This document shows positions 1-61,519 of a DNA stretch of 61,519 nucleotides, piece after piece (position 1 is the first letter of the stretch; each line of letters opens with the position of its first letter). This stretch comes from an uncultured Paracoccaceae bacterium (GTDB lineage: Bacteria > Pseudomonadota > Alphaproteobacteria > Rhodobacterales > Rhodobacteraceae): positions 1-61,519 of the forward strand of contig CALIZF010000045.1 of the NCBI GenBank assembly GCA_938028765.1. Direction: 5' to 3'. Below the pieces are notes generated by a model. The model ran no database searches, was not told where the DNA came from, and saw only the letters and a list, made by a program, of their open reading frames with translations. The position numbers and the translations under genes are program-made.

Positions 1-130
1 GGACCTCCGTGCGGCAGATGAACCAGTAGATGGGGGTGGAGTAGCTGCCGCCGAAGATGACGCCGTTCTTGCGCCAGTCGTCGTAGCCGACCTTTTCGTT
101 CATCATGAAGTCGCCGAAGGCGAAGGACAT
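1..130 (-). CDS. partial unrecognised reading frame at left edge
   Basis: An open frame of 43 codons starts at an ATG (130-128) that overlaps the TGA of the shortened dctM (TGATG) and runs off the window. The frame is also open for some codons upstream of that ATG. The visible product contains GDFMMNEKVGYDDWRKNG and then YSTPIYWFICRTEV. It does not resemble the C-terminal membrane helices expected of DctM. I do not recognise the family. It may be the next gene of the operon or foreign sequence joined to dctM by a rearrangement. Confidence 0.35.
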   Translation of the reverse strand, partial: MSFAFGDFMMNEKVGYDDWRKNGVIFGGSYSTPIYWFICRTEV

Positions 131-1077
131 CACGAATGCATTGCGTCGGCGACCACGCGCGGAACGCCTGACAGGCCCATGAACGAGGTGAACATCGACG
201 CGCCCATGGCGACGACGAAGATCACGCTGGTCCCCGCCGCCGCGTCCTTCAGCGATGCGCGGACCATGCCGAGGCTCAGCCGCCCGCGCGCCCCGGCGAT
301 GGCAAAGGCGATTGCGGCGCCGACCGCGCCGGCCTCGGTCGGGGTCATGATCCCGGCGAAGATGCCGCCCAGAACGCCGAGGACCAGAACCGGCAGCGGC
401 CAGATCTCGCGCATGGCCGCCACAAGCTCGCCCGATGCGGGGGCCTCGCGCGCGGGCGGGGCGAGCGAAGGGGTCAGCCGCGCGCGCAGCATGATCATGG
501 CCATGTAGATGAGCGCGGACACGACGCCGGGGATGAACCCCGCGAGGAACAGCGCGCCGACCGAGGTCTGGGTGAATACCCCGTAAAGGACCATGAGGAT
601 GGACGGCGGGATCAGCGAGCCGAGCGTGCCCGAGGCCGCGACCGATCCGGTCGCCAGCGCCTTGTCATAGCCGGCCTTCAGCATCTCGGGCACAGCGATG
701 CGCGACACCGCGGCGGCGGTGGCGACCGACGACCCCGAGGATGCGGCGAACAGGGCCGAGGCGCCGACGGTCGCGCAGGCAAGGCCGCCCGGCACCCGGC
801 GCAGCAAGATGCGCATGGCGGCGAACATGCCGTCGGTAAGGCCCGCGTGGCTCGCGTTGAAGCCCATCAGGAGGAACATCGGCACCGCGCTGAAAGACCA
901 GCTGGCAATGAACTGGAACGGGATCGCGCGGACGATGCCCCAGGCGGCGTTGAAGTTGACCGTAGCCCAGACGCCCGCGAAGGACACGATGACGAGGACC
1001 AGCCCGATCGGAACGCGCAGCGCGATCAGCGCGAGGACGCCGGCGATGCCGGCGAAACCGATTTCCAGCCGGTCCAT
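130..1077 (-). pseudogene. dctM: TRAP transporter large permease DctM, C-terminally truncated
   Basis: This is the large membrane subunit of a TRAP (periplasmic-binding-protein-dependent secondary) transporter, which moves organic acids with Na+ across the inner membrane. The product has many hydrophobic helices and the family segment SGSSVATAAAVSRIAVPEM near residues 113-131, followed by SGTLGSLIPPSILMVLYG. The start at 1077 overlaps the dctQ stop by one base (TGATG), which fixes it. The frame stops after about 315 residues, just after GLSGVPRVVADAM, whereas DctM proteins are usually about 425 residues. The last two or three helices are missing and the DNA beyond does not encode them in any frame I can see. 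It is probably non-functional unless an unusual short form. No dctP binding-protein gene is in the window. Confidence 0.8.
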
Positions 1078-1604
1078 CAGACGGTCCCCCCGTCGGCCTG
1101 GCCCGCCAGCAGCGCCGCGCGCGCCCGGCGGCTGACGACCAGCCCCACCGCGTGGACAGCGCAAACGAAGGCGCCAAGCGCGAAGCTGCCCGGCAGCACG
1201 AAGCGCGACGGCCAGATGACGACGCTGATCGGGCCCATCACGACCTCGCCCCGCGCATAGCCGCGCAGCGCGTCGCCCCAGGTGATCTTGGCGACCAGTC
1301 CGTAGGCGACCGCACAGACCACGAGGACGAGGAACATGCACGCCACCTGCGCCGGGCGTGGCATCATGTTGAAGAAGAGATCGACCGACACCGCGCCGCG
1401 GGTCAGCTCGACGAAGGCCACGGGCAGGAACACCGCGCCGACCATGTAGTAGTAGGACACGATCTCCAGCGTGCCCTGGATCGGCTGCCGGAAGAAGTTT
1501 TTCATCCCGACGTCGGCACAGACGTGGACCATCATCACCAGCAGCAGCGCCCCGGCGATTTCCAGCAGAAGGTTCGACAGCCGGGCGAGCGGGGCCATCG
1601 TCAC
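1077..1604 (-). CDS. dctQ: TRAP transporter small permease DctQ
   Basis: Small membrane subunit of the TRAP transporter, 175 residues, with four hydrophobic helices and the family pattern around VCADVGMKNFFRQPIQGTLE in the first third, which is the usual length and layout. It partners with DctM. The GTG at 1604 overlaps the stop of the upstream SDR gene (GTGA); an ATG two codons later (1598) is an alternative start. It lies second in a tight SDR-dctQ-dctM operon, so transport and the dehydrogenase probably act on the same substrate. The substrate cannot be read from the sequence. Confidence 0.85.
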   Translation of the reverse strand: MTMAPLARLSNLLLEIAGALLLVMMVHVCADVGMKNFFRQPIQGTLEIVSYYYMVGAVFLPVAFVELTRGAVSVDLFFNMMPRPAQVACMFLVLVVCAVAYGLVAKITWGDALRGYARGEVVMGPISVVIWPSRFVLPGSFALGAFVCAVHAVGLVVSRRARAALLAGQADGGTV

Positions 1605-2377
1605 GCCATCCGGTAGCCGCCGTTGACGTCGAGGACGCCCCCGGTCAGGTAGGCCGCATCTGGGCCGACAAGAAAGGACACCGCGCCGGCCACGTCGACC
1701 GGCGTTCCGATGCGGCCGAGCGGGATGGCCCCGGAAACCTCGCCTTCCTCTCCGTCAGCCATCGACAGGCGCAGCATGGCGGTGTCGATCAGGCCGGGGG
1801 CGACCGCGTTCGCGGTGACGCCAAGCGGGGCGGCCTCGCGCGCCGCGGCCTTGGTCAGCGCCATGACCGACCCCTTGGATCCGATGTAGGCGGACGAGGC
1901 CCGGTAGCCGCCGAGCTGTGCGGCCACCGACCCGAAGGTGACGATGCGTCCTGCCAAGGGCCGCGCGCCGCCCTGCCACTGCCGAAGGTAGGCGCGGATG
2001 CACAGGAACGTGCCGCGCGCGTTCACCGCATGGTGTTCCTCCCAGTCGGCAAGGGTGGTTTCGGCAAGAGGCGGGCGGGTGCCGTCGGCTCGCAGGCGCA
2101 GCAGCCCTGCGGCAGTTACCAGAACGTCGATTCCGCCAGCCGTTCCCGTGGCCTGCGCAAAGGCGGCGGTGACCGAGCCTTCGTCGGCGACGTTGCAGGC
2201 AAGCCCCGCGTGGCCTGCCCCGGGCAGCGTTGCGGCAAGTGCGGCGGCGGCATCGCCGTCGAGGTCGGCTGCCACAACCGCCAGTCCGTCGGCTGCCAGC
2301 CGCCACGCGACGGCAGTGCCGATGCCGCCGCAGGCGCCCGTGACCAGCGCCCGCCGCGCTGCCGATGCGCCGCCCAT
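1601..2377 (-). CDS. SDR family oxidoreductase
   Basis: NAD(P)-dependent short-chain dehydrogenase of 258 residues. The Rossmann motif TGACGGIG lies near the N-terminus, the catalytic Ser is in FGSVAAQ, the Tyr/Lys pair is in YIGSKG, and the C-terminal TGGVLDVNGGYR is typical of the classical FabG-like group. I chose the ATG at 2377 because GGAAGGG lies just upstream and because the frame upstream of it gives no family sequence. It heads the operon with dctQ and dctM and is divergent from the GntR gene. It probably oxidises a hydroxyl group on the imported substrate; the substrate is unknown. Confidence 0.85.
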   Translation of the reverse strand: MGGASAARRALVTGACGGIGTAVAWRLAADGLAVVAADLDGDAAAALAATLPGAGHAGLACNVADEGSVTAAFAQATGTAGGIDVLVTAAGLLRLRADGTRPPLAETTLADWEEHHAVNARGTFLCIRAYLRQWQGGARPLAGRIVTFGSVAAQLGGYRASSAYIGSKGSVMALTKAAAREAAPLGVTANAVAPGLIDTAMLRLSMADGEEGEVSGAIPLGRIGTPVDVAGAVSFLVGPDAAYLTGGVLDVNGGYRMA

Positions 2378-2397
2378 GGCGCCCCTTCCACGATCAA

Positions 2398-2472
2398 TTT
2401 TGTATCCAATGTCTGGAATCACGCGGCCTTGTCAAACATTATTCGCGCCTGTAACTTGGTTTTGCATCCAAT
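2398..2472. promoter_or_regulatory. paired direct repeats, likely GntR operators
   Basis: The divergent promoter region between the SDR and GntR genes contains TTTTGTATCCAAT at 2398-2410 and TTTTGCATCCAAT at 2460-2472, a 12/13 match in the same orientation 62 bp apart (about six helical turns). The region is clearly AT-richer than its surroundings. The spacing and the position next to a GntR/FCD gene suggest two operator sites that control both directions. This is inferred from position and repetition only. Confidence 0.55.
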
Positions 2473-2495
2473 CCTGCGGAGGCGACACGAAACGC

Positions 2496-3242
2496 ATGTC
2501 CGAACTCCCGCCCGGAACCGGCGGTCACGGCACCTCGACCCAGGCGGTCGCGGATGCGCTGCGCGAGCGCATCCTAGAAGGCACCTTTCCGCCTGGTGCG
2601 GTGCTGCGGCAGGATGCGCTGGCGCAGGCGCTCGGGGTGTCGCGCACACCGTTGCGCACCGCGCTGGCGGAACTGGCGCGCGACGGCTTGGTGACCTACG
2701 AGGTCAACCGGGGCTATGCGGTGCGCGCCTTCGATCTCGACGACGTGCGCGCCGCTTTCGAGGTGCGCGCCACGCTGGAGGCTTTGGCCTGTCGCCGCGC
2801 TGCCGAACGGGGCCTGCCGCCGGCGGCGCTGGCTCGGCTTGCCGCCTGCGTGACGCGGGGCGAGGCGATCCTCGGCAAGGGTCGGCTGGACCCGTCGGAT
2901 CTGCCGGACTACCGGCGGATGAACGTCGAGTTCCACGAAGCCATCATAGCCGCCGGCGGCAACCCCTGGGTGGCCGAGTTCGTGGGTCGCACCCGCAACG
3001 TGCCGCTGGCATCGGACCGGGTGATCCTGTGGGAGGACCACGGGATCATCCTGCGGTCGCACGACGACCACCGCCGCATCCTGCGCGCCCTGGCCGATCG
3101 GGACGGGCACCGGGCCGCCGGGCTGATGTGGGAACACGTCACGCGCGCCGGCGAAATCCTCGTCGCCCACATCGCGGCGCGGGGGCAGGATGTGGTCCCC
3201 CGCCGGGTCGGCGCGGACGCCACCAAGGGAGATGCCGCATGA
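2496..3242 (+). CDS. GntR family transcriptional regulator (FCD domain)
   Basis: Regulator of 248 residues. The N-terminal winged helix-turn-helix has the family pattern VADALRERILEGTFPPGAVL, then LAQALGVSRTPLRTALAEL and a DGLVTYEVNRGYAV wing. The C-terminal all-helical FCD ligand domain includes YRRMNVEFHEAI and a late HDDHRRILRALADRD segment with metal-type His residues. The ATG at 2496 is preceded by GGAGG 13 bases upstream, a rather long spacing. It is divergent from the SDR-TRAP operon and overlaps the downstream GST gene (ATGA), so it probably controls both units in response to the catabolic substrate. Confidence 0.88.
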   Translation: MSELPPGTGGHGTSTQAVADALRERILEGTFPPGAVLRQDALAQALGVSRTPLRTALAELARDGLVTYEVNRGYAVRAFDLDDVRAAFEVRATLEALACRRAAERGLPPAALARLAACVTRGEAILGKGRLDPSDLPDYRRMNVEFHEAIIAAGGNPWVAEFVGRTRNVPLASDRVILWEDHGIILRSHDDHRRILRALADRDGHRAAGLMWEHVTRAGEILVAHIAARGQDVVPRRVGADATKGDAA

Positions 3243-3847
3243 AGCTTTATCATTCCGCCGCCTCGCCCTATGTGCGCAAGGTGACCGCCAGCGCCTGCCA
3301 CCTCGGCGTTTCGGGCCGGATCACACTCCTGCCCAGCGCGGCAAGTCCGGTCGCGCGCGACCTGACAATCGGGGCGTCGAACCCGCTCGGGAAGGTGCCA
3401 ACGGCGATCCTCGACGACGGCACCGTGCTGGCCGACAGCCGGACGATCTGCGAATGGCTGGCGGCCGAGGCGGGCGATGCCGAGTTCCTGCCGTCTCCCG
3501 GCCCTGCCCGCTGGCGGGTTCTTCGGCTGCACGCGATCGCCGACGGGCTGCTCGATGCCGCGTTGCTCGCGCGCTATGAAACGGCCATCCGGCCCGAGCG
3601 CCTGCGGTGGGATGCCTGGCTTGTCGGGCAGATGGGCAAGATCGACGCCGCGGTCGCGGCGCTGGAGGCGGCCGCGGACGAGCTCGCAGGGCCGGTGACG
3701 CTGGGCACCATCACCGCGGGCTGCGCGCTCGGTTACCTCGACTTCCGCTTCGCCGCGCACGACTGGCGTGCCGCCGCGCCGCGGCTGGCGGCCTGGTGGG
3801 CCGACTTCGCGCGGACCCCCCCGATGGCGACCACCGCTCCGGGCTGA
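3239..3847 (+). CDS. glutathione S-transferase family protein
   Basis: Product of 202 residues. The N-terminal thioredoxin-like domain starts MKLYHSAASPYVRKV, with the usual glutathione-binding NPLGKVPTAI (cis-Pro after Val) and ADSRTICEWL. An all-helical C-terminal domain follows. Such proteins conjugate glutathione or act as peroxidases or isomerases in the cytoplasm. The start overlaps the GntR stop (ATGA), implying cotranscription and translational coupling. A regulator-GST pair beside a catabolic operon suggests handling of an electrophilic intermediate, but this is inference. Confidence 0.82.
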   Translation: MKLYHSAASPYVRKVTASACHLGVSGRITLLPSAASPVARDLTIGASNPLGKVPTAILDDGTVLADSRTICEWLAAEAGDAEFLPSPGPARWRVLRLHAIADGLLDAALLARYETAIRPERLRWDAWLVGQMGKIDAAVAALEAAADELAGPVTLGTITAGCALGYLDFRFAAHDWRAAAPRLAAWWADFARTPPMATTAPG

Positions 3848-4076
3848 GGCCCGGCGGCGCCTTCGGGCGGTCCGGTCAGGCGGCCTGGCGGTGCGGTTTC
3901 GTTGCCTGCGGGGCAGCAAGGCTTGCCGCGGCTACTGCGGTCTTGCGCGCGGGCCGGCCGCGGCTGCGTTGCCCTGCTCGGCGGTGCAGGGTGCCGATCA
4001 CGAGGGATCGGGCCGGGCCGACCAGGCGCGGCGCCGCCCGCTACCGCGCATCGCGGGTCGTGACCCCGGTCGAGGA

Positions 4077-4153
4077 TGGCGCACCCGAAGAGATTCGAAC
4101 TCCTGACCCCCAGATTCGTAGTCTGGTGCTCTATCCAGCTGAGCTACGGGTGC
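4077..4153 (-). tRNA. tRNA-Arg (ACG)
   Basis: Reading from 4153 downwards the sequence folds as a full cloverleaf: acceptor GCACCCG/CGGGTGC, D arm GCTC/GAGC, anticodon stem CCAGA/TCTGG with loop CTACGAA, and T arm with loop TTCGAAT. The anticodon ACG (4119-4117) decodes CGN arginine codons after conversion of A34 to inosine. Discriminator G is followed by an encoded CCA (4079-4077). Nothing nearby suggests it is used as an integration site. Confidence 0.97.
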
Positions 4154-4199
4154 GTCGGCAGGGCTTCTAGCGGCGGCGGCGGGGCAATGCAAGGGCGCA

Positions 4200-5642
4200 T
4201 CAGGGGTCGGCCGGGGCGTCCTTCGGCAGGCGTATTAGGAATTCGGTCCCGTCCTCGTCCGACCGGAGGAGCTCCAGCGTGCCGCCGTGGCCGCGCACCA
4301 GTTCGGCCGAGATCGCAAGGCCGAGGCCTGCGCCGCCCTTCCGCGCCCCGCCCTGGAAGGCGGCGAAGAGGTTCTCGCGCGCCTTGGGCGGCAAGCCCGG
4401 CCCGGTGTCGCCGACGCGGATCCACCAGGCCGCGTCGTCTTCGCCGGCGCCGATCTCGATCGTGCCGGGGCGGCCGGTGGCCTCGATTGCCTGGCGGGCG
4501 TTGCGCACGAGGTTCGACAGCACGCGGTAAAGCTGTTCGCCGTCCGCGCGGATCGTCAGGCCGGCGGGCACGTCCGGGATGGCGGCGATGGCCCCGGCGG
4601 GTTCGCCCAGCCCCTCGCCCTCCAGCACCTCGTCCACCAGCCGGCGCAGGGCAAGGCGCTGCAGCCGCGGCGGCGGTTCCTCGGCGCGGCCGAAGGCCAG
4701 CGTCGATTCGCACAGCGCGATGGCCCGCGCGATCGAGCCGATCAGCTTCGGCGCCGCTCGGGCCACCGCCGGGTCGCCCGACGCGCCGATGCGGTCGGCG
4801 AACAGCTGCGCCGATGTCAGGATGTTGCGCAGGTCGTGGCTGATCTTGGCGACCGCCGATCCCAACATCGCCAGCCGTTCGCGCTGCCGCAGGGCCCCGG
4901 TCAGCTGCGTCTGCAGCTCGCGCAGCGCCTCTTCCGCGGCGCGCAGCTCGCGCACGCTGGCCGAGGGCACGATGACGCGCCGCGCGTCCTCGGGCGCGGC
5001 CGCATAGGCGGTCATGTGCCGCACGACGCGCGCGATCGGCTGCACGATCATCTGTTGCACGGCGAGGAACAGCAGCATCGCGGTGGCGGCCGAGATCAGC
5101 GCCGACAGGACCAGGATGCGCAGGCCGTAATCCAGAAGGTCGCGCCGCAGCGGGGCGCTTTCGGTCGTGATCTCGATCAGCTCGCCCGCGCCGCGCACCG
5201 GCTGGCCGATGACCCGGATCACATGGTTGCCCCGTTCCGTCATCGCCAGCAGCGCGTCGCGCACCAGCACCCAGGGGCTGGCCTCGCGCAGGTCATAGGT
5301 GACCGCGACCGGACCCGGCAGCGGCGAGGACAGCACCAGCTGCCGCACCGCATCGCGCCGCAGCACCACGTTGAATACCCCTGCATTCGCCAGAAGTTCG
5401 CGCTCGAGCGCCGCATCGATCGGCGCGTCGCTGGCCAGAAGCGACAGGGATGCGATCTGCGCCTTCTCCAGCCGCAAGAGCAGCCAGTCCTCGCGATAGC
5501 GCGCGACCGAGGGCAGGAAGATCAAGATCTCGGCCAGAAGCACGAACAGGACGGTCAGCAGCAGGAACCGGCCGGACAGGGTATTCAGCGCACTCTCCCT
5601 CGCAGGCGGGTCTCGCGGACCGCCCTTGCGTTCTGCTACCAA
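4200..5642 (-). CDS. orphan sensor histidine kinase
   Basis: Membrane sensor kinase of up to 480 residues. Two transmembrane segments (near residues 22-45 and 175-195) flank a periplasmic sensor region with no recognised fold. A HAMP-like linker, a coiled coil and the phosphoacceptor segment KISHDLRNILTSAQL follow. The ATPase domain has NLVRNARQAI (N box), DTGPGLP (G1) and GGAGLGLAI (G2). The frame begins at a TTG (5642); a CTG at 5588 preceded by GAGGGAGAG would give the LNTLSGRFLLL start and may be the true one. No response regulator lies nearby, so its partner is elsewhere. Confidence 0.87.
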   Translation of the reverse strand: MVAERKGGPRDPPARESALNTLSGRFLLLTVLFVLLAEILIFLPSVARYREDWLLLRLEKAQIASLSLLASDAPIDAALERELLANAGVFNVVLRRDAVRQLVLSSPLPGPVAVTYDLREASPWVLVRDALLAMTERGNHVIRVIGQPVRGAGELIEITTESAPLRRDLLDYGLRILVLSALISAATAMLLFLAVQQMIVQPIARVVRHMTAYAAAPEDARRVIVPSASVRELRAAEEALRELQTQLTGALRQRERLAMLGSAVAKISHDLRNILTSAQLFADRIGASGDPAVARAAPKLIGSIARAIALCESTLAFGRAEEPPPRLQRLALRRLVDEVLEGEGLGEPAGAIAAIPDVPAGLTIRADGEQLYRVLSNLVRNARQAIEATGRPGTIEIGAGEDDAAWWIRVGDTGPGLPPKARENLFAAFQGGARKGGAGLGLAISAELVRGHGGTLELLRSDEDGTEFLIRLPKDAPADP

Positions 5643-5725
5643 AAGCAGGCGTCAGGATACAGGGCGCGGCCGTCCGGTCGGCGGAATTTCCGCAATCCGC
5701 GGGCCGGTCGGGCACCAGCCGCCGG

Positions 5726-5754
5726 TTGACTTGGGCGCGGTGCGCGCCTAATCC
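5726..5754 (+). promoter_or_regulatory. sigma70-type promoter of rpmH
   Basis: TTGACT (5726-5731) and TAATCC (5749-5754) are separated by exactly 17 bp, about 65 bp before the rpmH start. This is a good housekeeping promoter by alphaproteobacterial standards and sits where an rpmH-rnpA-yidD promoter is expected. Confidence 0.6.
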
Positions 5755-5817
5755 ACGGGCTTCGAAGCGGCCGGACCCGAATCCGGGCCGCACCGCCGTG
5801 TTGTTCGGAGAGCCGCG

Positions 5818-5952
5818 ATGAAGCGCACGTACCAGCCCTCGAAACTCGTCCGCAAGCGGCGGCACGGCTTCCGCGCGCGCATGGCCACCAAGGGCGGCCG
5901 GCTGGTGCTGGCGGCGCGCCGGGCCAAGGGCCGCAAGCGCCTGTCGGCCTGA
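5818..5952 (+). CDS. rpmH: 50S ribosomal protein L34
   Basis: A 44-residue, Arg/Lys-rich product beginning [18 protein letters not shown] and ending KGRKRLSA, which is the full and unmistakable L34. It is part of the large ribosomal subunit. It is followed 16 bp later by rnpA, the conserved bacterial arrangement, and preceded by a sigma70-like promoter. Confidence 0.98.
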
Positions 5953-5968
5953 ACGGCCGGGGCACCCC

Positions 5969-6358
5969 GTGCCCCCCGTCCCCGCCACCATCGCGCGCCG
6001 GGCGGATTTCCTGCGCGCCGCCGCAGCCGCACGCGCGCCGATGCCAGGCTTTCTGCTGCAGGCACGCGACCGCGGCGATGGCGATCCGGCGATGCGCGTC
6101 GGCTTCACCTGTTCGAAGAAGGTCGGCAACGCCGTGACGCGCAATCGCGCCAAGCGGCGCCTGCGTGCTGTTGCGCGCGCAGGGCTGCCGCTGCACGGTC
6201 GGCCGGGCTGGGATTATGTGCTGGTCGGCCGCCCCGCCGCGACGGTGGCGCGGCCCTTCGCCGATCTTCTGGCAGACCTGCGCGCCGCGCTGGATCGGGT
6301 GCATCGCGCCCGTCCGGCAGCCCCAGTTCCGTCCGCTCCCGTTCGGGTCCTCGGATGA
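5969..6358 (+). CDS. rnpA: ribonuclease P protein component
   Basis: Protein subunit of RNase P, which helps the catalytic RNA trim tRNA 5' leaders. It has 129 residues and a GTG start. The signature [20 protein letters not shown] is followed by KRRLR, the RNA-binding RNR motif. The C-terminal 20 residues are Pro/Ala-rich and probably disordered. It lies between rpmH and yidD and overlaps yidD by four bases. Confidence 0.96.
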
Positions 6359-6627
6359 GCCCCCTCGCGCACCTCGTGGCGTTGCCGGTGCGGGCGTATC
6401 GCCTGCTGCTCAGTCCCTGGGTCGGCCACGGGTGCCGGTATCAGCCCACCTGTTCGGCCTACGCGCTGGAGGCGTTGGAACGCCACGGCGCACTGCGGGG
6501 CACCGCCCTGACGCTGGCCCGGATCGCGCGCTGCCACCCCTGGGGCGGGTCGGGCTATGATCCCGTGCCGGGGGCCGACCCCGCCCATGACGCCGCGCAG
6601 CGGCGGGGCGGCGACCCCGAGGGCTGA
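6355..6627 (+). CDS. yidD: membrane protein insertion efficiency factor YidD
   Basis: Small protein of 90 residues with the YidD pattern [20 protein letters not shown] followed by Y-A-L-E-A and, later, [14 protein letters not shown]. It is membrane-associated and assists YidC-dependent insertion. It overlaps rnpA (ATGA). In many genomes yidC follows at once; here the next 475 bases carry no recognisable gene and ttcA comes next, so yidC has been separated from this cluster. Confidence 0.95.
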
Positions 6628-7102
6628 ACCCGGCGGATCCGCATCGGCCGAGCGCCGCCGCCGTGGCCCTGCCGTGGCCCCGCAGTCGCAAGGGTGGCGA
6701 CGCGGTCCGCCGCCTGTTCGGCGACCCGCGCAAGCGTCAGCGCGCGGCTGTCGCGGTGCCTCGGCATCACGCGGGACAACCTATGCAACGTCGGCCGGCG
6801 GCATATGGCGGCCATTCGCCCTGCGATCCCGACGATGACGGGCCGGGGGTGACGCGCCCGACGGCGAAGGCCGCGATGATCGCGCGCGCTGCCGACGACG
6901 ACGCCGGAACCGGCTAAGGCCGTCAGACCCCGGACGCGATCCCGATGCCGGGGAAACGGGCAGACCGGTGCAGCGACCCCGGTCTGCGCGTCACCTCGTC
7001 CGGCGGCCCAGCCCCGTCTGCGTGATCCCGCCGCCCGAACGGCCTGGCTTGACGACGCCGCGCCCCCGATCCTAAGGCGAGGGCCTACCCCGGGGGGCGC
7101 GC
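6628..7102 (+). other. 475-bp stretch without a recognisable gene
   Basis: No reading frame here has a plausible start, ribosome-binding site or family resemblance; the open frames are GC-rich by-products. The one clear structure is a perfect 9-bp hairpin, GCAGACCGG (6960-6968) with CCGGTCTGC (6979-6987) and a 10-nt loop. It has no following T run, so it could be a factor-independent pause, a small RNA element or chance. Confidence 0.5.
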
Positions 7103-7984
7103 ATGGCCGCCGACGACGCCGACGAGGACATCCATCCCCTGTTCCACGGGGCACCGAAGACGCTGGAGTTCCGCAAGCTGCGCAAGCGCCTCGTGCGCGA
7201 GGTGCGCGCCGCGATCGAGACCTACGGCATGGCTGAACCCGGCGGGCGCTGGCTTGTGTGTCTGTCGGGCGGCAAGGACAGCTACACCCTGCTCGCCGTC
7301 CTGCACGAGCTGAAATGGCGCGGGCTTCTGCCGGTCGATCTGCTGGCCTGCAACCTCGACCAGGGACAGCCCGGGTTTCCCGCGGGCGTCCTGCCCGCGT
7401 TCCTTTCCAGGATGGGCGTGCCGCATCGGATCGAGTATGCCGACACCTATTCCATCGTGAAGGACAAGGTTCCGGCCGGGCGGACCTACTGCGCCCTGTG
7501 TTCCCGCCTGCGGCGCGGCAATCTTTACCGCATCGCGCGCGAGGAAGGTTGCACCTCGGTCGTCCTCGGGCATCACCGCGACGACATCCTCGAGACCTTC
7601 TTCATGAACCTGTTCCACGGCGGGCGGCTGGCCGCGATGCCGCCGCGGCTTCTGAACGAGGACGGGGATCTCTACGTCTGTCGCCCGCTGTGCTTCGTGG
7701 CCGAGGCCGATTGCGAAGCCTTCGCCCGGGCGATGGCCTATCCGATCATCCCCTGCGACCTCTGCGGCTCGCAGGAGGGGTTACAGCGGATGCAGGTCAA
7801 GGCCTTGCTGGACGACTGGGAAAGGCGCAGCCCCGGCCGGCGGGGGGTGATGTTCCGTGCGCTGATGAACGCGCGCCCCTCGCATCTCGCCGACCCGGCG
7901 CTGTTCGACTTCGCGGGCCTCGTCCGCGCCGCAGGCTGCGGGGCGGATCGGGACAAATCGCTGCAACTCGAAGGCGAGCCTTAA
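7103..7984 (+). CDS. ttcA: tRNA 2-thiocytidine(32) synthetase TtcA
   Basis: ATP-dependent tRNA sulfurtransferase that forms 2-thiocytidine at position 32, 293 residues. The PP-loop [10 protein letters not shown] near residue 55 binds ATP. A CxxC ([10 protein letters not shown]) and a further Cys in [14 protein letters not shown] are the iron-sulfur ligand region of the family. [16 protein letters not shown] is also a family signature. The ATG at 7103 has only a G-run as Shine-Dalgarno. It stands alone, with a weak inverted repeat (TAACC/GGTTA) just after the stop. Confidence 0.94.
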
Positions 7985-8037
7985 CCTTCCGGTTAGCGCG
8001 GCGGCCTACCCCTGCCCCTGACGGCAGGGAGGCAGGG

Positions 8038-9497
8038 ATGCAGCGTGTCCTCGCAGAGAAGCTCGGCGACGCGGTCCGCACGGTGGCGCGCTGGCTGCGC
8101 CGGCCGCAGCTGATGGTGTTCCTGCCGGCCGCAACGCTGGCCGCCTACTGGCTGGGCGGCGACCGCGCGCTCTTGCTGACCGCGCTCGGCCTGCCGCTCG
8201 TCTTCGCGCTGGCGGGCGCCTTCCGCTTCGACGGTGACCGCGACCCTGTCGCGGGCGAATCGGTGGCGCTGCGCCGGCACGTCCTGGCCGCGCTCGACCA
8301 GGCGCTGCGCGAGGCGCCGGTTTCGGGGCGGACGACCGCCTGCATCGTGCTGCAGTTCGACGACGCCGATGTGTTGCTCGACCGGCACGGGCGGGCGGCG
8401 CAGGCGGCGGTCATCCAGCGGACCGCCGACCGCCTCGTGTCCGTCCTGCGGCCGGGCGATACGGTGGCGCGGCTGGAAGGCGGGGGGTTCGCGGTCGCGC
8501 TGGCACCCGTCCGGCGGCTGGATCTCGAGGCGGCGATCCAGATCTGCGCCCGCCTTCAGGCGGCGGTGGCCGAGCCCGTGTCCGTCGATGCCGTGCGGCT
8601 CTACGTCACCTGTTCGGCGGGCTTCTGCCTGCCGGCGCCATCCGCGCCTTCCAGCCCGACATGGCCCGGCACCGCGCCGACCGGGACGCGCTGCGCGAAA
8701 CGCTGGAAACGGCGCTGGACGAAGGCCAGATCCGGCCGCACTTCCAGCCCCAGATCAGCGCGGACACCGGCGCCGTGACCGGGTTCGAGGCGCTGGCGCG
8801 CTGGCACCACCCCGAACGCGGCCTGCTCGGTCCGGCCGAGTTCCTGCCCGCCATTGCCGACTGCGGCCTGTCGGAACGTCTGTCCGAGGTGATGCTGTTC
8901 CACGCGATGGTGGCGCTCAACCGGTGGGACCGGGCGGGGCTGGCCGTGCCGGTGGTGGGCGTCAACTTCTCGGCCGACGAGCTGCGCAATCCCCGCCTGC
9001 CCGACAAGCTGCGTTGGGAACTCGACCGGTTCGACCTGACGCCGGACCGGCTGGTGGTCGAGATCCTCGAAACCGTGGCAGCGCAGACCGACAACGACGT
9101 GATCGTGCGCAACGTAGCGGCGCTCGCGGGGATGGGCTGCGGGATCGACCTCGACGACTTCGGCACCGGCCACACCTCGATCGCCAACCTCCGCCGGTTC
9201 GCGGTGCGGCGGCTCAAGATCGACCGCTCCTTCGTCGCCCGCGTGGACGAGGACCGCGACCAGCAGCGCATGGTCGCCGCCGTCCTGTCGCTGGCGGAGC
9301 GGCTGGGCCTCGACACGCTGGCCGAGGGGGTTGAGACGGCGGGCGAGCGCGCGATGCTGGCGCAACTGGGCTGCGGGCACCTGCAGGGCTTCGGCATCGC
9401 CCGTCCCATGCCTTTCGACGAGACCGTCGACTGGATGCGCCGTCACGCCGCATGGCTGGCTGCGACCCCGCGCATCCAGTCGGGCCGCACGGGATGA
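8038..9497 (+). pseudogene. GGDEF-EAL protein broken by an internal deletion
   Basis: The 5' part (8038 to about 8634) encodes two transmembrane helices and a diguanylate-cyclase-like domain ending TCSAGFCL. The EAL part continues in another frame at GAIRAFQPDMARH, about 8634 on. Alignment from memory to relatives suggests about 20-30 codons at the end of the GGDEF domain are lost together with the frame. The first frame runs on to a stop at 8778. The GGDEF site is already degenerate (EGGGF), so the ancestor was probably a phosphodiesterase with a regulatory GGDEF domain. The join could also be a sequencing or assembly deletion. Confidence 0.7.
8661..9497 (+). CDS. EAL-domain cyclic-di-GMP phosphodiesterase (intact 3' part)
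   Basis: A 278-residue open frame beginning MARHRADRDALRETLETALD that carries a complete EAL domain: FEALARWHHPERGLLGPAEF, EILETV, DLDDFGTGHTSIANL, LKIDRSFV and DTLAEGVET. The metal and substrate residues (E of EAL, both D of DDFGTG, the K, the last E) are all present, so the catalytic core should be able to cleave c-di-GMP. No Shine-Dalgarno is evident before the ATG. It is most likely the rear part of the frameshifted gene rather than a stand-alone gene, but it could be translated by reinitiation. Confidence 0.6.
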   Translation: MARHRADRDALRETLETALDEGQIRPHFQPQISADTGAVTGFEALARWHHPERGLLGPAEFLPAIADCGLSERLSEVMLFHAMVALNRWDRAGLAVPVVGVNFSADELRNPRLPDKLRWELDRFDLTPDRLVVEILETVAAQTDNDVIVRNVAALAGMGCGIDLDDFGTGHTSIANLRRFAVRRLKIDRSFVARVDEDRDQQRMVAAVLSLAERLGLDTLAEGVETAGERAMLAQLGCGHLQGFGIARPMPFDETVDWMRRHAAWLAATPRIQSGRTG

Positions 9498-9531
9498 CGG
9501 CGGCAGGGCGGTGCCGGTGCGTCGCGTCGGC

Positions 9532-10614
9532 TTAGCCGCCCCAGCCCGCGCCCTGCATCTCGACAAGACGCGAGGCGGTCCGCGCGAACTCGAACGCCCC
9601 CGTGCCCTCGAGATACAGCCGGTCGGGCGCATCCGCCGCGCTGGCCACCAGCCGCACCCGCGCCTCGTACAGCGCATCGACCATGGTCACGAACCGCCGC
9701 GCCTCGTTGTAGTTCGCCGCCGACAGGCGGGGGATGTCGTCGATCATCAGCACCCGCACTGCGGCCGCCAGCGCCAGATAGTCGGCCGGCCCCAGCGGCC
9801 GCCCGCACAGGTCCCAAAACGACGCCCGCGCCACCCCGCCGGCGTAGCGCGGCAGGTCCACCGCCCGGCCGTTCACCGTCAGCACCAGCGGCCCGCCCGC
9901 GTCACCGCCCGTCAGATCGGCCCAGAGCGCATCCATCGCCGCCCGCGACGCCGCCCCCGGCGGCACGAACCAGACTGGCGCGCCCTCCGGCCGGTGGCGG
10001 CGCCAGTCGGTGGGGCTTGCCAGTTCCACCACGTCGAGGCGCGTGGAGATCAGGTCGATGAAGGGCAGGAACAGCGTCCGGTTCAGCCCGTCCTTGTAGA
10101 GGTCGGCCGGCGGCCGGTTCGATGTGGTCACGATCAGCACGCCCGCATCGAACAGGAAACCGAAGAGACGGCCGAGGATCATCGCGTCCGCGATGTCGGT
10201 CACTTGCATCTCGTCGAGGCACAGGAGGTGCAGATCGCGGGCGATGCCGGCCGCGACCGGGGCCAGCGCATCCTGCGCCCCCCGCGCGCGGGCCGCGTGC
10301 AGGCCCTTCTGCACCTCCTGCATGAAGGTATGGAAGTGCACCCGCCGCTTGCCCGCTATGGCGCATTCGCCGAAGAACAGGTCCATCAGCATGGACTTGC
10401 CCCGCCCCACGCCGCCCCAGAGGTAGAGGCCTTTCGGCGCCTCGGGCGGCTTGCGCAGGAAGCCGGGCAGAAGCGCCCGCCGCCGCGCGCCCGCCTGCGC
10501 TTCAAGCCAGACGCGCAAAGCCTCGAGCCGCGGCAGGATGGCCGCCTGCGCGGGGTCGGCGCGCAGGCTGCCGGCCGCCACGCGCCCGTCCCAGATCGCC
10601 GTCAGCGTCGCCAT
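9532..10614 (-). CDS. zapE: cell division protein ZapE (AFG1-like ATPase)
   Basis: AAA-type ATPase of 360 residues that in E. coli interacts with the FtsZ ring. Walker A is GGVGRGKSMLMDLFF near residue 65, Walker B is LLCLDEMQVTDIADAM, sensor 1 is VTTSNRPP, and LIDDIPRLSAANYNEARRF-type sequence lies in the C-terminal part. Length and domain order are normal. It lies 31 bp downstream of the CoA ligase on the same strand and could be transcribed with the catabolic operon, although its role is unrelated. It converges with the EAL gene. Confidence 0.93.
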   Translation of the reverse strand: MATLTAIWDGRVAAGSLRADPAQAAILPRLEALRVWLEAQAGARRRALLPGFLRKPPEAPKGLYLWGGVGRGKSMLMDLFFGECAIAGKRRVHFHTFMQEVQKGLHAARARGAQDALAPVAAGIARDLHLLCLDEMQVTDIADAMILGRLFGFLFDAGVLIVTTSNRPPADLYKDGLNRTLFLPFIDLISTRLDVVELASPTDWRRHRPEGAPVWFVPPGAASRAAMDALWADLTGGDAGGPLVLTVNGRAVDLPRYAGGVARASFWDLCGRPLGPADYLALAAAVRVLMIDDIPRLSAANYNEARRFVTMVDALYEARVRLVASAADAPDRLYLEGTGAFEFARTASRLVEMQGAGWGG

Positions 10615-10645
10615 GCGCGCCCCTTGCCGCAGGCGCAGCCGCCGC

Positions 10646-12280
10646 TCAACCCCCTTCGCGCAGGCGGAAGCGCTGGATCTTGCCCGTCGCCGTCTTGGGC
10701 AGCGCGCCGCAGAACACGATCCGGCGCGGATACTTGTAGGGCGCGATGGTGGCCTTCACATGCTCCTGCAGGCGCCGCGCGGTCGCCTCGTCCTCGGCGA
10801 CACCGGGCGCGACCACGACATGGGCGACCACGATCTGCCCGCGGGCCTCGTCGGGCTCGCCGACCACGGCGCATTCCGCGACATCGGGGTGCTTCAGCAG
10901 CGCCGCCTCGACCTCGGGCCCGGCGATGTTGTAGCCCGACGACACGATCATGTCGTCGTTGCGCGCGGCGAAGCGGAAATACCCCTCGTCGTCCTGCACG
11001 AAGGCGTCGCCGGTGATGTTCCAGCCGTTCTCGACATATTTCTTCTGCCGCGGGTCGTCCATGTAGCGGCATCCCGTGGGCCCGCGCACGGCGAGCCGCC
11101 CCACCGTGCCCCGCGGCACCTCGCGCCCCGCGTCGTCCACGACCTTCGCCTCATAGCCCGTGACGGGGCGCCCGGTGCAGCCGGGGCGGTGATCGTCGAA
11201 GCGGTTCGAGATGAAGATATGCAGCATCTCGGTCGCGCCGATCCCGTCCAGCATCGGCTTGCCGGTGCGCGCGATCCATTCCTCGTAGACCGGCGCGGGC
11301 AGCGTCTCGCCCGCGCTGACGGCGGCGCGCAGGCTCGACAGGTCAGCCCCCTCGCTCATCGCCTTCAGCATCACGCGGTAGGCGGTCGGCGCGGTGAAGC
11401 AGACGGTGGCCCGGTGCGCCTGGATGATCTCGATCAGGTTCGGGGGCGAGGCATTTTCCAGCAGGCAGGCCGCCGCCCCGAACCGCAGCGGAAAGACCGC
11501 AAGTCCCCCGAGGCCGAAGGTGAACGCGAGGGGCGGCGAGCCCACGAAGACGTCGTCCGGCCGCACGCCCAGCACCTCGCGGGCATAGCCGTCGGCGATG
11601 ATCAGGATGTCGCGGTGGAAATGCATGGTCGCCTTGGGCTGCCCGGTGGTGCCCGAGGTGAAGCCCAGAAGCGCCACGTCGTCGCGCCCGGTGGGCACGG
11701 CGCGGAACTTCACGGGCTTGGTCAGCGCCACCCGGTCAAGCTCGGCGTCATGGTTCGCGGTGCCGTCGAAGCCGACGACCTGCCGCAGGAATCGGCTCGA
11801 CTTCGCGCAGGCCACCATCTCGTCCATCAGCCGCGTATCGCAGAGCGCAAGGCCGACCTCGGCCTTGTCCACGATCTGCGCCAGTTCGCCCGCGCGCAGC
11901 ATGGGCATCGTGTTGACGACGACCGCGCCCGCCTTGGTCGCCCCCAGCCAGCACGCGACCATCGCGGGGTTGTTGGCCGACCGGATCAGCACCCGGTTGC
12001 CGGGCTTGATGCCATAGGTCTCGACCAGCGCATGGGCGATGCGATTGGACCAGTCCGTCAGCTCCTTGTAGGTCCGCTGCCGGCCGTTGCCGATCAGCGC
12101 CACATTGTCGGCAAAGCCGCGTTCCACCATCCGGTCGGTCAGCTCGGCCGCGCAGTTCAGCCATTCGGGGTAGCCGAACTGGCCCCACAGCAGGTCCGGC
12201 CACTGGTCGGGCGGCGGCAGGCGGTCGCGGGTGAAGGTGTCCACATGCCCCGAGGGGCCGAGCGCCGCGCCGATCCTCAT
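10646..12280 (-). CDS. aryl-CoA ligase, probable 2-aminobenzoate-CoA ligase
   Basis: AMP-forming acyl-CoA synthetase of 544 residues in the benzoate-CoA ligase subgroup. The P-loop-like motif is LLGFTSGTTGQPKATMHFH, A5 is GIGATEMLHIFISN, A7 is NITGDAFVQDDEGYF and the C-terminal Lys motif is PKTATGKIQRFRLRE. The start overlaps the RidA stop (ATGA). Being cotranscribed with a 2-aminobenzoyl-CoA monooxygenase/reductase, it very likely activates 2-aminobenzoate to its CoA thioester, the first step of the hybrid aerobic pathway known from Azoarcus/Aromatoleum (corresponding to abmG there). Family assignment is firm; substrate is inferred from context. Confidence 0.88.
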   Translation of the reverse strand: MRIGAALGPSGHVDTFTRDRLPPPDQWPDLLWGQFGYPEWLNCAAELTDRMVERGFADNVALIGNGRQRTYKELTDWSNRIAHALVETYGIKPGNRVLIRSANNPAMVACWLGATKAGAVVVNTMPMLRAGELAQIVDKAEVGLALCDTRLMDEMVACAKSSRFLRQVVGFDGTANHDAELDRVALTKPVKFRAVPTGRDDVALLGFTSGTTGQPKATMHFHRDILIIADGYAREVLGVRPDDVFVGSPPLAFTFGLGGLAVFPLRFGAAACLLENASPPNLIEIIQAHRATVCFTAPTAYRVMLKAMSEGADLSSLRAAVSAGETLPAPVYEEWIARTGKPMLDGIGATEMLHIFISNRFDDHRPGCTGRPVTGYEAKVVDDAGREVPRGTVGRLAVRGPTGCRYMDDPRQKKYVENGWNITGDAFVQDDEGYFRFAARNDDMIVSSGYNIAGPEVEAALLKHPDVAECAVVGEPDEARGQIVVAHVVVAPGVAEDEATARRLQEHVKATIAPYKYPRRIVFCGALPKTATGKIQRFRLREGG

Positions 12281-12717
12281 GCCGCAACTCCTTCGCTTCC
12301 GGGCCCCTCGCCGTCCGGGATCACTGCCGTCGCCTCGATCTCGACCTTCGCGCGGTCCTCGACCAGCGCCACCACCTGCACCAGCGCCATGGCCGGGAAG
12401 TGCCGGCCGATGATCTCGCGGTAGGCCCGGCCGACCTCGCGCAAGGATTCGAGGTATTCGCGCTTGTCCGTGACATACCACGTCATCCGGACGATGTGCC
12501 GCGGCTCTGCCCCCGCGCAGGCGAGGACCGCCACGATGTTGCGCAGAGCCTGCGCCACCTGGCCCGCGAAATCGTCGGTTTCGAACTGCTGGTCGGCGTT
12601 CCAGCCGATCAGGCCGCCGCAATAGACCGTCCGCCCCCGGGCGGCCACGCCGTTGGCATAGCCCACGGCGGGCTTCCACCCTGCCGGGTGCAGGAATTCG
12701 TGCGGGCTGTCGCTCAT
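12277..12717 (-). CDS. RidA family protein (enamine/imine deaminase-like)
   Basis: A 146-residue YjgF/YER057c/UK114 protein with VYCGGLIGWNADQQF, the trimer-forming region, and VRMTWYVTDKREYLES followed by ALVEDRAKVEIEATAV. The usual catalytic Arg region is present as MALVQVVALVEDRAKVEIEA, with Glu/Ile as in the family. RidA proteins hydrolyse reactive enamine/imine intermediates. The neighbouring reductase is expected to give an amino-enoyl ring product, so this protein may release ammonia from it. Start and stop each overlap a neighbour by four bases (ATGA). Confidence 0.85.
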   Translation of the reverse strand: MSDSPHEFLHPAGWKPAVGYANGVAARGRTVYCGGLIGWNADQQFETDDFAGQVAQALRNIVAVLACAGAEPRHIVRMTWYVTDKREYLESLREVGRAYREIIGRHFPAMALVQVVALVEDRAKVEIEATAVIPDGEGPGSEGVAA

Positions 12718-13130
12718 GCCGCGTCCTCCGCCAGATGGTCCTTCAGCCGCGCCCGGATTTCCTCGGGCCAGGGGGCGGCGCGCCCGTCCTTCTCCACCCA
12801 GACCAGCGTGAACCGGCCGGTCAGGCGCACCCCGTCGTCGCCCCGCCCGGTGATGCGGAACGTGACCGACCGCGACGAGAGCGCCGCCACGTCCAGCGCG
12901 AATTCCACCCGGTCGCCGAGGCGCGAGGGCGCGCGGAAGTCGATCTCGATCCGCACCGTAGGCACCCCGCGCCCCTCCTCCAGGCTGATCCGGCGGAAGG
13001 AATAGCCCACCACCTCGGCGAAGAAGTTCTCGACGACCGAATTGGTCATTTCGAAATACCGCGGATAGAAGACGATCCCTGCGGGGTCGCAGTGGTTGAA
13101 CTCGACGGGGATGACGCGGCGGTAGGTCAT
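12714..13130 (-). CDS. hotdog acyl-CoA thioesterase (4-hydroxybenzoyl-CoA type)
   Basis: A 138-residue single hotdog domain. The active-site segment [19 protein letters not shown] holds the catalytic Asp of the 4-hydroxybenzoyl-CoA thioesterase class. It hydrolyses aryl- or acyl-CoA thioesters and could free CoA from dead-end intermediates when the pathway stalls. It overlaps the RidA and acyl-CoA dehydrogenase genes by four bases each side, so all three are translationally coupled. The actual substrate is not determined. Confidence 0.87.
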
Positions 13131-14275
13131 GCCTCCAGCGCCGCCCGCGCGATCACCACCTTCTGCACGTCGGTGGCGCCCTCGTAGATCCGCAGCGCCC
13201 GGATCTCGCGGTAGAGGCTTTCGACGACGAACCCCTTGCGCACTCCGTCGCCGCCGTGCAGCTGCACCGCGGCGTCGATCACCCGTTGCGCGGCCTCGGT
13301 TGCGTGCAGCTTGGCCATCGCCGCCTCGCGCGTGACGCGGGCCGCCCCCATGTCCTTGGTCCAGGCGGCGCGGTAGACGAGAAGGGCGGCCGCATCGACA
13401 TCCACCGCCATGTCGGCGATGTGGCCCTGCACCATCTGTAAATCCGCCAGCGGCGCGCCGAAGAGGTGCCTCGCCTTGACCCGCGCCAGCGCTTCGTCCA
13501 GCGCCCGCCGCGCAAAGCCCAGTGCCGCGGCCCCGACCGTGGACCGGAACACGTCGAGCACCGCCATCGCCACCTTGAACCCCGCGCCCGCCTGCCCGAT
13601 CAGCGCGTCGGCGGGAAGTCGGACACCCTCCATCCGCAGGTGCGCCAGCGGATGCGGTGCGACGACCTCGATCCGCTCCACCACTGACAGGCCGGGTCTG
13701 TCGGCCGGCATCAGGAAGGCCGACAGCCCGCGTGCCCCCGGGCCCTCGCCGGTGCGGGCGAAGACGACATAGACATCCGCGATCCCGCCGTTCGAGATAT
13801 AGGTCTTCTCCCCGTCCAGCACCCAGGCGTCGCCGTCGCGCAGGGCCGTCGTCGCCGTGCGCGCCACGTCAGACCCCGATCCCGGCTCGGTCAGCGCGAA
13901 GGCCGATATCGCGCGCCCCGCCCGCGTGCGGTCCAGCCAGGCCCGCTGCCCCGCGCTGCCGAACAGGCTGACCGCCCCCATCCCGAGGCCCTGCATCGCG
14001 AAGGCGAAGTCGGCAAGGCCGTCGTGCCGCGCCAGGGTCTCGCGGATCAGGCACAGGGTGCGCACGTCCAGCCGCTCGCCCGCGCCCGCGCCGGAATGGA
14101 CGAGCCACCCGGCCTCGCCCAGCATCCGCACCAGCGACCGGCAGGCGCCGTCCACGTCGGCGTGGTCCACCGGCAGGTTCGCCGCGCACCAGTCGTCCAG
14201 CGCTGCCGCGAGGGCGCGGTGCCGGTCCTCGAAGAACGGCCAGGTCAGGAAGCTGCGATCCGCCACGTCACTCAT
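13127..14275 (-). CDS. acyl-CoA dehydrogenase
   Basis: FAD-dependent acyl-CoA dehydrogenase of 382 residues. Family signatures are [18 protein letters not shown] (flavin/substrate loop), [15 protein letters not shown] and [21 protein letters not shown] near the C-terminus, followed by [10 protein letters not shown]. It would introduce a double bond next to the thioester during the beta-oxidation-like stage after ring reduction. It lies 42 bp downstream of the enoyl-CoA hydratase and overlaps the thioesterase gene (ATGA). Confidence 0.9.
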
Positions 14276-14317
14276 CTCCGAATCCGCCGCAGCCCGGGGC
14301 GGCGCCCCGGTCCGCGC

Positions 14318-15130
14318 TCAATCGCCGGCGAACACCGGCGTCTCTTTCGCCACGAAGGCCCGGTAGGCGCGTTCGAAATCCTTCGTCTGCATGCAGATCG
14401 CCTGGGCCTGCGCCTCGGCCTCGATCGCCTGGTCGAGGCCCATGTTCCATTCCTGGTTGAGCTGCGTCTTGGTGATCCCATGCGCGAAGGTCGGCCCGGC
14501 GGCGATCGCGCGGGCCAGCTCCATCGCCGCGCCCTCCAGCGCCTCGGGCGCGTGCAGCGCGTTCCAGAAGCCCCAGCGTTCGCCCTCGTCGGCCCGCATC
14601 ACGCGCCCGGTGTAGAGAAGTTCCGCCGCCCGGCCCTGGCCGATGATGCGCGGCAGCATCGCGCAGGCACCCATATCGCAGCCGGCAAGCCCCACGCGCG
14701 TGAAGAGGAAGGCGCATTTCGCCCCCGGGGTCGCCAACCGCAGGTCCGACGCCATCGCGATGATCGCCCCCGCGCCCACGCAGACGCCGTCGACCGCCGC
14801 GATCACCGGCTTGGTGCAGTGGATCATCGCCTTCACGAGGTCGCCCGTCATCCGGGTGAACGCCAGAAGGCCCTTCATGTCCATCCGCGTCAGGGGCCCG
14901 ATGATCTCGTGCACGTCGCCGCCGGAGCTGAAGTTGCCCCCGTTCGAGGCGAACACCACCACGTCCACATCGGTGGCGTAGGGAAGCCGCCGGAAGGTAT
15001 CGCGCAGTTCGGCGTAGCTGTCGAAGGTCAGCGGGTTCTTCCGTTCGGGCCGGTTCAGCCGCACGGTGGCGATGCGGTCCCTCACCTCCCACAGGAAATG
15101 GTCGGGCCGGAAGGCGGCAAGCTCGGTCAT
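14318..15130 (-). CDS. enoyl-CoA hydratase/isomerase family protein
   Basis: Crotonase-fold protein of 270 residues. The oxyanion-hole segments are [17 protein letters not shown] and [21 protein letters not shown]; the usual second catalytic Glu region reads [18 protein letters not shown], so chemistry may be hydration, isomerisation or ring hydrolysis. The start overlaps the MarR stop (ATGA). In this operon it most likely hydrates or opens the reduced amino-ring CoA thioester. The exact step cannot be read from sequence. Confidence 0.88.
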
Positions 15131-15591
15131 TCCTTTTCCTTCCCCATCCGCTTCAGGATGTCGGTCAGCGTTTCAAGCTCCGCCTCGGTCAGCCCGCCGA
15201 ACAGCCGACCGATCTCGGCCTCGTGGCCGGCGGCGAGGCGCTCGAACTGGCGCAGGCCCTCGTCGGTCAGGGCGACGTGCACCGTCCGCCGGTCGGTTGC
15301 GCGCTGCGTGCGACGCACCAGCCCGTCGGCCTCGAGCCGGTCCACCACGGTCGTTGCGTTGCCGTTCGATACCAGCAGCATCCGGCTGAGCTCCGACATC
15401 GTCGTGCCTTCGCGCCGCCGCCACAGCGCGGCCATCACGTCGAACCGGGGCAGCGTGGTGTTGTGTTCGGTGCGCAGGTATTCGCGCAGGTGGTTCTCGG
15501 CCGTGCGGGTCACGCCCAGAAGGCGGATCCACATCTTCAGGCGCCGCTTCGACAGCGGATCGGGCTGGAGCGGGGGGGCGCCGTCCTGCAT
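15127..15591 (-). CDS. MarR family transcriptional regulator
   Basis: Winged-helix regulator of 154 residues: [20 protein letters not shown], then [20 protein letters not shown] (recognition helix), [20 protein letters not shown] (wing) and a C-terminal dimerisation helix. Relatives in aromatic-CoA clusters are repressors released by CoA thioesters. It is encoded inside the operon it probably controls, with 1- and 4-base overlaps to the neighbours. The palindrome at 18682-18693 is its best candidate operator. Confidence 0.9.
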
Positions 15592-16331
15592 CACACCTCG
15601 CCCCCGGCGATGACGATGGCCTGGCCTGTCACCCCTTCCGACCCCGGCCCGCAGAGCCACAGCGCGGCCGCCGTGACCTCGGCCGGGGCGATCAGCCGTC
15701 CTTGCGGGTTGGTCCCGGCCAGTGCGGCGCGCGCCTCGGCCTCGGTCCGGCCGGTCCTGGCCACGATGGTGGCCACCGACCGGTCGGTCATCCCGGTATC
15801 GAGAAAACCGGGGCAGAGGGCGTTGACCGTGACCGGCCGCTTCGCCACCTCCAGCGCCAGGGACCGGCAGAGGCCCACCACGCCGTGCTTGGCGGCAGCG
15901 TAGGGGGCCACATAGGCATAACCCTTCAGCCCCGCGGTCGAGGCCACGGCGATCAGCCGTCCCCACCCCGTCATCCGCGCCAGCCCCGCGCGGAAGGTCA
16001 GGAACACGCCGGTCAGGTTCACGGCCAGCATGGCGTTCCATTGCGCGATGGTCGTGCGTCCGAACGGCGCGCTGTCGGCCGCCCCCGCGTTGGCGATGAC
16101 GATGTCGCAGGGGCCGGCCGCGTCGAACAGGGCGGCGACGCTCGCCTCGTCGGTCACGTCGGCGGCCAGCGCGCGGATGCCTGGGGTTGCGGCGGCCAGC
16201 GCCTGAAGCGGCTCGGGCCGCCGACCCGCGACGACGACCTCCGCCCCTGCCGCGGCCAGACCGCGGGCAAGGTCGGCCCCCGCCCCGGTGCCGCCCCCCG
16301 TGACCAGCGCGCGCCGCCCCGCCAGCATCAT
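15591..16331 (-). CDS. SDR family 3-hydroxyacyl-CoA dehydrogenase-like protein
   Basis: Short-chain dehydrogenase of 246 residues: [16 protein letters not shown] coenzyme motif, [10 protein letters not shown], catalytic Ser in VASTAGLKG and Tyr/Lys in [14 protein letters not shown]. The start is at the ATGATG that overlaps the monooxygenase/reductase stop (16331 or 16328); the open frame further upstream is not homologous. In this operon it most likely oxidises the 3-hydroxyacyl-CoA formed after hydration. It overlaps MarR by one base (TGATG). Confidence 0.87.
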
Positions 16332-18628
16332 GCCCGCAGGCTCTCGGGCTGGGCCTGCGCAGCCGCCTGGGCGCGCAGGCGCCGCGCCTGGTCGCGCCCC
16401 GCAAGGTAAGGCAGCGGCCAGTCGGTGGCCTCGTCGCCAAGCGCGGTGGCGGCGTGCAGGGTCCAGTAGGGATCGTTGAGGTGCGGCCGCGCCAGGCACA
16501 CGAGATCCGCCCGGCCCGACAGCAGGATCGAGTTCACATGGTCGGGTTCGTAGATGTTCCCTACGGCCATCGTGGCGATCTTGGCCTCGTTGCGGATGCG
16601 GTCGCTGAAGGGCGTCTGGAACATCCGGCCGTAGACCGGCCTTGCCTTCGTCGAGGTCTGCCCTGCCGAGACGTCGATGATGTCGGCGCCCGCGTCGGTG
16701 AACATCCGCGCGATCCGCACCGCCTCGGCTGGCGTCACGCCATCATCGCCGGCCCAGTCGGTCGCGGAAATGCGCACCGACATCGGCTTCGTCTCCGGCC
16801 AGGCGGCGCGCATGGCCGCGAACACCTCCAGCGGATAGCGCATCCGGTTCTCGAGCGACCCGCCGTAGTCGTCCGTCCGCACGTTCGACAAGGGCGAGAT
16901 GAAGGACGAGATCAGATAGCCGTGCGCCGCGTGCAGCTCGATCATGTCGAAGCCGGCGCGATCAGCCATCTCGACCGCCGCCACGAACTGTGCCTTGACC
17001 CTGTCCATGTCGGCCCGGTCCATCGCCTTCGGCACCTGATTTCGCGGCGACCACGGGATCGCCGAGGCGCTGAGCAGCGGCCAGTTGCCGTCCCGCAGGG
17101 GGGCGTCCATCTCTTCCCATCCGAGCTGGGTCGAGCCCTTCCGGCCTGCGTGGCCGATCTGCATGCAGATCTTCGCGGTCGTCTCGGCATGGACGAAATC
17201 GACCAGCCGCTTCCACGCCGCCTCGTGTTCCGGGGCATAGAGGCCCGGGCAGCCGGGGGTGATGCGTCCCTCGGGGCTGACACAGGTCATCTCGGTGTAG
17301 ACGAGGCCAGCCCCCCCCTTGGCCCGCTCGGCGTAATGGACAAAGTGCCAGTCGGTCGGGCAGCCGTCCACCGCCTTGTATTGCGCCATCGGCGACACCA
17401 CGATGCGGTTCGTCAGATACATGTCGCGCAGGCGGAAGGGGGCAAACATCGGCGCGCGTCCCGCATTGCCGCCCGCCTGCGCCTGGAACCAGTCCTCGGC
17501 GGCACGCAACCACTTGGGGTCGCGCATCCTGAGGTTCTCGTGGCTGATCCGCTGGCTGCGCGTCAAGAGCGAATAGGCGAACTGCGCCGGCGGCATGTCG
17601 AGATAGCGCTCGACCTCTTCGAACCACTCGAGACTGTTGCGCGCCGCCGACTGCATCCGCAGCACCTCGATCCGGCGTTCCTCCTGATAGCGCTCGAAGG
17701 CCCGTTCCATCGTCGGCTCGGAATGCAGGTATTCCGCCAGCGCGATCGCGCTGTCAAAGGCCAGCCGCGACCCCGACCCGATGGAAAAGTGCGCCGTCGC
17801 CGCCGCGTCGCCCATCAGCACGACATTCTCGTGATACCACCGCTGGCAGATCACGCGCGGAAAGTTCATCCAGACCGCCGACCCGCGCAGGTGCGCAGCA
17901 TTCGACATCAGCGCATGGCCGCCGAGATGCGCGGCGAAAATCCGCTCGCAGGTGGCGATCGTCTCTTCCTTCGACATGTGCTCGAAACCCCAGCGGGCCC
18001 AGGTTTCGGGCATGCACTCGACGATGAAGGTCGCGGTGTTGCTGTCGAACTGGTAGACGTGCGCCCAGACCCAGCCGTGTTCCGTCTTCTCGAAGATGAA
18101 GGTGAAGGCGTCGTCGAACTTCTGATGCGTGCCCAGCCAGACGAACTTGCATTTGCGCAGGTCGATCTCGGGTTTGAAGACATGCGCATACTCGCGCCGC
18201 ACGGTCGAGTTGAGCCCGTCCGAGGCCACCACGAGGTCGTAATCCTTCCGGTATTCCTCGGCCGACCTGAATTCGGTCTGGAACTGCATCTTCACGCCCA
18301 GTTCGCGGGCGCGGTCCTGCAGGAGGATGAGCATCTGCCTGCGGCCGATGCCGGCGAACCCGTGCCCACCCGATACGGTGCGCACCCCGTTGTGCACCAC
18401 GGCGATGTCGTCCCAGTAGGCGAAGTGCTCACGGATCGCGTTCGTCGATTTCGGATCGTTCTTCTGCATCCGCCCCAGGGCGTCGTCCGACAGCACCACG
18501 CCCCAGCCGAAGGTGTCGTTCGCCCGGTTGCGCTCCAGCACCGTCACGTCATGCGCAGGATCGCGCAACTTCATCGAGATCGCGAAGTAAAGCCCCGCCG
18601 GACCGCCGCCCAGACACAGAATCTTCAT
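16328..18628 (-). CDS. 2-aminobenzoyl-CoA monooxygenase/reductase (FMO-OYE fusion)
   Basis: A 766-residue two-domain enzyme. Residues 1 to about 375 form a class A flavin monooxygenase: [18 protein letters not shown] (FAD), [14 protein letters not shown] (DG motif) and [19 protein letters not shown] (GD motif). Residues from about 395 form an old-yellow-enzyme barrel: [39 protein letters not shown] and [10 protein letters not shown]. Only the 2-aminobenzoyl-CoA/salicylyl-CoA hydroxylase group has this fusion. It hydroxylates and then reduces the ring of the aryl-CoA using NAD(P)H and O2. It is the first gene of the operon, and its neighbours favour 2-aminobenzoyl-CoA as substrate. Confidence 0.93.
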
Positions 18629-18681
18629 CGCCCTTGCCCTCCGCCCTTCATGGACACAGTCTGCCACCGGCCGGCAGATAT

Positions 18682-18707
18682 TTCAAGCTTGAAGTTTTTG
18701 GCTTGAA
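18682..18707. promoter_or_regulatory. probable MarR operator in divergent promoter
   Basis: Between the divergent monooxygenase/reductase and thiolase genes lies the perfect 12-bp palindrome TTCAAGCTTGAA (18682-18693). A further half-site GCTTGAA (18701-18707) follows, so CTTGAA recurs at 14-bp spacing. The surrounding region is locally AT-rich. Palindromes of this kind are typical MarR sites, and the only local MarR gene is in the operon. Assignment is by position only. Confidence 0.6.
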
Positions 18708-18757
18708 GCATTTCCGGCGACAGGTAGGATGGCGCAGCGATGGCAGGAGGCAAGGGA

Positions 18758-19936
<1,179 letters not shown>

Positions 19937-20033
19937 GCATGCTGGCCTTGCGCCCCGCAGGCGGGCTCGGCGTCGGGGCCGTCCGTCGCAGCCGGCCGTC
20001 GCACCGCGCGGCGCGCCGCGGGACGGCAGCGGA

Positions 20034-21203
20034 GTGACCGCTGCGCCCGATGCGCTGGTGATCGGTGCCGGTCCCGCCGGGCTGATGGCGGCCGAGGCGA
20101 TGGCCGCGGCCGGTCTGCGCGTCTGGGTGGCCGAGGCGATGCCGACGCCGGGACGGAAGGTCCTGATGGCGGGCCGGTCGGGGCTGAACCTGACGAAGGA
20201 CGAACCGCCCGGCGCCTTCGCCGCCGCCTACGGCGAGGCGGCCGGCTGGCTGGGCCCTGCGCTGGCCGCCTTCGGTCCGGCCGAGGTCATGGCCTGGGCC
20301 CGCGGCCTCGGGCAGGATGTCTTCATCGGATCGACCGGGCGCGTCTTTCCGGTCGCGATGAAGGCCTCGCCCCTGATGCGGGCCTGGCTGGCCCGGCTGG
20401 CCGGCCGCGGCGTGGCGCTGCGCACCCGCTGGCGCTGGACCGGCTTTGCGGAAGAAGCGCTGGCGTTCGCGACGCCGGACGGGCCGGTGCGGCTGGCCCC
20501 GCGGCGCACCATCCTCGCGCTCGGCGGTGCATCCTGGGCGCGGCTGGGGTCGGACGGCGCCTGGGCGCCGTGGCTGGCCGCGCGCGGGGTGCCGCTCGCC
20601 CCCTTCGCCCCTGCGAACGCGGCGCTGGCCGTTGCATGGTCTGCGCACATGGCGCCGCTGCTGGGCGCGCCGCTGAAGGGCGTGCGCCTGACCGCTGGCG
20701 ACCTTGCCAGCCGGGGCGAGGCCGCGATCACCGCCAAGGGGCTGGAGGGCGGGGGGCTTTATCCCCTGACACCCGCCCTGCGGGCCGGTGCGCGGCTGAC
20801 GGTGGACCTTGCGCCCGATCTCGACGCGCCGGCGCTGGCCGCGCGCCTCGGGGCTGCGCGCGTGAGCCTGCCGAACCGCCTGCGCCGCGCCTTGCGCGAT
20901 CCCGCGCGGGTGGCGCTGGCGCTGGAATGGGGCCGGCCCCTGCCGGCCGATCCGCTGGCGCTGGCGCATCGGCTGAAAGCGCTGGCCGCGCCCGCGGCGG
21001 GCCTGCGGCCGATGGACGAGGCGATCTCGACGGCCGGGGGCATCCGGGCCGGGGCGCTCGATGCAGGCTTCGGGTTGCGCGGATTGCCGGGCGTGTGGGC
21101 GGCGGGCGAGATGCTGGACTGGGAAGCGCCGACCGGCGGCTATCTGCTGACGGCCTGCCTCGCCACCGGCCTGCACGCCGGTCGCGCAGCAGCGGCGGCC
21201 TGA
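20034..21203 (+). CDS. HI0933/BaiN-type flavoprotein (TIGR03862 group)
   Basis: FAD-binding protein of 389 residues with a GTG start. The Rossmann motif ALVIGAGPAGLMAAEAMA is followed by GRKVLMAGRSGLNLTKDE, the signature of the HI0933 group. The mid region RTILALGGASWARLGSDGAW and the C-terminal STAGGIRAGALDAGF plus GGYLLTACLATGLHAG complete the fold. Function in the cell is not known for this subgroup. It converges with the ScfR-like gene, and a large imperfect hairpin covers both stops. Confidence 0.88.
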   Translation: MTAAPDALVIGAGPAGLMAAEAMAAAGLRVWVAEAMPTPGRKVLMAGRSGLNLTKDEPPGAFAAAYGEAAGWLGPALAAFGPAEVMAWARGLGQDVFIGSTGRVFPVAMKASPLMRAWLARLAGRGVALRTRWRWTGFAEEALAFATPDGPVRLAPRRTILALGGASWARLGSDGAWAPWLAARGVPLAPFAPANAALAVAWSAHMAPLLGAPLKGVRLTAGDLASRGEAAITAKGLEGGGLYPLTPALRAGARLTVDLAPDLDAPALAARLGAARVSLPNRLRRALRDPARVALALEWGRPLPADPLALAHRLKALAAPAAGLRPMDEAISTAGGIRAGALDAGFGLRGLPGVWAAGEMLDWEAPTGGYLLTACLATGLHAGRAAAAA

Positions 21204-21257
21204 CCGGCCGCGCCGGCGGCGAGGGCAGGCGGCCGCCGCCCCCTCTGGCCGGGTCAG
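21200..21257. terminator. imperfect hairpin over convergent stops
   Basis: CTGACCGGCC (21200-21209) can pair with GGCCGGGTCAG (21247-21257), with an inner GC-rich hairpin (CGGCGG/CCGCCG) between. The outer arms contain the stop codons of the flavoprotein and the ScfR-like gene. There is no T run. A bidirectional terminator is plausible. Confidence 0.4.
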
Positions 21258-22546
21258 ATCTCCGATACGATGGAGGGTTCCCGCCGCGCCGCGCAGCCTG
21301 GGCGCGGGCAGACCCGGCAGGACGGCCCGACCGGTTGCACCGGACCCTCTCCTCCCGGCGCGGGCCGGATCAGCATGGCCGACCGCAGCACCGGCGGTGC
21401 GTCGAACCCGCCGGGCGTCGTCGCGGCGCAGAGCGCCTGGGCGAGGAACTGCCCGCCCGTCGGCCCCGGCATGGCCAGCCGCGCCACCACCGGCAGGCCG
21501 GGCCGCGACAGCGCGCCGTAGAGCGGCCACAGCGGGCAGGCCGCCCCGAACCTCGGCATCGTGAACCCCGGCAGCGGCTTGCGGAACAGGACCGCCCCCG
21601 CCCCGTCGCAGAGGATCAGCCCGAACGGACCAAGGCCCGGCGGCAGCACCGACGCGGGCACCACCGCAAGCCGCCGCATCGCGCGCAGGGGTTCCACCCC
21701 CAGCAGCCGCGCCATCCGGCCCGGATCGCCGCCCGACGCCGCCAGCGCTGCGGCAACCGCCGGCAGCGGCATCGCGGCGGCATCGTCCCGGGCGGTGGCG
21801 ATCCACTCGGCCGCCAGCGCCCGCGCCGCGGCGCTGGCAAGGTCGGGCGGTGCCGCCGCATCGCCCCCGCCTTCCAGTTCGGGCAGGTGCCAGCCGCGCC
21901 CGGCCAGCCATTCCTCCACCTCCTTCTGCGGCGATGCGAGGCCCGCCTCGCGCTCGGCCCCGGCATCGAGATAGGCCACCAGCGCCTCGGCCCCGAGCGC
22001 GAGGCGTTCGGAATCGGCCGCAAGGTTCGCCTCGAAACGGCCCCGCCAGACGGGGTCGAGGTCGGGCGTCCCGGTCAGGATCGTGGCCGTGGACCGCACG
22101 GCGGCCGCAACCGACAGCACCTCGTGCAGGGCGGCCGACAGGTGGGGGTCGTGGCTCATCCGGTCGGCCAGCGTTTCCACCGCGCGGTCAAGCGCCGCGA
22201 TGCGGCGGTGCTGCGCCGCGACCAGCGCTGCCCAGCCCGGGAAGCGGCCGGCGAACTCCTCGGCGCGGTCCGCCTCGGGCTGTGCGGCCCCGTCGGCGGC
22301 GGCCGCCGCCTCGCGCAGGTCGTCGATCAGCGCCGCCTCGCCGCCGCCCGTCAGCGCCTCGGGCGCGACGCCAAGCGCGGCGGCGATCCGCGCCACCACA
22401 TCTGGCGCGGCCCGGCGGCGGTTGTGCTCGATCAGGTTGAGGTAGGACGGCGAGATGCCGGCGGCGCGCGCCAGATCCGCCTGGCGCAGGCCGACCGTGG
22501 CGCGGCGTTCGCGGATGCGGGTGCCGGTCAGGGCGGAAAGCGGCAT
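21254..22546 (-). CDS. XRE family regulator, ScfR/short-chain acyl type
   Basis: Regulator of 430 residues. An N-terminal XRE helix-turn-helix reads IRERRATVGLRQADLARAAG followed by ISPSYLNLIEHNRRRA. A long C-terminal domain ends with the Cys-containing CRVCPRPGCAARREPSI of the short-chain fatty acyl regulator family. Relatives such as RamB/PrpR-type and ScfR control acetate, propionate or short-chain acyl metabolism after sensing CoA-linked metabolites. The ATG at 22546 is preceded by a G-rich Shine-Dalgarno. It is divergent from hisB. No obvious target operon is adjacent. Confidence 0.86.
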   Translation of the reverse strand: MPLSALTGTRIRERRATVGLRQADLARAAGISPSYLNLIEHNRRRAAPDVVARIAAALGVAPEALTGGGEAALIDDLREAAAAADGAAQPEADRAEEFAGRFPGWAALVAAQHRRIAALDRAVETLADRMSHDPHLSAALHEVLSVAAAVRSTATILTGTPDLDPVWRGRFEANLAADSERLALGAEALVAYLDAGAEREAGLASPQKEVEEWLAGRGWHLPELEGGGDAAAPPDLASAAARALAAEWIATARDDAAAMPLPAVAAALAASGGDPGRMARLLGVEPLRAMRRLAVVPASVLPPGLGPFGLILCDGAGAVLFRKPLPGFTMPRFGAACPLWPLYGALSRPGLPVVARLAMPGPTGGQFLAQALCAATTPGGFDAPPVLRSAMLIRPAPGGEGPVQPVGPSCRVCPRPGCAARREPSIVSEI

Positions 22547-22655
22547 CGTCAACCCCCCATGCGCAAGGCTAGCCCAGGGCGCCCGGCCCCGCCAGCGCCC
22601 TTTCCCGTAGCGGCGGTTGGGGTTAGGGAAGGCGCGCAAGGCAGGGGACAGGGCG

Positions 22656-23243
22656 ATGCGACAGGCCACCATCACGCGGCGCACGGCCGAGACGACGATC
22701 GCGGCGACCGTCGCGCTGGACGGCGCCGGGCGGTCGGCGGCGGCGACGGGCGTGGGGTTCTTCGACCACATGCTGGACCAGCTTGCCCGCCACGCGCTGA
22801 TCGACATCGACCTCAAGGCGACCGGCGACCTGCACATCGACGACCACCACACGGTCGAGGATTGCGGGATCGTGCTAGGCCAGGCGCTGGCCGCCGCGCT
22901 TGGCGACAAGCGGGGGATCCGCCGCTACGGGTCCTGCCACCTGCCGATGGACGACGCGCTGGTGCGCGCGGCGCTGGACCTGTCGGGCCGGCCGTTCCTC
23001 GCCTGGGACGTGGCTTTCCCCACGGCGAAGATCGGCAGGTTCGACACCGAGCTGGTGCGCGAGTTCTTCCAGGCCTTCGCGGTGCATGGCGGGATCACGC
23101 TGCATGTGGACCTCCTGCGCGGGGTCAACGCCCACCACATCGCGGAAGCGACGTTCAAGGCGGTGGCGCAGGCCCTGCGCTCGGCGCTGGAACCCGACCC
23201 CCGTCGGGGCGATGCCGTGCCCTCGACAAAGGGTGCGCTGTGA
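22656..23243 (+). CDS. hisB: imidazoleglycerol-phosphate dehydratase
   Basis: Histidine biosynthesis enzyme, 195 residues, monofunctional IGPD. The manganese-binding His clusters are clear: [30 protein letters not shown] and later [21 protein letters not shown]. It removes water from imidazole glycerol phosphate. The stop overlaps the hisH GTG start (GTGA). Elsewhere in the Rhodobacteraceae hisA, hisF and hisE usually follow hisH; here the cluster stops after hisH. Confidence 0.96.
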
Positions 23244-23881
23244 CCCTGACGGTGATCGTCGATTACGGGGCGGGCAACCTGCACTCGGCCGTCAAGGCGT
23301 TTCAGCGGATGGCGGTGGAAACCGGCGGCGGGCGCATCCGCGTCTCGGCCGATCCCGCCGACGTGGCGGCGGCCGACCGGCTGGTGGTGCCGGGCGACGG
23401 CGCGTTTCCGGCCTGCGCGGATGCGCTGCGGGCGGTGCCGGGACTGGTCGCCGCGCTGGCCGAGGCGGTGCACGGGCGCGGCGTGCCCTTCCTTGGAATC
23501 TGCGTCGGGATGCAGCTGCTGGCGACCTGGGGCCGGGAATACCGCGCTACACCCGGCCTCGGCTGGGTTCCGGGCGAAGTGGTGCGGATCGAGCCCGCCG
23601 ATCCCGCGCTGAAGGTGCCGCACATGGGCTGGAACGACCTCGTCATCGACCGGCCGCATCCGCTTCTCGCCGGCATCGCGACGGGGGACCATGCCTATTT
23701 CGTCCACTCCTACCGGTTCGAGCCCGACGACCCGGATGACCTGCTGGCGCATGTCGATCACGGCGGGCCGGTGGCGGCGGTGGTCGGGCGCGGCAACGTC
23801 GCGGGCGTGCAGTTCCACCCCGAGAAAAGCCAGGCGGCCGGGTTGCGGCTGATCGGCAACTTCCTGCGCTGGCGGCCGTGA
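23240..23881 (+). CDS. hisH: imidazole glycerol phosphate synthase, glutamine amidotransferase subunit
   Basis: Class I glutaminase subunit of 213 residues, GTG start. It supplies ammonia to HisF. The nucleophile is in [12 protein letters not shown], with DYGAGNLHS and [14 protein letters not shown] at the N-terminus, [16 protein letters not shown], and the His/Glu pair in [12 protein letters not shown]. All catalytic residues are present. It is coupled to hisB and converges with the glutamine-synthetase-like gene. Confidence 0.96.
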
Positions 23882-23888
23882 GGCCGCC
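23871..23888. terminator. hairpin at the hisH stop codon
   Basis: Perfect 7-bp stem GGCGGCC (23871-23877) and GGCCGCC (23882-23888) around a GTGA loop. It spans the hisH stop and lies next to the opposing stop of the glutamine-synthetase-like gene. No T run follows; the convergent layout suggests shared termination. Confidence 0.5.
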
Positions 23889-23892
23889 GCCC

Positions 23893-25269
23893 TCAGACCC
23901 GGTGGAAATAGAGGTCGTAGTCCACGTCCGGGATGGTGCGGGCGACGCGGGCGTGTTCGGCGGCCTTGATGGCGGTGAAGGTGCGGTGCATTTCGGGCCC
24001 GAGCGCATCCCGCAGGAAGGCCGAGCCGCTGGCGGCCGCGATCGCGGCGCCCCAGTCGCGCGGCAACGCCGCAGGCGCTGCGGCGGCATAGGCGTTGCCC
24101 TGCGTCTCGGGGCCGGGGTCGATGGCATGGGCAAGGCCGTGACGCATCCCGGCGATCACCGCGGCCGCGACCAGGTAGGGGTTGGCGTCCACGCCGGGCA
24201 CCCGGTGCTCGATCCGCCGCGCCGCCGGGCTGCCCTCGGGGATGCGCAGCGCGACGGACCGGTTGTTGGTGCCCCAGGTGGGCGCAGTCGGGGCATAGCT
24301 CTGCGCTGCGAAGCGGCGCCAGGAATTGGCGTGCGGGGCGAAGACCAGCATCGAATCGGCCAGCGTCGCCAGAAGCCCCCCGAGCGCATGGCGCAGGGGC
24401 GGCGGCCACGCGCCCGGCGCGGTCTCGCGGAAGAGGTTGCCCGGCGGCCCGTGCAGCGCCATGTGGACGTGCATCCCCGACCCCGCGAACCGTTCGACCG
24501 GCTTGGCCATGAAGCAGGCGGCGATCCCGCGCGCCCGCGCCTGCGCCCGCACGATGCGCTTCAGCCGTACGAGGTCGTCGGCCGCGCGCAGGGGATCGTC
24601 GCGCCAGTGCAAGGTCAGTTCGTACTGGCCGGGCGCGTATTCCGAAATCACCGTCTCGGCCGTGATCCCGGCCGCCGCTGCCCCGGCGTGGATCGCATCG
24701 AAGAGCGGCAGATGGCCGTGCAGGTCATCGACCGCATAGACTTCGGTCGCCGCCGACCGCCGGCCGTCGAGCGCGGCGGGCGCGGGCCGCGGACGGCCGT
24801 CGGGGCCCATCTGCGCGTCGAAGAGGAAGAATTCGAGCTCGAAGGCCGCGGTCGCGCGCAGGCCCGCCCCGGCCAGAGCCCGCGCCTGCGCGGCCAGCGC
24901 GTGGCGCGGATCGGCCAGCATCGGCGCCCCGTCGAGGTGGTGCATCGCCAAGAGGACCTCGGCCCGGGTCGTGCCGTGCAGCGGAACCAGCGTGCCGGGG
25001 ATCGGCCAGGCGCGCAGGTCGCCGTCGCCTTTGTCCCAGATCAGGCCGGTCTCGTGCACGTCCTCGCCCAGGATGTCGAGGCCGAGGATCGACACCGGCA
25101 GGTGCCGCCCGCCTTCGTAGAGGGGGGCCAGCTCGTGCCGCCGGATGATCTTGCCGCGCGCGATGCCGTTCGCGTCCGTCAGCACAAGGTCGATCGCCGT
25201 CACCTCCGGGTGGGCGTCGAGAAAGGCGCGCGCCTCGTCCGGCGTGGCGCCGGTCGGGGCGGGGGTCAT
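23893..25269 (-). CDS. glutamine synthetase family protein (gamma-glutamylpolyamine synthetase-like)
   Basis: ATP-dependent ligase of 458 residues in the PuuA/GlnA3 branch. The N-terminal beta-grasp motif is LVLTDANGIARGKIIRR. The catalytic core has AAFELEFFLFD, EYAPGQYELTL, GSGMHVHMAL, the substrate-proximal NSWRRFAAQSYAPTAPTWG and the Arg in NRSVALRIPEGSPAARRIEHR. Branch members join glutamate to putrescine or other amines. It is cotranscribed with an aminotransferase (ATGA overlap), which fits polyamine or amine catabolism. The amine is not identified. Confidence 0.85.
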   Translation of the reverse strand: MTPAPTGATPDEARAFLDAHPEVTAIDLVLTDANGIARGKIIRRHELAPLYEGGRHLPVSILGLDILGEDVHETGLIWDKGDGDLRAWPIPGTLVPLHGTTRAEVLLAMHHLDGAPMLADPRHALAAQARALAGAGLRATAAFELEFFLFDAQMGPDGRPRPAPAALDGRRSAATEVYAVDDLHGHLPLFDAIHAGAAAAGITAETVISEYAPGQYELTLHWRDDPLRAADDLVRLKRIVRAQARARGIAACFMAKPVERFAGSGMHVHMALHGPPGNLFRETAPGAWPPPLRHALGGLLATLADSMLVFAPHANSWRRFAAQSYAPTAPTWGTNNRSVALRIPEGSPAARRIEHRVPGVDANPYLVAAAVIAGMRHGLAHAIDPGPETQGNAYAAAAPAALPRDWGAAIAAASGSAFLRDALGPEMHRTFTAIKAAEHARVARTIPDVDYDLYFHRV

Positions 25270-26639
25270 GCGAACAGCTCCGCGAGGATCTCGGCGAAGG
25301 CGCCCGACAGCCGGTCGATCTGGCGCTTCCGCGTGACGGGCGAGACCAGCATCATGTTGTGGAAGGGCGCGATCAGGCAGCCGCGGTTGACCAGCATCAG
25401 ATGCACCACCCGTTCCACCTCGGGGTGATGGGCTGCGGCCGCCTCGGCCCCGTCGCGCAGGGGGCCGGGGGCGCAGATGAACTCGACCCGCGCGCCGACC
25501 CGCACGACGTGCCAGGGCGCGCCCGCCTGCGCGATGGCGTCGGCAAGGCCGGATTCGAGGCGCGATGCCCCCGCCTCCATCGCCGCATAGGCCGCGGGCG
25601 TGGCCACCTCGGCCAGCGTTGCGCGCAGGGCGGCGAACTGCACCGGATTGGCCGACAGCGTGGTGCCCATGCCGGAATGCCCGGCGGGGCGCGCCGCGTC
25701 GTAGGCGGCGAAGCGGTCCGCCACCGCATCGGTCAGGCCCCAGACGGCGCAAGGCACGCCGCCCGCGACGGCCTTGCCGGCCACCAGGATGTCGGGGGAA
25801 AGGCCGTGGACGCGGGCATAGCCGCCATGCCCTGTGGACAGGGTATGCGTCTCGTCCAGGATCAGCAGGGCGCCGGCGCGCCGCGTGGCCTCGCGCAGCG
25901 CGGCGTGGAAGCCGGGTTCGGGCAGGACCATGCACGAGTTCGTCATCACCGGTTCGGTCAGCACGGCGGCGACCTGCCCGGTCGCCAGCGCCGCCTCGAC
26001 CGCGGCGATGTCGTTGAAGGGCACGGAGATGCCGGTCGCCGTCAGGTCTGCCGCCTGTCCGACGAGGCCCGGGCGGGGCACGGTGCGGCCCTGCGCATCC
26101 AGCGCGATCATCGCCTCGTCCACCGTGCCGTGATAGCAGCCGTCGAAGACCAGGACCTTTGGCCGGCCGGTGACGGCGCGGGCGACGCGCAGCGCGTAAC
26201 GGTTGGCGTCGGTCGCGGTGGCGGCGATCTGCCAGCGATAGGGGCCGAAGGTCGCGCAGAGGAGCCGCCCCGCCTCCAGCGCGTCCGGGGTCGGCAGCAT
26301 GAAGGTCAGGCCCCGCCGCGCCTGTGCACGGACGGCGCGGGCGACCGGCTTAGGCGAATGGCCGAACATGCTGCCGGTGTCGCCAAGGCAGAAATCGTCG
26401 ATCCCGAACCCGTCGAGGTCGGTCAGCCGCGCCCCCTTCGCTTCGGTCACGACCATTGGGAACGGCATCGGCCAGTCGCGCATCCAGTGCATCGGCACGC
26501 GGTTGAGCCAGGCCTGCGCGCCCTCCTCCAGCGCCGCGCGGGTGCGCGGGCGGCCGGCGGCAAAGCGCGCGGCCTCGCGGTCGGCAAGACGGGCAAGGCG
26601 GTCGCGGGGAACGCCCGCGACATGGGTGGCATCGAGCAT
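25266..26639 (-). CDS. class III aminotransferase
   Basis: PLP enzyme of 457 residues. The internal aldimine Lys is in DILVAGKAVAGGVPCAVWG, with ILDETHTLSTGHGGY binding the pyridine ring and DGCYHGTVDEAM upstream. The C-terminal NRGCLIAPFHNMMLVSPVTR resembles glutamate-1-semialdehyde aminomutase-like members. It lies directly upstream of the glutamine-synthetase-like gene in a two-gene operon and probably transaminates an amine or amino acid on the same route. About 240 bp upstream hold no gene. Confidence 0.87.
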   Translation of the reverse strand: MLDATHVAGVPRDRLARLADREAARFAAGRPRTRAALEEGAQAWLNRVPMHWMRDWPMPFPMVVTEAKGARLTDLDGFGIDDFCLGDTGSMFGHSPKPVARAVRAQARRGLTFMLPTPDALEAGRLLCATFGPYRWQIAATATDANRYALRVARAVTGRPKVLVFDGCYHGTVDEAMIALDAQGRTVPRPGLVGQAADLTATGISVPFNDIAAVEAALATGQVAAVLTEPVMTNSCMVLPEPGFHAALREATRRAGALLILDETHTLSTGHGGYARVHGLSPDILVAGKAVAGGVPCAVWGLTDAVADRFAAYDAARPAGHSGMGTTLSANPVQFAALRATLAEVATPAAYAAMEAGASRLESGLADAIAQAGAPWHVVRVGARVEFICAPGPLRDGAEAAAAHHPEVERVVHLMLVNRGCLIAPFHNMMLVSPVTRKRQIDRLSGAFAEILAELFA

Positions 26640-26878
26640 GGGGGGCCTCCGATTGCGTTCCGCTTAGCGCGTTGCACGCCGGGCGTCCACAGCCGCGCTG
26701 CCGCCCCGTGTGCCCTGCGCCCTGCGCCCGGTGCCCGAAGTCCCGTGTGCCTTGCGTGCGGCGCCCGGCCGCCGGGGCGCTGGCTGCCGGGGCGGTGCCG
26801 AGACGCCGCGGGGCTCGGGTCGGATGCCGCGCGCCGGCGCGCACGCCGCCCGAGGGCGGAGAGCGCGGCACGGCCCGG

Positions 26879-27904
26879 TCAGGTCCAGTCCAGCACGATC
26901 TTGCCCGAGCGGCCGCCCGCCATGATCTCGAACGCTTCGGCAAAGCGGGCGGCGGGCAGCCGGTGGGTGATGACGGGCCGGATGTCGAGGCCGTTTTCCA
27001 GCATCGCGATCATCTTGTACCAGGTCTCGAAGATCTCGCGGCCGTAGACGCCCTTGATGGTGATGGCCTTGAAGACGATCCGGCTCCAGTCCACCGGGGA
27101 CTTGCCGGGCGGGATGCCCAGAAGGGCGATGCGCCCGCCCATGACGAGGTTTTCCACCATCTGGTCGAGCGCCGCCTGCGACCCCGACATCTCGAGGCCC
27201 ACGTCGAAGCCCTGCGTCATCCGCAGGCGTGCGACGACGGCGCGCAGATCCTCGTCCCCGACGTTGACCGGCACCACGTCGGCCACGCGCGCGGCCAGCG
27301 CGAGGCGATCGGGGTTGATGTCGGTGATGACGACGTGCCGCGCGCCGACGTGGCGGGCGACCGCGGCGGCCATGATGCCGATCGGGCCCGCGCCGGTCAC
27401 CAGCACGTCCTCGCCCACGAGGTCGAAGGACAGGGCGGTGTGCACGGCATTGCCGAGCGGGTCGAGGATCGCCCCGATCTCGTCGTCGATGGCGTCGGGC
27501 AGCGGCACGACGTTGAAGGCGGGCAGGCGCAGGTATTCGGCGAAGGCGCCGGCTTCGTTCACGCCGATGCCGCGGGTGTCGGGATCGAGGTGGAAGCGGC
27601 CCGACCGGCTCTGCCGCGAGGTGCGGCCGATCAGGTGCCCTTCGCCCGAACAGCGCTGGCCGACCGCAAGGCCGGTCACGTTGCGGCCGAGCTCCACGAT
27701 CTCGCCGGCGAACTCGTGCCCCGTGACGAGGGGAACGGGCACCGTGCGCGCCGCCCATTCGTCCCATTTCCAGATATGGACGTCGGTGCCGCAGATGCCG
27801 GTCCTGCGCACGCGGATCAGCACGTCGTCCGGCCCGATCTCGGGCACCGGGCGGTCCTCCATCCAGATGCCCGGCTCTGCCTTCGCCTTCACCAGCGCCT
27901 TCAT
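26879..27904 (-). CDS. tdh: L-threonine 3-dehydrogenase
   Basis: NAD- and zinc-dependent dehydrogenase of 341 residues that converts threonine to 2-amino-3-ketobutyrate. The catalytic zinc site is [17 protein letters not shown] and [10 protein letters not shown]; the NAD fold is [33 protein letters not shown] is a Tdh signature. The lobe that normally carries four structural-zinc cysteines reads [20 protein letters not shown] and has no Cys, which I recall as a variant seen in other alphaproteobacterial Tdh proteins. It is last in an operon with kbl and a cysteine-synthase-like gene, joined by 4-bp overlaps. Confidence 0.93.
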
Positions 27905-28857
27905 GGACGATCCTCCCAGAGGTCGGTTGATAGGTATTTCAGCCCGCTGTCGCAGACGACGACGGCCACGGTGCCGCCGCGTTCGGGTCCCTCGAGCAGC
28001 CGGACCGCAGCGGCAAGGTTCGCGCCGGCGGAATAGCCGCCGAAGATCCCCTCGGTCCGGGCCAGCAGGCGGGCGTAATCGCGCGCATCCGCGCCGGTGA
28101 CGGCGAGGTGGCCGGCGAGGGGCGCGCCCGCGAGGTGCGCGAGCGCGGCCATCGCGTAGCCGCCGCCCTGGATCGGGTGATCGGTCTGCGTGGCCGGCCG
28201 CCCGGCCAGCACCGCGGCGCCCTCGGGCTCGACCGCGTAGCAGCGCACGCCCCGCGGCGACAGCGCGCGGGCGACGCCGGCCAGCGTGCCCCCCGACCCC
28301 GCGAAGTCGCAAAAGGCGGTGATGCTGCCGCCCGACTGGGACCATAGCTCGGCCGCCGTCCCCGTCTCGTGCGCCGCGGGGTTGCCCGGGTGGCGGAACT
28401 GGTCGGCGCGGAAGGCGCCGCGCGCGGCGGTGATCGCCGCGGCCGCCGCCTCGACCGCCGCAAGGTCGGCGCCCGTGACGCGCCCCGGCGCGCCGTCGGC
28501 CTGCGGCACCAGCACCACCTCGGCCCCGAGCGCGCGCATCATCGCGGCGCGCTCGGGCGAATTGCCTGCGCTCATCACCGCGACGAAGGGATGGCCGAGG
28601 ACGGCGCAGCAGATCGCCAGACCCGTGCCCATGTTGCCCGAGGTGAGTTCGACCACCGTCTGGCCGGGCGCCAGCGTGCCGTCCGCCCGCGCGGCCCTGA
28701 GGATGGCGCGGGCAGCGCGGTCCTTCTTGGAATGACCGGGGTTCAGGTGGTCGAGCTTGGCGAGGATGCGCCCCGCAAGCCCCAGCCGCGCCGTCAGCCG
28801 GTCGAGCGCCACCAGCGGCGTGGCGCCGATCGCGTCGATCACCGACGGCAGGATCAC
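27901..28857 (-). CDS. cysteine synthase family PLP enzyme
   Basis: Fold-type II PLP protein of 318 residues, GTG start overlapping the kbl stop. The PLP Lys is in [16 protein letters not shown], the substrate loop is [15 protein letters not shown], and the phosphate loop is [12 protein letters not shown]. These resemble CysK/Cbs enzymes, but the Asn-loop is SGNMG and the C-terminus is shorter than in CysK-type regulators. It lies between kbl and tdh with 4-bp overlaps on both sides, so it probably acts on threonine, glycine or a related amino acid, or on cysteine made from linked metabolites. The actual reaction is unknown. Confidence 0.82.
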
Positions 28858-30044
28858 GCCAGCACCCCTGCCGACCGACCGGCCGAGCGGAAGGCGTCGA
28901 GCGCGAAATCTAGGTCGGCGCGCGTCAGGCGGGCGTTCATCTGCGTGCGGATGCGCGCGCGGCCCATCGGCACGACGGGGTAGAAGAACCCCGCCACATA
29001 GACCCCGCGGGCGTCGAGTTCGGCGGCCATCACCTGCGCCGCCCGCGCCTCGCCCGTCATCACGGGCACGATGGGGTGGTCGCCGGGCAGCAGGGTGAAG
29101 CCCGCATCCGCCAGCCCCGCGCGCCAGTAGGCGGCGTTCGCGGCCAGTTGCGCGCGCAGGTCGTCGGCCGCCTCCACGATGTCGATGGCGGCCAGCGCCG
29201 CCCCCACCACCGCCGGCGGCAGCGCGTTCGAGAACAGATAGGGCCGTGCGCGCTGGCGCAGCAGATCGATCACCGGCTGCGGCCCGGCGACGTAGCCGCC
29301 GAGCGCCCCGCCCAGGGCCTTGCCGAGCGTGCCGGTCAGGATGTCCACCGCCACGCCGAAATGGGCGGGCGTCCCCCGGCCCTGCGGCCCGACGAAGCCG
29401 GTCGCGTGGCAGTCGTCCACCATCGTCAGCGCGCCGAACTCGGCCGCCAGCGCGGCGATCCGCGGCAGCGGCGCGAAATGTCCGTCCATCGAGAACACCC
29501 CGTCGGTGGCGATCAGGATGTGGCGGGCCCCGTCTGCGCGCGCCTGTTGCAGCTGCGCGGCCAGATCGTCCGTGTCGCCGCTCGCATAGCGGTAGCGGCG
29601 CGCCTTGCCGAGGCGGATGCCGTCGATGATGCTGGCATGGTTCAGCGCGTCCGATACCACCGCATCCTCGGGGCCGAGCAGCGGCTCGAACAGCCCGCCG
29701 TTGGCGTCGAAGCAGGCGGCGAACAGGATCGCGTCGTCCATCCGCAGGAAGGCCGCAAGCCGGTGCTCCAGCGCGCGGTGGATGTCTTGCGTCCCGCAGA
29801 TGAACCGGACCGAGGCCATGCCGAACCCGTGCGCGTCCATCGCCGACTTCGCCGCCGCGATCAGCCGCGGGTCGTCGGCAAGCCCGAGGTAGTTGTTGGC
29901 GCAGAGGTTCAGCATGTCGCGTCCCCCGACCCTGATCCGCGTGCCCTGCGGGGACTGGATCGCGCGCTCGCGCTTCGTCAGGCCCTGCGCCTCGATGCCG
30001 GCCAGCGTGTCGGTCAGATGGGCGAGGAAGGCGGCGCGGGTCAT
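28854..30044 (-). CDS. kbl: glycine C-acetyltransferase (2-amino-3-ketobutyrate CoA ligase)
   Basis: PLP-dependent alpha-oxoamine synthase of 396 residues that splits 2-amino-3-ketobutyrate with CoA into glycine and acetyl-CoA. Motifs are [71 protein letters not shown] and the PLP Lys in [26 protein letters not shown] precedes the ATG at 30044. First gene of the kbl/cysteine-synthase-like/tdh operon, giving a complete threonine-to-glycine route. Confidence 0.95.
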
Positions 30045-30098
30045 CGGTCCTCTCAGGTCCTCTTGCGTCTGGTGCCGCCAGGGCGGATGGTCCCGCGC

Positions 30099-30590
30099 AT
30101 GATCGCGCGCGAGGCCCGGCGGGGCGATACCGTCTCTGTCGCATGGTATTCCGAATGCGGGCGCTACCGCTACCGCCTGACGCAGGCCTGGGGGGCGGGG
30201 CCGCTCCTTGCGGCGGTGCTGCTGAACCCCTCGACCGCGACCGAGGAGGCGGGCGATGCGACGCTGACGCGGCTGGCCGCGCGGGCGCGGGGGGCGGGGT
30301 TCGCCGGGCTCGACCTGCGCAACCTCTTCGCCCTGCGCAGCCGCGATCCCGGCGACCTTCGGCGCGCGGCCGATCCCGAAGGGCCGGCGAACGCGCAGAC
30401 CCTGGCCGCGCTGGCCGGGCCGATCCTGTGCGGCTGGGGCAACGCGGGGCTTGCGGCGGGGCGGGCCTTCGCCCGCGGGGCGCGGGCGGCGGGGCTGCGG
30501 CTGATGCACCTCGGCCTGACGGGGTCGGGTGCGCCGCGTCACCCCCTTTACGTCGCGGCGTCGCGGCCGATGGAGGACTGGGATGGCTGA
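30099..30590 (+). CDS. DUF1643 domain protein
   Basis: Protein of 163 residues with DUF1643 features: [16 protein letters not shown] near the N-terminus, [19 protein letters not shown], then [18 protein letters not shown] and LCGWGNAG. Function unknown; members are widespread and resemble small enzymes. The start at 30099 fits relatives; an ATG at 30087 is an alternative. It is divergent from kbl and overlaps the start of the hydrolase gene by eight bases. Confidence 0.8.
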
Positions 30591-31470
30591 GATCGACGGA
30601 TTCGCCCGGCGCAGGATCGGCACCGGCGCGGTGACGCTGTCGGTGCAGGAGGCGGGCGAAGGCCCGCCGCTGATCCTCCTGCACGGGTTTCCGCAGAACG
30701 GAATGTGCTGGGGCCGGGTCGCGCCGGTGCTGGCGCGGCGGCACCGTGTGATCGTGCCCGACCTGCGCGGCTATGGCGAAAGCGACGCGCTGCCCGACGA
30801 TGCGGGGCACACCGTCTATTCCAAGCGGCAGATGGCGGCCGACATCACCGGGCTGATGGATGCGCTGGGAATCGCCCGGGCGGACGTGCTGGGCCACGAC
30901 CGCGGCGCGCGGGTCGCCTACCGGCTGGCGCTGGACGCGCCGGCGCGGGTCCGCCGCCTCGGCATCGTCGAGATCGTGCCGACGGCGGCGTTCTGGGATG
31001 CGTGGGATGCGCAGCTCGCGATGGCCGCCTGGCACTGGACCTTCCTCGCCCAGCCCGCGCCGCTACCCGAAACGATGATCGGGGCCGATCCGGTGGGGGT
31101 GATCGACCACCTGCTTCGCAGCTGGACGCGGGCGAAGTCGCTCGAGTTGTTCGATCCGGCGGCGCTCGACAGCTACCGGACGCAGGCGCGCGATCCCGCC
31201 CGCATCCACGCGATGTGCGCCGACTACCGCGCCGGGGCCACCACCGACCGGCGGCTGGACGAGGCCGACCGCGCGGCAGGCCGTCGCATCGCGGCGCCTG
31301 TCATGTTCCTGTGGGCCGAAGGCGGGTTTCCCGCCCGCACCGGCCGGCCCGCGGACCTTTGGCGCACCTGGGCCGAGGATGTGCGCGACGCCTCCTGTGT
31401 CAGCGGCCATTTCGCGATGGAAGAGGCGCCGCAGGCGGTGCTGGACGCCTTCGGGCCGTTCTTCGCCTGA
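30583..31470 (+). CDS. alpha/beta hydrolase, haloacetate dehalogenase-like
   Basis: A 295-residue alpha/beta hydrolase. The oxyanion segment is [20 protein letters not shown], the nucleophile Asp is in [17 protein letters not shown], and the His is in [10 protein letters not shown]. The HDRGxR cluster, the WHW in the cap, GADP and [12 protein letters not shown] match fluoroacetate/haloacetate dehalogenases rather than esterases. Such enzymes remove halide from haloacetates; epoxide hydrolase relatives share parts of the pattern. It overlaps the DUF1643 gene and may share its transcript. Substrate unproven. Confidence 0.83.
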
Positions 31471-31542
31471 CCCCCGCGGGGGCGGGCGGCTTGCGCCGAT
31501 CCGCGCGCGGTGCCACCTTCGCGCGGGAACGGAGGACCGGCC

Positions 31543-32994
31543 ATGATTGAGAAACGCGACTTCTACATCGGCGGCCGCTGGGTGGCCCCGCGGCAGGGCG
31601 CCGACTACCACGTGATCGACCCGTCGACCGAGGAACCCTGCGCCGTCATCAGCCTCGGGGGACAGGCCGATACCGACGCCGCGGTGGCTGCGGCGAAGGA
31701 GGCCGGTCGGATGTGGGCCGAGACCGACCCGAACGACCGGCTTGCGGCGGTGGAGCGGCTTCTTGCGATCTACAAGGCGCGCAGCGAAGAGATGGCGCAG
31801 GCGATCAGCCTCGAGATGGGGGCACCCATCGACTTTGCCCGCAAGGAACAGGCCCCGTGCGGCGATTATCACATCGAGGTCTTCATCGAGGCCTTCAGGC
31901 GGATGGAGCTGATCCGGCCCCTCGGCGACGGCACGCCGGGGGCGATGATCGCGCTGGAGCCGATCGGCGTGGTCGGGCTGATCACGCCCTGGAACTGGCC
32001 GATGAACCAGGTGGCGCTGAAGGTGCCGGCCGCACTGCTTGCCGGCTGCACGATGGTGCTGAAGCCGAGCGAGGAGGCGCCGCTGTCCTCGCTTCTGTTC
32101 GCGCAGATGGTGCACGACGCAGGGGTCCCGCCGGGCGTCTTCAACCTCGTGAACGGCGACGGGGCGGGCGTGGGCACACAGCTGTCGCGGCACCCGGACG
32201 TGCAGATGATCAGCTTCACCGGCTCGACCCGCGCGGGGCGCGAGATCAGCCGCAACGCCGCCGAGACGCTGAAGCGCGTGACGCTGGAACTCGGCGGCAA
32301 GGGCGCGAACCTGATCTTCGCCGATGCCGACGACAGGGCGGTGAAGCGCGGCGTGCGCCACATGTTCGAGAACACCGGGCAGTCGTGCAATGCGCCCTCG
32401 CGAATGTTGGTGGAGCGATCGGTCTACGACCGGGCGGTGGAGGTCGCCCGCGAGGTGGCCGAGGCGACGCGCGTCGGCCCCGCCTCCGAGCCGGGGCGGC
32501 ACCTCGGCCCGGTGGTGAACCGCCGCCAGTGGGAGCAGATCCAGCGCTACATCGAGACCGGCATCGCCGAGGGCGCGCGGCTGGTCGCCGGTGGGCCGGG
32601 CCGGCCCGAACACCTCAACCGCGGCTTCTTCGTCAAGCCGACGGTATTCGCGGACGTGAAGCCCGGGATGACCATCGAGCGGGAAGAGATCTTCGGGCCG
32701 GTGCTGTCGATGATCCCCTTCGACACCGAGGACGAGGCGCTGGCGATCGCCAACGACACGCCCTACGGCCTGACCAACTATGTCCAGACCGCCGACCCCG
32801 CCCGGCGCAACCGCCTTGCCCGCCGCCTGCGGTCGGGGATGGTCGAGATGAACGGCCAGAGCCGCGGCCGCGGCGCGCCCTTCGGCGGCGTCGGCCTGTC
32901 GGGCCGCGCGCGCGAGGGCGGCCACTGGGGCATCGAGGAATTCATGGAGGTGAAGTCGATCTCGGGCTGGGCCATGGCCGAGGCGGCGGAATAG
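31543..32994 (+). CDS. aldehyde dehydrogenase family protein
   Basis: NAD(P)-dependent aldehyde dehydrogenase of 483 residues. The oxyanion Asn is in ITPWNWPMNQVALKVPAAL, the coenzyme segment is ISFTGSTRAGREIS, the general-base Glu is in VTLELGGKGANLIF (about residue 249) and the catalytic Cys in NTGQSCNAPSRM (about 282). GGAGG precedes the ATG at 31543. It follows the hydrolase gene on the same strand. It oxidises an unknown aldehyde to the acid. Confidence 0.93.
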   Translation: MIEKRDFYIGGRWVAPRQGADYHVIDPSTEEPCAVISLGGQADTDAAVAAAKEAGRMWAETDPNDRLAAVERLLAIYKARSEEMAQAISLEMGAPIDFARKEQAPCGDYHIEVFIEAFRRMELIRPLGDGTPGAMIALEPIGVVGLITPWNWPMNQVALKVPAALLAGCTMVLKPSEEAPLSSLLFAQMVHDAGVPPGVFNLVNGDGAGVGTQLSRHPDVQMISFTGSTRAGREISRNAAETLKRVTLELGGKGANLIFADADDRAVKRGVRHMFENTGQSCNAPSRMLVERSVYDRAVEVAREVAEATRVGPASEPGRHLGPVVNRRQWEQIQRYIETGIAEGARLVAGGPGRPEHLNRGFFVKPTVFADVKPGMTIEREEIFGPVLSMIPFDTEDEALAIANDTPYGLTNYVQTADPARRNRLARRLRSGMVEMNGQSRGRGAPFGGVGLSGRAREGGHWGIEEFMEVKSISGWAMAEAAE

Positions 32995-33183
32995 GCCGCC
33001 GCGACGCCACGGGGCGCCCCGCCCCCTTCGCGCCCAGGGCTCTGCCTCCCCCCGCCCTCCCCTTACGAGGATTTCGGACAAGATGCGGCCGCCGGTCTGC
33101 AGGAACACGCGCAACCGCCGGCGGCGGCCCTTTCCGGGTGGTGCCGTCCGCGCGGGTGCGACCGGGCGCGCGGGGGGGCGGGC

Positions 33184-33909
33184 ATGAACATCGCGATGTG
33201 GTCCGGGCCGCGGAATCTGTCCACCGCGATGATGTACAGCTTCGCCGCCCGCGGCGACTGCGCGGTGGCCGACGAACCCTTCTATGCTGCCTACCTTGTC
33301 GCAACGGGCCTCGATCATCCGATGCGGGATGCGGTGCTGGCAGCCCAGCCGACCGATCCCGCCGCCGTGGCCGCGCAATGTGCAGGGCCGCCGCCGGAGG
33401 GGCGGCCGCATGTCTACCAGAAGCACATGGTGCACCACATCCTGCCCGGCTTTCCGCGCGGCTGGATGCGCGCCTGCCGGCACGCCTTCCTGATCCGCCA
33501 TCCCGCGCGCGTGATTGCCAGTTATGCCGTAAAGCGGGAACGGCCGACGCTGGAGGACCTGGGGTTTCCGCAACAGACGGCGATGTTCGAGGCGGTCTGC
33601 GACGCCACGGGCAGCGCGCCCCCGGTGGTCGATTCCGCCGACATCCGCGCCGACCCCGCCGTCGCGCTGTCCGCGCTGTGCGCGGCCCTCGGCATTCCCT
33701 TCGTCCCGGCGATGCTGTCCTGGCCCGCAGGGCCCAAGCCCTTCGACGGCGTCTGGGCGCCGCACTGGTACGGGGCGGTGCACCGGTCCACCGGGTTCGA
33801 TGCGGCCGAGGGTCCCCTGCCGGTGCTGGACGGCGACATGGCGCGGCTCGAGGCTGCAGCGCTGCCGCATTATCTCAAATTGTGGGCAGTAAGGCTCGGC
33901 AACCGCTAG
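33184..33909 (+). CDS. sulfotransferase family protein
   Basis: A 241-residue P-loop protein. The 5'-phosphosulfate-binding-like motif WSGPRNLSTAMMYSFAARGD is at the N-terminus and the 3'-phosphate-type motif is RHAFLIRHPARVIASYAVKR. These features mark the PAPS sulfotransferase superfamily, but this bacterial subgroup is uncharacterised and may not use PAPS. It sits 190 bp after the aldehyde dehydrogenase and just before the RTX gene. A short inverted repeat, AGGGG/CCCCT, follows the stop. Confidence 0.8.
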   Translation: MNIAMWSGPRNLSTAMMYSFAARGDCAVADEPFYAAYLVATGLDHPMRDAVLAAQPTDPAAVAAQCAGPPPEGRPHVYQKHMVHHILPGFPRGWMRACRHAFLIRHPARVIASYAVKRERPTLEDLGFPQQTAMFEAVCDATGSAPPVVDSADIRADPAVALSALCAALGIPFVPAMLSWPAGPKPFDGVWAPHWYGAVHRSTGFDAAEGPLPVLDGDMARLEAAALPHYLKLWAVRLGNR

Positions 33910-33973
33910 CCGAGGGGTTGACCCCTTAACTATGTTTGGTCACCCTACGCACACCACTACCTATGGTTGACGC

Positions 33974-36097
33974 ATGGCGATTGCAGATATCGGACGCGCC
34001 CGCACCATCGCATCGATCGGTCCGGTTCCCGCGGGCGAGGCGGCGTCGGTCGCGGCCCTTCCCGGCGGGCGCTATGTCGTCGCCTGGCAAGAGGTGCTGG
34101 GGCGGCCGGTGGACGGGTTTGCCGACACCGACGGCGCGGTCTTCGCGCGCATCTATACCGCGGCCGGGCGGCCGGTCGGCAATCCCATCCTCGTCAACAC
34201 CTTCCTGCCCGGCGTGCAGGGTGCCCCGGTTGTGGCACCGGCGGCCGACGGCGGGTTCTTCGTCAGTTTCCGCTCGGCGCTGGAATGGAGCCCGGGCAAC
34301 GTCGATGACGACAGTTTCCTCGTCCGGTTCCGCCGCAACGGCGACCGGGCGACGGTCGCCCTGCCCGACGGCGATCCGGCTCCGCTGCGCGACCTCGTAC
34401 CCGACGATCCGGGGGCCGAGGCCGGATCCGGGCGGATCGTCGAACTGGGCGCGGGGCTGACCGCGATCGTCACGCAGAACCGGACCGCCGAGTCCTCGAC
34501 CGTCACCTTGATCGACGGGACCGGCGCGGCGCTGAGCATCGTGCAGACCATCGACGGGAGGGTGAGCAACCTCGCACGGCTGAACGGCGGCGACCTGGCG
34601 GTGGCGCTGATGCCCGGCGGCTCGGTCGCGCCGCAGCCGGGGTTCGTGCGCCTGTCGGACGCGACGCTGCAAGGGCCGCCCGTGGGGATCCCGGGCCTGA
34701 CCGGGCCGGTCGTCGTGCCGATACTGCACGACGTGCGGCTGGCAGACCTGCGCATCGCGCCGCTGTGGCCCGGCCGCTTCGCGCCCGCGGACGCCGCCCC
34801 GCCCGGCGGCTTCGTCGTCGTGGGGGCCGAGCCCCTGGGCTTCCTGGGCTCGCGGCTCGTCATCCAGACCTTCGCCAGCTGGGGCGCCCTGCTGGGGACG
34901 GCCCGCATCGCCATCCCCATCTCGGTCAACGACCGCCGGCCCGAGTTCGATATCGCCACGCTCGACGACGGCACCTTCGTCGTGGCCTGGACCACCGCGG
35001 GCGCCAACGGCTTCGACGTGCTGGTGCGCCATTACGATTCGAACGCCCGTCCGATCGGCGACGCACGGGTCGTGTCGGGCGGGCGCGCGGCGGGCGACCA
35101 GTTCGCGCCGAAGCTGGCGGTCCTGGCGCCCGGTCAGGTCCTGGTCGTGTTCACCGATCTTGGCAACGCGGGGCCGGACGGGATCGTGCAGCCGATCCGG
35201 TCGGTTACGCTGTCGCTGACGTCCGACAGCGGCAGATTTCCCGCAACCTTCGGCGCCGACCGCATCGGCGGCACCGGCGCCGGCGATTTCATCAACGCCC
35301 TGGGCGGTAACGACACGGTCGAGGGGCGCGGCGGCAACGACCGGATCCTGGGCGGGCCGGGGCGCGACGTGATCTTCGGCGGCGCGGGCAACGACCAGAT
35401 CGGCGGCGGCCCCGACGACGACCGGCTGTTCGGCGGCGCGGGCCGCGACGGGATCGACGGCGGCGCGGGCAACGACACGATCGACGGCGGCGCGGGCGAC
35501 GATGCGCTGGCCGGCGGCGCGGGGAACGATTCGCTCGACGGCGGCGCGGGGCGCGACCGGCTGCGCGGTGGCGCCGGGAATGACACGTTGCGCGGCGGCG
35601 ACGACGACGACACGCTGCGCGGCGGTGCCGGCAACGACCTGCTGGACGGCGGTGCCGGCAACGACGTGGCCGGGGGCGGCGGCGGCGACGACACGATCGC
35701 GGGCGGCGAAGGCGACGACGCCCTGTGGGGCGACGCGGGGAACGATTCGCTGATCGGCGGTGCCGGGGCCGACACGCTGCGCGGCGGCGCGGGCGACGAC
35801 ACGCTGGAGGGCGGCGCGGGCGACGACGTGATGGCGGGCGGCGCGGGATCCGACACCTTCGTGATGCGCGCCGGCGGCGGGGCCGATGTCGTGCGCGATT
35901 TCGGCCCCGAGGATACGCTGGTCCTGGACCCCGCCCTCTGGGCCGCCGCGGGCACGCTGACGCGGGCGCAGGTGATCGACCGGTTCGCCACCATGCGCTT
36001 CGATGGGGCCGAATTCACGTTCGCCGGCGGCGAGACGATCCGGCTGATCTTCACCGAACGCTTCACCCTGACGACGGACGAGATCGCCTTTCTCTGA
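33974..36097 (+). CDS. secreted RTX (hemolysin-type calcium-binding) protein
   Basis: A 707-residue exoprotein. Residues 20-420 contain blade-like repeats with patterns such as [21 protein letters not shown] and [15 protein letters not shown], suggesting a beta-propeller. Residues about 435-625 contain some twenty GGxGxDxLx nonapeptides that bind Ca2+ after export. The C-terminus ([17 protein letters not shown] then hydrophobic strands) is the usual type I secretion signal region. There is no N-terminal signal peptide, as expected for type I secretion. No T1SS genes are nearby. No clear Shine-Dalgarno precedes the ATG. Function unknown: adhesin, enzyme scaffold or surface protein. Confidence 0.9.
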
Positions 36098-36283
36098 GCG
36101 CGGCCCGGCGCCGCCCGGACCCCCGGGGGTTGCGCGCAGGAGGTGCCGGACGGCCGCCGCGACCGCCCGCGGGCAGCCCCGGCGGTCAGGCTGGCGCCGC
36201 CTGTCGCTTCCTGACGCGGATCGGCCAGCCCGCCGGTTCCGCGATGCGGCCAGCCGCTGGCGCGCCGATCCGTGCGGCCGTCG

Positions 36284-37516
36284 TCAGCCGCGGCCCTGAA
36301 CCCGCCGGTTCCGCGCCGCGAGCAGCTTCAGCCGCAGGGCGTTCAGACGGATGAAGCCGGCCGCGTCCTTCTGGTCGTAGGCGCCGGCGTCGGCCTCGAA
36401 GGTGACGTGTTTCTCGCTGTAGAGCGTATGATCCGACCAGCGCGCGACGGTGCGGGCAGACCCCTTGTAAAGCTTCAGCCGCACGGTGCCTGTCACATGG
36501 TCCTGGCTCTTGTCGATCAGCGCCTGCAGCATCTCGCGTTCCGGGCTGAACCAGAAGCCGTTGTAGATCAGTTCGGCATAGCGCGGCATCAGGCTGTCCT
36601 TGAGGTGCCCGGCGCCCGAGTCGAGCGTGATCTGCTCGATCCCGCGGTGCGCCTCCAGCAGGATCGTGCCGCCAGGGGTTTCGTAGAGGCCGCGCGACTT
36701 CATGCCGACGAACCGGTTTTCCACAAGGTCGAGAAGACCGATCCCGTGTTTCGAGCCGAGCTCGTTCAGCCGCGTCAGCAGCGCCGCCGGCGACAGGCCC
36801 TCGCCGTTCACCGCCACCGCGTCGCCCCGCTCGAAGGTGACCTCGACCATCTCGGGGGTGTCGGGCGCGTTCTCGACCGCAACGATCCGCTGCGCCACAT
36901 AGTCGGGCGGCTCGACCCCCGGATCCTCCAGCACCTTCCCCTCGGACGAGGTGTGCAGGAGGTTCGCGTCCACGCTGAAGGGCGCCTCGCCGCGCTTGTC
37001 CTTGGCGATCGGGATCTGATGCGCCTCGGCGAAGGCCAGAAGCTCGGTCCGGCTGGACAGCCGCCATTCCCGCCACGGCGCAATCACCCGCAGCGCAGGG
37101 TCGAGCGCGGCGGCCGTCAGCTCGAACCGGACCTGGTCGTTCCCCTTGCCGGTCGCGCCGTGGGCCACCGCATCGGCGCCGGTTTCGTGCGCGATCTCGA
37201 CCAGCCGCCGCGCGATCAGCGGGCGGGCGATCGCGGTGCCGAGCAGATACTGCCCTTCATAGACCGCGTTCGCCCGGAACATCGGGAACACGAAATCGCG
37301 CACGAATTCCTCGCGCAGATCCTCGATGTAGATGTTGTCGGGCCGGATCCCCAGCCGGATCGCCTTCGCGCGCGCCGGTTCCAGTTCCTCGCCCTGCCCG
37401 AGGTCGGCGGTGAAGGTCACCACCTCGCAGCCGTATTCGGTCTGCAGCCACTTGAGGATGATCGAGGTGTCGAGGCCGCCGGAATAGGCGAGCACGACTT
37501 TCCGGGGCTTTTCCAT
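36284..37516 (-). CDS. argG: argininosuccinate synthase
   Basis: Joins citrulline and aspartate with ATP in arginine synthesis; 410 residues, normal length. The ATP pyrophosphatase loop is [18 protein letters not shown] at the N-terminus. [16 protein letters not shown] and [16 protein letters not shown] bind citrulline/aspartate. It converges with the RTX gene; the 186 bp between hold no gene. Monocistronic here. Confidence 0.97.
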
Positions 37517-37630
37517 GCGCGGTCTCCGGCGGGTTTCGGGGCAGGCGTTGCGGGGCCGGGGTGTAGCGGCCTTCCCGCGGGCCGGCAAGCGCGGCTTGGC
37601 AGGCGGCGGGGCCTGCGCTAAGGCCTGCGG

Positions 37631-38869
37631 ATGGACAGCTTCGCCGCCCGTGCCCGCGCCGCCGAATCCGCGCTGCGCGCCCTGTTCCCGCCGACGCCGC
37701 TGATGCGCAACGACCACCTGTCGGCGCGTCACGGTGCGGAAATCTGGCTGAAGCGCGAGGACCTCAGCCCGGTGCGCAGCTACAAGCTGCGGGGCGCGTT
37801 CAACGCGATGCGCAAGCGCGTGCCGGGGGCGGCGCACTTCGTCTGCGCCAGCGCGGGGAACCACGCCCAGGGGGTGGCCTATGCCTGCCGCCATTTCGGC
37901 GTGCGGGGCACCGTGTTCATGCCGGTGACGACCCCGCAGCAGAAGATCGACAAGACGCGGATGTTCGGCAACGGCACGGTCGAGATCGTCCTGACGGGCG
38001 ACTACTTCGACCAGACGCTGGCCGCAGCGCGGGCCTACTGCGCCGAGCGCGGCGCCCATTTCCTCGCCCCCTTCGACGATCCCGATGTGATCGAGGGGCA
38101 GGCATCCGTCGCGGTCGAACTGATGGAGCAGCTGGGCCGCGCGCCCGATCTGGTGGTGCTGCCGGTCGGCGGCGGCGGCCTGTCGGCGGGTGTCACGGCG
38201 TATCTTGCCGAGGCGGCACCCGCGACCCGGTTCGTCTTCGTCGAGCCCGCGGGCGGGGCCAGCCTGACGGCCGCTCTGGCCGCCGGCGCGCCGGTGACGC
38301 TGCCGCGGGTGAACAGTTTCGTGGACGGCGCGGCGGTGGCGCGGGTGGGCGACCTGACCTTCGCCGCGCTGCGCGGGATCGACCCCGCCGACGTGCTGAC
38401 CGCACCCGAGGACCGTATCTGCGTCACCATGCTCGAGATGCTGAACGTCGAGGGGATCGTGCTGGAACCGGCAGGGGCGCTGGCGGTGGACGTTCTGCCC
38501 GCGATCGCCGACCGGATCGCAGGGCGGACGGTCGTCTGCGTCACCTCGGGGGGCAACTTCGATTTCGAGCGGCTGCCCGAGGTCAAGGAACGGGCGATGC
38601 GGCACGCGGGGCTGAAGAAGTATTTCATCCTCAGGATGCCGCAGCGCCCCGGCGCGCTGCGCGAGTTCCTGACGATGCTGGGCCCCGACGACGACATCGC
38701 GCGGTTCGAATACCTCAAGAAATCCGCGCGCAACTTCGGGTCCGTGCTGATCGGGATCGAGGCAAAGTCCGCCGACAGCTTTCCGGCGCTGACGGCGCGT
38801 CTGGATGCGGCCGCGTTTTCCTACCGCGACATCACGGGGGACGAGACGCTGGCCGAATTCCTCATCTGA
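37631..38869 (+). CDS. ilvA: threonine ammonia-lyase IlvA
   Basis: PLP enzyme of 412 residues that deaminates threonine to 2-oxobutanoate, the first step of isoleucine synthesis. The PLP Lys is in [19 protein letters not shown], the substrate loop is [16 protein letters not shown], and the phosphate loop is [16 protein letters not shown]-terminal ACT-like regulatory region starts near [19 protein letters not shown], giving the short type with one regulatory domain. It is divergent from argG and converges with the Hpt gene. Confidence 0.95.
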
Positions 38870-38893
38870 CCCCGGTATCCGACCCGCGGTCAG
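38866..38893. terminator. hairpin covering both convergent stops (ilvA/Hpt)
   Basis: CTGACCCCGG (38866-38875) can pair with CCGCGGTCAG (38884-38893) with one mismatch, leaving a loop of eight bases. Each arm contains one of the opposing stop codons. No T run; likely a bidirectional terminator. Confidence 0.5.
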
Positions 38894-39234
38894 ACGGCGG
38901 CGCGCCGTTCGTCCCGGTCGGCGATCCCGCACAGGAAGGCCGCGCGGCTCTGCTGATAGACACTGGCGACAAGGCCGAGGTCGATCCGCTCCGCCTCGCC
39001 GGCCGCTGCCGCGCGTTCGCCCTCGTGGCAGAGGCGCGCGAGCATCTCGAACCCGAGGTTCAGCGCGCTGCCCTTCAGGAAATGCAGGTCCGCCTCGATT
39101 CCCGGCCCGGGCCGGGCGGCGGTGATGCGCGCCACCGCCTCGTCCGCCTCGTCAAGGAAGAGGTCCACGACCTCGAAGAATCCGTCCGGCCCGATTTCAT
39201 CGCGCAGCGCCGCGGCGCGCGTCCAGTCGATCAT
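38890..39234 (-). CDS. Hpt domain phosphotransfer protein
   Basis: A 114-residue single histidine-phosphotransfer domain. The phosphorylatable His is in [16 protein letters not shown] near residue 55, within a four-helix bundle pattern. The ATG at 39234 is preceded by GGAGG. It is divergent from the response-regulator/PP2C gene across a 164-bp intergenic region and is likely its phosphate donor or part of the same relay. No kinase is adjacent. Confidence 0.87.
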
Positions 39235-39398
39235 TCCACACCTCCGCACCCGGCGGGTGCCCGCTACCCGGCTGCGACCGTGACGCCGCCGCCTTAACGG
39301 ACGGTAACCCGAAGCCCCGGCTGCGCGGGCAATTTTAGGTTTCACCAGCCCTTAAGGACCACTGCGGATCCTGCCGGGGAAAACGCGCGGGGGCAAGC

Positions 39399-40655
39399 GT
39401 GAAGGCTGCGGTGAAGGGCGAGGATCCGGGTTCGGCGCGGCCGTGGCGCGTGCTGGTGGTGGACGACAGCCGGGCGCAGCGCCTGATCCTGCGCACCTCG
39501 CTGACCCGCTGGGGCTATGCCGTGACCGAGGCCGCGAGCGGGGAAGAGGCGCTGGCGCTGGCGCGCAAGACCCGGTTCGACATCGTGTTGAGCGACTGGG
39601 TCATGCCCGGCATGTCGGGCCTCGACCTGTGCCGGGCGTTCCGCGCGCTGCCGCACGATGCCTATGGCTATTTCATCCTGCTCACCTCGAAGTCCGAGAC
39701 GGAAGAGGTCGCCCGCGGGCTGGACGTCGGGGCGGACGATTTCCTGGCCAAGCCGGTCAGCGCGGACGAACTGCGCGCGCGGCTGAAGGCGGGCGAGCGG
39801 ATCCTCGGGATGCAGCGCGAGCTGTCGGACAAGAACCGCCTGCTCGGCGCGGCGCTGGCCGAGTTGCAGGAGATCTACGATTCGCTCGACCGCGACCTGA
39901 TCGAGGCGCGCAAGCTGCAGCAGGCGCTGGTGCGCGACCGTCACCGCGATTTCGGCAGCGCGGCGATCACGCTGCTGCTGCGTCCGTCGGGCCATGTCGG
40001 CGGCGACCTTGTGGGCTACATCCCCATCGGGGACGACCGGCTGGCCTTCTTTGCGGTGGACGTGTCGGGGCACGGTGTGGCCTCGGCCATGCTGGCGGCG
40101 CGCCTTGCCGGGATGCTGTCGGTCGCCTCGGCCGACGGGACGCTCGCGGTCAGCCTCGGCGATGGCGCCGCCATGACCCCTCGCCCGCCCGAGGCGGTGG
40201 TGGCGCGGCTGAACCGTTTCCTGCACGAACAGATGCAGGTCGATCAGTATCTGACCTGCGTCTATGCCGAGGCCGACCTGCGCAGCGGCCGCGTGGCGCT
40301 GGTGCAGGCGGGCCATCCCCATCCGCTGCTCCTTGCGGCCGACGGCAGCGTGACGCGCATCGGCGACGGCGGGCTGCCCGTCGGGCTGGTCGCTGAGGCC
40401 GGATGGCAGACCATCGTCCTGCACCTCGCGCAAGGCGACCGGCTGATCCTGATGTCGGACGGGTTCACCGAATGCACCGATGCCGGGGGCGGCGAACTGG
40501 GCGAAGGCAGGATCGCCGATCTCCTGCGCGGCACCCGCGGCCTGCCGGGGCCCGACCAGCTCGACGCACTGCTGTGGGAGGTGGAACGCTTCGCCGGCCG
40601 GTCCGAGCTTGGCGACGACATGTCTGCGGTGCTTTACGAGTTCCGCGGCGCCTGA
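39399..40655 (+). CDS. response regulator with PP2C/RsbU-type phosphatase domain
   Basis: A 418-residue protein. Residues about 17-135 form a receiver domain (VVDDSRAQRLIL, phosphoacceptor Asp in VLSDWVMPGMSGLDLC, Thr in LLTSKSE, Lys in FLAKPVS). A coiled-coil linker follows, and then a SpoIIE/RsbU PPM phosphatase (VGGDLVGY, FAVDVSGHGVASAML, LVQAGHPHPLL, LMSDGFTE, GDDMSAVLYEF). Metal Asp residues are present, so it should dephosphorylate an anti-sigma-antagonist or similar Ser-phosphoprotein when phosphorylated. GTG start. It overlaps the opposite Nudix gene by 22 bases at the 3' end. Confidence 0.9.
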   Translation: MKAAVKGEDPGSARPWRVLVVDDSRAQRLILRTSLTRWGYAVTEAASGEEALALARKTRFDIVLSDWVMPGMSGLDLCRAFRALPHDAYGYFILLTSKSETEEVARGLDVGADDFLAKPVSADELRARLKAGERILGMQRELSDKNRLLGAALAELQEIYDSLDRDLIEARKLQQALVRDRHRDFGSAAITLLLRPSGHVGGDLVGYIPIGDDRLAFFAVDVSGHGVASAMLAARLAGMLSVASADGTLAVSLGDGAAMTPRPPEAVVARLNRFLHEQMQVDQYLTCVYAEADLRSGRVALVQAGHPHPLLLAADGSVTRIGDGGLPVGLVAEAGWQTIVLHLAQGDRLILMSDGFTECTDAGGGELGEGRIADLLRGTRGLPGPDQLDALLWEVERFAGRSELGDDMSAVLYEFRGA

Positions 40656-41086
40656 CGCAGCGCGGCGAGGAAATGCCGGTCGCCGGCGTTGGCGACCAGC
40701 CCGATGGCGGTGTCGAGCGGCGCCCAGACGGCGGTGTGCCCGGCCTCGGTCGGCGGACCGAGGGGGCGGACGGGCCGGGCGAGGTAGATCACGCACAGCT
40801 TTTCCGCCCAGAGGTCGTATTCCGGCATGTAGGTGAACCGCCGGAACGCGCCGAGCCGCCGTTCGACCGCGATCGTCCAGCCGGTTTCCTCGCGCACCTC
40901 GCGGTGCAGCGCAGGGATGGTCTGTTCGCCCCGGTCGATCCCGCCCCCCGGCAGCTGGAACTCGGGCCAGGGTTCGGCCTGGTGCGTCAGGAGGATGTCG
41001 CCGCCGCGCCGCAGCACCGCATAGACGCCCGGCCGTCTGCGATAGCGCACGCCGGTGCGGGGGCTGAGATCGAAGCGGCGGATCAC
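40634..41086 (-). CDS. Nudix hydrolase
   Basis: A 150-residue Nudix protein with box GGGIDRGEQTIPALHREVRE followed by ETGW. The N-terminal GVRYRRRPGVYAVLRRGGD and LLTHQAEP are typical of small pyrophosphohydrolases. GTG start at 41086 fits the fold best. Its 3' end overlaps the response-regulator gene on the opposite strand. The substrate (a nucleoside diphosphate derivative) cannot be told. Confidence 0.86.
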   Translation of the reverse strand: MIRRFDLSPRTGVRYRRRPGVYAVLRRGGDILLTHQAEPWPEFQLPGGGIDRGEQTIPALHREVREETGWTIAVERRLGAFRRFTYMPEYDLWAEKLCVIYLARPVRPLGPPTEAGHTAVWAPLDTAIGLVANAGDRHFLAALRQAPRNS

Positions 41087-41174
41087 GGGCGGCCCTCTTG
41101 GTCCTGCGGTTGCGGTGACTATATGCGCGCGGTATGCCGCACCCGGGCGCCCGCGGAAACCCCCGGAGAACTCC

Positions 41175-42176
41175 ATGACCATCGGATCTCAGGTCGCCTG
41201 GGACGACACCGTGCTTCCTTTCCAGCTCGACCGGCCCGACATCCGCGGACGGGTGGCCCGGCTTGACGGCGTGCTGGACCGGATCCTCGCCCAGCACGAC
41301 TACCCCGCCCCGATCGAGGCGCTGGTGGCCGAGGCGGCGCTGCTGACCGCGCTGATCGGGCAGGCGATCAAACTGCGCTGGAAGCTGAGCCTGCAGATCC
41401 GCGGCAACGGCCCCGCGCGGCTGATCGCGACCGATTATTTCGGCCCCGGCGAAGACGGGCAGCCGGCGCGGATCCGCGCCTATGCAAGCTTCGACCGCGC
41501 GCGGCTGGACCCGGACGCGGACGGGTTCGCCCAGATTGGGCAGGGGTTCTTCGCCATCCTGATCGATCAGGGGCGCGGCACGCTGCCTTATCAGGGCATC
41601 ACGCCCATTGCCGGCGGGTCGTTGTCGGCCTGCGCCGAGACCTATTTCGCCCAGTCCGAACAGCTGCCCACGCGCTTTGCGCTGTCCTTCGGCCGGTCCC
41701 TCGCGCCGCGCGGCGCGGCGGTCTGGCGGGGCGGCGGGGTGATGGTGCAGTCGATGCCCAAGGCCTCGCCGCTGGCCGCGGGTGCGGGCGGATCGGGTGA
41801 CGGCGGGCTGCTGGCTGCGGCCGACATCCTGTCGGGCGACGAGGGCGAGGACTGGACCCGCATCAATCTTCTGCTCGACACCGTCGAGGCGCTGGAACTG
41901 GTGGGGCCGGCCGTCCAGCCGACCGATCTTCTGGTCAGGCTATTCCACGAGGAAGGCCCCCGCGTCTTCGCCGCGCAGCCGGTCCGCTTCGGCTGCACCT
42001 GTTCCGAGGCGAAGGTCCGCGACTCGCTGTCGATCTATTCGGCGAAGGACATCGCCCGCATGACGACGCCCGAGGGGATCGTGACCGCCGACTGCCAGTT
42101 CTGCGGCGCGCATTACGAACTCGACCCCGCCACGCTCGGGTTCGAGGCGACGGGAGGGGGGCCGGGTGGGCGCTGA
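41175..42176 (+). CDS. hslO: Hsp33 redox-regulated chaperone
   Basis: Holdase chaperone of 333 residues, activated by oxidation. The four zinc-ligand cysteines near the C-terminus are present as FGCTCSEAKV and CQFCGAHYELD. The N-terminal domain has the Hsp33 patterns LVAEAALLTALIGQAIKL and LIDQGRGTLPYQGITPI. The ATG at 41175 is chosen because the upstream frame gives no homology. It overlaps the next Nudix gene by 11 bases and heads a unit with cca. Confidence 0.95.
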   Translation: MTIGSQVAWDDTVLPFQLDRPDIRGRVARLDGVLDRILAQHDYPAPIEALVAEAALLTALIGQAIKLRWKLSLQIRGNGPARLIATDYFGPGEDGQPARIRAYASFDRARLDPDADGFAQIGQGFFAILIDQGRGTLPYQGITPIAGGSLSACAETYFAQSEQLPTRFALSFGRSLAPRGAAVWRGGGVMVQSMPKASPLAAGAGGSGDGGLLAAADILSGDEGEDWTRINLLLDTVEALELVGPAVQPTDLLVRLFHEEGPRVFAAQPVRFGCTCSEAKVRDSLSIYSAKDIARMTTPEGIVTADCQFCGAHYELDPATLGFEATGGGPGGR

Positions 42177-42765
42177 CCCGTTCGATGCGGTGCGTGCCGC
42201 GCTGGCAAGGCCCGCGCGCCCGTCCTCGGATTACGACCTGAACCCCGGCCACAGGGCCGTGCCGCATGGCCTGCGGGCGGCGGCGGTGCTGGTGCCGCTG
42301 GCGGCGGGGCCCCGCGGCGTCGAGGTAGTGCTGACCAAGCGCGCCTCGGGCCTGCGCAGTCACCCCGGCCAGATCGCGTTTCCAGGCGGCCAGATCGACG
42401 CGGGCGACGCGAGCGAAGAGGCCGCCGCCCTGCGCGAGGCCGAGGAAGAGATCGGCCTGCCGCCGGCGCTGGTCGAGACGATGGGCCGCCTGCCGGTGCA
42501 CGAGACGGTGACAGGCTTCACCATGACGCCGATCATGGCCCGCATCACCGCGCCGTTCGACCCCCGCCCTGCACCCGGCGAGGTCGAGGAGGTGTTCCGT
42601 GTTCCGCTTGCCCATGTGGCTGATCCTGCGCGCTATCGCGTCGAGCGGCGGATGTGGCGGGGGGTCTGGCGCAATTATTACGCCGTGCCCTGGGGCCCCT
42701 ACTACATCTGGGGGGCGACGGCCCGTATCCTGCGCGGCTTCGCCGACCGGATGGCAGGCGGATGA
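42166..42765 (+). CDS. CoA pyrophosphatase (Nudix, NudL-type)
   Basis: A 199-residue Nudix protein, GTG start. The CoA-group signature SHPGQIAFPGGQIDAGD is followed by the Nudix helix EEAAALREAEEEIGLP. It hydrolyses CoA or related compounds to 4'-phosphopantetheine and ADP derivatives. It overlaps hslO by 11 bases and cca by four bases, so the three genes are an operon. Confidence 0.9.
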   Translation: MGADPFDAVRAALARPARPSSDYDLNPGHRAVPHGLRAAAVLVPLAAGPRGVEVVLTKRASGLRSHPGQIAFPGGQIDAGDASEEAAALREAEEEIGLPPALVETMGRLPVHETVTGFTMTPIMARITAPFDPRPAPGEVEEVFRVPLAHVADPARYRVERRMWRGVWRNYYAVPWGPYYIWGATARILRGFADRMAGG

Positions 42766-43916
42766 GGGTTGCAGCGCCTGCGATGGCCGCGCCCGGCCCG
42801 CAGGCCGTCTGCGCGATGCTGGAGGCGGGCGGGCACCGGGCGCTGTTCGTCGGCGGCTGCGTGCGCGATGCGATCCTCGGCCGGCCCGTCGGCGACATCG
42901 ACATCGCCACCGACGCCGTGCCCGACCGGGTGGCGGCGCTGGCCGCCGCCGCCGGTCTGCGCGCCGTCCCGACCGGGGCCGCGCACGGCACGGTCACGGT
43001 GATCGCGGACGGCCGCCCGCACGAGGTGACGACCTTCCGCGAGGACGTGGAAACCTTCGGCCGCCATGCCCGGGTCGCCTTCACCGACCGGATCGAGGCC
43101 GACGCGGCCCGGCGCGACTTTACGATGAACGCGCTCTATGCCGACCGGGGGGGCGAGGTGCTCGACCCGCTCGGCGGCCTGCCCGACGTCCTCGCGGGGC
43201 GGGTCCGCTTCGTCGGCGATCCGGCCGCGCGCATCGCCGAGGACCGGCTGCGCGTCCTGCGGTTCTTCCGCTTCACCGCCTGGTTCGGCCGCGACGGGAT
43301 CGACCCCGCGGGCCTTGCCGCCTGCGCCGCCGCCGCGGGCGACCTCCCCCTCCTGTCGCGCGAGCGGATCGGGGCCGAGATGCGCAAGATGCTGGCCGCG
43401 CCCGACCCTGCGCCTGCGGCGGCGGCGATGGCGGCGGCCGGGGTTCTGGCGGCCGTGCTGCCGGGGGCCGACGCCGGCCCGCTCGCCCCGCTGGTGCACT
43501 TCGAGGGCGATCTGCCGCCGCGCTGGCTGCGGCGCCTCGCGGTCCTTGGCGGCGACGATCCGGCGGACCGCTTGCGGCTGTCGCGGGCCGAATGGGCCGC
43601 GCTGGCGCGGATCGGGGATGCCGCGCGGCGGGGGATGCCCGCGCACGAGGCCGGGTATCGGCTGGGCAGGGACGACGGGCGCGATGCGGTCCTGGCCGCG
43701 GCGGCGCTGGCCGGTGCGCCGCCGCCCGCGGGCTGGGCCGAGGCGGTCGCGCGCGGGGCGGCAGCCGTGTTCCCGCTGCGCGCGGCCGACCTCGCGCCGC
43801 TGTCGGGCGCGGCACTCGGCGCCGCGCTGCGGGCGGCCGAGACGGCCTGGATCGCCTCGGGTTTCGCACTGCCGCAGGCGGAGTTGCGTGCGCTGGCAGT
43901 TTCCCTTCCGCGCTGA
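42762..43916 (+). CDS. CCA tRNA nucleotidyltransferase
   Basis: Class II poly(A)/CCA polymerase-type enzyme of 384 residues. The nucleotidyltransferase motif is LFVGGCVRDAILGRPVGDID with the two catalytic Asp (DID), then GTAHGTV-like GAAHGTVTVIADGRP, RRDFTMNALYAD and the RRLRF-type EDRLRVLRFFRFTAW. It repairs or adds tRNA 3'-CCA. The gene overlaps the Nudix gene (ATGA) and is followed 43 bp later by the ABC exporter pair. Confidence 0.93.
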   Translation: MRVAAPAMAAPGPQAVCAMLEAGGHRALFVGGCVRDAILGRPVGDIDIATDAVPDRVAALAAAAGLRAVPTGAAHGTVTVIADGRPHEVTTFREDVETFGRHARVAFTDRIEADAARRDFTMNALYADRGGEVLDPLGGLPDVLAGRVRFVGDPAARIAEDRLRVLRFFRFTAWFGRDGIDPAGLAACAAAAGDLPLLSRERIGAEMRKMLAAPDPAPAAAAMAAAGVLAAVLPGADAGPLAPLVHFEGDLPPRWLRRLAVLGGDDPADRLRLSRAEWAALARIGDAARRGMPAHEAGYRLGRDDGRDAVLAAAALAGAPPPAGWAEAVARGAAAVFPLRAADLAPLSGAALGAALRAAETAWIASGFALPQAELRALAVSLPR

Positions 43917-43959
43917 CGGGCCTATATGCCGCAGGCAACGGCGGCGAAGGCGTTCCCCC

Positions 43960-45810
43960 ATGTTCCGGTTCTTCGAGGCGCTGGTCGATCCCTATCAGGC
44001 CTATCCCGCCGCCGACACGCCGCCCCGCCGCCTCTGGCCCTTCCTGCGCGACTATGTGGTGCCCTTCCGCCGCGTGTTCGCCGTGACGGGCACGCTGTCG
44101 GTGCTCGTCGCTGCGGGCGACGTCGCCATGATCTGGTATGTGGGCCGGGTGGTCGATCTTCTCGCGGCCGCGGGCCCGGCCGAGGTCTGGGCCGCCCACG
44201 GGGCCGAGATCGTGCTGGTCGCGCTGGCGATCCTTGTCCTGCGCCCGCTGGTCTCGGCCGCGAACACGGCGCTTCTGCACAACACGATCCTGACGAACTT
44301 CGGCACAATGATCCGCTGGCGCGCGCACCGGCACGTCCTGCGCCAGCCCGTTGGATGGTTCGAGGGCGATTTCGCCGGCCGGATCGCCAACCGGGTGATG
44401 CAGACGCCGCCCGCGGCGGGCGATGCGGTGTTCCAGACCTTCGATGCGATGGCCTTCGCCGCCGTCACGCTGGCGGGGGCCTTCGTCATGCTGGCCGAGG
44501 CCGACCCGCGGCTGGCGGTGCCGCTCGTGCTGTGGTTCGCCGCCTATGTCGCGCTGGTGCGCTGGACGGTGCGCCGCGCGGGGCCCGCGTCCAAGGCCAG
44601 CGCCGATGCCCGCTCGGCCGTCACGGCGCGGGTGGTCGATGCCTATACCAATATCCACGCCGTCAAGCTCTTTGCCCACCACGACCGGGAAGAGGCCTAC
44701 GCGAAGGAGGCGATCGAGGCTGCGCGCACCGCCTTCCAGCGCGAGATGCGCATCATCTCGATCATGGACGTAACGCTCACGGCGCTGAACGGGGCGCTGA
44801 TCGTGGCCGTCACGGGCTGGGCGATGGCGCTGTGGTTCAGCGGCGCGGCCAGCGTCGGCACGGTGGCGGCGGCGGCGGCGCTGGTCCTGCGCCTGAACAA
44901 CCTGACCTACTGGATCATGTGGTCCACGACCAGCCTTGTCCAGAACCTCGGCGTCGTGGCCGAGGGGATGGAGACGATCGCCCAGCCCGTCGCGCTGACC
45001 GACGCCCCGGGGGCGCGGCCTCTGGAACTTCATGCGGGGCGGATCGCGTTCCGCGGCGTCGGCCATCATTACGGCCGCGGGTCCGGCGGACTGCGCGGCG
45101 TGGACCTGACGATCGAGCCGGGCGAGAAGGTCGGGATCGTCGGCCGGTCGGGCGCCGGCAAGTCCACGCTGGTGAAGCTGCTCTTGCGGTTCTACGACGT
45201 CGAGGCGGGCGTCATCGAGATCGACGGGCAGGACATCCGAAGCGTCACGCAGGACAGCCTGCGCGCGCAGATCGGCATGGTCCAGCAGGACTCGAGCCTT
45301 CTGCACCGGTCGGTCCGCTACAACATCCTCTACGGCCGGCCCGGCGCGACCGAGGCCGAGGTGATCGCCGCCGCCCGCCGGGCGGAGGCGCACGACTTCA
45401 TCGCGGGCCTTGTCGATCCGCAGGGCCGGCGCGGCTATGACGCCCAGGTGGGCGAGCGCGGGGTGAAGCTGTCGGGCGGCCAGCGGCAGCGCATCGCGCT
45501 GGCGCGGGTGATCCTGAAGGATGCGCCGATCCTCATCCTCGACGAGGCGACATCGGCCCTCGACAGCGAGGTGGAGGCGGCGATCCAGCGGACGCTCTAC
45601 GGCCTGATGCAGGGCAAGACGGTGATCGCCATCGCGCACCGGCTGTCCACCATCGCGGCCATGGACCGCATCGTGGTGCTCGACGACGGCCGCATTGCCG
45701 AAGAGGGCACTCACGCCGCGCTGCTGGCGCAGGGGGGCCTCTACGCCCGGTTCTGGGCGCGGCAGTCGGGCGGGTTCCTGGACGCCGACCGGGCCGAGGC
45801 CGCGGCATGA
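43960..45810 (+). CDS. ABC exporter half-transporter, first of a pair
   Basis: A 616-residue fusion of a six-helix exporter domain and an ATPase. Walker A is IVGRSGAGKSTLVKLLLRFY, the signature is GVKLSGGQRQRIALARV, Walker B is ILILDEATSALDSE and the H loop is AIAHRLSTIAAMDR. Both catalytic Glu and His are present. The following gene is a second half-transporter with the same layout, so they probably form a heterodimer at the inner membrane. The substrate is unknown; lipid- or drug-type exporters share this plan. Confidence 0.93.
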   Translation: MFRFFEALVDPYQAYPAADTPPRRLWPFLRDYVVPFRRVFAVTGTLSVLVAAGDVAMIWYVGRVVDLLAAAGPAEVWAAHGAEIVLVALAILVLRPLVSAANTALLHNTILTNFGTMIRWRAHRHVLRQPVGWFEGDFAGRIANRVMQTPPAAGDAVFQTFDAMAFAAVTLAGAFVMLAEADPRLAVPLVLWFAAYVALVRWTVRRAGPASKASADARSAVTARVVDAYTNIHAVKLFAHHDREEAYAKEAIEAARTAFQREMRIISIMDVTLTALNGALIVAVTGWAMALWFSGAASVGTVAAAAALVLRLNNLTYWIMWSTTSLVQNLGVVAEGMETIAQPVALTDAPGARPLELHAGRIAFRGVGHHYGRGSGGLRGVDLTIEPGEKVGIVGRSGAGKSTLVKLLLRFYDVEAGVIEIDGQDIRSVTQDSLRAQIGMVQQDSSLLHRSVRYNILYGRPGATEAEVIAAARRAEAHDFIAGLVDPQGRRGYDAQVGERGVKLSGGQRQRIALARVILKDAPILILDEATSALDSEVEAAIQRTLYGLMQGKTVIAIAHRLSTIAAMDRIVVLDDGRIAEEGTHAALLAQGGLYARFWARQSGGFLDADRAEAAA

Positions 45811-45880
45811 CCGCGCCCGACGCTGCGCGCGCACCCGCCGGCGGCGCGCCCCGCGTCGGCCCTGCGCGGAGGCAGGCCGG

Positions 45881-47737
45881 ATGAGGCGTCTTGCAGGGCT
45901 GATCGCCGCCTTCCGGCCCGCCGAGGGGCCGCCGCCGCGCAGCCTGCTGCGGTTCTTCGGCTGGTGCCTGCGCGGGGCCCGGGCCGGCCTTCTGCTGGCC
46001 ACGGTGCTGTCGGCGGCGGCGGGCGTGCTGGATGTGATCATGGCCTGGTATCTCGGCCTTGTGATCGACGCCGCCGTGGCCTCGCCGCCCGATACCGTAT
46101 TCAGCGGCAACCTGTGGCTGTTCGCCAGCTTCGCCGTGTTCCTTCTGGTGCTGAAGCCGATGGTCTTCGGTGCGTCGGTCGCCGCCAACGCGGTGATCCT
46201 GCAGCCGGGCGTCATGCCGCTTGTGCTGTCGCGGCTGCACCGCTGGACGATGGGCCATGCGGTGACGTTCTTCGACAACGATTTCGCCGGCCGCATTGCG
46301 CAGAAGCAGTTGCAGGCCGCCCGCGCGGTCACCGACGTGGTGAGCGAGACGATCAACACCGTCGCCTTCGCGCTGGCCTCGCTGGTAGCCTCGGTGCTGT
46401 TTCTGGTCGCGATCGACGCCCGTATCGGCGCGGCGCTGGCGCTGTGGGTCCTCGCCTATGTCGGGCTGATCCGGTTCTTCATGCCGCGGATCCAGCGCCG
46501 GTCGGCGCGGCGGGCGGCGGCGCGGGCGATGCTGACGGGCGTGGTCGTGGACACGATCACCAACATCAAGACTGTGAAGCTCTTCGCCCATGCCGACCAC
46601 GAGGACCGTGCGGCGATCCGCGCGATGGAAGGCTATCGCGACAGCGCCATCGACTTCGGCGGGCTGTCCGTGCGGTTCCGCACCGCGCTGATGGTGCTGG
46701 CGGGAATCCTGCCGCTGCTGCTGATCGGGGGGACGATCCTCCTGTGGCGGCAGGGCGGGGCGAGCCCGGGCGACATCGCGGCGGCCGGCGCCCTGGCGAT
46801 CCGCATCAGCCAGATGACGGGATGGGTCAGCTTCAGCCTGATGAACATCTATTCCGCCGTCGGCGAGGTCGAGGACGGGATGCGCACGCTGACACCCCCC
46901 CATGCGCTGACCGACGCGCCGGATGCCGTGGTGCTGCCGCGGGTGCGCGGCGCGGTGGCGTTCGACGCCGTGCGCTTCGCCTACGGGCGCGGGGCGGGCG
47001 GCGTGCAAGGCGTGACGCTAACGATCCGGCCGGGCGAGAAGATCGGGATCGTCGGTGCCTCGGGCGCCGGCAAGACAACGCTGGTGGCGCTGCTGCTGCG
47101 CCTCTACGACGCCGAAGGCGGTGCGGTCAGGATCGACGGGGTGGATGTGCGGCAGGCGACGCAGGAAAGCCTGCGCCGCAACATCGCCACGGTCACGCAG
47201 GAAACCGCGATGTTCAACCGGTCCGCGCGCGACAACATCCTCTACGGCCGCCCCGACGCCACCGACGCCGAGGTGATCGCCGCGGCACGGGCCGCCGAGG
47301 CGCACGGGTTCATCCTCGGCCTGAAGGATCATGTCGGGCGCACCGGCTATGACGCGCACCTGGGCGAGCGGGGGGTGAAGCTGTCGGGCGGGCAGCGGCA
47401 GCGGATCGCGCTGGCGCGCGCCTTCCTCAAGGATGCCCCCATCCTGGTGCTGGACGAAGCGACCTCGGCGCTGGACAGCGAGGTGGAGGCGCAGGTGCAG
47501 GAGGCGCTGGCGCGGATCATGGAAGGCAAGACGGTACTCGCGATCGCACACCGCCTGTCCACCATCGCTGCGATGGACCGGATCGTGGTGATGGACGAGG
47601 GCCGCATCGCCGAGGAGGGGACCCACGCCGACCTTCTGGCGAGGGGCGGACTTTACGCCCGCTACTGGGCGCGGCAGTCGGGCGGGTTCCTCGGCACCGA
47701 CGATGCGGGCGGCGGGGCGGTGCGGGCGGCGGAATGA
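45881..47737 (+). CDS. ABC exporter half-transporter, second of a pair
   Basis: A 618-residue half-transporter similar to its upstream neighbour. Walker A IVGASGAGKTTLVALLLRLY, signature GVKLSGGQRQRIALARA, Walker B ILVLDEATSALDSE and AIAHRLSTIAAMDR are all intact, so both ATP sites of the heterodimer should be catalytic. GGAGG lies upstream of the ATG at 45881, 70 bp after the first partner. The two are evidently a tandem duplication. The stop overlaps the methyltransferase start (ATGA). Confidence 0.93.
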   Translation: MRRLAGLIAAFRPAEGPPPRSLLRFFGWCLRGARAGLLLATVLSAAAGVLDVIMAWYLGLVIDAAVASPPDTVFSGNLWLFASFAVFLLVLKPMVFGASVAANAVILQPGVMPLVLSRLHRWTMGHAVTFFDNDFAGRIAQKQLQAARAVTDVVSETINTVAFALASLVASVLFLVAIDARIGAALALWVLAYVGLIRFFMPRIQRRSARRAAARAMLTGVVVDTITNIKTVKLFAHADHEDRAAIRAMEGYRDSAIDFGGLSVRFRTALMVLAGILPLLLIGGTILLWRQGGASPGDIAAAGALAIRISQMTGWVSFSLMNIYSAVGEVEDGMRTLTPPHALTDAPDAVVLPRVRGAVAFDAVRFAYGRGAGGVQGVTLTIRPGEKIGIVGASGAGKTTLVALLLRLYDAEGGAVRIDGVDVRQATQESLRRNIATVTQETAMFNRSARDNILYGRPDATDAEVIAAARAAEAHGFILGLKDHVGRTGYDAHLGERGVKLSGGQRQRIALARAFLKDAPILVLDEATSALDSEVEAQVQEALARIMEGKTVLAIAHRLSTIAAMDRIVVMDEGRIAEEGTHADLLARGGLYARYWARQSGGFLGTDDAGGGAVRAAE

Positions 47738-49020
47738 TCGGCAGGGTCGAGGCGCTGAACAAGCAGGGTTTCGGCGTCGTGGCCGGCCCCGAGGGCGAGA
47801 TGTTCTTCGAGGGGCTGCTACCGGGCGAGGTGGTGCAGCTCGAGGGCGGCCGGGCGCGGATCGTCACGCCCTCGCCCGACCGCGTCCGGCCGCCATGCCC
47901 GCATGCTGCGGCCTGCGGCGGCTGTTCCCTGCAGCACGCCCGCGATTCCTTCGTCGCCGCCTGGAAGATCGCGCGGGTGCGCGGCGACCTGGCGGACAGC
48001 GGGATCCGCGACGTGCCGGTGTCGCTTGCGCATATCTCGGGCCCCAACACCCGGCGCCGCGCGGTGCTGTCGGCGCGGCGGACGAAGAAGGGCGGCGTGG
48101 TGGTCGGGTTCCACCGCCGCCAGTCGGACGAGATCGTGGCGATCCCGGGCTGCCTGCTGCTGTCGCCCGCGCTGCTTGCCGCCGTTCCCGCGGTCGAGGC
48201 GATGGCGCGCGCGGGGGTGTCGCGCGCGGGGCGGCTCGACGTGACGCTGGCCGAGACCCTGGCGGGGGTGGACGTGGCCGTGACGGGGGGCAAGCCGCTC
48301 GACGCCGGGCTGACGGCCGCGCTGGCCGAGGTGGCGGTTGCGTTCGGTCTTGCGCGGATCGCCTGGGCGGGCGACATCGCGGTGCAGCGGGCGCAGCCCG
48401 TCGTCGCCTTCGGACCCGCCCGCGTGCCGCTGCCGCCCGGCGCCTTCCTGCAGGCCACCGCCGGAGGCGAGGCGGCGCTGGTCGCGGCGGTGCTGCAGGC
48501 GACCGCCGGGGCGCGGCGGGTGGCCGACCTCTTCGCCGGCTGCGGCACCTTCGCGCTGCCCCTGGCGGCCGGGGCCGAGGTGCACGCAGCCGAGGGCGAC
48601 CGAGCGATGACCGCGGCGCTGCGCGCGGGCTGGCGCGGCACGCCGGGGCTGCGGGGGGTGACGGCCGAGGTGCGCGACCTCTTCGATCGGCCGCTCATGC
48701 CGGACGAGCTGACGGGGTTCGACGCCGCGGTGATCGACCCCCCGCGGGCGGGTGCCCCGGCGCAGACGCAGGCGCTGGCCGATGCGCGCGTGCCGGTGAT
48801 CGCGGCGGTGTCGTGCAACCCGCGCACCTTCCGGCACGACGCGCGGCGCCTCGTGCAGGCGGGCTATCGCCTCGACTGGGTGCGCGTGGTGGACCAGTTC
48901 CGCTGGTCCGCGCATGTGGAGCTTGCGGCGCGATTCCGCCTGCCCCATATCGCCCCGCAAACGGCCGAGGACGCGGGGCAACAGCTTGACGATGCGCGAG
49001 AAGATCGACCGCTGGCTTGA
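47734..49020 (+). CDS. TrmA/RlmD family RNA 5-methyluridine methyltransferase
   Basis: SAM-dependent RNA methyltransferase of 428 residues. An N-terminal iron-sulfur cluster motif CPHAAACGGCSLQHA with a later Cys (IPGCLL) marks the RumA/RlmD branch. The SAM site is RVADLFAGCGTFALPLA, the uridine-site motif is AAVIDPPRAGA, and the catalytic Cys is in VSCNPRTFRHDARRL. Target is probably 23S rRNA or tRNA uridine. It overlaps the ABC gene and the sodium-channel gene. Confidence 0.9.
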   Translation: MIGRVEALNKQGFGVVAGPEGEMFFEGLLPGEVVQLEGGRARIVTPSPDRVRPPCPHAAACGGCSLQHARDSFVAAWKIARVRGDLADSGIRDVPVSLAHISGPNTRRRAVLSARRTKKGGVVVGFHRRQSDEIVAIPGCLLLSPALLAAVPAVEAMARAGVSRAGRLDVTLAETLAGVDVAVTGGKPLDAGLTAALAEVAVAFGLARIAWAGDIAVQRAQPVVAFGPARVPLPPGAFLQATAGGEAALVAAVLQATAGARRVADLFAGCGTFALPLAAGAEVHAAEGDRAMTAALRAGWRGTPGLRGVTAEVRDLFDRPLMPDELTGFDAAVIDPPRAGAPAQTQALADARVPVIAAVSCNPRTFRHDARRLVQAGYRLDWVRVVDQFRWSAHVELAARFRLPHIAPQTAEDAGQQLDDAREDRPLA

Positions 49021-49762
49021 AAGCGACAGGGTCCGCACCCTTGTCATCGGGGTGATCCTGTTCAACGCCGTGATCCTGGGGCTTGAAACCTCGAAGACGG
49101 CGATGGCGGCGGCAGGGCCGCTGATCCTGGCGCTCGACCGCCTGTGCCTTGCGATCTTCACGGTCGAGATCGCGCTGAAGCTCTACGCCCGGGGCGCGCG
49201 GTTCTTCCGGTCGGGCTGGAACGTGTTCGATTTCGCCATCGTCGCGGTGTCGCTGATCCCGCAGTCGCAGGGCATGTCGGTGCTGCGGGCGTTGCGGGTG
49301 TTGCGGGTCCTGCGCGTGATCTCGGCCGCCCCGCGGCTTCGGCGGGTGGTTGAGGGGTTCATCACCGCGCTGCCCGGCATGGGGTCGGTGTTCCTCCTGA
49401 TGGGCATCGTCTTCTATATCGGCGCGGTGATGGCGACGAAGCTGTTCTCGGGCACGTTCCCCGAATGGTTCGGCACCATCGGCCGCAGCGCCTATACCCT
49501 CTTCCAGATCATGACGCTGGAATCCTGGTCCATGGGCATCGTGCGGCCGGTGATGGAGGCCCATCCCTATGCCTGGGCCTTCTTCGTCCCCTTCATCATG
49601 GTAACGACCTTTGCCGTGGTGAACCTGCTGGTCGGTCTGATCGTGAATTCGATGCAGGAGGCGCACAACGCCGAGGACGTGGCCAAGACCGACGCCTACC
49701 GCGACGAGGTGCTGGCGCGTCTGGCCGCGATCGAGGCGCGGCTGGCCGAGCGGAAGGATTGA
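48992..49762 (+). CDS. bacterial voltage-gated sodium channel (BacNav)
   Basis: Six-helix ion channel of 256 residues. S4 has arginines at every third position (SVLRALRVLRVLRVISAAPR), the voltage sensor. The pore carries TLFQIMTLESWSMGIVRPV with the selectivity filter TLESWSM, the same as NavAb. S6 and a C-terminal coiled-coil region follow. It should pass Na+ and open on depolarisation. The start lies 29 bases inside the methyltransferase gene; a TTG two codons upstream is possible. Its role is unknown, perhaps motility or pH/ion homeostasis. Confidence 0.92.
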   Translation: MREKIDRWLESDRVRTLVIGVILFNAVILGLETSKTAMAAAGPLILALDRLCLAIFTVEIALKLYARGARFFRSGWNVFDFAIVAVSLIPQSQGMSVLRALRVLRVLRVISAAPRLRRVVEGFITALPGMGSVFLLMGIVFYIGAVMATKLFSGTFPEWFGTIGRSAYTLFQIMTLESWSMGIVRPVMEAHPYAWAFFVPFIMVTTFAVVNLLVGLIVNSMQEAHNAEDVAKTDAYRDEVLARLAAIEARLAERKD

Positions 49763-49812
49763 GGCGCGGGGCGGTTTCGTTTACACTTCTTAAAAAAATC
49801 CGGGCAGGCCTC

Positions 49813-50307
49813 ATGCTGATCGCGCGCGTCATCCTTCTTCTGGCGCTGGCCGTCGGGCTGGCAGCCTGCGGCAGCAAGTTCCGCACCTACGACGGCCCCG
49901 AGGTGACCCGGATCGAGGTGTGGAAGGCGCAGCGCAGCATGACGCTTTTCCATCACGACCAGCCGCTTAAGACCTACCGGATCGCGCTCGGCTTCGCGCC
50001 CGAGGGACACAAGTTCCGGGAAGGCGACGGGCGCACGCCCGAAGGGTGGTACACGATCGATCGGCGGAACCCGAATTCGCAGTTCCATCTGTCGATCGGG
50101 ATCTCCTACCCGAACGCCCGCGACATCGAGGTGGCCCGCGCTGCCGGCGTCAGCCCGGGGGGCGACATCTTCATCCACGGCCGCGCGGGGCAGCATCGCG
50201 GCCGGCCGCGCGACTGGACAGTGGGCTGCATCGCCGTGCGCGACCGCGAGATCGAAGAGATCTATGCGATGGTCCGCGACGGCACGCCGATCCTGATCCG
50301 CCCCTGA
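49813..50307 (+). CDS. L,D-transpeptidase family lipoprotein
   Basis: A 164-residue envelope protein. The signal peptide ends in the lipobox LAVGLAACGSK, so Cys about residue 19 is lipidated. The YkuD-type catalytic domain shows GDGRTPEGWYTIDRRNPNSQ, IFIHGRAGQ and the active-site DWTVGCIAVRDREIEEIY. It would crosslink or edit peptidoglycan, or attach lipoproteins. A hairpin shared with the opposing GST gene covers its stop. Confidence 0.9.
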   Translation: MLIARVILLLALAVGLAACGSKFRTYDGPEVTRIEVWKAQRSMTLFHHDQPLKTYRIALGFAPEGHKFREGDGRTPEGWYTIDRRNPNSQFHLSIGISYPNARDIEVARAAGVSPGGDIFIHGRAGQHRGRPRDWTVGCIAVRDREIEEIYAMVRDGTPILIRP

Positions 50308-50321
50308 GGCGGGCGGATCAG
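50293..50321. terminator. perfect 11-bp hairpin over convergent stops
   Basis: CTGATCCGCCC (50293-50303) pairs exactly with GGGCGGATCAG (50311-50321), with loop CTGAGGC that holds the L,D-transpeptidase stop codon. The right arm contains the stop codon of the GST on the other strand. The genes are only 10 bp apart. A bidirectional terminator is likely, though without T runs. Confidence 0.6.
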
Positions 50322-50905
50322 CGGCGCATCGCGCGCTGGAAGGCCGGTCGGGCGCGCATCCGAGCAAGGTAATCGACCAGTCGGGCCTCGGCGACGGGGA
50401 ACTTCGCCGCGGTGGCCCAGACGAGGCAATGGGTCAGGATGATATCGGGCACCGTCATCGCCGCCCCCATGACGAAGGGGTCGCCCATCCGCGCAACCAG
50501 CGTGCGCTGGCTGCGCTCGAATTCCCATTTCAGCGACTCCTTGATCGCCGAATGGCGCAGCGGCTCGGGCAGGATGAAGCTGTGCCGCGCGGCCATCCAC
50601 AGGGCGGCGTCGAATTCGTCCAGCAGGAACTGGGTCAGCCCGTCCTGCCGGGCGCGGTCGAGCGTGCCTGCAGGATGCGTCAGCGCGCCGTGCCTGTCGG
50701 CAAGGTATTGCAGGATGGCGGTCGAATCGGTGATCGGCACGCCGTCGGCGACCAGCACCGGCACCTTTCCCGATGGGTTCAGCGCCACCACCGACTCCGA
50801 CCGCGGCGGGGCGGCAACGTGATCGAACGGCAGGCCCAGTTCCTCGAGCATCCAGATGACGCGCGCCGCGCGGCTCTGGACGGTGCCGTAGACGGTGTAG
50901 GCCAT
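50318..50905 (-). CDS. glutathione S-transferase
   Basis: A 195-residue two-domain GST. The thioredoxin-like part has YGTVQSRAARVIWMLEELGL, LNPSGKVPVLVADGVPITDS (glutathione-binding Pro and Ser) and AILQYLADRHG. An alpha-helical domain follows. It lies immediately downstream of holA (stop and start adjacent). The role is unknown, probably detoxification. Confidence 0.87.
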   Translation of the reverse strand: MAYTVYGTVQSRAARVIWMLEELGLPFDHVAAPPRSESVVALNPSGKVPVLVADGVPITDSTAILQYLADRHGALTHPAGTLDRARQDGLTQFLLDEFDAALWMAARHSFILPEPLRHSAIKESLKWEFERSQRTLVARMGDPFVMGAAMTVPDIILTHCLVWATAAKFPVAEARLVDYLARMRARPAFQRAMRR

Positions 50906-51913
50906 TCAGCGGTCCTTTCCTGCAAGCCGCGCCACGCGGATCAGCGCGCGTTCCAGCATGGCCATGCTGGGGGCTCGCGTCGCCGAACGCAAGCCGAGGT
51001 CGGTTTCGACAAGGATCGCCAGCGCCGCCTCGATTCGCGCGAGGCCGAGGGCGCGGGCAGCGCGGGCGCGCGCCTCCTGCCGCCGCCAGGGGCCGCCGCG
51101 ACCGGCGCCGGGCCGGCCCGCGGCGAGGGCGTGCAGGTCGCGGAAGTGACGGATCGCGGGGATCACGACGGACACCGCCGTCATTCCCTGCGCCTCGAGC
51201 CGCCGCAGGAGGATCGCCGCGCCGGCTTCGTCGCCTGCCGCAACCCGATCGATCAGGTCGTCCACGGCCGCCTCGACCGACACCGGCGCGACCGCCGCGA
51301 TATCCTCGACCGTGAGGGGCGCGGGGTCGCCCAGCTTCCACAGCGCGAGCTTTTCCAGCGTCTGCCGGAACTCGCCGGGGTCGAGCGCGCGGGCCAGCGC
51401 CGCGATCTCGGCCGCCGCCGGGCCGGCAGGGCGGGGCAGGCCGGCCCGGGCAAGCTCGGCCGCAATCTCGTCCGGGCCGGGCGGGTCGTCCCAGATCGCC
51501 ACCGCGACGCAGCGGGCGTCGGCCTCGAACAGCTTGCGCAGCTTCGACGTCGCCTTGAGGTCGCCCGCGGTTGCCACGATCACCGCATCGCCCGGCCGCC
51601 AGTCGGCCAGCGCCGCTGCCACCGCATCGGCGGCCCCGTCGCCGGCATCCTCGACGAAGGCGACGCGCGGGCCGGGGAAGAACCCCGTCGCCTTCACCGC
51701 ATCGTGCAGCGCCGCGGGATCCCGGCGCAGATCGGCGCCGGTCATGCGCGACAGGCGCATCTCGGCCGCCCCCTGCGGGCCGATCAGGGCGGCCACCGCC
51801 GCCTCGCGTTTCAGCGCGACGCGCATGGCGTCGGCCCCGAAGATCAGAAGGCCCGCCCGGCCCGGATCGGGCGCGGCGAGGTACCGCGCCGCATCCGTTC
51901 CCGCGAGTTTCAC
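50906..51913 (-). CDS. holA: DNA polymerase III delta subunit
   Basis: Clamp-loader subunit of 335 residues that opens the beta clamp. It starts [15 protein letters not shown], with the delta pattern GLLIFGADAMRVALKREAAV, TGFFPGPRVAFVEDAGDG and a C-terminal helical collar. Length and position after lptE and leuS are as in other Rhodobacteraceae. The start overlaps the lptE stop by four bases. Confidence 0.93.
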   Translation of the reverse strand: MKLAGTDAARYLAAPDPGRAGLLIFGADAMRVALKREAAVAALIGPQGAAEMRLSRMTGADLRRDPAALHDAVKATGFFPGPRVAFVEDAGDGAADAVAAALADWRPGDAVIVATAGDLKATSKLRKLFEADARCVAVAIWDDPPGPDEIAAELARAGLPRPAGPAAAEIAALARALDPGEFRQTLEKLALWKLGDPAPLTVEDIAAVAPVSVEAAVDDLIDRVAAGDEAGAAILLRRLEAQGMTAVSVVIPAIRHFRDLHALAAGRPGAGRGGPWRRQEARARAARALGLARIEAALAILVETDLGLRSATRAPSMAMLERALIRVARLAGKDR

Positions 51914-52386
51914 CGAGGCGCCGCCGTGTAGAGGTCGGCCACCACCCGGTCGGCCAGGATCGCCATCAGCCGCCGCCGCGCGTCCGTCTCGGCCGCCTGC
52001 GCGGCGACGGTGGTCGCGGTGGCGAACCAGCCGGTCATCCCCTCGGCCCGGCCCTCGGCCAGCGCGGCCCCGCCCCCTGCGGGTTCCAGCCGCCAGTCGG
52101 CCCGGCCGGTGAGGGTATAGCGGGTGATGGTGCCCGCGGCGGTGATGCCGCCCGGGACGGCATCGGTCGCGATGGTATAGGCCAGGCGATAGCGCGCGGG
52201 ATTCGCGCGCCCCAGCCGGTCCTCGATTCTGGCGACGAACTCGAATTCGTCGCGCAAGGCCGGCGCGTCGGGCAGCACCGAATTCCGCAGCTCGCGGCCC
52301 GCCGATCCCGGCCCCTCGGCCGGCGCGAAGCCGCAGGCGGCAACCGCCGGCAGGGCCGCAAGGACGCCGCGCCTAGACCACCACAT
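51910..52386 (-). CDS. lptE: LPS-assembly lipoprotein LptE
   Basis: A 158-residue outer-membrane lipoprotein that plugs LptD. The signal peptide ends in the lipobox [12 protein letters not shown], after an Arg-rich start. [19 protein letters not shown] near the C-terminus is the LptE-like helix. The start lies 14 bases inside leuS on the same strand, so translation is probably coupled. Sequence is poorly conserved, but position between leuS and holA supports the call. Confidence 0.9.
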
Positions 52387-54931
52387 TGACGATGCGGCCC
52401 GGCACGACGATCAGCTTCTTCGGCACCGCGCCGTCGAGGAAGCGCCGCACGGTTTCGTCCGCCATGACCGCCGCCTCGATCCCTGCCGCATCCATGTCCT
52501 TCGGCACCGTGACCTCGGCCCGGCGCTTGCCGTTGATCTGGATCGGCAGTGTCACCGCATCGATTGCCAGCAGCGCGGGGTCGGCCGCCGGCCAGGGCGC
52601 GGCGGCGCAGAGGCCTGCGCCCCCCAGCATTGCCCAGACCTCTTCCGCCAGGTGGGGGACGAAGGGCGCCATCAGCTGCGCCATCGTGCGCAGGGCGGCG
52701 CGGCGTTCGTCCGCGCCCGCCTGCGCGCGCTGCAGTGCGTTGGCCAGCGTGTAGAGCGCGGCGATCGCCTTGTTGAAGGCAAACCCCTCGATCCCCGCAG
52801 TCACGTCCGCGATGGCGCGGTGCACGGCGCGGCGCAGGTCGCGGTCCGCCTCGGGCGATCCGGCATCCGTCGCCCCGGCCGCGTCGGCGGCCATGCGCCA
52901 GAGCCGCGCGAGGTGGCGGTGCGCGGCCTCGGCCCCGGCGGCGGTCCATTCCACGTCGCGGTCGGGCGGGCTGTCGGACAGCACGAACCAGCGCGCGGTA
53001 TCGGCTCCGAAGGTTGCGATGATCGCCGCAGGATCGACCACGTTCTTCTTCGACTTCGACATCTTGGCCGAGGGGACGACCTCGACCGGTGCGCCGGTGG
53101 CGCGCAGCCGCGCGCCGCCCTCGGTCCGCTCGACCTCTTCGGGCAGGTGGTAGACGGGCCGGCCCGCAGCATCGCGGGTCAGGTATATCTCGTGCGTCAC
53201 CATGCCCTGCGTGAAGAGCGCCTCGAAAGGCTCGATCGCGCTTTCCGGCAGGTGGCCGGTGCGGGCCATCGCCCGGGCGAAGAACCGGCTGTAGAGGAGG
53301 TGGAGGATCGCGTGTTCGACGCCGCCGATGTACTGGTCAACGTTCATCCAATAGTCGGCTTCGGCCCGGTCCGTGGGCGTGGGCGCGTGGGGCGCGGTGA
53401 AGCGGGCGAAATACCAGGACGAATCGACGAAGGTATCCATCGTGTCCGTCTCGCGCCGCGCCGGTGCGCCGCAGGCCGGGCAGGCGACGTGCTTCCACGT
53501 CGGGTGGCGGTCGAGCGGGTTGCCCGGCCGGTCGAAGGTGACGTCGCGCGGCAGCAGCACCGGCAGGTCGGCCTCGGGCACCGGCACGATGCCGCAGGCG
53601 TCGCAGTGCACGACCGGGATCGGGCAGCCCCAGTAGCGCTGGCGCGACAGAAGCCAGTCGCGCAGGCGGTAGCGGGTGACGCCGGCGCCCCAGCCCTCGG
53701 CCTCGGCCTGCGCGATGGCGGCGTCGATGGCAGCCTGCGCGGTGGCGACCTCGGCCCAGCCGTAGGGTTTCAGCCAGCGCACCGGCTGGTCCTTCGGCGG
53801 CGCGAAGGCTTCGGTCCCCACCGGCGCGCCGCCGTCGAGGGCGACGAAGGTATCGATCACCGGCAGACCGTATTTCCGGGCGAAATCAAGGTCGCGCTGG
53901 TCGTGCGCGGGGCAGCCGAAGATCGCGCCCGTGCCGTAATCCATCAGCACGAAGTTTGCGATCCACACCGGCAGTTCCCACGCGGGATCGAGCGGATGGC
54001 GCACGCGGATGCCGGTATCGAGACCGCGCTTCTCGGCCGTTTCGATCGCCTCTTCGCTGGTGCCGGTGCGGCGGCATTCGGCGTTGAAGGCGGCCACGCC
54101 AGGGTCGGACTCCAGCGCGCGGGCCAGCGGATGGTCGGGGCTGATGGCCAGAAACGACGCGCCCAGCAGGGTGTCGGGGCGGGTCGTGTAGACCTCGATC
54201 CGGTCGTGGCCGTCCGGCGCATTCACCGTCGCGAAGGCAAACTGCAAGCCCCGCGAGCGGCCGATCCAGTTGGCCTGCATCAGGCGCACCTTCTCGGGCC
54301 AGCCCTTCAGCCCGTCGATGGCGTCCAGAAGCTCGCCCGCGAAGTCGCTGATGCGGAAGAACCATTGCGTCAGGTCGCGCCGCTCGACCGGCGCGCCGGA
54401 CCGCCAGCCCTTGCCTTCGATCACCTGTTCGTTGGCCAGCACCGTCTGGTCCACCGGATCCCAGTTGACCTGCGCCGACCGGCGCGTGACCAGCCCCGCC
54501 TTGAGGAAGTCGAGGAACAGCCGCTGCTGCTGGTGCACATAGGCGTCATCGCAGGTGGCGAACTCGCGGCTCCAGTCCAGCGACAGGCCGAGCGTCAGCA
54601 TCTGCGCCTTCATCGCGGCGATGTTGTCATAGGTCCAGTCGCGGGGATGCCCGCCCCGTTCCATTGCCGCGTTCTCGGCCGGCAGGCCGAAGGCATCCCA
54701 CCCCATCGGGTGCAACACGGCAAACCCGCAGCTGGCCTTGTAGCGCGCGATCACGTCGCCCATCGTGTAATTGCGCACATGGCCCATGTGGATGCGCCCC
54801 GAGGGGTAGGGGAACATCTCGAGCACGTAATACTTGCGCCGCCCCGGATCGGATCTGGCGGCGAAAAGACCCGCCGCCGCCCATGCGGCCTGCCACTTGG
54901 GTTCGATCTCGGCGGGGGCGTAGCGCGGCAT
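52373..54931 (-). CDS. leuS: leucyl-tRNA synthetase
   Basis: Class I aminoacyl-tRNA synthetase of 852 residues, normal length. The HIGH motif is [20 protein letters not shown] and the KMSKS motif is [15 protein letters not shown]. The editing domain (CP1) has the threonine-rich [15 protein letters not shown] and the late Asp region. Zn-type Cys pairs occur in [10 protein letters not shown] and [12 protein letters not shown] stop. First gene of the leuS-lptE-holA unit. Confidence 0.97.
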
Positions 54932-55015
54932 GGCGTGTTTCCGGGTCGTCTGGTGCGCCCGCGTCCTAGCCTGCGCGACGCCCGTGGTCCAGTGCGCGCC
55001 GATGCGGCGGGCGGC

Positions 55016-55573
55016 TTAGAACCGACCGGCCTCCACCCGCAGCTGGCGGGCGCGGGTCAGGATGGCGTCCTCGATTTGGCGCAGCACCTCGGGGCTGACC
55101 GCACCGCCGCCGCGCACCTGCATCGACAGCTTGAGCGACCGGGCGTCCAGCGCGGGATCGGTGATCAGGACGGTGGCGCGATAGGCCCGGCCGCCGCCAG
55201 GCGGCGTGCCATAGCCTGTGGCGATGACGCCGGTGAAGGGATCGACCGTCTCGGGCGGCAGGAAACCCAGAACCTCGAGCGAAGCCGTCCAGAGGTAACG
55301 GTTGACCCGCACCCCTACCTCCTGGTCGCCACGGCGGAACAGATCCCAGATCGTCTCGCGCGGGGCGCTGTCGGGCACGCCGCGGCGGCGGCGTTCGTCC
55401 AGCTCGCGCGGGTCCATCAGGGCACGGTTCTCGATCGCGCGCTGCTCGTCGGCGCTCATCGCCGGGGCATTGCGCGATCCGAAGATGTTGCCGCTGCCGA
55501 TCCGGCCGCAGGCGGCGACGGATGCCAGGACAAGGCCCATGACCACCAGTCGCCCGAGGCTGTGCCGCGTCAT
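55016..55573 (-). CDS. DUF3576 lipoprotein
   Basis: A 185-residue lipoprotein. The signal peptide ends VLASVAACGRIGSG, giving the lipidated Cys. The mature part has ETIWDLFRRGDQEVGVRVNR and PPETVDPFTGVIATGYGTPP, which are DUF3576 features conserved next to leuS in Rhodobacteraceae. The ATG at 55573 is preferred to an upstream in-frame start because it places the signal peptide at the N-terminus. Function unknown. Confidence 0.88.
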   Translation of the reverse strand: MTRHSLGRLVVMGLVLASVAACGRIGSGNIFGSRNAPAMSADEQRAIENRALMDPRELDERRRRGVPDSAPRETIWDLFRRGDQEVGVRVNRYLWTASLEVLGFLPPETVDPFTGVIATGYGTPPGGGRAYRATVLITDPALDARSLKLSMQVRGGGAVSPEVLRQIEDAILTRARQLRVEAGRF

Positions 55574-55838
55574 CCGTCCGTTCCTGCCGTCGCCCAATGC
55601 GCTTTCCGGCCTGTCTAGCCGCAGCATCCGGTGCGAACAAGGCTTTTCCCCGGCGCGGCCGGACGGGCGGAAGGGGCGGGGCCAAGTCTACTGTGGCTTC
55701 GCTGCACCATGCGAGAGCCGTCGGGGCCGCCCGTCGAACGGGCAGATTGCAAATGCCGGTCTGCGGCGCGACATAGGCCTCATCCCCAATCTGGATTCCC
55801 TGGGTTGGGCGGCACCTTGATCGACAACGAGGGAAACG

Positions 55839-56813
55839 ATGAAAAAGGTTCTCCTTGCTTCCAGCGCCCTGGCCCTTTCGGCCGGCGTGGCCGCTGCGGA
55901 AGTCAAGTTCGGCGGCGACGCCCGGATGGGTCTGCAGTACAACTCGGCGAACGCGATCACGACGACGATCGAAAAGCGCTTCACGCTGAACATCGACGGC
56001 TCGACCACGACCGACGGCGGCGTCAAGCTCGGCGCCCGCGTCCGGATCCGTTCGGATGAGAACTCCGGCTCGAACAGCAACGGCGCGCGCGTCTTCGCGT
56101 CGTACGCCGGCCTGACCGTCGCTGCCGGCAACATCCTCGGCGCGATCGAATCGATGCCGAACCTCTACGGCCCGGTGACGCCGCTGCAGATGACCGGCAA
56201 CGGGTTCCACTCGATGGTCGTGAACGTCGACCGCGGTGCGCTCGGCACCGACTACTTCGCCTGGGATGCTTACTCGTCGCGCGGCAACGCCGGCACCGCG
56301 TCGGGCGACGGTATCGAACTGCTCTACTCGAACGGCCCGATCGCCCTGCACATGTCGTACTCGGCCGACTCGCTCCGCGGCGTCGGCGGCGGCGGCAACG
56401 TCCGCACCGCGATCTACGGTGCCTACACCTTCGCGGGCTGGACCTTCGCGATCGGCTACCAGGACTCGAACGTGGTCACTGTCTTCGGTCCGAACTCGGA
56501 AGACAAGCTGATCGGGACGATCTCGGGCAAAGTCGGCATGTTCGACCTCGGCCTCGGCTACGCCCAGAACGGCACCGGCGCCAACCAGATCAACAAGGTT
56601 GCGCTGAACGCGGGCGTGGATCTGGCCAACGGCCTGCGCCTGACCGCGCATGTCGCCAACCAGTCGACCTCGGGCGGCCCGGTGACCAACCCGACCACCT
56701 TCGGTATCGGCGCCCGCTATGGCCTCGGCGGCGGTGCGTTCCTGTCGGGCGGCATCCAGACGACCGAGCGCGGCGCGACCCGCGGCGACCTCGGCGTGTC
56801 GTTCAACTTCTGA
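55839..56813 (+). CDS. outer-membrane porin, Rhodobacter type
   Basis: A 324-residue porin. The signal peptide is MKKVLLASSALALSAGVAAA. The mature protein is a run of amphipathic beta strands with many Gly/Asn loops and ends in Phe (GVSFNF), the signature recognised by the Bam machinery. Such porins form 16-strand trimers for small solutes. Codon choice is more biased than in its neighbours (uniform TCG, GGC, AAC), as expected for high expression. GAGGGAA precedes the ATG and a strong terminator follows. Confidence 0.95.
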   Translation: MKKVLLASSALALSAGVAAAEVKFGGDARMGLQYNSANAITTTIEKRFTLNIDGSTTTDGGVKLGARVRIRSDENSGSNSNGARVFASYAGLTVAAGNILGAIESMPNLYGPVTPLQMTGNGFHSMVVNVDRGALGTDYFAWDAYSSRGNAGTASGDGIELLYSNGPIALHMSYSADSLRGVGGGGNVRTAIYGAYTFAGWTFAIGYQDSNVVTVFGPNSEDKLIGTISGKVGMFDLGLGYAQNGTGANQINKVALNAGVDLANGLRLTAHVANQSTSGGPVTNPTTFGIGARYGLGGGAFLSGGIQTTERGATRGDLGVSFNF

Positions 56814-56836
56814 TCCAGACGGATCGGCAAGTCGGG

Positions 56837-56860
56837 CGGGGCGGGCGAAAGCCCGCCCCG
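56837..56860 (+). terminator. porin intrinsic terminator
   Basis: Perfect 10-bp stem CGGGGCGGGC (56837-56846) and GCCCGCCCCG (56851-56860) with GAAA tetraloop, followed by TTCCGTTT. It begins 24 bp after the porin stop and is the clearest terminator in the window. Confidence 0.8.
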
Positions 56861-56882
56861 TTCCGTTTCGGGGACGCACGCG

Positions 56883-57539
56883 ATGGGACTGTCGGACATC
56901 ACCGCCCGCCTGCGCGCGGCCGAGGCTGCGGCCGGCCGGCCCGCCGGGTCGGTTGCGCTGATCGCGGTGTCGAAGCTGCAGCCGCCCGACCGGGTCGAGG
57001 CGGTTCTGGCCGCCGGCCACCGCACCTTCGGCGAAAACTACGTGCAGGAGGCCGCTGGCAAATGGCCCGCGTGGCGTTCCCGTTTTCCGGGCGTCGCGCT
57101 GCACATGATCGGCCCCCTGCAGACCAACAAGGCCAAGGCCGCGCTCGACCTCTTCGACGCGATCCACACGCTCGACCGGCCCAGCCTTGCGCAGCGGCTG
57201 GCCACGCTCGCCCAGGCCCGCGGCGCCTGCCCCGCGCTCTTCGTGCAGGTCAACACCGGGGCCGAGCCGCAAAAGGCAGGCGTCCTGCCGGACGAGGCCG
57301 ACGCCTTCATCGCCGCCGCGACGCGCCTCGATCTGCCGGTGACGGGCGCCATGTGCATCCCGCCCGACGGCGAAGACCCCGCGCCGCACTTCCGCCTGTT
57401 GGCCGCGATCGCCGCCCGCAACGGCCTGCCGCACCTGTCGATGGGGATGAGCGCGGATTTCGAGACCGCCGTGGCGCTTGGCGCCACGCATGTCCGCGTT
57501 GGTTCGGCGATCTTCGGCGACCGGCCGGCGCGCGCCTGA
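56883..57539 (+). CDS. YggS family PLP homeostasis protein
   Basis: A 218-residue alanine-racemase-like barrel. The PLP Lys is in LIAVSKLQPPDRVEAVL, with FGENYVQEA, HMIGPLQTNKAKAAL and LSMGMSADFETAVALGATHVRVGSAIFG at the phosphate site. These proteins bind PLP and buffer its level; they have no known catalytic activity. It follows the porin terminator and probably has its own promoter. Confidence 0.95.
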   Translation: MGLSDITARLRAAEAAAGRPAGSVALIAVSKLQPPDRVEAVLAAGHRTFGENYVQEAAGKWPAWRSRFPGVALHMIGPLQTNKAKAALDLFDAIHTLDRPSLAQRLATLAQARGACPALFVQVNTGAEPQKAGVLPDEADAFIAAATRLDLPVTGAMCIPPDGEDPAPHFRLLAAIAARNGLPHLSMGMSADFETAVALGATHVRVGSAIFGDRPARA

Positions 57540-57613
57540 CCGCCCGCGAAACCGTGCTTTGCGGCGCGGTCCGGCCTGTGGCAGCCTTCCGGCGCCCATG
57601 CAGGAGGTGCCCG

Positions 57614-58600
57614 ATGTTCCCGCTCGACCGGATGCTGTCGCGTTTCGTGCAGACCGGGCAACTGACGGTGATCGACGCGGCTGGCCGGCGGCATGTCTTC
57701 GCCGGCACGGGCGATACGGCGCTGGACGGCGAGCGGGTGAAGCCCGTCACCATCCGCCTGCACGACGCGAAGCTCTACTGGCAGATCGTCCTGAACCCCG
57801 AGCTGCACATGGGCGAGGCCTACATGGACGGGCGCGTAACCATGGAGGACGGCAGCACGATCCGCGATTTCCTGACGCTGTTCTCGGCCAACCGCTATTC
57901 GCTGGGCAAGCTGCCGGTGCAGAAGGCCGCCTACCGGATCAAGTTCCTCATGCGGAAGTGGCAGCAATCGAACCGCCTGGGGGAGGCGCGGCGAAACGTG
58001 GCGCACCACTACGACATCGGAAATGAATTCTACAAGCTGTTTCTGGACCGCAACCTTCTGTATTCGTGCGCCTATTTTCGCGATCCCGGGGAAACGCTCG
58101 AGGACGCGCAGCGAAACAAGCTGCGCCTGCTGGCATCCAAGCTGGTGCTGCGGCCGGGCCTGCGCGTTCTGGACATCGGCTGCGGCTGGGGGGATCTGGC
58201 TCTCTACCTTGCGCAGCTCGAAGACGTTCATGTGACGGGTGTTACGCTGTCGTCCGAACAGCAGGCGCACGCGACGGCGCGGGCCGCCGCCCTCGGCCTG
58301 TCCGACCGGGTCGAGTTCCGCCTGCAAGACTACCGGAAGGTCGCCGACCGGTTCGACCGCATCGTGTCGGTCGGCATGTTCGAGCATGTGGGGGTGCACC
58401 ATTACGACGAGTTCTTCAGGAAGCTCAACGCCCTGATGCCCGACGACGGAATCGCGCTGATCCATTCAATCGGCAAGATGTCGCCCCCCGGGACCGCCAG
58501 CCCGTGGTACCGGAAATACATCTTCCCCGGGGCCTATTCCCCCGCCCTGTCGAGAGTGTCCGGCCTTCTGTGTATCTGTGATCTGGTCCATGCTTCCTGA
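57614..58600 (+). pseudogene. cyclopropane-fatty-acyl-phospholipid synthase, interrupted
   Basis: The first 312 codons or so encode a Cfa-type SAM methyltransferase: AHHYDIGNEFYKLFLDRNLL, the SAM site VLDIGCGWGDLALYLAQ, and SVGMFEHVGVHHYDEFF, then IHSIGKMSPPGTASPWYRKY and IFPGAYSPALS. At 58552 an IS256-family element is inserted; the frame then runs into the IS and stops at 58600. The missing C-terminal part, which in E. coli Cfa includes bicarbonate-site residues, lies beyond the window. CAGGAGG precedes the start. The enzyme, which methylates membrane-lipid double bonds, is probably inactive in this strain. Confidence 0.85.
58544..58551. repeat. IS256 target-site duplication (left copy)
   Basis: GCCCTGTC lies directly before the left inverted repeat of the IS. 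The last four visible bases of the window, GCCC (61516-61519), directly follow the right inverted repeat and equal its first half. An 8-bp duplication is the usual length for IS256-family insertion. The second half of the right copy is outside the window. Confidence 0.75.
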
Positions 58601-59122
58601 GAGGAGCAAGGACGATGACGATTTCGAACGCGTTGTTGGACGAACTGCTGAAGGGCTGCAAGCGGCCTGACGATCTGCTTGGCGAGGCCGGGCTGATGAA
58701 GGAACTGAAGGTCCGGCTGATGGAGCGGATGCTCGGGGCGGAACTGACCGCGCATCTGGGCTATGAAGCTGGCGCAGAGCCGCCAGCCGAACAGACCAAC
58801 CGCCGGAACGGGGTTGCGACGAAGCGGGTGAAAGGCTCGGATGGCGTGGTGCCGTTGGCGGTGCCGCGCGACCGGGACGGCAGCTTTGAGCCTGAGCTGG
58901 TGAAGAAAGGCCAGACCCGGATCGACGGCGTCGATGACAAGATTATCGGTCTTTACGCCGCCGGTTTGTCGGTCCGCGACATCCAGGCCCATCTGGAAGA
59001 GCTTTATGGTCTGCGGGTATCTCCGGACCTGATCAGCCGCGTGACCGATGCTGTGCTCGATGAGGTCCGCGAATGGCAGCACCGGGCGCTGGATCGGATG
59101 TATCCCATTGTAATCTTTGACG

Positions 59123-59163
59123 GTCGCCATTGTCGCGCCATTGGTCCGAGCGACAATGGCGAC
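59123..59163 (+). repeat. hairpin element copy 1 (in IS256 transposase)
   Basis: Perfect 14-bp stem GTCGCCATTGTCGC (59123-59136) and GCGACAATGGCGAC (59150-59163) around the 13-nt loop GCCATTGGTCCGA (59137-59149). It lies exactly where the transposase frame changes, between IVIFD and RVKIRD; the net insertion is about 37 nt (+1). GACG flanks both sides (59119-59122 and 59161-59164). The loop matches three other copies. Confidence 0.85.
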
Positions 59164-59427
59164 GCGGGTGAAGATCCGCGACGCGGGCAGCCGGATGGTC
59201 GAGAACAAGGCGGTTTATATTGCCCTCGGCGTCACCCGAGACGGGGAGCGCGAGGTTCTGGGCCTTTGGATAGCCGACAATGAAGGGGCCAAGTTTTGGC
59301 TGTCGGTGATGAACGAGCTGCGCAACAGGGGCGTCCAGGACATCCTGATCGCGGTCGTGGACGGGCTGAGGGCTTCCCGGAGGCGATCACAGCGGCCTTC
59401 CCGGATACCATGGTCCAGACCTGCGTT

Positions 59428-59466
59428 CGCCAATGTCTCTCGGACCATTGGCGTTCCATTGGCTCA
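59428..59466 (-). repeat. hairpin element copy 2 (in IS256 transposase, reverse)
   Basis: On the minus strand the core is GCCAATGGAAC, loop GCCAATGGTCCGA (59452-59440), then GAGACATTGGC. The outer GCCAATG/CATTGGC pairs; the inner stem is imperfect. In the transposase it adds about 13 codons in frame between QTCV and HLIRHSMNF, a segment with no counterpart in IS256 relatives. Compared with copy 1 it matches at about 30 of 39 positions in the same orientation. Confidence 0.8.
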
Positions 59467-60274
59467 CTCCATCTGATCCGGCATTCCATGAACTTCTGCA
59501 GCTGGAAGGACCGCAAGGCCCAATCGTCGGGAAAACAGTCCCCCGGGGGCTGTTGAAGAAGTCGTTTCAGGCCGACGCCGGATTTGGTCGGGCCGCGCGC
59601 AGTTCGATGATCGAACAGAGCAACAGCATCACAGCCGCCGCCAGCTTTTTGAGGTTCATCGCGATGGCGGTCATCAGAGCCTGGATTTTCATGTTTTCGA
59701 GCCCTCTGCGGATGGCTCTGGCAAGTCCGTGGAGCGTCTTTGCGGTACCGTGCGCGCCTTCGACCTGCCATCGGTGGCGGGTGTAGATCGCGTGGTCGTC
59801 TTCACCCCATGCCGCGCGTTTGCGCCGGGCGCGCAGGATGGCCGCGTGGTTGGTGACGATATGCACCCGGCGGGATGGCCCGCCCTGGGGCAGGCATTGC
59901 GCCTTGAGAGGGCAGCGCGCGCAGTCGCGCCGGTCAGCGCGATACCATCGGCCGGATTTCGTGCTGTTGCGGGGGGTGAGCCGCTTCTTCGCCGGACATC
60001 GGACCACATCGTGGTGGGGATCGACCTTGAACCGTTCGGTCGGAAAGCCCTGCGCCCCTTTGCGGCGGGGGGCGCGAAGGGGCGGGATGACGGCTTCGAT
60101 CTGTCGGTCTTCAAGGGCGGCGTAAACCCGGCCCACACCGTAGATCGTGTCCGCCGTGATCCGGTCAGGGGTAGCCCCAAGCGTTTCTTCGATAACGCCC
60201 AGGCGCTCGGTGAACCGGCCCGTGTCATGTTCCTCGCCCGTGACGATCTCCACGTCCACCACGACGCCCGCGTC

Positions 60275-60310
60275 CGGCATCGGCCTCGGACCGATGGCGG
60301 CCAGATGCCG
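60275..60310 (-). repeat. hairpin element copy 4 (in IS1182 transposase)
   Basis: Minus strand: GGCATCTGGCC, loop GCCATCGGTCCGA (60298-60286), GGCCGATGCC. The stem pairs completely except for one bulged base. It separates transposase frames 2 and 3 between TAVDG and AGVVVDV, with a net length change of +1 modulo 3. GGACG occurs on both sides of the insertion; removing one unit between them (43 nt) restores the frame. Confidence 0.83.
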
Positions 60311-60705
60311 AACCGTCCACGGCCGTGTGCTGCTTGTAGGCCGGGCGCAGCGGCGCCTTGGACGATGTCGCCATGGTCGCGTCCGGGTCGGTGCGGCAGA
60401 GCTTCTTGAACTTCCCGCTGGTGCGCGCATCCCGCTCGGCGTCGTTGGCGTCCTCGACCGCATCGAGATGGCGCGCAACCAGCGCGTCCATGCTGACATT
60501 CGCCCGGATCAGACTGGCGTCGATGTGGACGGTCTCGGCAGAAACCAGTCCCGCCGCCTGGCATTGCTGCACGACACGCGTGAAGACGAGCCGGAACATG
60601 TCTTCGCCCCAGCGCTGACGTATACGCGTCAGCGAAGAATGATCCGGCAGCGCCTCGTGCAGCGCGTAGCCGATGAACCAGCGGATCGCGAGATTGACCT
60701 CTTGC

Positions 60706-60738
60706 GGGCATCCCCTCGAACCGGTGGCGGGGATGCCC
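60706..60738 (-). repeat. hairpin element copy 3 (in IS1182 transposase)
   Basis: Perfect 10-bp stem GGGCATCCCC and GGGGATGCCC around loop GCCACCGGTTCGA (60728-60716 on the minus strand). It falls exactly at the break between transposase frames 1 and 2 (after HDRRLLR, before VNLAIRWF), adding about 35 nt. The stem sequence is unlike those of copies 1 and 2, but the loop differs from theirs by only three bases. Confidence 0.84.
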
Positions 60739-61519
60739 TCACACGCAGAAGCCGCCGGTCATGCACGATGCCGAGCAGGAAGCCCGCCAGCATCAGCCGC
60801 ACGGCGACCTCGGGATCGATGCCGGGGCGACCGTTGTCAGCGCTATAAAGCGCGGCCACTTCAGCGCGAAGCCACCCAAGGTCGAGAACCTGATCGATCC
60901 TCACCAGCACATGGTCGTCGGGGATCAGACCCCGCAACGACCCGGTGATGAACAATTCCAGTTGCCCGCGCTCCTTGCGACCCAGCACCGAAGCCTCCTA
61001 TCCATCTATAAACAAAGTGAATCAGAGGCACAGGGCTTTTTCAACAGCCCCCCCCGGACTGTTTTCTGACCCTCCTCATACCGCCGATCTGTGCCCGATC
61101 TACCAGGCCCCGACGGCCGAAGAGGCCGCCCGTCAGCTCGACGGGTTCGAGGAGAAATGGGCTGGGAAATACCCCTCTATCGCCCCGGCCTGGCGCCGGG
61201 CGTGGGCCGAGGTGATACCGTTCTTTGCCTTCAGTGCGGCGATCCGGAAGATCATCTACACCACCAACGCCGTGGAGTCGCTCAACCGGGTGCTCAAGAA
61301 GACGCTGAAAACAAAGGGCTCCTTCCCGACCGAGGAGGCCGCGACCAAGCTGATCTACCTGGCCATCCGCAACTTCGAAAAGGGCGGCCGCGCGGTTCGC
61401 GAATGGGTTGCGGCCCGCAATCAGCTGGCCATAATGTTCACCGGGCGTTTCGACGCCTGACCGTATCTGAAAACTGCATGGGCCTCATCAGATACACAGA
61501 GTTTCAGACACTCCCGCCC

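What the first reader, a model, noticed from the sequence alone, without database searches (positions are those of the whole stretch)
59123..60738. A family of four miniature hairpin elements inserted in two unrelated transposase genes
Four 31-35-nt cores (59126-59160, 59429-59463, 60276-60309, 60707-60737) share one plan: GSCAW arm, a 13-nt loop GCCAHYGGTYCGA, then the inverted arm ending WTGSC. Two lie in an IS256-type and two in an IS1182-type transposase. Each marks sequence absent from the protein family, three of them at a reading-frame change. Nothing in the known IS structures explains them. I know of no described element with this constant loop. They may be a new class of very small mobile or copied palindromic element.
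Basis: partly seen in the sequence, partly recalled or inferred. Interest (0 to 1): 0.93.

Follow-up and report, generated by a model that had tools for sequence, protein, structure and literature searches.

The report
Tiny hairpins parasitising mobile genes
Four 41-43-base hairpins that interrupt two transposase genes here belong to a family found in 151 of 295 related genomes and in genes of transposons and phages, where the copies compared with uninterrupted relatives take the place of about four to six bases; the family likely spreads as a very small mobile element moved by an enzyme still to be found.

Summary
In detail: four hairpins share one plan, and uninterrupted relatives lack all four. 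They belong to a dispersed family of 39-44-nt elements: N-TGA-stem-GCCANYGGTYCGA-stem-GAA-N', after a purine and before G. The stem covaries strongly (361 double changes, 0 of 500 shuffles). A covariance model finds the family in 151 of 295 family genomes, 7 of 240 of a class sample and 6 of 200 of a phylum sample; a pattern finds 48 viral contigs. Host genes with a Pfam match are mainly transposases and phage/GTA genes. Insertion is a substitution: 6 nt between conserved flanks become 42 at phage/GTA sites, 43 at IS3 and IS630 sites. In viral contigs 17 of 19 scored copies are in frame. Identical 41-mers sit in unrelated contexts; one IS3 with an in-frame copy exists twice, 99.9% identical. 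I read it as a REP/RPE-like palindromic mobile element specialised on other mobile elements. The mobiliser is unknown; Y1 (RAYT) transposases were not detected in 132 of 151 carrier genomes. Seven paper searches found no description.

The parts
59123..59163 (+). element 1, 41 nt, perfect 14-bp stem (GTCGCC...GGCGAC variant), sense in the IS256 transposase gene; +37 nt against the empty site
   Evidence: (47.9 bits)
59425..59467 (-). element 2, 43 nt, NTGA...GAAN' variant, antisense in the IS256 transposase gene; +39 nt, in frame and open
   Evidence: (59.3 bits)
60272..60313 (-). element 3, 42 nt, in the IS1182 transposase gene, sense; +37 nt
   Evidence: (45.6 bits)
60702..60742 (-). element 4, 41 nt, in the IS1182 transposase gene, sense; +35 nt; its outermost base pair is lost (G...A); diverged copy at the same site in a second IS1182 copy (G000:C17)
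   Evidence: (53.1 bits)
58615..59535 (+). 5' part of an IS256-family transposase gene (host of elements 1 and 2), split by the IS1182; limits approximate
59548..61049 (-). IS1182-family element (host of elements 3 and 4), ends GGCTGTTGAAGAA/TTTTTCAACAGCC, inserted in the IS256; ends read by eye
61061..61460 (+). 3' part of the same IS256-family transposase gene; limits approximate

Best explanation
The four hairpins are copies of a dispersed family of 39-44-nt palindromic elements that, where an empty site could be compared, take the place of about 4-6 bp inside transposase, phage and gene-transfer-agent genes, and they likely spread in trans as a folded single DNA strand handled by an unidentified enzyme. 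Shown: the consensus, the covarying stem, the purine before and G after, the 6-for-42 exchange at the sites examined, the host genes, identical 41-mers in unrelated contexts, and open in-frame copies in phage/GTA and IS genes whose flanks show purifying selection. Inferred: that the unit is non-autonomous; that the mobile form is a folded single strand (from the conserved hairpin, the foot nucleotides and the lack of a target duplication); that the link to mobile genes comes from tolerance plus carriage by those vehicles; and that where the frame stays open the host protein works with about 12 extra residues, while out-of-frame copies break the transposase.
For: Structure: 91.1% of cells paired, 361 cells changed on both sides, 0 of 500 shuffles as high on four of five measures and 2 of 500 on the fifth, slid controls 22-38% paired (128 distinct of 135 sequences); the outermost pair is GC 84, AU 24, UG 7, CG 6, GU 1 and unpaired 6 of 128. 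Spread: 151 of 295 family genomes; class sample 7 of 240 (two of them own genome or same family), phylum sample 6 of 200 (own genome and five same-family). Empty sites: 6 nt in nearly all empties against 42 in every filled row at six phage/GTA sites: GTA_ITDG 21 filled of 34 rows, GTA_PGD 8 of 35, GTA_HAD 4 of 35, GpA_TGD 3 of 25, GpA_LDE 2 of 26, portal 4 of 20; a seventh, helicase, 3 of 3 filled with 42 (nine empties have 0, 3 or 9 nt; rows include overlapping loci). Mobility: one 41-mer in an IS630, three IS3 orfA and two further unrelated contexts; within-genome presence/absence at about 86-90% flank identity (L068 against L074/L075). Function with the insert: IS3 pair L187/L188, 1276 bp with 1 mismatch, one 321-codon frame through the element; five IS5-like copies in G118 share one element, in frame as I read L176-L178; pN/pS filled against empty 0.14 and 0.23 (GTA_ITDG downstream), 0.07 and 0.50 (portal upstream), 0.22 and 0.22 (GTA_PGD downstream). 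Site: -1 purine 99%, +1 G 86% in 74 non-redundant 41-nt copies.
Against: No mobiliser was found, and no gene bracketed by two copies stood out (two loci inspected). Each site tends to have its own stem variant (by eye), and trees show patchy presence with few changes (7, 2, 4 and 4 on 26, 14, 17 and 26 rows), so much of the spread could be inheritance plus recombination rather than new insertion. The single-strand form is not tested by any search. In G171 and G018 all copies that I looked at (8 of 11 and 8 of 16) lie in a repeat that looks intergenic, so a strict link to mobile genes does not hold there. IS3 (+37, immediate UGA) and IS630 (+37) copies are not visibly decaying, which a simple gene-breaking element does not predict. 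Some filled rows do carry stops in the flank: IS5_LLID 3 upstream and 2 downstream of 8, GTA_PGD 1 of 5.
Confidence: 0.55

Rival explanations
1. The hairpins do not transpose now: they are old inserts that spread only by homologous recombination and by transfer of the phage, GTA or IS gene that carries them.
For: Each site has its own element variant (by eye); element and flank diverge together at the IS630 site by eye; phages and GTAs recombine a lot (established knowledge).
Against: Identical 41-mers in unrelated sequence contexts; seven copies of differing stems in one IS3 (L112); related copies with and without an element inside one genome.
Confidence: 0.17
2. The hairpin is skipped by the ribosome or removed from the RNA, so that even frame-shifting and stop-bearing copies leave a working protein, like the mobile bypassing elements of yeast mitochondria (recalled).
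For: IS3 orfA copies bring +37 nt and, as I read the letters, an immediate UGA; their 6 filled rows have pN/pS 0.49 and 0.56 against 0.46 and 0.42 in 8 empties, at dS 0.4-2.1 with no stop in the flanks; two IS630 filled rows 0.28 and 0.11. Some sites are at catalytic motifs by my reading (IS5 LLID|ST, terminase FLDE|VD).
Against: 32 of 102 confident copies are antisense, where the RNA hairpin differs; viral copies are 17 of 19 in frame and 16 of 19 open, and TGA is in frame in only 11 of 59 sense TGA copies, which a skipped element would not need; independent late insertion into live genes gives the same pN/pS; several replaced positions are variable (portal, GTA_HAD).
Confidence: 0.08
3. They are REP sequences of the RAYT (TnpA-REP) system.
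For: Short hairpins with conserved foot nucleotides, dispersed, non-autonomous.
Against: Y1 transposase PF01797 detected in 19 of 151 carrier genomes and 11 of 144 non-carriers; none of the 18 aligned copies has a GTAG foot; many sit in genes.
Confidence: 0.06
4. They are relatives of the CGTC repeats and Rickettsia palindromic elements of alphaproteobacteria.
For: Alphaproteobacterial, partly intragenic, no dedicated transposase, as described for CGTC repeats (passages of PMC3733652); the perfect-stem variant reads CGTC on the other strand when followed by G, as in window element 1.
Against: Stem and apical part do not fit: CGTC stems are 8-9 bp with loops of 4-5 nt, against a 12-pair stem and a 13-nt apical block here.
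Confidence: 0.12

Closest known systems
Rickettsia palindromic elements (RPE) and CGTC repeats
   Same: Small palindromes in alphaproteobacteria, found inside genes, no dedicated transposase known (passages of PMC3733652)
   Different: Here the apical 13 nt are constant while the stem varies with compensation; host genes found are mainly those of other mobile elements; bases are lost at the site; stem and loop lengths differ
GTAG REP sequences with RAYT transposases
   Same: About 40-nt hairpins with conserved foot nucleotides, non-autonomous, dispersed
   Different: Foot is NTGA/GAAN'; carrier genomes mostly show no Y1 transposase; many copies are inside IS and phage genes
MITEs
   Same: Small, non-autonomous, inverted-repeat
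   Different: No target-site duplication seen (bases are lost); far shorter (recalled); no parent IS noticed
Byps, mobile translational bypassing elements of Magnusiomyces mitochondria (recalled)
   Same: Hairpins of a few tens of nt, several per gene, inside ORFs
   Different: Bacterial, both orientations, mostly in frame in viral contigs; no evidence of bypassing

Membership tests
GTAG REP / RAYT | GTAG tetranucleotide at the 5' foot of the hairpin | tested here: not met
   Alignment of 18 copies: no GTAG at the foot; the regex set could not have found GTAG by design
GTAG REP / RAYT | a RAYT (Y1_Tnp) gene in the carrier genome | tested here: not met
   PF01797 in 19 of 151 carrier genomes, 11 of 144 others (cross-table by hand; drafts may miss a gene)
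CGTC repeats / RPE | stem of 8-9 bp, loop of 4-5 nt | tested here: not met
   12-pair stem plus 3-pair apical stem, apical block of 13 nt; definition from passages of PMC3733652
CGTC repeats / RPE | CGTC at one end | tested here: inconclusive
   Possible only in the TCG/CGA variant (17 of 258), e.g. window element 1 read on the other strand; the commonest copies read GTTC or ATTC there
RPE | in-frame, open insertion in genes | tested here: met
   Viral contigs 17 of 19 in frame, 16 open; all sets 57 of 102 in frame, 52 open; translation itself not tested
MITE | target-site duplication on insertion | tested here: not met
   Empty sites hold nt (mostly 4-6) that the filled copies lack
MITE | ends shared with an autonomous IS | not tested
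   No systematic search for an IS with these ends was run
Bypassing elements | ribosomes skip the element | not testable with these tools
   Needs protein or ribosome data
Known structured RNA | match to an Rfam family over its cut-off at the element | tested here: not met
   Window stretch: three matches, all below cut-off (one, RF00498 at 21.9 of 70 bits, lies on element 1). Ten loci: one over cut-off, the ALIL pseudoknot at L112:995-1095, an IS3 signal that overlaps the edges of two copies

The most novel reading that the evidence does not exclude
A new mechanistic class of mobile DNA: a 41-nt hyperparasite of phages, gene transfer agents and insertion sequences, with no gene of its own, that exchanges about six base pairs for a hairpin at purine-N5-G sites and so slips an in-frame 12-residue tag into the proteins of its vehicles.
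Probability: 0.35. Interest if true: 0.82.

Novelty: new variant of a known kind. Interest (0 to 1): 0.68.

Why it matters
If right, about half of the sampled genomes of one family (by the named hits, most likely Rhodobacteraceae) carry a mobile unit of only about 41 bp, easily overlooked because it appears as a broken transposase or a 12-residue insert. It raises three testable questions: what moves a 41-nt hairpin, why bases are exchanged rather than duplicated, and how terminases, portals and transposases tolerate (or avoid) the insert. It could also explain some pseudogene calls in these genomes and offers a natural insertion-tolerance map for phage and GTA proteins.

Tried and rejected
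Chance: rejected (covariation, empty sites, spread). Two of the eight exact loop matches in the own genome are not elements. Arms copied from the target (foldback or template switching): rejected, because empty sites lack the arm sequence and unrelated sites share it. A 45-nt length difference between two IS3 copies (L189, L190) looked like an empty site but is an unrelated deletion. Selenocysteine signal (UGA followed by hairpin): dropped, because TGA is in frame in only 11 of 59 confident sense TGA copies and is CGA or TCG in others. RAYT as mobiliser: not supported. Insertion at catalytic motifs as an intron- or intein-like mark: mixed; percentiles of local conservation at nine sites were 0.24-0.99 and the script stopped with an error at the tenth. 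A structure prediction of the GTA tail protein with the insert failed (mean pLDDT 36) and is not used. Paper searches (listings and abstract starts; term passages seen of PMC3733652, PMC12306157 and PMC3281130) gave no description of this family; most subscription papers and bioRxiv are not in that library.

Limits of the counts: loci were fetched because they hold an element, so filled/empty ratios are not frequencies, and its rows include overlapping loci. The regex set demands a pairing outer base and one of five foot triplets, so its N-N' and foot counts (GC 185, AT 46, CG 14, TG 9, GT 3, TA 1; TGA/GAA 213, CGA/GAG 24, TCG/CGA 17, others 4, of 258) show variety, not pairing; pairing is taken. 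The alignment was fitted to the model. Of 258 unique elements 252 were scored and 102 had a confident coding frame on both sides; the other 150 are not counted. 47 of the 51 in-frame rows were scanned (four repeated an ORF), and 50 of 50 of the others; members without a match are not counted by the tool, and 2 of 27 families are not shown. Trees used 26, 14, 17 and 26 rows after removing duplicates and short flanks. The IS630 comparison has only two distinct filled rows.

Full report
What is in the window. The window lies in contig C45 of a 2.94-Mb draft genome. Its last 3 kb hold an IS256-family transposase gene split by an IS1182-family element. The family boundaries put them at 59123-59163 (+), 59425-59467 (-), 60272-60313 (-) and 60702-60742 (-). 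An uninterrupted Paracoccus yeei IS256, 88% identical over 870 columns, lacks the first two (37 and 39 nt shorter). A more distant P. yeei IS1182, 63% over 1330 columns, lacks the other two (37 and 35 nt). Element 2 therefore keeps the frame and the other three do not. A second, partial IS1182 copy in the same genome keeps a diverged copy of element 4 at the same site, so that insert is probably older than the split of the two copies.

The family. The exact loop occurs eight times in the genome and six of these sit in the hairpin. Aligned copies gave a covariance model. The consensus is purine, then N-TGA, a variable stem, GCC-ANY-GGT-YCGA, the other arm, GAA-N', then G. On 128 distinct sequences found by the model 91.1% of cells pair, 361 cells differ on both sides against 99 in shuffles (0 of 500 as high), and slid controls pair at 22-38%. 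The outermost pair is GC 84, AU 24, UG 7, CG 6, GU 1, unpaired 6; the next is UA 99, CG 23, GC 2, UG 1, unpaired 3. That alignment was fitted to the model, which leans it towards the structure; the first, unfitted MAFFT alignment of 18 gave 85.8% and 43 double changes against 13.9. In a regex set of 258 the foot is TGA/GAA in 213, CGA/GAG in 24 and TCG/CGA in 17 (the regex allowed only a few feet). I read TGA/GAA as a tandem G-A mismatch that TCG/CGA replaces by Watson-Crick pairs; the geometry is inference.

Where it occurs. 151 of 295 genomes of the family match at E <= 0.001 (132 of 260 good ones). In a class-wide sample 7 of 240 match, of which two are the own genome and a same-family genome, and in a phylum-wide sample 6 of 200, the own genome and five same-family ones. 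48 IMG/VR contigs match, none of the INPHARED phages with one 43-mer at E <= 1, and the best plasmid hits are Paracoccus, Leisingera, Cereibacter, Rhodobacter and kin.

Host genes. Of 47 in-frame host ORFs, 18 match the GTA TIM-barrel tail protein, four the GpA terminase, two a lambda-type portal, two or three a UvrD/Dda-type helicase (one in a viral contig), and others DDE, rve, IS66, IS21 and Mutator transposase families. Families matched by the 50 out-of-frame pieces are transposases, integrases or a recombinase, plus IstB-type ATPases. Four members also match GH113, a glycoside-hydrolase barrel, probably the GTA barrel (inference). Members without a match exist and are not counted by the tool. 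In G018 and G171 the copies that I looked at (8 of 16 and 8 of 11) sit in a repeat like TTTGGTCCAAAAATCCCGGGGG...GGGGCTGGCCCCC that looks intergenic.

The exchange. With protein-anchored flanks, nearly all empties hold 6 nt where all filled rows hold 42 at six phage and GTA sites, i.e. two codons become fourteen. At the IS3 orfA and IS630 sites filled rows hold 43 nt (11 of 20, 7 of 7). At the IS5 LLID site they hold 42 (6), 44 (2) or 41 (2) of 23 rows. With DNA flanks and fixed element ends the empties hold mostly 4 or 5 nt, up to 8. No target duplication is seen. The base before the element is a purine in 99% and the base after is G in 86% of 74 non-redundant 41-nt copies.

Frame and orientation. 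Of 102 copies with a confident coding frame on both sides, 70 are sense and 32 antisense, 57 in frame and 52 in frame and open. In viral contigs 18 of 19 are sense, 17 in frame, 16 open. The in-frame length follows automatically from 41-for-5, so the informative part is the codon phase: 43 of 48 sense in-frame copies put the first element base at codon position 2, where TGA is split, and five put TGA in frame. Part of that bias can come from the purine-N5-G site, which favours codon position 1. The encoded peptide runs like GEAGNATGSSDPPN.

Are carriers alive? pN/pS in flanks of filled GTA, portal, GpA and IS5 genes is close to or below that of empties; in IS3 orfA it is slightly higher (0.49 and 0.56 against 0.46 and 0.42). 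Some filled rows have a stop in the flank (IS5_LLID 3 and 2 of 8, GTA_PGD 1 of 5), as do some empties. One IS3 with an in-frame copy exists twice with one mismatch in 1276 bp. Five IS5-like copies in G118 share an element, in frame as I read L176-L178, while copies differ from L175 by 6-9%. So in-frame copies do not stop their vehicle. Harder to explain are IS3 orfA copies, with +37 nt and an immediate UGA, present in well-separated IS3 lineages (two changes over 14 rows) and not visibly decaying. Independent late insertions at a preferred site, trans-mobilised copies, or bypassing could each account for them; I favour the first.

Mobility. One 41-mer occurs with eight distinct flanks that fall into at least four unrelated contexts (IS630; IS3 orfA three times; a context shared by L208, L279 and L305; and L261). 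The same 41-mer lies upstream of an IS3 in a P. yeei plasmid, in a context like that of L208. This needs either insertion or an unlikely convergence. The enzyme is unknown: Y1 transposases were detected in 19 of 151 carriers and 11 of 144 non-carriers, and no gene bracketed by two copies stood out in the two loci inspected.

Reading. The simplest account is a non-autonomous palindromic element of the broad REP/RPE kind, with its own sequence, an unusual exchange at the site, and a strong link to other mobile DNA. The link may reflect tolerance in dispensable genes and carriage by those vehicles rather than targeting. I do not file it as a REP, a CGTC repeat or a MITE, because defining features of each were tested and not met.

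Noticed in passing
window 59532-59541 and 61056-61065: A second tiny palindrome, AAAACAGTCC...GGACTGTTTT, is split by the IS1182, which therefore sits in its loop. The pattern AAAACNRTCCNNNGGAYNGTTTT occurs in 3 of 41 genomes and similar palindromes can be read in L370, L135 and the G118 IS5.
   Followed up: partly
window 57062-58600: An open frame ending in a cyclopropane-fatty-acid-synthase-like gene (recalled resemblance) runs into the left end of the IS256, so the IS256 appears to interrupt it.
   Followed up: no
L090 against L176-L178 (G118): One copy holds a second element where three near relatives have only GTT left, which fits a deletion between two CGCCA repeats; elements may be lost by slippage and leave a scar.
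   Followed up: partly
L179-L183 (G171), L143-L145, L191-L194 (G018): A repeat of these genomes carries this hairpin, and in G171 also a shorter TGA-GCGCC-GCAA-GGCGC-GAG hairpin just before it, which hints at a wider set of TGA/GA-footed hairpins.
   Followed up: no
L112:851-1902: Seven elements in about 1 kb of one IS3; an ALIL frameshift pseudoknot (995-1095) overlaps the edges of two of them.
   Followed up: partly
G000:C17:3847-4137: Second, partial IS1182 copy with a slightly decayed copy of window element 4 at the same site.
   Followed up: yes
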